Source: Candidatus Aerophobota bacterium
Lineage (GTDB): Bacteria; Aerophobota; Aerophobia; Aerophobales; JAGGXI01
Assembly (NCBI GenBank): GCA_021163155.1
Contig: JAGGXI010000024.1
Location: 1 to 20,316 of the forward strand
Reading direction: 5' to 3'
Length of the DNA stretch: 20,316 nucleotides
Shown here: one piece after another, positions 1 through 20,316 of the stretch
How the letters are laid out: every line of letters starts with the position of its first letter
Position numbering within the stretch: the first letter of the stretch is position 1
Translations under genes and position numbers: made by a program
The notes under the pieces: generated by a model
Told to the model about the DNA's origin: nothing
What the model saw: the letters and a program-made list of their open reading frames with translations, nothing else
Database searches by the model: none

Positions 1-81
1 AGAAAGATTAATTTCAAAATCACAAATATCACATTTAAGCTGTAGTTATCCTTGCACTATCAAGATTGATCGGTAAAGTAA

Positions 82-160
82 GGTAGCCGCAACCTTCAGG
101 TTGCGCTGTTTTACGCAGGCTCTGAGCCTCGCGGCTACCATTTTTTTCGTGCAAAAGTTG
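82..160. repeat. REP-like palindromic repeat, copy 1
   Basis: Outer 9-base arms GGTAGCCGC (82-90) and GCGGCTACC (131-139) enclose two smaller hairpins: GCAACCT/AGGTTGC (89-104) and AGGCTC/GAGCCT (117-129). As RNA or single-stranded DNA this would fold as a three-way junction. A run of seven T follows (141-147), so it could also end transcription entering from the left. The same block, including about 20 bases of flank (T-run then CGTGCAAAAGTT), recurs inverted at 17666-17760. The architecture resembles REP/BIME elements moved by Y1 (RAYT) transposases; no such transposase is in the window, so that link is inference. Confidence 0.8.
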
Positions 161-161
161 C

Positions 162-187
162 TTGACATAATAAGAATAAGAAAATTT
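162..187 (+). repeat. Partial copy of the TTGACATAATAAGA repeat
   Basis: This stretch shares TTGACATAATAAGA, then an AAAATTT segment, with the longer repeats at 1091-1134 and 16711-16753. The GGGGTCAGGTCT half seen in those copies is missing here. It directly follows palindrome copy 1. TTGACA could serve as a -35 box, but no well-spaced -10 follows, so I do not call a promoter. Confidence 0.5.
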
Positions 188-227
188 CTGCTATGCTAAA
201 AACGGAAAGGATTGGTCCAGCTTGAAA

Positions 228-422
228 AAGAGGCGTATCTGTAAGCATCTTTCTGAATTTGTGGATACAGAGGAAAATGGTAAAATTAATAATATAGTGC
301 AGACCTTTGAGCTTTATTTTAGCTTAAATAGAGTAAGTATCCCTACTCGTTATCCCAATGATTTGTAAAGAATACTGAAAGACTACAATAAAAAAGAGCG
401 GAAGATAGTTTATGGGGGGTAA
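228..422 (+). pseudogene. HEPN-domain gene remnant ending in an MNT-like tail
   Basis: The frame reads from about 228 to a stop at 420-422 and contains an internal TAA at 366-368. It matches the C-terminal half of the HEPN protein at 482-871, including the shared IPTRYP block (against VPTRYP) and an ILKDYNK helix. The last residues, KIVYGG then stop, instead look like the end of an MNT nucleotidyltransferase. This suggests a deletion fused a HEPN tail to an MNT tail. At DNA level 340-400 is clearly similar to 1672-1730, so the two are duplicated relatives. No start codon or ribosome site is evident. The rest of 1-481 holds only the palindrome and repeat described separately and an 18-codon frame at 429-485. 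Confidence 0.65.
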
Positions 423-445
423 ACACTTATGAAATATCCAAAATA

Positions 446-460
446 CCAGACGCTGTCTGG
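446..460. promoter_or_regulatory. 15-base inverted repeat upstream of HEPN gene
   Basis: CCAGAC-GCT-GTCTGG is a perfect 6+3+6 dyad ending 21 bases before the HEPN start at 482. It lies inside a short frame (429-485, 18 codons) that overlaps the HEPN start as ATGA, so it could be coding sequence of a gene stub. An operator role is only a possibility; no second copy was seen. Confidence 0.25.
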
Positions 461-481
461 CAAATCGCTATGGAATAAAAT

Positions 482-871
482 ATGAATAAAGGATTTAAGT
501 CTTCAGAAGAGTGGTTTAAGCAGGCAGATTACGATATTAATACAGCTGAAGCAATGTTTAAGACGGAAAGATACATTTACGCAGTTTTTATGTGTCATCT
601 ATCTATTGAAAAAGCATTGAAGGGGCTTTATGCTAAAAACCTCCAGAAAAACCCGCCTAAGACTTATGATTTAAATTACTTAAGCAAAAAAATAAATTTA
701 AGCTTACCAAAAGGACTTCAAAGTTTTATGAATAACCTCAATGATTTAAGTGTTCCTACAAGATATCCTGATGAAATTGAAACTTTATTAAAACAATATA
801 ATAAAGTAAGAGTAAAAGATGTATTGAAAATGAGCAGGGAGTTATTATTATGGTTAAAAGAGAGGTTGTAA
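482..871 (+). CDS. HEPN domain protein (MNT partner)
   Basis: The 129-residue, all-helical protein fits the PF05168-type HEPN family, which pairs with minimal nucleotidyltransferases (MNT) in toxin-antitoxin or antiviral modules; many HEPN proteins are RNases. Visible signatures are the N-terminal EEWFKQADYDINTAE helix (9-23), the IEKALKGLYAK helix (42-52) and VPTRYPDE (91-98). Where the family usually carries an Arg...His-Asp-Leu catalytic segment, this protein has KTYDL (60-64), with Tyr in place of His, so RNase activity may be lost. The start ATG overlaps the stop of an upstream 18-codon frame. Its 3' end overlaps the MNT gene by 22 bases, the usual layout for this pair. I am confident of the family and unsure of activity. 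Confidence 0.85.
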   Translation: MNKGFKSSEEWFKQADYDINTAEAMFKTERYIYAVFMCHLSIEKALKGLYAKNLQKNPPKTYDLNYLSKKINLSLPKGLQSFMNNLNDLSVPTRYPDEIETLLKQYNKVRVKDVLKMSRELLLWLKERL

Positions 872-1137
872 AAGCAGTTAAAATTTTAGAAAAACTTCTT
901 CGAGAGCGGGGAATTAAAATTTATAAAATAGTAGTTTTTGGTTCTTACGCAAAAGGAAAAGAGAAAAAAGAAAGCGACCTCGATATAATAGTTGTTTCTG
1001 ATAATTTTGAGGGTAAAAATATATTTGAAAAAGTGAAACTTGTAAGTGGAATACACAGAAAACTTGTTGAAAAAATTATAATGAGAAATAGGGGTCAGGT
1101 CTTCAAACTTGACATAATAAGAAAACTTACGTTATAA
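850..1137 (+). CDS. MNT-type nucleotidyltransferase, C-terminus replaced by a repeat
   Basis: MntA-like proteins transfer nucleotides to, and so neutralise, their HEPN partner. Residues 27-47 carry the core: VVFGSYAKG with Gly31-Ser32, then the metal-binding pair Asp43 and Asp45 (SDLD). A GGGAG site (838-842) precedes the ATG at 850, which overlaps the HEPN stop. From about residue 81 onward the protein is encoded by the GGGGTCAGGTCT repeat at 1091-1134, giving a 95-residue product against 110 for the relative at 1771-2103. The native third-Asp segment and the conserved VVYxG ending are lost. The repeat happens to encode KLDII, which resembles the PLDII carrying the third Asp in the relative, though about seven residues further along. 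It is probably a broken gene, but a repaired fold is not excluded. Confidence 0.75.
   Translation: MVKREVVKAVKILEKLLRERGIKIYKIVVFGSYAKGKEKKESDLDIIVVSDNFEGKNIFEKVKLVSGIHRKLVEKIIMRNRGQVFKLDIIRKLTL
1091..1134 (+). repeat. Dispersed GGGGTCAGGTCT...TTGACATAATAAGAA repeat, copy inside MNT gene
   Basis: GGGGTCAGGTCT is followed by TTGACATAATAAGAA and an AAAACTTACGT segment. A near-identical arrangement in the same orientation lies at 16712-16753, and a partial copy at 162-187. It interrupts the MNT reading frame and supplies its last 15 codons. GGGGTCAGGTCT-type motifs are, in my recollection, common at edges of IS200/Y1-type elements in bacterial genomes; that identification is inference. Confidence 0.7.
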
Positions 1138-1167
1138 GTAAGATACTCAAAAAATCAGGAGTTTATA

Positions 1168-1638
1168 ATGGACCCTATACCTTTGAAAGTTGTTGAAAGA
1201 ACATGGAGAAAAATGAGCACTATGCCTTTGCAAAAACTCCCTAACCTGATTAACTTTATGCGGAAACAGCAGCCCTTTGTCCTTGCCTATCTTTTAGCGA
1301 TAGGCCATGAAATCTTCAACCAGGATGAGCAAGAACAGCTACTTTATTTAGGGGTAGTAGTCTGGCAAATAATGTCACAGGGGAGTAAGCCTCTAACTAA
1401 AATTACAGGGGATGCTCTAGATGAGGCGGAAAAGACAAATATGAAAATGCTGGAATATCTTGCAGGTGAATTAGAAGCTGGTTTTATGGATACTACTAAA
1501 AAAATAATTAGTAACTATCCTCAACCGGAGGTTTTAAAATACGTTGTGGAGGCATTAATGGAAGAACCAGAGGAAGACTATTTCGTAAGAGATGAAAATA
1601 AGGGATATATATTTATCTACTTAAAAAACCATAATTGA
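1168..1638 (+). CDS. Hypothetical helical protein, 156 residues
   Basis: I do not recognise a named family. The protein looks soluble and mostly helical, with no signal peptide and no catalytic motif that I can identify. It opens with a basic MDPIPLKVVERTWRKM stretch, has a hydrophobic helix around residues 34-50 and an acidic region near 140, and ends in an aromatic IFIYLKNHN. An AGGAG-like site (about 1156-1160) precedes the ATG. It sits alone between two damaged HEPN/MNT pairs, with the truncated MNT on its left and a HEPN C-terminal fragment on its right. It may have been carried in with the rearrangements that broke both pairs. The frame is long, has a ribosome site and has sensible composition, so I take it as a real gene. 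Confidence 0.7.
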   Translation: MDPIPLKVVERTWRKMSTMPLQKLPNLINFMRKQQPFVLAYLLAIGHEIFNQDEQEQLLYLGVVVWQIMSQGSKPLTKITGDALDEAEKTNMKMLEYLAGELEAGFMDTTKKIISNYPQPEVLKYVVEALMEEPEEDYFVRDENKGYIFIYLKNHN

Positions 1639-1657
1639 TTGCTTTAATAGGTAATTT

Positions 1658-1810
1658 ATGGAGAGAATAAGTGCCCCTACTCGTTATCTTGATAATTTGC
1701 AAAGAATGCTGAAAGACTATAATAAAGAGAGATCAGAAGATATCTTAAAGAAAACTTTGGAGGCTTTAAAATGGTTAAAGATAGAGTTACAAAAGCAGTT
1801 GAGTTTTTAG
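1658..1810 (+). pseudogene. HEPN domain C-terminal fragment
   Basis: This 50-codon frame starts at an ATG (1658) with no good ribosome site. It encodes APTRYLDNLQRMLKDYNKER and then a KTLEALKWLK helix, which matches only the last third of HEPN proteins (compare VPTRYPDE and the final helix of the 482-871 product). The N-terminal two thirds are absent, and the preceding DNA belongs to the end of the 1168-1638 gene. It overlaps the MNT start at 1771 as an intact HEPN would, so it is the remains of that MNT's partner. Confidence 0.7.
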
Positions 1811-2103
1811 CACAATGCTTGAGAGAAAGCAGCCTGGAGTTTTCGAAGATTATCCTGTTTGGCTCACAAGCCAAAGGAGCAGCAACAGAGGAAAGCGATA
1901 TCGATGTTGTTATTATTTGTGATAATTTTAAAGGAAAAGACATATTTGAGCGAGCAACTCTCACAAAGGATGCAGAAATTAAGACAATTAAAAAATTTAT
2001 GCTCCCTTTAGATATAATCACTATGACTCCTGAGGAGTGGGGAAAGGGAGACTCATTAATTGTTGAGTTTGCCAAAGGAGGAGAAGTAGTTTATGAGGGA
2101 TAA
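1771..2103 (+). CDS. MNT-type nucleotidyltransferase (HEPN partner)
   Basis: This 110-residue minimal nucleotidyltransferase is apparently complete. Motifs are ILFGSQAKG with Gly31-Ser32, the paired aspartates Asp43 and Asp45 (SDID), and the third aspartate Asp81 in PLDIITMTPEEW. It ends in the family-typical GEVVYEG. MntA enzymes add AMP to a HEPN toxin and act as its antitoxin. Here the cognate HEPN survives only as the fragment at 1658-1810, so this looks like an orphan antitoxin or an enzyme with another target. GGAGG at 1759-1763 provides a ribosome site 7 bases before the ATG. Its stop (2101-2103) overlaps a 27-codon frame that bridges to the helicase gene, so it could be co-transcribed with the defence-like operon. 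Confidence 0.85.
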   Translation: MVKDRVTKAVEFLAQCLRESSLEFSKIILFGSQAKGAATEESDIDVVIICDNFKGKDIFERATLTKDAEIKTIKKFMLPLDIITMTPEEWGKGDSLIVEFAKGGEVVYEG

Positions 2104-2176
2104 AACCATCTTTAGCGCAGTAAGTTTAGTTAAGAATTACATAAAAGATTATACAAAGGTTGTGAACAATGAATAA
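2093..2176 (+). CDS. Possible 27-residue bridging ORF
   Basis: ATG at 2093 lies in the end of the MNT gene behind GGAGGAG, with good spacing, and the TAA at 2174-2176 overlaps the helicase start at 2169. The peptide is basic and helical (SLVKNYIKDYTK). It may be a stub of a lost HEPN-like gene or a short coupling peptide that passes ribosomes from the MNT gene to the helicase gene. Too short to assign. Confidence 0.35.
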   Translation: MRDKTIFSAVSLVKNYIKDYTKVVNNE

Positions 2177-5165
2177 AATAGGTTCAACTTCTAAAATAGT
2201 AGTTGATAATCGAGGAGAAAACACCTTGCTTGCCTTGCTAAGGAGTCTGCTCTCTCAGGCTATTTCCTTAGATATTGCCACTGGTTATTTTGAAATTGGC
2301 TCGCTCATTTCTTTACAAGGCTCCTGGCAACATCTTAAGAATTTACGAATTATTCTTGGCGATGAAACTTCAAAAAGAACAAGACGAGAATTGGTCGAAA
2401 GCATAAAGAGGCAATGTAATGAGAGTATAGAAGTAGAGAAGGAGCGAGATGATACACTTAAGGGGCTTGATGCAATTAGAGATGCCCTGGATAACAAAAA
2501 GATTCGAATAAAGATTTATACCCGGGCGAAATTTCATCCAAAGACATATCTAGTGAGAAATGAAGCATTAAAATCCCCTGATTATGCAATAGTCGGCTCA
2601 AGTAATTTCACTCGACCTGGTCTTACGAAAAACCTGGAGCTCAATATTTTTACACAAGAAAAGAATCAGGTAGAAGCTGTGAAAATGTGGTTTTCAGAAA
2701 TATGGTCTGAATCTGAGGAGTTGATAAATCCTGAAATATTGAGAGTGATTATTCCTCATTTGAAATTGTATCTTCCCTTTGAAGTATATGCAAAAGCTCT
2801 TTATGAGTATTTCTTGGGCCGGGAGAAAACACCATTAGAATGGGAGGAGAAAGAGTCGGTAATTTATCCGATTCTTGATAAATACCAGAAAGACGGTTAT
2901 CATCAAGCCTTAAAAATTGCCGAGACTTGGGGAGGTGCATTAATATGCGATAGCGTTGGCTTGGGTAAGACCTTTATTGGGCTTATGCTTTTAGAATATT
3001 ATCTTCATCTCGGCAAAAGAGTTTTACTGATAGTACCAAAATCAAGTCGAAAAAGCGTTTGGGAAAGATTCATTAAAAAATATTTAAGGCCTCATAGAAG
3101 GTATGTTTATCAACAAACATTTCGTATATATAATCACACTGATTTTGGGCGAGAGGAGACCAGAGCTATCCCAAACGAAGCATTCGAAGAAATGAAGAAG
3201 GATACCGATGTTATTATTGTTGATGAAGCGCATCATTTCCGTAATTCAGGAATAGCACGCAGTAAAAAACTCTACGAGCTTTGCAAAGAGAAAATTGTTT
3301 ATTTTATCACTGCTACTCCAATTAATAATTCTCTTTACGATCTTTTCCATCTGATTAATTACTTTGCAAGAAATCGTTGGAGTTATTTTGAATCTATTGG
3401 CATTCGAGACCTAAGGAGTCATTTCAAAGAAGCAGAGGAAAAAATGGAAAGAGAAATTGAATTCGGCGATATTCAAGCAAAGGCAGTGTCGACCGATTTC
3501 CTGAGAACTGATAAGCTTCTTAAAGCCATCCTCATCCAGCGAAGTCGTGCTTTTGTTAAATCTTTAGAAACAGAGAATGATAAAGTTCCATTTTTCCCCG
3601 AGCGTCAGCCGCCGAAAATAGTTGAATATTTCTTATCAAAAGTTTATCGAGGTCTTTATGGTGATATAAAATCAGCTTTTGGCAGGAAGGAACCTCTTCT
3701 TACACTTGCAATTTATAATCCAGAGGCCTACCGAAAGAGGAAAAAGGATGAAAGCATTGAACGTAGAGAAAAGCAAGTTATCGGGCTTATCAGAACCTTA
3801 TTGTTGAAAAGGCTGGAGAGCTCATATAAGGCATTTGAGGCGAGTTTAGAGGGACTTTTGTTCAAAATGTTTCAGTTCGCAAAGGTTCATCGTCCGAAAC
3901 TTATAAAAATGTGGGAGGTGGAATATATAAACCAGTGGAAAGTAGTTAAAAAGCATCGCTTGGAGCGATTCGACCTTGAAGAAGAATCAGAGGAGGAAGA
4001 TGAAGTTCCAAATATTCCTGAAAAACTTGAGGAAAGTGAATACAAAATTGATAAACTTATTTCATTAGTTCTCGATGATATGACTCAAATTGTAACAATA
4101 CTTTCCAAAGTATATGAGCATTTATCACCTAAAACCGATGATAAACTGAGAAAACTTGCTACTCATTTACAAAATGAAGATATCTTGAAAAACCAAAAAG
4201 TTGTTATCTTCACCGAATTCCGTGATACTGCACGATACTTATTCAAGCAGTTAAAAGATAGATATAAATTTACAAATGTTGAGGAATTGGATAGCACACG
4301 CAACATTGACAGAGAGAAAATCATAAAACGCTTTGCTCCCTATTACAATTGTTCTGATGAGGAACTGCAGGATTATGTTGGCCTAGATAGGAAATATGAA
4401 CCTGTTCGCATATTGATAAGCACTGATGTTCTCTCTGAAAGTTTAAATCTACAGGATGCAAATATCGTTATAAATTATGATCTACACTGGAATCCGGTTC
4501 GCTTAATGCAACGGATTGGAAGGGTTGATAGAAGAATTGATTTAACGAAACCTATCCATCACGATAAAGTTTACTTTTATAATTTCTTGCCTCCAAATGA
4601 GCTCGAAGACCTACTTCACCTAATGAAAAAGATTACAGGCAAAGTTACTCGCATAAATAAAACCCTCGGTCTTGAGGCGCCACTTATTAGACCTGATGAC
4701 CCGGTTGAAACTTTGAAACTTTTTAATGAACGCTATGAAGGACGGCATAGCGTTGAAGAAAAATTGAGATTAGAATTGAACAAAATTGCAAGAGAGCATC
4801 CCGACCTTTATAAAAATCTTCCGTATCTTCCATTAAGGCTTTTCAGTGGCAAACGAGCTGTTTCTGAATCTTGCAAAGGCCTTTTTTGCTGTTACAAATT
4901 TCCACCGATAGAGGAAGGTAAGCCCCAGGAGGTGAGGTGGTATTTTCGTGGATCTGCTGCAGAAAAAATATTAGAAGAAGTTGAAAGCATCTATGAGAAG
5001 ATTCAATGTTTGCCAGATACTCCAAGAGCAACGATAGTTTCACCAGAGGAGCTGGCTGAACAGAGAAAAAATATAGAAAGGTATATTAAGAATACCTATT
5101 TGAGGGCTCTGCAAGCCCCGCAGAATTATAAGCCAACTCTTTTATGTTGGATGGAGGTATGCTGA
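2169..5165 (+). CDS. PLD-domain SNF2-type helicase/ATPase of a restriction or defence system
   Basis: The 998-residue protein has two parts. The N-terminal part (about 1-200) is a phospholipase-D-like domain with HxK (His123, Lys125) and GSSN (143-146), the pattern of PLD-family nucleases. Residues 240-830 form a superfamily 2 helicase core: Walker A DSVGLGKT (261-268), DEAH box (352-355), TATP (381-384), and a second RecA lobe with VVIFTEF, DVLSESLNLQ and QRIGRVDRR (781-789). Such proteins use ATP to move on DNA; the PLD part could cleave or bind it. Only one HxK/GSxN half-site is visible, so a nuclease would need to dimerise. The stop overlaps the methyltransferase start (TGATG). DrmD of DISARM and archaeal PLD-helicases are the closest relatives I can suggest. 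Family is sure; exact system is not. Confidence 0.9.
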   Translation: MNKIGSTSKIVVDNRGENTLLALLRSLLSQAISLDIATGYFEIGSLISLQGSWQHLKNLRIILGDETSKRTRRELVESIKRQCNESIEVEKERDDTLKGLDAIRDALDNKKIRIKIYTRAKFHPKTYLVRNEALKSPDYAIVGSSNFTRPGLTKNLELNIFTQEKNQVEAVKMWFSEIWSESEELINPEILRVIIPHLKLYLPFEVYAKALYEYFLGREKTPLEWEEKESVIYPILDKYQKDGYHQALKIAETWGGALICDSVGLGKTFIGLMLLEYYLHLGKRVLLIVPKSSRKSVWERFIKKYLRPHRRYVYQQTFRIYNHTDFGREETRAIPNEAFEEMKKDTDVIIVDEAHHFRNSGIARSKKLYELCKEKIVYFITATPINNSLYDLFHLINYFARNRWSYFESIGIRDLRSHFKEAEEKMEREIEFGDIQAKAVSTDFLRTDKLLKAILIQRSRAFVKSLETENDKVPFFPERQPPKIVEYFLSKVYRGLYGDIKSAFGRKEPLLTLAIYNPEAYRKRKKDESIERREKQVIGLIRTLLLKRLESSYKAFEASLEGLLFKMFQFAKVHRPKLIKMWEVEYINQWKVVKKHRLERFDLEEESEEEDEVPNIPEKLEESEYKIDKLISLVLDDMTQIVTILSKVYEHLSPKTDDKLRKLATHLQNEDILKNQKVVIFTEFRDTARYLFKQLKDRYKFTNVEELDSTRNIDREKIIKRFAPYYNCSDEELQDYVGLDRKYEPVRILISTDVLSESLNLQDANIVINYDLHWNPVRLMQRIGRVDRRIDLTKPIHHDKVYFYNFLPPNELEDLLHLMKKITGKVTRINKTLGLEAPLIRPDDPVETLKLFNERYEGRHSVEEKLRLELNKIAREHPDLYKNLPYLPLRLFSGKRAVSESCKGLFCCYKFPPIEEGKPQEVRWYFRGSAAEKILEEVESIYEKIQCLPDTPRATIVSPEELAEQRKNIERYIKNTYLRALQAPQNYKPTLLCWMEVC
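5153..5157 (+). promoter_or_regulatory. Ribosome binding site fixing the methyltransferase start
   Basis: GGAGG ends 7 bases before ATG 5165. The in-frame ATG at 5144 lies upstream of this site and has no comparable one, and ATG 5159 is too close. Start 5165 also gives a TGATG stop-start overlap with the helicase, typical of translational coupling. Confidence 0.75.
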
Positions 5166-8100
5166 TGGTAACTATTAGGCCAGAGGATTTGAATTTTAGG
5201 GATTTTGGAGGTTTTAGGGATTTTTTGCAAGAGAAGCTAAATTGGCCCATTAGAGAAGTTTCTAAGGAATCGTTGACCTATGAATATCTGCCTGAGGAAT
5301 TGAAAATCGATGGGAAGCAGATAAATAGATTTACTGGAGATACAATTTACCAGTTGATTCCTGTAGTGAGAAATCAGCCCTGGGGTATCTTCCTTCTTGA
5401 ATTAAACATTCCTAAAGTATATATTACTTTTCTGAGGCTAATTCTTCACGGCCTTGTCCCTTACCGACGAAAATTATCATCTACTATGCCTACCTGGGAA
5501 ATTGAAAATTTGCTCTTTATCTGCACTTATAATTATAAAGATTTTACCTTTGCTCACTTCAAAGGTAAAAAATATCAGAAGGCAAAACTTTCAACTTTTA
5601 ACTGGACTTCTGGTGAGACAAGATTTCGGACTTTGTGTGAATTTAACCTACCTCCTCTCTTTTATAATGAAGAATTCAAGGATAATCCTCAAAAATGGCT
5701 TAAAGAATGGTCAAAGGCATTTGATAAGGAAAAACTCACTAAAGAGTTCTTTGAAGCGTATAAGTTTGCTCTGAAATTCATAAAAGACATACTATCGGCT
5801 CAAAACAAAGCTTCGCCACAAGAGGTTCACTCTTTTGCTCAGCAACTATTATCGCGAATAATGTTTCTTTATTTTGTGGAAAAGAAGGGATGGCTAAAAT
5901 GGAAGGATTATGTTCAGGATAAAAAATACATTTCGAACCTATGGGTAAAGTACAAAAAGTGTAAAAAACACGAAGATACTTTTTATTCCTTATGGCTTTC
6001 TTCTCTTTTCTTTCAAGCATTCAACAAAAAACATAGATATTTCAACCTTGGCCTTCCTGATGAGATAAAAGAGTCGTTAGACCTTATGCCATATTTGAAT
6101 GGAGGACTTTTTACGGAGAATGAGCTTGATAAAATAGGTTTTAATGTTCCCGATAAAGTCTTTGAATTATTATTTGAAATAGACCCTTATGATAAAAGAA
6201 GGGGATTCCTCGAGCGATACAATTTTACCATTCGTGAAGATACCCCGCTCGATGTAGAAGTCGCTGTTGATCCTGAGATGCTTGGTAAAGTTTATGAGTC
6301 CCTTATCTCTGAAGAGGAGAGGGGCAAAGCAGGTATCTTTTATACTCCACGAACAGAGATTGACTATATGTGTCGGCTTTCCTTGGTTGAGTATCTATTT
6401 GAAGAGACCAAAATATCCAAAGAAGAGCTCATTTCTTTAATATTTGAACCTCAAACGATTTTAAAATACGAAGGTGAAGCAAATTTGAAGCAAATAAGAA
6501 GAGCTCTTGATAAAGTTAGAGTCGTGGACCCTGCTGTGGGTTCTGCATCATTTCTGGTAGGAATGATGAATGTACTTGTGGATATTCAAAATAACCTCTC
6601 TTTGAAGATTGAGGGAAGAGAGGAGAATATATTCGCTTTAAAGAACAAAATTATCTCAGAAAATCTTTACGGAGTTGATGTAAAGGATTGGGCAGTAATG
6701 ATAGGAGAGCTCAGACTATGGCTTTCTTTAGTAATAGATACAGATGAGAAGGAGCTGGACAAAATGGGGCGAAATATTTATCAACACCCACTTCTTCCAA
6801 ATCTTACTTTTAAGATAACCCAAGGCGATAGTCTTATTGAGGAAATTGCTGGGATTCCTTTATCTTTACGAGGAGAATTTAAGTACATCCCAAGATTAAT
6901 TAAACAAAAATTGACCGAAATAATTGATAAAAAGGCGGAATACTTCAGGAATGCAAGGCTTGACAGGAAAAAGGAAATAGAAAATTTAGAGAATGAACTT
7001 TTCAAAAGTATTGTTAAAAATGAAATTAAAAAAATTGACAGAGAGATTAAAAAAATAGAGGTTCAGGTATATGGAGAGCCTGAGCAATTGACATTTGTTA
7101 AGCCAACCGTAAAGCAAGAAAGCCTTTTTAAAGAAGAAATGCGAAGGCTAAAACAAAAAATTAAGGAGTTATTTATAAAGAAAGAAAAGCTCCAGAAAGC
7201 TCTTGAAGGTCTTGGGAAGAAAGAAACAAAGGATTATTTTCTCTGGGAAATTGATTTCACTGAGATATTCGCTGAGAAAGACGGCTTTGACATTGTCATT
7301 GGTAATCCACCGTATGTGAGGCAAGAGATGATTACCTTTCCACTTGAGAGAAAAGAAGATTATAAAGACTTAGAGGAATGGAGAGCGAGGAAGAAATTAT
7401 ATAAAGAAAAACTTGCCAACTCAGTAAGAATACACTGGGGTAATCTTATAAAGATAAATAAAAAGAGCGACCTTTATGTCTATTTTTATTATCAGGGGTT
7501 AGCGTTACTTCGGCCAAACGGTATTTTTTGTTTCATTAATTCAAACTCCTGGCTTGATGTAGGGTATGGAGCATCTTTACAGGAATTCCTGCTGAAAAAT
7601 ATGGAACCACTTTACATCGTGGATAATCAAGCAAAGCGTTCATTTAAACAATCAGATATCAATACAATAATAGTTGCTATAAGGAGACCGCAGGAAGTAA
7701 GAGATAATATAGTAAAATTTACCAACTACAAAAAGCCTTTTGAGGAAGTATTAACTCCTGATAATCTTGTTGAAATAGAGAAGTCCTCTAAGATTAAAAC
7801 CACAGAGGATTTTCGTGTCTTCCCTATAACTAAAAAGGAGCTTCTTAAAGACGGCATTGAGTTACCTAAAGAAAAAACATTACTTAAAAGACCCGAAGAC
7901 CTTTCCTATATTGGAGGCAAATGGGGAGGAAAATATCTAAGGGCACCAGATATATTTTTCAAGATATTGGAAAAAGGGAAAGGAAAATTGATGAGGCTGG
8001 GTGAGATCGCAGAAACTAAAACAGGAATAATTACCGGAAATAATGCAAAATTTTATAAAGCACGAGATAAAATATCGTTTATAAAAGGTTTTTTGCCGTG

Positions 8101-8728
8101 TTTTAAAACTCCTCGCGACTATTATAAGATTATTTTGACGGAAAAAGATGCTAAACATTTCATAAAATCTACTGATGATGTTCCATATGAAATACGCCGC
8201 GCAAGATTACTATGGGTTGATATAAGAGGAGCAAAACATTTATGCCATCTTAATCTAGATTTATTACCGTTCGAGCATAATTTTATAGGGCTCGATGTGA
8301 ATAATGAAAATGACATTTTAAAGACATGCCTGCTGCTTAACTCCACTTTATCTTGGTTCTTTGTAGAAATTTATGGAAGAGCAGCCTTAGGAGGTGGAGC
8401 AATAAGACTTTTGGGACAAGATTTGAAATCTCTTCCTCTTCTATTGCCCCATTTGCTAGGATTTGATCCTTCCGATAAGAAAGTCAAATCATTTTGCCTT
8501 AGAAAGATCGGCAATTTCTATGAGGAGCTCGATCTCCCTAAACCCAGCAGGGATTATTCTAATATAGATCCCAATAATGTAAGTCTGGATAAGGTTATGC
8601 CTGACCGAAGAGGCTTGGATAAAATTGTCTTCGAGGCCCTCGGTTTGACCGAGGAAGAGCAACTTGAGGTCTATCGAGCGGTCGTAAAGCTTGTGAAAAA
8701 CAGGCTTGTCAAAGCAAGGAGTGTGTAA
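5165..8728 (+). CDS. Adenine-N6 DNA methyltransferase, Eco57I/PglX-like
   Basis: This protein (1187 residues from ATG 5165) very probably methylates adenine in host DNA to mark self. The central region has GIFYTP (390-395), motif I DPAVGSASF (455-463) and motif IV NPPY (714-717) within FDIVIGNPPYVR. Motif I has Ser-Ala where DPACGSG is usual. An N-terminal helical region resembles that of large Eco57I-class enzymes (RIMFLYFVEKKGWL, YLNGGLF). A lysine/glutamate-rich helical insert separates motifs I and IV, and the C-terminal third should contain the target-recognition domain. I see no convincing PD-(D/E)xK nuclease in the N-terminus, so cleavage would fall to another subunit. The stop is 2 bases before the next ATG. 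Two decayed copies of its C-terminal tail lie downstream, at 14316-14436 and 17812-17899. Confidence 0.9.
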   Translation: MVTIRPEDLNFRDFGGFRDFLQEKLNWPIREVSKESLTYEYLPEELKIDGKQINRFTGDTIYQLIPVVRNQPWGIFLLELNIPKVYITFLRLILHGLVPYRRKLSSTMPTWEIENLLFICTYNYKDFTFAHFKGKKYQKAKLSTFNWTSGETRFRTLCEFNLPPLFYNEEFKDNPQKWLKEWSKAFDKEKLTKEFFEAYKFALKFIKDILSAQNKASPQEVHSFAQQLLSRIMFLYFVEKKGWLKWKDYVQDKKYISNLWVKYKKCKKHEDTFYSLWLSSLFFQAFNKKHRYFNLGLPDEIKESLDLMPYLNGGLFTENELDKIGFNVPDKVFELLFEIDPYDKRRGFLERYNFTIREDTPLDVEVAVDPEMLGKVYESLISEEERGKAGIFYTPRTEIDYMCRLSLVEYLFEETKISKEELISLIFEPQTILKYEGEANLKQIRRALDKVRVVDPAVGSASFLVGMMNVLVDIQNNLSLKIEGREENIFALKNKIISENLYGVDVKDWAVMIGELRLWLSLVIDTDEKELDKMGRNIYQHPLLPNLTFKITQGDSLIEEIAGIPLSLRGEFKYIPRLIKQKLTEIIDKKAEYFRNARLDRKKEIENLENELFKSIVKNEIKKIDREIKKIEVQVYGEPEQLTFVKPTVKQESLFKEEMRRLKQKIKELFIKKEKLQKALEGLGKKETKDYFLWEIDFTEIFAEKDGFDIVIGNPPYVRQEMITFPLERKEDYKDLEEWRARKKLYKEKLANSVRIHWGNLIKINKKSDLYVYFYYQGLALLRPNGIFCFINSNSWLDVGYGASLQEFLLKNMEPLYIVDNQAKRSFKQSDINTIIVAIRRPQEVRDNIVKFTNYKKPFEEVLTPDNLVEIEKSSKIKTTEDFRVFPITKKELLKDGIELPKEKTLLKRPEDLSYIGGKWGGKYLRAPDIFFKILEKGKGKLMRLGEIAETKTGIITGNNAKFYKARDKISFIKGFLPCFKTPRDYYKIILTEKDAKHFIKSTDDVPYEIRRARLLWVDIRGAKHLCHLNLDLLPFEHNFIGLDVNNENDILKTCLLLNSTLSWFFVEIYGRAALGGGAIRLLGQDLKSLPLLLPHLLGFDPSDKKVKSFCLRKIGNFYEELDLPKPSRDYSNIDPNNVSLDKVMPDRRGLDKIVFEALGLTEEEQLEVYRAVVKLVKNRLVKARSV

Positions 8729-8730
8729 AA

Positions 8731-10581
8731 ATGGGATTGCATATAGAAGAAATTAATCTAAAAGATGGAGATTCTGTTGAAATTCCTAACAACAAAATCA
8801 GTTTCGTAATGGTTCATCCATTACTTGAGGGGAAACTTGAGCAGACACAAGAAGGATTCAGGTTCAGGGCTCATCAGAGGACCCTTCAGGTTCATCTTAT
8901 TCGAAATACATTTTCTTTAGTTAAAAATCGTTTGAGTGCAGATATTAATCATACTCATTTTCTCATTTTTCCTGAACTCTCTGTACCAGAAGAGGCGTTA
9001 GAGGTGATCGAGGAAGAACTGAAAGACGAAGAACTAAAGAATATAATAGTAATGGGTGGGTTAGAATACATAAATGGCAAAAAATTTTGTAATCTTTTGA
9101 AAGATTCTAATATCCCAAATAAGTGCAAGAATCTTCCTGCCACTATAAACGCATCCATCGTGAATACCGCTTTTGTTTTTATTAAAACAAACCAGGGGGA
9201 TGTGAAGAGGTATTATCAACCAAAAATGTCGAGTAGCCTACCCGAGCAGCTTCTGCAGAATCAGTACAGAGGCTCATATTTACTTCTTTTCAAAACCAAT
9301 TCTTTGAACTTTACTCAAATAATTTGTTTCGATGCAATTGCGATAAGACCGGGAACGTTGAATCCTATAACGGATGAAATGCTTTCACAATTAAAAAAAA
9401 TAGGCACTTCCAATATTTTAAGGATAGACTTAATGTTTGTACTTCAACATAATTGTAATCCTAATAACTCCGAGTTCCAGACCTTTGCGAAAAGATTATT
9501 AGAGAAAGGAGAAAGAAATTTAATTATCGATGCATTAATATTTGCAAATAGCGGCGCTGAAAAATACGGTGATTCTCATCAATATGGTAAAAGCAGATTT
9601 CATTTTAAAAGAGGTAACTATCAGGATTTTAATAAGAGTATGTCCTCTGTTCCAGACACCTTTTCTATTATTGAGAAAGATAGAATAAAATATGCACAAT
9701 TTAGAGAAGACGGTCCTTGCTGCCATACCTTTATCTATTATCCTCCTTGGACTGGAGGAATTCCCTCCGGTACTTACCGGTTACCTTTTGACAGAGCCTT
9801 TGTATATAAAATAACTCAAAACGGCTCCATTGAAGATGGAAAGACTATAAAAGGACTCCAAAAAAGGGTCTTTGATTTTTTACCGGAAGATCTTCCCTTT
9901 AGTGATCCAAAAAATCGTTGGACTGCGAATAAATGCCAACATGATAAGAGGCTAAACAGAGAACTTAAAGAAAAATATTTAAGGGTTCGAGATAAATTGC
10001 TTATGAGCGGGATAGAAAAAACAAGGATGGGTGAAATTACCTACCTATTGTTTCTTGGATACGATGAAACCCCCAGGGGGAGAATTAACAATCCTGATTT
10101 TTGGGAGGATAGTTACGAAGGTGAAGGACTAAAAGATTTAGCTTCGGGACTGACAATATTTGAAACTTTGGGCATGACAGTTTTGCAAAAAGAATCTCTT
10201 TCAAAAGTGCATACAGCTTTATTTACTTGTAATGACTTAGAATTTTATATTACTTTGCTTGATGATGCTAATGAAAGAACTCCGGGGCAGTTGAAGAAAA
10301 AATATAAAGACTTTCTTAGAGAAAATACATGGCAAAACATGAAATGGACTAAAAATACTCTTCTTTTACTCTGTACCGGAAACCGGAGCGAGAGTGACGA
10401 TCTTGTCAAGGAAGAAAATAAATATTTCTCAATTCGCTCTAACGATCAAGAAAGATTTACTTCACCTCGAATTGGTTCTTTGTATGTTTACAGTTTGGAT
10501 AAACTAAGAGGCGATTTAGAGAGAAATTGTAATGAGATAAAAATAAAATGGAGGAGGAAACTTGAACCGCTCAGAAGTTAA
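8731..10581 (+). CDS. Nitrilase-fold (carbon-nitrogen hydrolase-like) protein of the defence-like operon
   Basis: I recognise a nitrilase-superfamily pattern in residues about 20-360: LIFPELS with Glu82, a YYQPKM segment with Lys165, a second acidic residue Glu172, and IICFD with Cys199. These fit the Glu-Lys-Glu-Cys catalytic set and its usual order, and ANSGAEKYGDS later resembles the family's post-Cys strand. Such enzymes hydrolyse amides or nitriles of small molecules. The protein is twice the usual length; residues 360-616 are a C-terminal region I cannot assign. AAGGAG (8716-8721) precedes the ATG, and the 3' end overlaps the ATPase gene by 20 bases, so it belongs to the operon. A nitrilase domain also occurs in the DRT type 1 (UG1) reverse-transcriptase defence protein, which gives a precedent in phage defence. 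Substrate is unknown. Confidence 0.7.
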   Translation: MGLHIEEINLKDGDSVEIPNNKISFVMVHPLLEGKLEQTQEGFRFRAHQRTLQVHLIRNTFSLVKNRLSADINHTHFLIFPELSVPEEALEVIEEELKDEELKNIIVMGGLEYINGKKFCNLLKDSNIPNKCKNLPATINASIVNTAFVFIKTNQGDVKRYYQPKMSSSLPEQLLQNQYRGSYLLLFKTNSLNFTQIICFDAIAIRPGTLNPITDEMLSQLKKIGTSNILRIDLMFVLQHNCNPNNSEFQTFAKRLLEKGERNLIIDALIFANSGAEKYGDSHQYGKSRFHFKRGNYQDFNKSMSSVPDTFSIIEKDRIKYAQFREDGPCCHTFIYYPPWTGGIPSGTYRLPFDRAFVYKITQNGSIEDGKTIKGLQKRVFDFLPEDLPFSDPKNRWTANKCQHDKRLNRELKEKYLRVRDKLLMSGIEKTRMGEITYLLFLGYDETPRGRINNPDFWEDSYEGEGLKDLASGLTIFETLGMTVLQKESLSKVHTALFTCNDLEFYITLLDDANERTPGQLKKKYKDFLRENTWQNMKWTKNTLLLLCTGNRSESDDLVKEENKYFSIRSNDQERFTSPRIGSLYVYSLDKLRGDLERNCNEIKIKWRRKLEPLRS

Positions 10582-13500
10582 AGATTTTATTCGTAATAAG
10601 TTCAAAAGCCAAGGCTTTAAGATTATAGAGGTTTTCGATCATAGTGCATTCGATATGGTCTTCCGACATTCAGATCTTGGATATAACGTCTTTTTCAAAT
10701 TTTATAAGTCATCAAAAGAGTTAGAACAAAACTGGTTCGAAGTTCAAGAAAAGGTTAAAGAAATAATAGAAAAGCGGAAAATACTCTCTTATAACTCTTA
10801 TCTTATTTTTGCTTTACCTCAGGAATATCTACCTTCTGAGACAGAAATTCAAAGAATTATTTTTGATGAGTATGTTTGCAGAAAACTCATTTTTCCTATA
10901 GATTCCTCGTTATCCAAGTTAAAAAAGGATATTCTTAAATTTCCATTTTATCCTTTAGATATTCCAGAGGCTACTGAGCACAAAATTCCTAAGGGTGTTG
11001 TAGACGCTTTATCAATAACAAAATTTGATCAACAATTAGTAAATGATATAGCAGGACGAATTTCTCCTCCTCAAATTATTAGGAAGATTCTAAGTAATGA
11101 ATACGGAGAGTATGTTACAGGAAAAATTGTTCAATTACCTGAGGAGTCAAGAGTCTTAGAACAACACGATAGAAAATTAAAAGAGATAACCATAGAAAAT
11201 TTTAGAGGGATAGGAAGTAAAGTTCTTTTGAATCTAGATGCAGATATAGCAGTCATTTATGGCCCCAATGGAACAGGGAAGACATCCATATTTGATGCTA
11301 TTGAATGGACTATAACAGGTCAGGTTGAGCGACTGCAGAAACCAATAAAAGATATAGATCTTAAAATTAGAGATATAATAGTAAACTTATTCCACAAAGA
11401 AAATCTGGCAAAGATTAAGATAGAACTTTATGTTGATGGAGAAACTAAAAATATTGAAAGATCTTTGGATCCTTTAGAAAAAGGTAAAAGCAAAGTAACA
11501 ATAGATAATTCAAATGTAACAAATAAAACCGTAATTGCAGTAGTAACTGGCAATGAATTATTAAAATCGCTAATAAAAAGGGTTGAAAGATTTAGAAAAG
11601 GTTTTTTGGCTTCACATATTCTCAAACAGGAAACTCTTACTCAATTCATATCCCACACTAATCCCAAAATGAGATATGACTCTTTCTCCTATATTGTTGG
11701 GACCCAGGATTTCGTAAGGTTTAGGGATAAAGTAGGGGATATTATTAATAGGATGGAGAAAGAGATTAAACAATTGCAGGTTAAAATAAGCGATGTTTCG
11801 GAGCAGATAGGTGAGAAACGGCGAAGATTTACTGAAAAAGAGAAGGAATATAATCAGCTATCAAAAGCAATTGTCTCTCTTTCTGAAGCAAATTTGCTCA
11901 ACGAAATAAGAGAGTTGCTCAAGATAACAGGCTTACCGATCTTGGTAGATCTCATAAATAGAATAAGACATCCGACAAAAGGATTAGCAGAGAGCATAGT
12001 TGAAATTTCATCTAAATATGTTGATTCTATGCGTAAGGAACTCAATAATTTCATTAGCATAATTGAACAGGGCGAGATAACTATACAAAAAGAGCAAGAA
12101 ATCAAAGGAATTAAGAGTTTAGTGGATGTTTTAACTAAGAAAAAAGAAAAAATTGATAAACAAAAACAGGCTATCGGATCGGAAATTACCAAGAAAGAGC
12201 AAGGATTACTTAATATAGAAAAAGAGAGAAAAAAATTACAGATTTTTATAGATGATATTGATTGGCTAATAAGGATGAAACCTTTTTATGAAGGTAGTAA
12301 TGAAAGATTAGAAGAAGTAAGTAAGGAATTTAAAAAGACTTACGCTAGAGAAAGAGAAATTACTGGAAAGATTAATAAAGTTGTGGAAAAGGAAGAGATA
12401 AGTGTAGAAAAACTTCAAAATAACAAAAATCAACTTAATAAAATAGAAAAATTAATTAAAGTTATCGAGTCTATTTTGGGTTCTGTTGACGAATGGAAAG
12501 ATTATATCAATCGACGGAAAATTATGATTAGAAAAATTGATGATTTATATACCCAAATGCAACAGACGCAAGAAACTAAGGAGAAAATGTCTAAAGAATT
12601 AGATAATCTAAATGATAAAATAAAAAAGGTAGAGGCCCAGATAAATTTGCAAAAGAAAAAATATAATCAAAGAATGCAGCTTATCGGCAGGCTGAGAGAA
12701 TATATCGATTCTTCCAAGTGTCCATTTTGTGGACACAAATGGGATGATATTCAAATTTTGTTAGCAAACGTTGATAAACAAATTAATGAATTACCTGAAT
12801 CATTAAGGATTCTGATAAGGAAAGAAAAAGAATTCAAAGCAAGTAAAAACGAAATTGAACTTAAGATTGCCCAACAAACATCCAAAATTAATGAATTAAA
12901 AAACCAGCGAGAATTACTTCTCTTGAAGAAAAGAGAAATTGAATCTAACATAGAATCTTGGGAGGAACAAGTACAATTTTTACCCTTTAGTTACACTATT
13001 ATCAAAATAGAAGATAAATCAATGCCCGAAAGGAAATCACTGGAGCAAATTAGAGACAAACTTAAAGAGGAGATAAGAATTGTCTATAAGACTAAAACAA
13101 AACTAGAAGAGAATCTTAGTAATGCAAAGAAGAAATACAACAGTTTAAATGAGGAATTAGCTGGATTAAAGAAATCCTCTAAGAAACTTAGAGAAAATTT
13201 TGACAATCTGAATCAAACGATTGAAAATATGAGAAAAGAAATGACGAATAGAGACTTAGTTGAATTGGTAGATGAGAAAATATCGGTTTTAAAGAAAAAC
13301 AAGGAAGAATATTCGACAAAACTACTAATCCAGACTGATAGAGAAAAAGCCTTGGAAAATGAACTAAAAAACCTGCGCAATGGGCTTGTCCAAATCAACC
13401 TGAAAGAAGAAGACATTTTCAAAAAAATTTCTATGTCAAAAAGCAAATTACAGGAGCTTTGTGCATTGCAGAGTGATTTTATAAAGGGAGTAAGACCTTA

Positions 13501-14344
13501 TGTCGCAGAAGCAGAAGGAAAATCTCTGGCGGAGATTCTAAAGAGAATACAGGAATTAAAAACGGAAAGTAAGAGAAGGTATCAATTATATTCATCTCTT
13601 AAGAGAAAAGCGGATGATTTAAAGAAAACAATTACTTTAGGTGTCTTAAAGAAGAATCTTCAGAGCTTGCGTATGGAAATATCCACGATAGGAAACAGGA
13701 ATAAAAAATCGAAAGGAGAATTGGAAAATATGAGAAGATGGCGAAAAAGATTAGAGGACCTAAAAAGAGAAACTTCTCAAAAAAGAAGATTACAGGAACA
13801 AAGGCATTTTGATTGTTTTAGGCCCACCATAAATCTAATTTATCACAGATTAAATGCGCACCCTTTGTTAGGAGATATAGAAATATCATTTAAGCGAGAA
13901 GAATTAAAAATCATCTCTAAAACATCATTTATTTCCCCCCAAAATACTGGAAAAGTAGTCGAAATTCCTCCTTCGCATGTTTTTAGCGAAGCTCAACTAA
14001 ACACTCTTGCTATAAGTATATTCTTGGCTTCTGCCATTGAACAAGGATGGTCTCGGTTTAGGGCCATTCTTATAGACGATCCAGTACAAAATATGGATGA
14101 CCTGAACTCTTATGCATTTTTAGATCTTATCTTAGGATTAGCAGGTCTTGGGCATCAGTTCATTATCTCCACATGCAATCGAGATTTTTATAAATTAATG
14201 TTGATGAAATTTTCTTGTCTTAATAAGACTAAAAAAAGGTTTATTGCCTACAGACTCCAGGGTATATATAGGGAAGGGCCCAAGATAATGGAAGATACAC
14301 CAAGACCTTCTATGATAGAAAAAAAGCGAAGTTTCTTAATATAA
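10562..14344 (+). CDS. Rad50/SMC-like ATPase with zinc hook and extra N-terminal domain
   Basis: The 1260-residue protein starts at TTG 10562 behind AGGAGG (10552-10557), overlapping the preceding gene by 20 bases. Residues 1-190 form a separate domain of uncertain kind: AFDMVFR then VFFKFYK is faintly like a restriction-nuclease fold without its acidic residue, and DEYVCRKLIFP recalls middle components of ABC-three-component systems. Then comes an SMC-type head with ITIENFRGIG and Walker A GPNGTGKT (234-241), long coiled coils broken by CPFC (720-723), the zinc-hook pattern of Rad50, and the second half-head: a signature-like FSEAQLNTLA (1141-1150), Walker B AILIDDP (Asp1172, Asp1173) and a D-loop. 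Rad50-like proteins tether and clamp DNA ends. No Mre11/SbcD-type nuclease is nearby. The last few codons overlap a decayed methyltransferase tail, so the C-terminus may be altered. Confidence 0.85.
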   Translation: MNRSEVKDFIRNKFKSQGFKIIEVFDHSAFDMVFRHSDLGYNVFFKFYKSSKELEQNWFEVQEKVKEIIEKRKILSYNSYLIFALPQEYLPSETEIQRIIFDEYVCRKLIFPIDSSLSKLKKDILKFPFYPLDIPEATEHKIPKGVVDALSITKFDQQLVNDIAGRISPPQIIRKILSNEYGEYVTGKIVQLPEESRVLEQHDRKLKEITIENFRGIGSKVLLNLDADIAVIYGPNGTGKTSIFDAIEWTITGQVERLQKPIKDIDLKIRDIIVNLFHKENLAKIKIELYVDGETKNIERSLDPLEKGKSKVTIDNSNVTNKTVIAVVTGNELLKSLIKRVERFRKGFLASHILKQETLTQFISHTNPKMRYDSFSYIVGTQDFVRFRDKVGDIINRMEKEIKQLQVKISDVSEQIGEKRRRFTEKEKEYNQLSKAIVSLSEANLLNEIRELLKITGLPILVDLINRIRHPTKGLAESIVEISSKYVDSMRKELNNFISIIEQGEITIQKEQEIKGIKSLVDVLTKKKEKIDKQKQAIGSEITKKEQGLLNIEKERKKLQIFIDDIDWLIRMKPFYEGSNERLEEVSKEFKKTYAREREITGKINKVVEKEEISVEKLQNNKNQLNKIEKLIKVIESILGSVDEWKDYINRRKIMIRKIDDLYTQMQQTQETKEKMSKELDNLNDKIKKVEAQINLQKKKYNQRMQLIGRLREYIDSSKCPFCGHKWDDIQILLANVDKQINELPESLRILIRKEKEFKASKNEIELKIAQQTSKINELKNQRELLLLKKREIESNIESWEEQVQFLPFSYTIIKIEDKSMPERKSLEQIRDKLKEEIRIVYKTKTKLEENLSNAKKKYNSLNEELAGLKKSSKKLRENFDNLNQTIENMRKEMTNRDLVELVDEKISVLKKNKEEYSTKLLIQTDREKALENELKNLRNGLVQINLKEEDIFKKISMSKSKLQELCALQSDFIKGVRPYVAEAEGKSLAEILKRIQELKTESKRRYQLYSSLKRKADDLKKTITLGVLKKNLQSLRMEISTIGNRNKKSKGELENMRRWRKRLEDLKRETSQKRRLQEQRHFDCFRPTINLIYHRLNAHPLLGDIEISFKREELKIISKTSFISPQNTGKVVEIPPSHVFSEAQLNTLAISIFLASAIEQGWSRFRAILIDDPVQNMDDLNSYAFLDLILGLAGLGHQFIISTCNRDFYKLMLMKFSCLNKTKKRFIAYRLQGIYREGPKIMEDTPRPSMIEKKRSFLI

Positions 14345-14436
14345 TTTTTGATGCTTTGGGCCTACTGAGCAGGAACAATTTGAAGTCTAACAGGCTGTAG
14401 TTAAACTTCCCAAAATAGATTCATTAAAGTAGGAAC
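14316..14436 (+). pseudogene. Decayed copy of the methyltransferase C-terminal tail (copy 2)
   Basis: The DNA aligns with the last ~110 bases of the methyltransferase gene (about 8615-8728). With frameshifts it reads NIIFDALG then EQEQFEV-stop-QAVVKLPK, against KIVFEALG and EEEQLEVYRAVVKLVK in the intact gene. Stops and shifts rule out function. Its 5' part coincides with the final codons of the ATPase gene in another frame, so a recombination joint lies there. It is followed directly by the DUF2851 gene. Confidence 0.7.
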
Positions 14437-14444
14437 TATTACCA

Positions 14445-15296
14445 ATGGTAGTTGAAGATTTACTTAGCAGAGATTTACAAGAAAAACTTGATATTCAAGG
14501 AATTGAGAAATTCCTTGATTCCTTAGGGGAAGAAAGATTGAAGCAGAAAAAAACCCGAATGGAGAACCTTTTAAAAATCGCTAATCCTGATGAGGCACTT
14601 TATAGAGAACTTATGCTCGCTCTCGGGTATAAGAATAATAAAGTTCAGTTTCTGGAATTGGCTATGATTCTGCCTTATTCAGAGATTTGTAAATTAAATA
14701 GTCAGAAGACGATTGAAAACGCTCTACTTTACAGAGCAGGTTTTTCAAAATCAAAAGAAGGCCTACCCAAAGATTTTGATTTTTCCTTAAAAATGGAAAA
14801 ATCAGTATGGCAATATAAGGGCACAAGGCCGGCGAATTATCCGAAAAAAAGAATAGAGGGTATCTCAAGATTATTATTTTATTCTTTGAAAAGTGGATTA
14901 TGTAGCCTTTTTGGAAAAAAGATTATTAAAAACTACTCAAAAGAAGTAGATAAAAAGACAGCGATGAATTTCTCTCGTGCTGTCATGCAAATTTTTACAG
15001 CAGCAAAAGCAGTAGGAAAAACGAGGGCTATGGAAATATGCTTTAACATAACTCTGCCGTTCTTTACCGTAATCTTTGAACAACGAGGGGAAAGCAAATA
15101 TGCGAGTTTTCTTTATAAAGTTTATGATTTGCATCCTTCCCTCGCCGGTAATTCTATTACAAGAACTATGGAGAGACAGCTCTTTTGTGATAAGAAGGAT
15201 AATCCAAGGAGAATTGTTCCCTCAGTAAGAAGATATATGGGGTTGATAATGTTATACTATAAAAATAAGGGGATTGAAGAAGATGAAAAATCTTGA
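14445..15296 (+). CDS. DUF2851 family protein, N-terminally short
   Basis: Family hallmarks are visible: LYRELMLALGYKNNK (52-66), ALLYRAGF (93-100), Trp122 followed by RPANYPKKRI (128-137), and a C-terminal region with an IxLPFF block and a final LIMLYYKNKG helix. To my knowledge DUF2851 proteins are usually above 400 residues with an N-terminal half that is absent here; this one has 283. The DNA just upstream is methyltransferase-tail debris, so the missing half was probably lost in the same rearrangement. A weak AGGA (14431-14434) precedes the ATG. Function of the family is unknown to me. The gene is open over its whole length, so it could still be made. Confidence 0.75.
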   Translation: MVVEDLLSRDLQEKLDIQGIEKFLDSLGEERLKQKKTRMENLLKIANPDEALYRELMLALGYKNNKVQFLELAMILPYSEICKLNSQKTIENALLYRAGFSKSKEGLPKDFDFSLKMEKSVWQYKGTRPANYPKKRIEGISRLLFYSLKSGLCSLFGKKIIKNYSKEVDKKTAMNFSRAVMQIFTAAKAVGKTRAMEICFNITLPFFTVIFEQRGESKYASFLYKVYDLHPSLAGNSITRTMERQLFCDKKDNPRRIVPSVRRYMGLIMLYYKNKGIEEDEKS

Positions 15297-15314
15297 TGTG
15301 CATTTTTTGAGGTT

Positions 15315-15340
15315 AAAAACAGAAACCATCGCTGTTTTTT
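15315..15340 (+). terminator. Possible rho-independent terminator
   Basis: AAAAACAG and CTGTTTTT form an 8-base stem with a 9-base loop, followed by one more T. It lies 18 bases after the DUF2851 stop. The stem has only two GC pairs, so it would be weak. If real, it ends the transcript that starts upstream of the helicase. Confidence 0.4.
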
Positions 15341-15462
15341 AAAAGAACTATTACATACCTATCCATAATATCTCGAAAAAATTCTCAAAATGTCGAAGAC
15401 AAACAGTATAAACTCAGATTTAATTATCCTAATGTTTTATTGAATTAGAAGGAGTTTTAAAT

Positions 15463-16662
15463 TTGGATTTGATTTTAATAATAGGTGAAATTTTTCAAAA
15501 AGTATTTTATTTTATCATCTATCCTCATTGGTTAGTTAAATTTGTGGGATTTGTTTTTATCTGTTTGATAATTCTACTCATTGTGAACTGGATTACTCAA
15601 AATCCTAAAACGAAGAATAGTATAGTAATTCTATGGAGAGGTATATATACACATAGAAAGAAGATACTGATACCTATAATTATTGTAATGTTGGCAGCGG
15701 AAGCGATATTATCATATGTTATACCAATCAAAACTCCCAAGCCATTACAGAAAAGAGTAACAGATATAGAGGCTACAATTGAAAAAATGCAAAATGAGAT
15801 TGAATTATTGCCAGGAAAAATTCAAAATCTGGAGGATAAGGTTGAATTATTAATGCGTAAGCGTCCAAGGATTGTCCTTCGTGAACCTAGTGAGACCAAT
15901 CCTTATATTTTTGTAGATAAAAAATGTCTTACAGTTTCTGCAGAGATTTCGGACGATTACGGTATAGATGAAAGTAGTATTAACTTAAGACTGGATAATG
16001 AAATTATAAAGGACAAACCTCACATAAAAAAGCTATCTGACACGTTTTTGTATGTAAACTACAATATTATAAGATCCTTTAACTGTAGACCGTACTATGT
16101 TATTTTATCGGCAAAAAACATTTTGGGTACGGAAAATAGAGTAACTCGTTGTGTTGTTGTATACTACCCGGTGCAAGAATGGACTTTTTCAGAGAAAGAA
16201 GAAAAAGTCTCGGAGCATCATGAGAAAATAGAATTGACTGCAGAAAATGCTCTCATTGAATGGACAAGTAAGAAAGGGTGGCCGGGTGACATAATTATTG
16301 AATGCTGGGTAAAGTTTATGAACTCTCCACCTAATTTTGGTGTTTTCTTTAATTCGCGGTACGAAGTTATTTTCGGCGACGGGAATAATGATAGTATAAC
16401 TTTTAAAGGTGGCCCAAGTGGTTCAAAAATCGTTAAATGTAGTGAAATTACAGGTTTCCCTTTTCAACTTGAGGAAGTTTATCATCTTAAAATTAAGCGA
16501 GTGAAGGGCTCCGTAAGTATCGAGATTGATGGAAAATCATTTGCAGGAGGATGGGAAGTTGATGAGATATGCCCTAAACTTCTCGACGGGACAGGTATAC
16601 ATCTCTATCCTTGCGGAAAAATATACCTCTCTGGCTTTTATCTTTATTCTCCTCATGAATAA
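15463..16662 (+). CDS. Membrane-anchored protein with coiled coil and beta-rich C-terminus
   Basis: The start is TTG at 15463, 8 bases after AGAAGGAG (15447-15454). Hydrophobic segments lie at about 24-44 and 67-88, with a further hydrophobic stretch at 2-20. A short coiled coil follows (95-132), then a soluble region of about 265 residues that is rich in beta strands. That region looks like an Ig-like unit (about 135-230) followed by a LamG/jelly-roll-like unit (about 235-395), judged only from strand pattern and motifs such as IIECWVKF and IEIDGKSF. I do not recognise the family. With two helices the C-terminal region could face either side of the membrane. It starts after a possible terminator, so it is probably transcribed separately from the core operon. 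No defence function can be claimed. Confidence 0.65.
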   Translation: MDLILIIGEIFQKVFYFIIYPHWLVKFVGFVFICLIILLIVNWITQNPKTKNSIVILWRGIYTHRKKILIPIIIVMLAAEAILSYVIPIKTPKPLQKRVTDIEATIEKMQNEIELLPGKIQNLEDKVELLMRKRPRIVLREPSETNPYIFVDKKCLTVSAEISDDYGIDESSINLRLDNEIIKDKPHIKKLSDTFLYVNYNIIRSFNCRPYYVILSAKNILGTENRVTRCVVVYYPVQEWTFSEKEEKVSEHHEKIELTAENALIEWTSKKGWPGDIIIECWVKFMNSPPNFGVFFNSRYEVIFGDGNNDSITFKGGPSGSKIVKCSEITGFPFQLEEVYHLKIKRVKGSVSIEIDGKSFAGGWEVDEICPKLLDGTGIHLYPCGKIYLSGFYLYSPHE

Positions 16663-16680
16663 AAGAACAGATAAGGATCG

Positions 16681-16753
16681 AGTCTCAACATTTGGCAGTG
16701 ATCAAAAACGGGGGGTCAGGTCTCAACATTTGACATAATAAGAAAATTTAACG
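16681..16753 (+). repeat. GGGGTCAGGTCT repeat, right copy with a degenerate tandem partner
   Basis: AGTCTCAACATTTGGCA (16681-16697) is repeated with small changes about 38 bases on, as GGTCTCAACATTTGACA inside 16712-16753. The second unit carries the full GGGGTCAGGTCT and TTGACATAATAAGAAAA core shared with 1091-1134, in the same orientation. It lies after the stop of the membrane protein gene. Confidence 0.7.
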
Positions 16754-16839
16754 TAGGAAAGATTAAAAGATATTAGAAAGGAAATTCATTAATAATAAAT
16801 GCTGCAAGAGAAGAGGGAAAAGTGGTTTATGGAGGATAG
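16741..16839 (+). pseudogene. MNT nucleotidyltransferase C-terminal remnant
   Basis: The frame 16786-16839 reads SLIINAAREEGKVVYGG then stop. This is the characteristic end of MNT proteins; compare DSLIVEFAKGGEVVYEG at the end of the 1771-2103 product. Upstream in this frame there is a stop at 16774-16776, so only the tail survives. It directly follows the right copy of the GGGGTCAGGTCT repeat, whereas the left copy directly follows an MNT N-terminal part. An ATG at 16798 opens another short frame here, which I do not regard as a gene. Confidence 0.65.
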
Positions 16840-16905
16840 AGAGAAGTTAGGATTTGAAAATATTAATGGAATTGGAGAAGCCATTTATAAATATGGAGGA
16901 AATAA

Positions 16906-17394
16906 ATGCAAAAAGCATTGTGTGTAGTAGTGATAGTTATTTTAATAGTTGGAGTAACAGAGTTAATATCTGCAGAGAATAGGAAGAAACAATTTTTAAT
17001 CCTTTTAAATCAAGCTGAGATTTCTTATCTTGAAGGAAACGTAGAAGAAACAAAAGATTATCTTAACCAAGCTCAGAAAATCCTTGAATCTTCAACATCT
17101 GAACAAATCCAAGAGAAGGAGATTGAAGAAGAGTGGAAACTGGTCAAGGAATGGAGAGGTAATAGTGATAAAATAACCGAATCCTTCGTAATTCAAAAAG
17201 ATAACTGGCGAATTGCCTGGGAAGCTGAAGGAATATTTTCTGTTTCTGTTTATGAAGTAGGAAAGGATTTAGTAGAAAATCCAGTTACAGCTTGGGAGGG
17301 TGGAAAAGATATAAGTTATCTTTATCAAAAAGGAAATTTCTATCTTAAAATAACCGGTTCCAAGTGGAAAATAAGGGTGGAAGAGAGCAGATAG
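16906..17394 (+). CDS. Small exported protein with signal peptide
   Basis: The 162-residue protein begins with a basic N-terminus and a hydrophobic core (VVVIVILIVGVTELISA), with probable cleavage after Ala23, so it should be exported. There is no lipobox cysteine at the cleavage site. Residues 26-75 are helical with TPR-like spacing. Residues 80-160 are beta-rich, with WRIAWEAEG, a GKDISYLYQKGNFYLKI segment and WKIRVEE at the end, a pattern common in secreted bacterial domains that I cannot name. GGAGG (16895-16899) is 6 bases before the ATG. It follows mobile-element debris and an MNT fossil, so its position may be recent. No link to the defence-like genes is evident. Confidence 0.7.
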   Translation: MQKALCVVVIVILIVGVTELISAENRKKQFLILLNQAEISYLEGNVEETKDYLNQAQKILESSTSEQIQEKEIEEEWKLVKEWRGNSDKITESFVIQKDNWRIAWEAEGIFSVSVYEVGKDLVENPVTAWEGGKDISYLYQKGNFYLKITGSKWKIRVEESR

Positions 17395-17474
17395 GAGGAA
17401 TTGGGCTTAACTATTAACTCAATTTTAAAAGATAAAATTAGTAGAGTAAAATTTGGATCTATACTTTACTAAAA

Positions 17475-17541
17475 GATCTCAAGTTAAAGTCATAACAAAT
17501 TAATTTCTTTTTTAGCCCCATAAGGTCTGAAACATTTCAAA
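17475..17541 (-). repeat. Inverted repeat, left copy (IS-end-like)
   Basis: The reverse complement nearly matches 19711-19778. It shares TTTGAAATGTTTCAGACC, then a GGGG-CTAAAAAA block, AAGAAATTAATTTGTTATGA, and TGAGATC at the far end. The pair brackets the Fic and thioesterase genes. The right copy runs into a transposase fragment, so the repeat is probably the upstream end of an insertion sequence, with this one as a solo remnant. It lies in the 526-base gap 17395-17920, which also holds the possible small RNA, palindrome copy 2 and a methyltransferase-tail fossil. Confidence 0.75.
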
Positions 17542-17554
17542 GGATATTTATATA

Positions 17555-17631
17555 AATAGAAGAAGAGGTCTTCACTTGAAGACCTCTTCACGCTAACCCT
17601 TACGGGCTATCCACCTCCAATTTGTTGGATT
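17555..17631 (-). ncRNA. Possible small RNA of about 75 nt
   Basis: On the minus strand a good promoter (17638-17665) would start transcription near 17631. The transcript would contain CCAA-CAAA-TTGG, then a CCC-GUAA-GGG hairpin with a GNRA-type loop, and end in a 12-base-pair hairpin (17562-17589) followed by a U-rich stretch. No convincing start codon follows its GGAGGUGG stretch. I cannot match it to a known riboswitch or sRNA family. It might instead be a leader whose downstream gene has been lost. Confidence 0.4.
17562..17589 (-). terminator. Perfect 12-bp hairpin, terminator of the possible sRNA
   Basis: GAAGAGGTCTTC and GAAGACCTCTTC pair perfectly around a 4-base loop. Read on the minus strand it is followed by a TTCTATTTATAT stretch, moderately T-rich; on the plus strand no T-run follows. 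That favours minus-strand termination. Confidence 0.5.
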
Positions 17632-17637
17632 GATTAT

Positions 17638-17665
17638 ATTATAAAACAAAAAATTTTTTTGTCAG
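17638..17665 (-). promoter_or_regulatory. Sigma-70-like promoter reading leftward
   Basis: On the minus strand CTGACA (17660-17665) is followed after 16 bases by TATAAT (17638-17643), a full-consensus -10. The spacer is an A-run then a T-run. The promoter lies against palindrome copy 2 and points to the possible small RNA. Confidence 0.5.
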
Positions 17666-17760
17666 CTAACTTTTGCACGAAAAAATGGTAGCCGCAAGAT
17701 TCAGAGCCTGCGTTCTCATGTAATAATCTTTCTTTACGCAACCTAAAGGTTGCGGCTACC
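17666..17760. repeat. REP-like palindromic repeat, copy 2 (inverted)
   Basis: Outer arms GGTAGCCGCA (17687-17696) and TGCGGCTACC (17751-17760) enclose a GCAACCT/AGGTTGC hairpin (17738-17753) and a degraded second hairpin (TTCAGAGCCTGCG). Compared with copy 1 it has an insertion of about 14 bases near 17713-17730. The flank AACTTTTGCACGAAAAA is also shared, in inverse orientation. The two copies face each other across 17.6 kb containing the entire core operon. Confidence 0.8.
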
Positions 17761-17811
17761 ATCCTTTGTAGCGCAAACTCAGATGCTACAAAGGTAATCA
17801 TATCCTCTTTT

Positions 17812-17899
17812 TCCCAGGGAAAGGAAACAATCTCAGGTCCTCTATCAGGCAGTAGTTGAACTTGTAGAAAATAGATTTGTTAAAATAAGGAAGGGATAA
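17812..17899 (+). pseudogene. Decayed copy of the methyltransferase C-terminal tail (copy 3)
   Basis: The frame ending at TAA 17897-17899 reads SQVLYQAVVELVENRFVKIRKG, closely matching the last residues of the intact methyltransferase (EVYRAVVKLVKNRLVKARSV). Nothing upstream of about 17812 continues the homology; instead palindrome copy 2 lies there. It shares QAVV with copy 2 against RAVV in the intact gene, so copies 2 and 3 may descend from a different methyltransferase. The Fic gene begins 21 bases later. Confidence 0.7.
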
Positions 17900-17920
17900 A
17901 GATCAAAGGAGTCATTATTC

Positions 17921-18958
17921 ATGTTTAAGCCAAACTTTAAATACACCCATAGAATAGTCAATAATCTTGTTGAGATTACATCTGCAAGAGAGGTTATTCT
18001 CAATGCGTATATTGTACCGAAATGGGAAATTTCTTTAAGAAAAGAAGCATTGATAAGGGCAACTCATGCCTCTACAGCAATAGAGGGAAATCCACTAAGC
18101 CTTGAAGAAGTCAGCAAGCTTGCTCAAGGGAGAGAGCTTACGGCGGCAAGGAAGGCAAAGCAAGAGGTTCTTAATTATCTAAGTGTTTTGGAAAATATAG
18201 ATAACTACCAGGAAAATGGAAAAATTACAGAAAAATTTATTTTGAAACTCCACAAAGATATTACAAAAAACACGTTGGATAATTTATCCTATGAAGGGGA
18301 ATATCGTAATATTCAGGTATATGTGGGAAATAGAATCACAGGAAAGGTAATTTTTCTTCCCCCCGCTCCTAAAGAGGTGGCGGATTTAATGAAAAAATTT
18401 GTTGAATGGCTCAATTCTAAGGAGGCTCAGCTACTGCATCCTGTTATTATTGCTGGGATTTCTCATTATGAATTTGTAAGAATCCATCCCTTTGTTGACG
18501 GCAATGGTAGGACAGCCAGAGCTCTGGCAACCCTTATTCTTTATTTAAAAAAGTTTGATATAAAAAGATTTTTTGCGTTGGATGATTATTACGATAGCGA
18601 TAGAGCTTTATATTACAATGCTTTAAAATCGGTTGATCAAAAAACTCTTGATATAACGAACTGGCTTGAATACTTTACAGAGGGGGGTTTTATCTCTATA
18701 TCAAAAGTTAAGGAAAGAGTGCTACAACTTTCGCTGGAAAGACGTAAAAAGGTTATAAGGGGACAAATTGCTCTTACAGATAGACAGATGAAAATTGTTG
18801 AGCATATCTACAAGAATGGGAGGCTAACAAGTGGTGAAATTCAAAAGATGTTTAAAATTTCTCGCCAGGCGGCTTATAAAGAGATAAAGAAATTAATTGA
18901 ACTGAATTTAATTAAGCCGAAAGGCTCTGGTAAAGCTGTATACTATGTTATTAAGTAG
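17921..18958 (+). CDS. Fic family protein, class II, with C-terminal winged helix
   Basis: Fic enzymes typically transfer AMP from ATP to hydroxyl groups of target proteins. The catalytic motif HPFVDGNGRTAR (189-200) is intact with its essential His189, and the flap region lies around 135-147. An N-terminal inhibitory motif STAIEG (51-56) matches [S/T]xxxE[G/N], placing it in class II, where the glutamate blocks ATP binding within the same chain. Residues about 280-345 form a winged-helix DNA-binding domain (LTDRQMKIVEHI, SRQAAYKEIKKL), so it may also regulate transcription. AAAGGAG (17905-17911) precedes the ATG by 9 bases. It lies inside the 17475/19778 inverted-repeat pair and just after methyltransferase-tail debris. 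Beyond the stop the frame reopens as a VDAK repeat. Family assignment is firm; target unknown. Confidence 0.92.
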   Translation: MFKPNFKYTHRIVNNLVEITSAREVILNAYIVPKWEISLRKEALIRATHASTAIEGNPLSLEEVSKLAQGRELTAARKAKQEVLNYLSVLENIDNYQENGKITEKFILKLHKDITKNTLDNLSYEGEYRNIQVYVGNRITGKVIFLPPAPKEVADLMKKFVEWLNSKEAQLLHPVIIAGISHYEFVRIHPFVDGNGRTARALATLILYLKKFDIKRFFALDDYYDSDRALYYNALKSVDQKTLDITNWLEYFTEGGFISISKVKERVLQLSLERRKKVIRGQIALTDRQMKIVEHIYKNGRLTSGEIQKMFKISRQAAYKEIKKLIELNLIKPKGSGKAVYYVIK

Positions 18959-18994
18959 GTTGACGCAAAGGTTGACGCAAAGGTTGACGCAAAA
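18959..18994 (+). repeat. Three tandem copies of GTTGACGCAAAG
   Basis: Units are 18959-18970, 18971-18982 and 18983-18994; only the last base of the third differs. They begin directly after the Fic TAG stop and, in the same frame, encode VDAK three times and then CSILQDK and a second stop. The phase with codons suggests they once belonged to the Fic gene or a longer allele of it. Confidence 0.85.
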
Positions 18995-19156
18995 TGCTCA
19001 ATATTGCAAGACAAATAAATAGAGTGCTTAACTATTAATATTCGTTATAAGTTTGTAAAATAAAAATGTTTGTTAATAAGCACTTATAAAGAAGAAGGAG
19101 CAAATGCAAAAGACGCATAGATAGGGGTTAATTTATACACCTGGAAAGGGCAAAAA

Positions 19157-19552
19157 ATGGAAAACATCAAAAAATTTTTAAAGAATGATAAGTTTGCAGA
19201 ATATGTAGGTATAGAGTTATTAGAAGTTTCAAAGGGAAGAGCAAAGGCTAAAATGGAAATTAAAAACTATCACTTAAATGGTATCAACACCGTTCAAGGT
19301 GGGGCGATATTTACTTTAGCAGATTTAGTTCTTGCTGCCGCATCGAATTCACACGGAAATATTGCTGTGAACATCAATACAAATATTTCTTACCTGAAGG
19401 CGGCCACAAGAGGTACTTTGATTGCTGAAGCAAAAGAGATCTCGATAAATCCAAAGCTTGCTACTTATACAGTTCATATTACTAACGAAAATGGCGAGAT
19501 AATCGCAATTTTTCAGGGAATGGTTTATAGAAAAAAAGAAAAAATCAAATAG
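19157..19552 (+). CDS. PaaI-type hotdog-fold thioesterase
   Basis: The 131-residue protein has the PaaI/YbgC-like hotdog signature HLNGINTVQGGAIFTLAD (39-56): Asn41-Gly42, Gly48-Gly49 and Asp56. A Gln replaces the His often found before the GG pair, a variant I believe occurs in this subfamily. These cytoplasmic enzymes hydrolyse acyl- or aryl-CoA thioesters, commonly in aromatic-acid breakdown or as CoA housekeeping. The length is normal and no truncation is seen. The ATG lies 7 bases after an AAAGG site. It stands alone, with 198 bases of upstream DNA containing the VDAK repeat and otherwise nothing I can assign. It appears unrelated to the defence-like genes. Substrate cannot be told. Confidence 0.88.
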   Translation: MENIKKFLKNDKFAEYVGIELLEVSKGRAKAKMEIKNYHLNGINTVQGGAIFTLADLVLAAASNSHGNIAVNINTNISYLKAATRGTLIAEAKEISINPKLATYTVHITNENGEIIAIFQGMVYRKKEKIK

Positions 19553-19567
19553 TTCTTGTTTTGTAAA

Positions 19568-19585
19568 GGGCGACTGAAGTCGCCC
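19568..19585. repeat. Short palindrome GGGCGACT/AGTCGCCC
   Basis: A perfect 8-base-pair stem with a 2-base loop lies 16 bases after the thioesterase stop. No T-run follows on either strand, so it is more likely a REP-like repeat than a classical terminator, though it could still stabilise an mRNA 3' end. Confidence 0.55.
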
Positions 19586-19710
19586 CTATCCAGGTTCAAA
19601 GTTTTAGAAAGACGTAAAGAAGTAATTGCAGATGAAGGAATGGACTGTAGTATAGTAGAGAATTTTGTGTACAACCATCTCTCTTTAACTTTTTCTGAAG
19701 ATAATATCTA

Positions 19711-19778
19711 TTTTGAAATGTTTCAGACCTTAGGGGACTAAAAAAGAAATTAATTTGTTATGACTTTGGTTTGAGATC
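19711..19778 (+). repeat. Inverted repeat, right copy (IS-end-like)
   Basis: This is the partner of 17475-17541 in opposite orientation, with two short mismatch clusters. Its right end contains the -35 box of a promoter that leads into a transposase N-terminal fragment, which supports the view that the repeat is the upstream terminal region of an insertion sequence. Confidence 0.75.
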
Positions 19779-19798
19779 TCCTCAAAAATAAGTATAAT
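19771..19798 (+). promoter_or_regulatory. Sigma-70-like promoter of the transposase fragment
   Basis: TTGAGA (19771-19776) and TATAAT (19793-19798) are 16 bases apart. AAGGAGG (19804-19810) follows, then the ATG at 19817. The -35 lies within the inverted repeat, and the matching place in the left copy lacks a well-spaced -10. Confidence 0.6.
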
Positions 19799-19816
19799 AA
19801 AAGAAGGAGGTTTCAA

Positions 19817-19909
19817 ATGAGTATAAAGACAAGGCTATCTCCAGAAAAACAACTGCGCATTTTCACCGAAAGCCTTAAGGATAGTGTTAAAATTTCAGAG
19901 AAACACTAA
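19817..19909 (+). pseudogene. Transposase N-terminal fragment (helix-turn-helix, IS3-like)
   Basis: Thirty codons from an ATG with strong promoter and ribosome site encode TRLSPEKQLRIFTESL, similar to the first helices of IS3-type OrfA or related transposases. A TAA follows at once, and no continuing transposase is seen in 19910-20049, so the body is deleted. The family is inferred from a very short stretch. Confidence 0.45.
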
Positions 19910-20049
19910 TATTCCTATTTCAATAAGAATTACGCTGATAGAATTGATTATAATATCATAGTGACCCTGGATAAACTGAGTTTTCAAAGTAATACATATT
20001 TTATCCCCGTGATATTATTACCTTTTGTAAGAAAGTGATGTAATTAAAA

Positions 20050-20316
20050 ATGAAAATGAGTAAAGTAAGGATAAATACTGATAAACTGCAGGTAACATTT
20101 GTTCCAGAAACAAAAGATAATCAGGGGAAGATGTTTTTCTGGCTACCGCCCCGATATGAAGAATTTTCAATAGAGAAAGTTCTTAGGGAGCTTATAAAAT
20201 CATTGAGCGACTCAGATTCTCATTTTCATATAAAAGGATTTAGGGAACGATACATTCCCCAGCTATTGAATAGATGGTTAAAACCCGTGACAGTATCTCA
20301 CCAATGGGAAGACTAT
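20050..20316 (+). CDS. Unrecognised protein, 5' part (runs off the window)
   Basis: The frame is open for 89 codons from ATG 20050 to the window end; ATG 20056 is an alternative start. I do not recognise it. It is soluble-looking and fairly charged, with WLPPRYEEFSIEKVLRELI (about 32-50), an FHIKGF stretch near 59-64 and YIPQLLNRWLKP near 68-79. No good Shine-Dalgarno site is visible just upstream, only AGAAAGTGATG, so the true start is uncertain. Lying beyond the IS debris, it may belong to the next functional unit on the right. Confidence 0.5.
   Translation, partial: MKMSKVRINTDKLQVTFVPETKDNQGKMFFWLPPRYEEFSIEKVLRELIKSLSDSDSHFHIKGFRERYIPQLLNRWLKPVTVSHQWEDY

Follow-up and report, generated by a model that had tools for sequence, protein, structure and literature searches.

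The effectors of Lamassu anti-phage systems are thought to work by abortive infection, and the LmuA effectors listed in a 2023 review include "C-N hydrolase" (PMC10586767). Fused Lamassu effectors are activated through oligomerisation (PMC12799240). A nitrilase is also the abortive-infection effector of DRT1 (UG5 reverse transcriptase-nitrilase), in which the assembly of tetramers and filaments gates the activity; an essential molecule of the amine or amide type is presumed in that study to be its substrate (PMC13275509). The paper reporting the DRT1 structure describes nitrilases as being without precedent in phage defence (PMC13275509).

Here we analysed a 20,316-nucleotide stretch of DNA (the window, in full) from a genome of the Aerophobota, of which Candidatus Aerophobetes Ae_b3a is a close relative. 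All features with coordinates in the window's main operon lie on the forward (+) strand. The original prediction considered a nitrilase inside a DNA modification operon to be unexpected. This view did not hold, because the protein is LmuA of the Lamassu/ABC-3C systems, for which C-N hydrolases have already been listed (PMC10586767). PADLOC models exist for both LmuA and LmuB, and the nitrilase as an LmuA effector is not new. We consider it probable that the locus encodes a Lamassu-family (ABC-3C) abortive-infection module, in which LmuA is a nitrilase-type C-N hydrolase effector and which serves as the backup arm of a restriction-type operon. To our knowledge, the composite operon, the fused middle component, and the link to the DRT1 nitrilase are new within the searchable literature, although the 2020 classification of ABC-3C systems may mention some of them.

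The lmuA gene and its nitrilase-like domain

The lmuA gene (8731–10581) encodes a 616-residue protein. Its ATG start codon is preceded by the Shine-Dalgarno sequence AAGGAG and is located 2 nt beyond the stop codon of the methyltransferase gene. The product matches the PADLOC LmuA model PDLC03850 (1.7e-45, residues 14–363). The four predicted catalytic residues are at the positions that had been proposed, in the contexts FPEL, QPKM, and ICFD: the putative general base Glu82 (8974–8976), Lys165 (9223–9225), the putative second catalytic glutamate Glu172 (9244–9246), and the putative nucleophile Cys199 (9325–9327). They are kept throughout a six-member alignment (24–26% identity, with one close copy at 87%) and are invariant in eleven full-domain sequences, comprising the window protein and ten relatives that are 23–28% identical to it, except for one close copy. 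Invariant positions make up 22 of the 350 in the domain, and the chance that all four named residues fall among them is about 1e-5 by simple arithmetic that ignores phylogeny. The lmuA frame evolves under purifying selection, with dN/dS relative to the 87%-identical sequence of 0.20 in the nitrilase part and 0.28 in the C-terminal part.

The nitrilase-like domain spans residues 19–327 (8785–9711). A profile of the LmuA-type family was aligned by hhalign to a profile of 21 genuine C-N hydrolases from related genomes with a probability of 74.9 and a score of 44.0 over 221 columns, whereas 60 column-shuffled controls scored no higher than 20.3 and the reversed profile scored 15.6. In this alignment, near-invariant nitrilase columns are occupied by Glu82, Asn145, Lys165, Gly181, Cys199, Asp201, Asn273, Gly286, and Ser288. 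The catalytic residue is present in 20 of the 21 hydrolases at the Glu and Lys columns and in all 21 at the Cys column. Glu172 is positioned in a gapped stretch of the profile alignment, and the K-x6-E spacing that it forms with Lys165 is common to DRT1 and some small nitrilases. The shuffled controls rule out a chance occurrence of the motif set. The putative Glu-Lys-Cys triad has the conserved context by which members of the nitrilase superfamily are recognised, and the comparisons support the assignment of this LmuA domain to the superfamily, with its full catalytic set in place.

Pfam CN_hydrolase does not match LmuA, and the nitrilase domain is therefore missed by ordinary annotation. AlphaFold models computed from only two closely related sequences had low confidence, with pLDDT values of 31 for the full protein and 46 for the domain alone, and the proposed nitrilase fold is thus based on sequence profiles. 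A Foldseek search of the PDB with this weak domain model listed no nitrilase and no significant match, and VIA-align placed formamidases and Nit2 only among its weak rows (Z 3.4–4.0). Direct searches of the PDB with the LmuA sequence and the family profile found no relative. The missing Pfam match and the unproductive fold search are what would be seen if the domain had another fold and resembled nitrilases by coincidence. Nevertheless, such a coincidence is highly improbable given the margin of the profile score over its controls, the alignment of the nitrilase signature columns, and the independent match of the PADLOC DRT nitrilase models (RT_UG5-nitrilase, 1.7e-7).

The domain appears closer in sequence to the DRT1 nitrilase than to metabolic nitrilases, which agrees with the comparison that was drawn originally. 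Against the LmuA-type profile, a DRT1 nitrilase domain from genome G077 (locus L068) scored 20.7 bits, with an E of 1.6e-4 for 20,000 sequences, whereas the 21 metabolic nitrilases reached 3.2 bits at most. In the alignment, the E, K, E, and C of this DRT1 domain match the four LmuA residues. The kinship is based on this one DRT1 sequence and the PADLOC models. LmuA aligns to the nitrilase part of the RT_UG5 model alone (positions 670–785 of 907), and neither Pfam nor PADLOC detected a reverse transcriptase in LmuA. The protein was not assigned to DRT1, which is defined by a reverse transcriptase domain.

The C-terminal region of LmuA (residues 351–616; 9781–10578) has no Pfam match, cannot be aligned to the LmuA of locus L017 or to plasmid ABC-3C proteins, and did not match any of the ABC-3C docking domains tested. 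By analogy, it may be the docking part. This large unassigned region could also perform the killing, or the restriction genes could, with the nitrilase domain as a non-catalytic oligomerisation scaffold; a non-catalytic scaffold had been one of the original suggestions. In DRT1, nitrilase domains do form the core of the tetramers and filaments (PMC13275509). However, an invariant catalytic set and invariant signature columns at 23–28% identity, together with a dN/dS of 0.20, are not expected of a scaffold, and we regard this role as improbable. Catalysis by the nitrilase-like domain is the preferred reading.

A family of 390-residue nitrilase-like proteins, which Pfam does not recognise either, was observed in the phylum of G259 and in genome G250 (L019 7246–8418, L020 8093–9265, and L018 7749–8924). 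All catalytic residues are present in these proteins. Their genes are adjacent to nudix, argG (argininosuccinate synthase), and other arginine or lysine biosynthesis genes, or to lspA. The family, an unassigned enzyme, is a probable housekeeping relative of the LmuA domain, and its neighbourhood is a possible clue to the LmuA substrate.

LmuB and its apparently fused middle component

The original prediction placed the gene in a restriction-type operon. The helicase and methyltransferase genes upstream agree with this description, but the immediate downstream partner was missed. This partner is lmuB (10562–14344), which encodes a 1260-residue SMC/Rad50-like ABC ATPase (PADLOC LmuB, 5e-110). 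It starts with a TTG codon, and its ribosome-binding site, GGAGGAGG, is within lmuA, so that the two genes overlap. LmuB contains the Walker A motif GPNGTGKT at residue 234, a zinc-hook-like CPFC at 720, and ILIDDPVQNMD at 1169; the last includes DDPVQ, a motif of ABC-3C ATPases.

The N-terminus of LmuB (residues 1–200; 10562–11161) was aligned by hhalign to four proteins of the ABC-3C middle component 1 type with a probability of 91.9, P of 6.9e-7, and a score of 48.5, compared to a shuffled maximum of 18.7. In the plasmid ABC-3C systems that match LmuB, "middle component 1" is encoded by its own gene, whereas the module in the window has no separate middle-component gene. Thus, an MC1-like middle component appears to be fused to the N-terminus of LmuB. 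The PADLOC LmuB model has the same length as LmuB from the window, which indicates that the fusion is already represented there, without comment. With the fused component, the module would be a complete ABC-3C system. As in Lamassu/ABC-3C systems, LmuB is adjacent to LmuA, and LmuA combines an N-terminal effector with a variable C-terminus; the middle component (LmuC), which some of these systems lack, is represented by the fused domain. Judged from these sequence features, lmuA very probably encodes the toxic component of an anti-phage system of the Lamassu family.

A second, independent pair of overlapping lmuA and lmuB genes was identified in genome G017 from another phylum, with no helicase or methyltransferase alongside. 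The N-termini of the two LmuA proteins are 27% identical over 310 residues (E 1e-24). In a sample of 366 genomes, the two that carry the closest LmuA were the only ones in which the LmuB profile PDLC03861 matched at E<=1e-30. LmuA was not found among 72,556 plasmids or 50,697 phage records, LmuB was not found in the same phage records, and searches of viral contigs for LmuA, LmuB, and the helicase gave no match. Few genomes were obtained in several searches directed at small phyla, and the phyletic range of this type of LmuA is therefore poorly sampled.

Further downstream, the window (14445–15296) and locus L002 of a close relative (8833–9681) both encode, behind lmuB, a protein similar to the C-terminal part of DUF2851 (1.1e-16). 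The window also contains a gene for a Fic-family protein that has a winged helix at its C-terminus (17921–18958).

The restriction-type operon and its possibly exchangeable cargo

The first gene of the operon (2169–5165) encodes a 998-residue PLD nuclease-like and SNF2 helicase protein (Pfam PLDc_2 1.2e-12, SNF2 2.6e-15, and Helicase_C 2.4e-17; PADLOC C3a139 HKD+Snf2 1.2e-63 and DrmD 1.7e-37). It overlaps by 22 nt with the second gene (5144–8728), which encodes a 1194-residue Eco57I/type IIG-like adenine DNA methyltransferase (Pfam Eco57I 3.5e-29; PADLOC REase_MTase_IIG 5.2e-57). The four genes for the helicase, methyltransferase, LmuA, and LmuB all abut or overlap, and clear ribosome-binding sites precede the three downstream ones. 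Upstream of the operon (482–1137 and 1771–2103), the window contains a toxin-antitoxin-like pair of HEPN (2.8e-23) and MNT nucleotidyltransferase genes and, in addition, a second MNT gene.

The order methyltransferase, LmuA, LmuB is kept in locus L002. Two genes are inserted there between the methyltransferase and LmuA (1598–2540). One encodes a TIR-like protein whose C-terminus is hydrophobic, and the other encodes a PIN-like protein (DUF3368; PADLOC PDC-S70). Residues of about 960–1120 of the window methyltransferase (8021–8503) are 38–52% identical to their counterpart in L002, and the flanks are mostly 72–92% identical. This pattern marks the segment as a putative swapped target-recognition domain, and the two methyltransferases consequently probably modify different DNA sites.

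The apparent single transcription unit and the gene order that persists in L002 despite the insertion would suit LmuA and LmuB being subunits of the restriction system, used for cleavage or self-protection, rather than an independent module. This arrangement is quite unlikely, since LmuAB occurs alone in G017, and plasmids from archaea, cyanobacteria, and Deinococcota carry helicase-methyltransferase pairs that lack LmuAB. For the same reasons, a functional coupling of LmuAB, which we regard as a module of its own, to the helicase and methyltransferase is suggested only by their position.

Related PLD-SNF2 and Eco57I pairs (PADLOC C3a139; DrmD-like) also occur on plasmids from Thermococcus, Nostoc, Microcystis, Deinococcus, Thermus, and halophilic archaea. 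In place of LmuAB, these pairs have other cargo, often located between the two genes, or none. The cargo is an AbiEii-type gene on the Thermococcus plasmid, and a RelA/SpoT-like gene and DUF262 on the Deinococcus plasmid. On the Microcystis plasmid NZ_CP025929.1 (L059 3865–12195), the genes for the methyltransferase and PLD-SNF2 helicase flank those for a CBASS SMODS cyclase (6e-56) and a SLATT_4 effector (2e-67). The pairs of Halorussus and Halalkalicoccus have little or nothing in between. This variation suggests that the helicase-methyltransferase pair is a restriction platform on which abortive-infection cargo can be exchanged. An LmuA-like identity was also tested, and rejected, for the 601-residue protein encoded behind the methyltransferase of Thermococcus. 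The RelA/SpoT-like synthetase domain in the Deinococcus radiophilus plasmid (L057 13748–14500, between the methyltransferase and helicase) is a weak match (6.6e-4) and possibly belongs to a small alarmone synthetase.

For BREX and Dnd, the idea that a modification system holds a suicide effector in reserve is well established (PMC12839542; PMC10853773). It is conceivable, although rather doubtful, that the four genes form one two-stage system, in which the attack of the platform on unmodified DNA would yield intermediates that trigger LmuB, and the cell would die only if restriction engages and fails.

Proposed mechanism and relation to known systems

Based on the predicted domains and the behaviour of related effectors, a mechanism of the module can be proposed. 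LmuB, with the middle component fused at its N-terminus, would keep LmuA inactive and watch DNA for ends or other odd structures that arise during phage replication. Alternatively, the trigger may be provided by the PLD-SNF2 helicase and methyltransferase acting on unmodified DNA. Upon detection, LmuA would be released or rearranged and would oligomerise. Nitrilases require homo-oligomers for activity, and we propose that the assembly switches on the nucleophile Cys199. The active LmuA would then hydrolyse an essential amide- or amine-bearing metabolite, so that the infected cell stops. Since DRT1 requires tetramers and Lamassu effectors are activated by oligomerisation, we infer that LmuA is most economically explained as a nitrilase gated by oligomerisation.

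The nitrilase superfamily also includes amide-forming and acyl-transfer enzymes. LmuA might accordingly produce a signal or toxin molecule instead of depleting a metabolite, and the authors of the DRT1 study left toxin generation open (PMC13275509). We consider this outcome unlikely, because the operon encodes neither a separate receptor nor an effector that would act downstream, and the listed classes of Lamassu effectors kill directly (PMC10586767). Depletion of a metabolite by LmuA thus remains the favoured outcome. It would constitute a second, reverse-transcriptase-free use of a DRT1-related nitrilase as a probable cell-killing effector. For the Lamassu family, the activation of effectors through oligomerisation is already known. 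A comparison of LmuA with DRT1 could reveal a common substrate, and the operon suggests that a widespread helicase-methyltransferase pair may host suicide modules that can be swapped.

The operon resembles DISARM in its SNF2 helicase and adenine methyltransferase, which are related to DrmD and DrmMI. However, unlike DISARM, it lacks DrmA, DrmB, and a gene of its own for DrmC; in the PADLOC results, DrmA came up only among the weaker matches to the helicase, and DrmB was not among the matches listed. DISARM was rejected as an assignment since its core genes DrmA and DrmB are missing. The methyltransferase is distantly PglX-like, far under the curated cut-off, and BREX was rejected in the same way, as its core proteins PglZ and BrxC were not among the matches listed for the operon proteins.

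The closest described counterpart is Lamassu/ABC-3C with a C-N hydrolase LmuA (PDLC03850 and PDLC03861; PMC10586767), which has the same N-terminal C-N hydrolase, a variable C-terminus, and an adjoining Rad50/SMC-like LmuB. In contrast to other Lamassu/ABC-3C systems, the module in the window has its middle component fused to LmuB instead of encoded by its own gene, and its operon also encodes a PLD-SNF2 helicase and a type IIG-like methyltransferase. Among the nitrilases compared, the DRT1 nitrilase is the closest relative of LmuA outside the LmuA-type family, and the two share the E/K/E/C set and the K-x6-E spacing. The system in the window differs from DRT1 in that it has no reverse transcriptase. 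Whereas DRT1 is gated by DNA adducts and filament formation, the gating of LmuA would proceed via LmuB.
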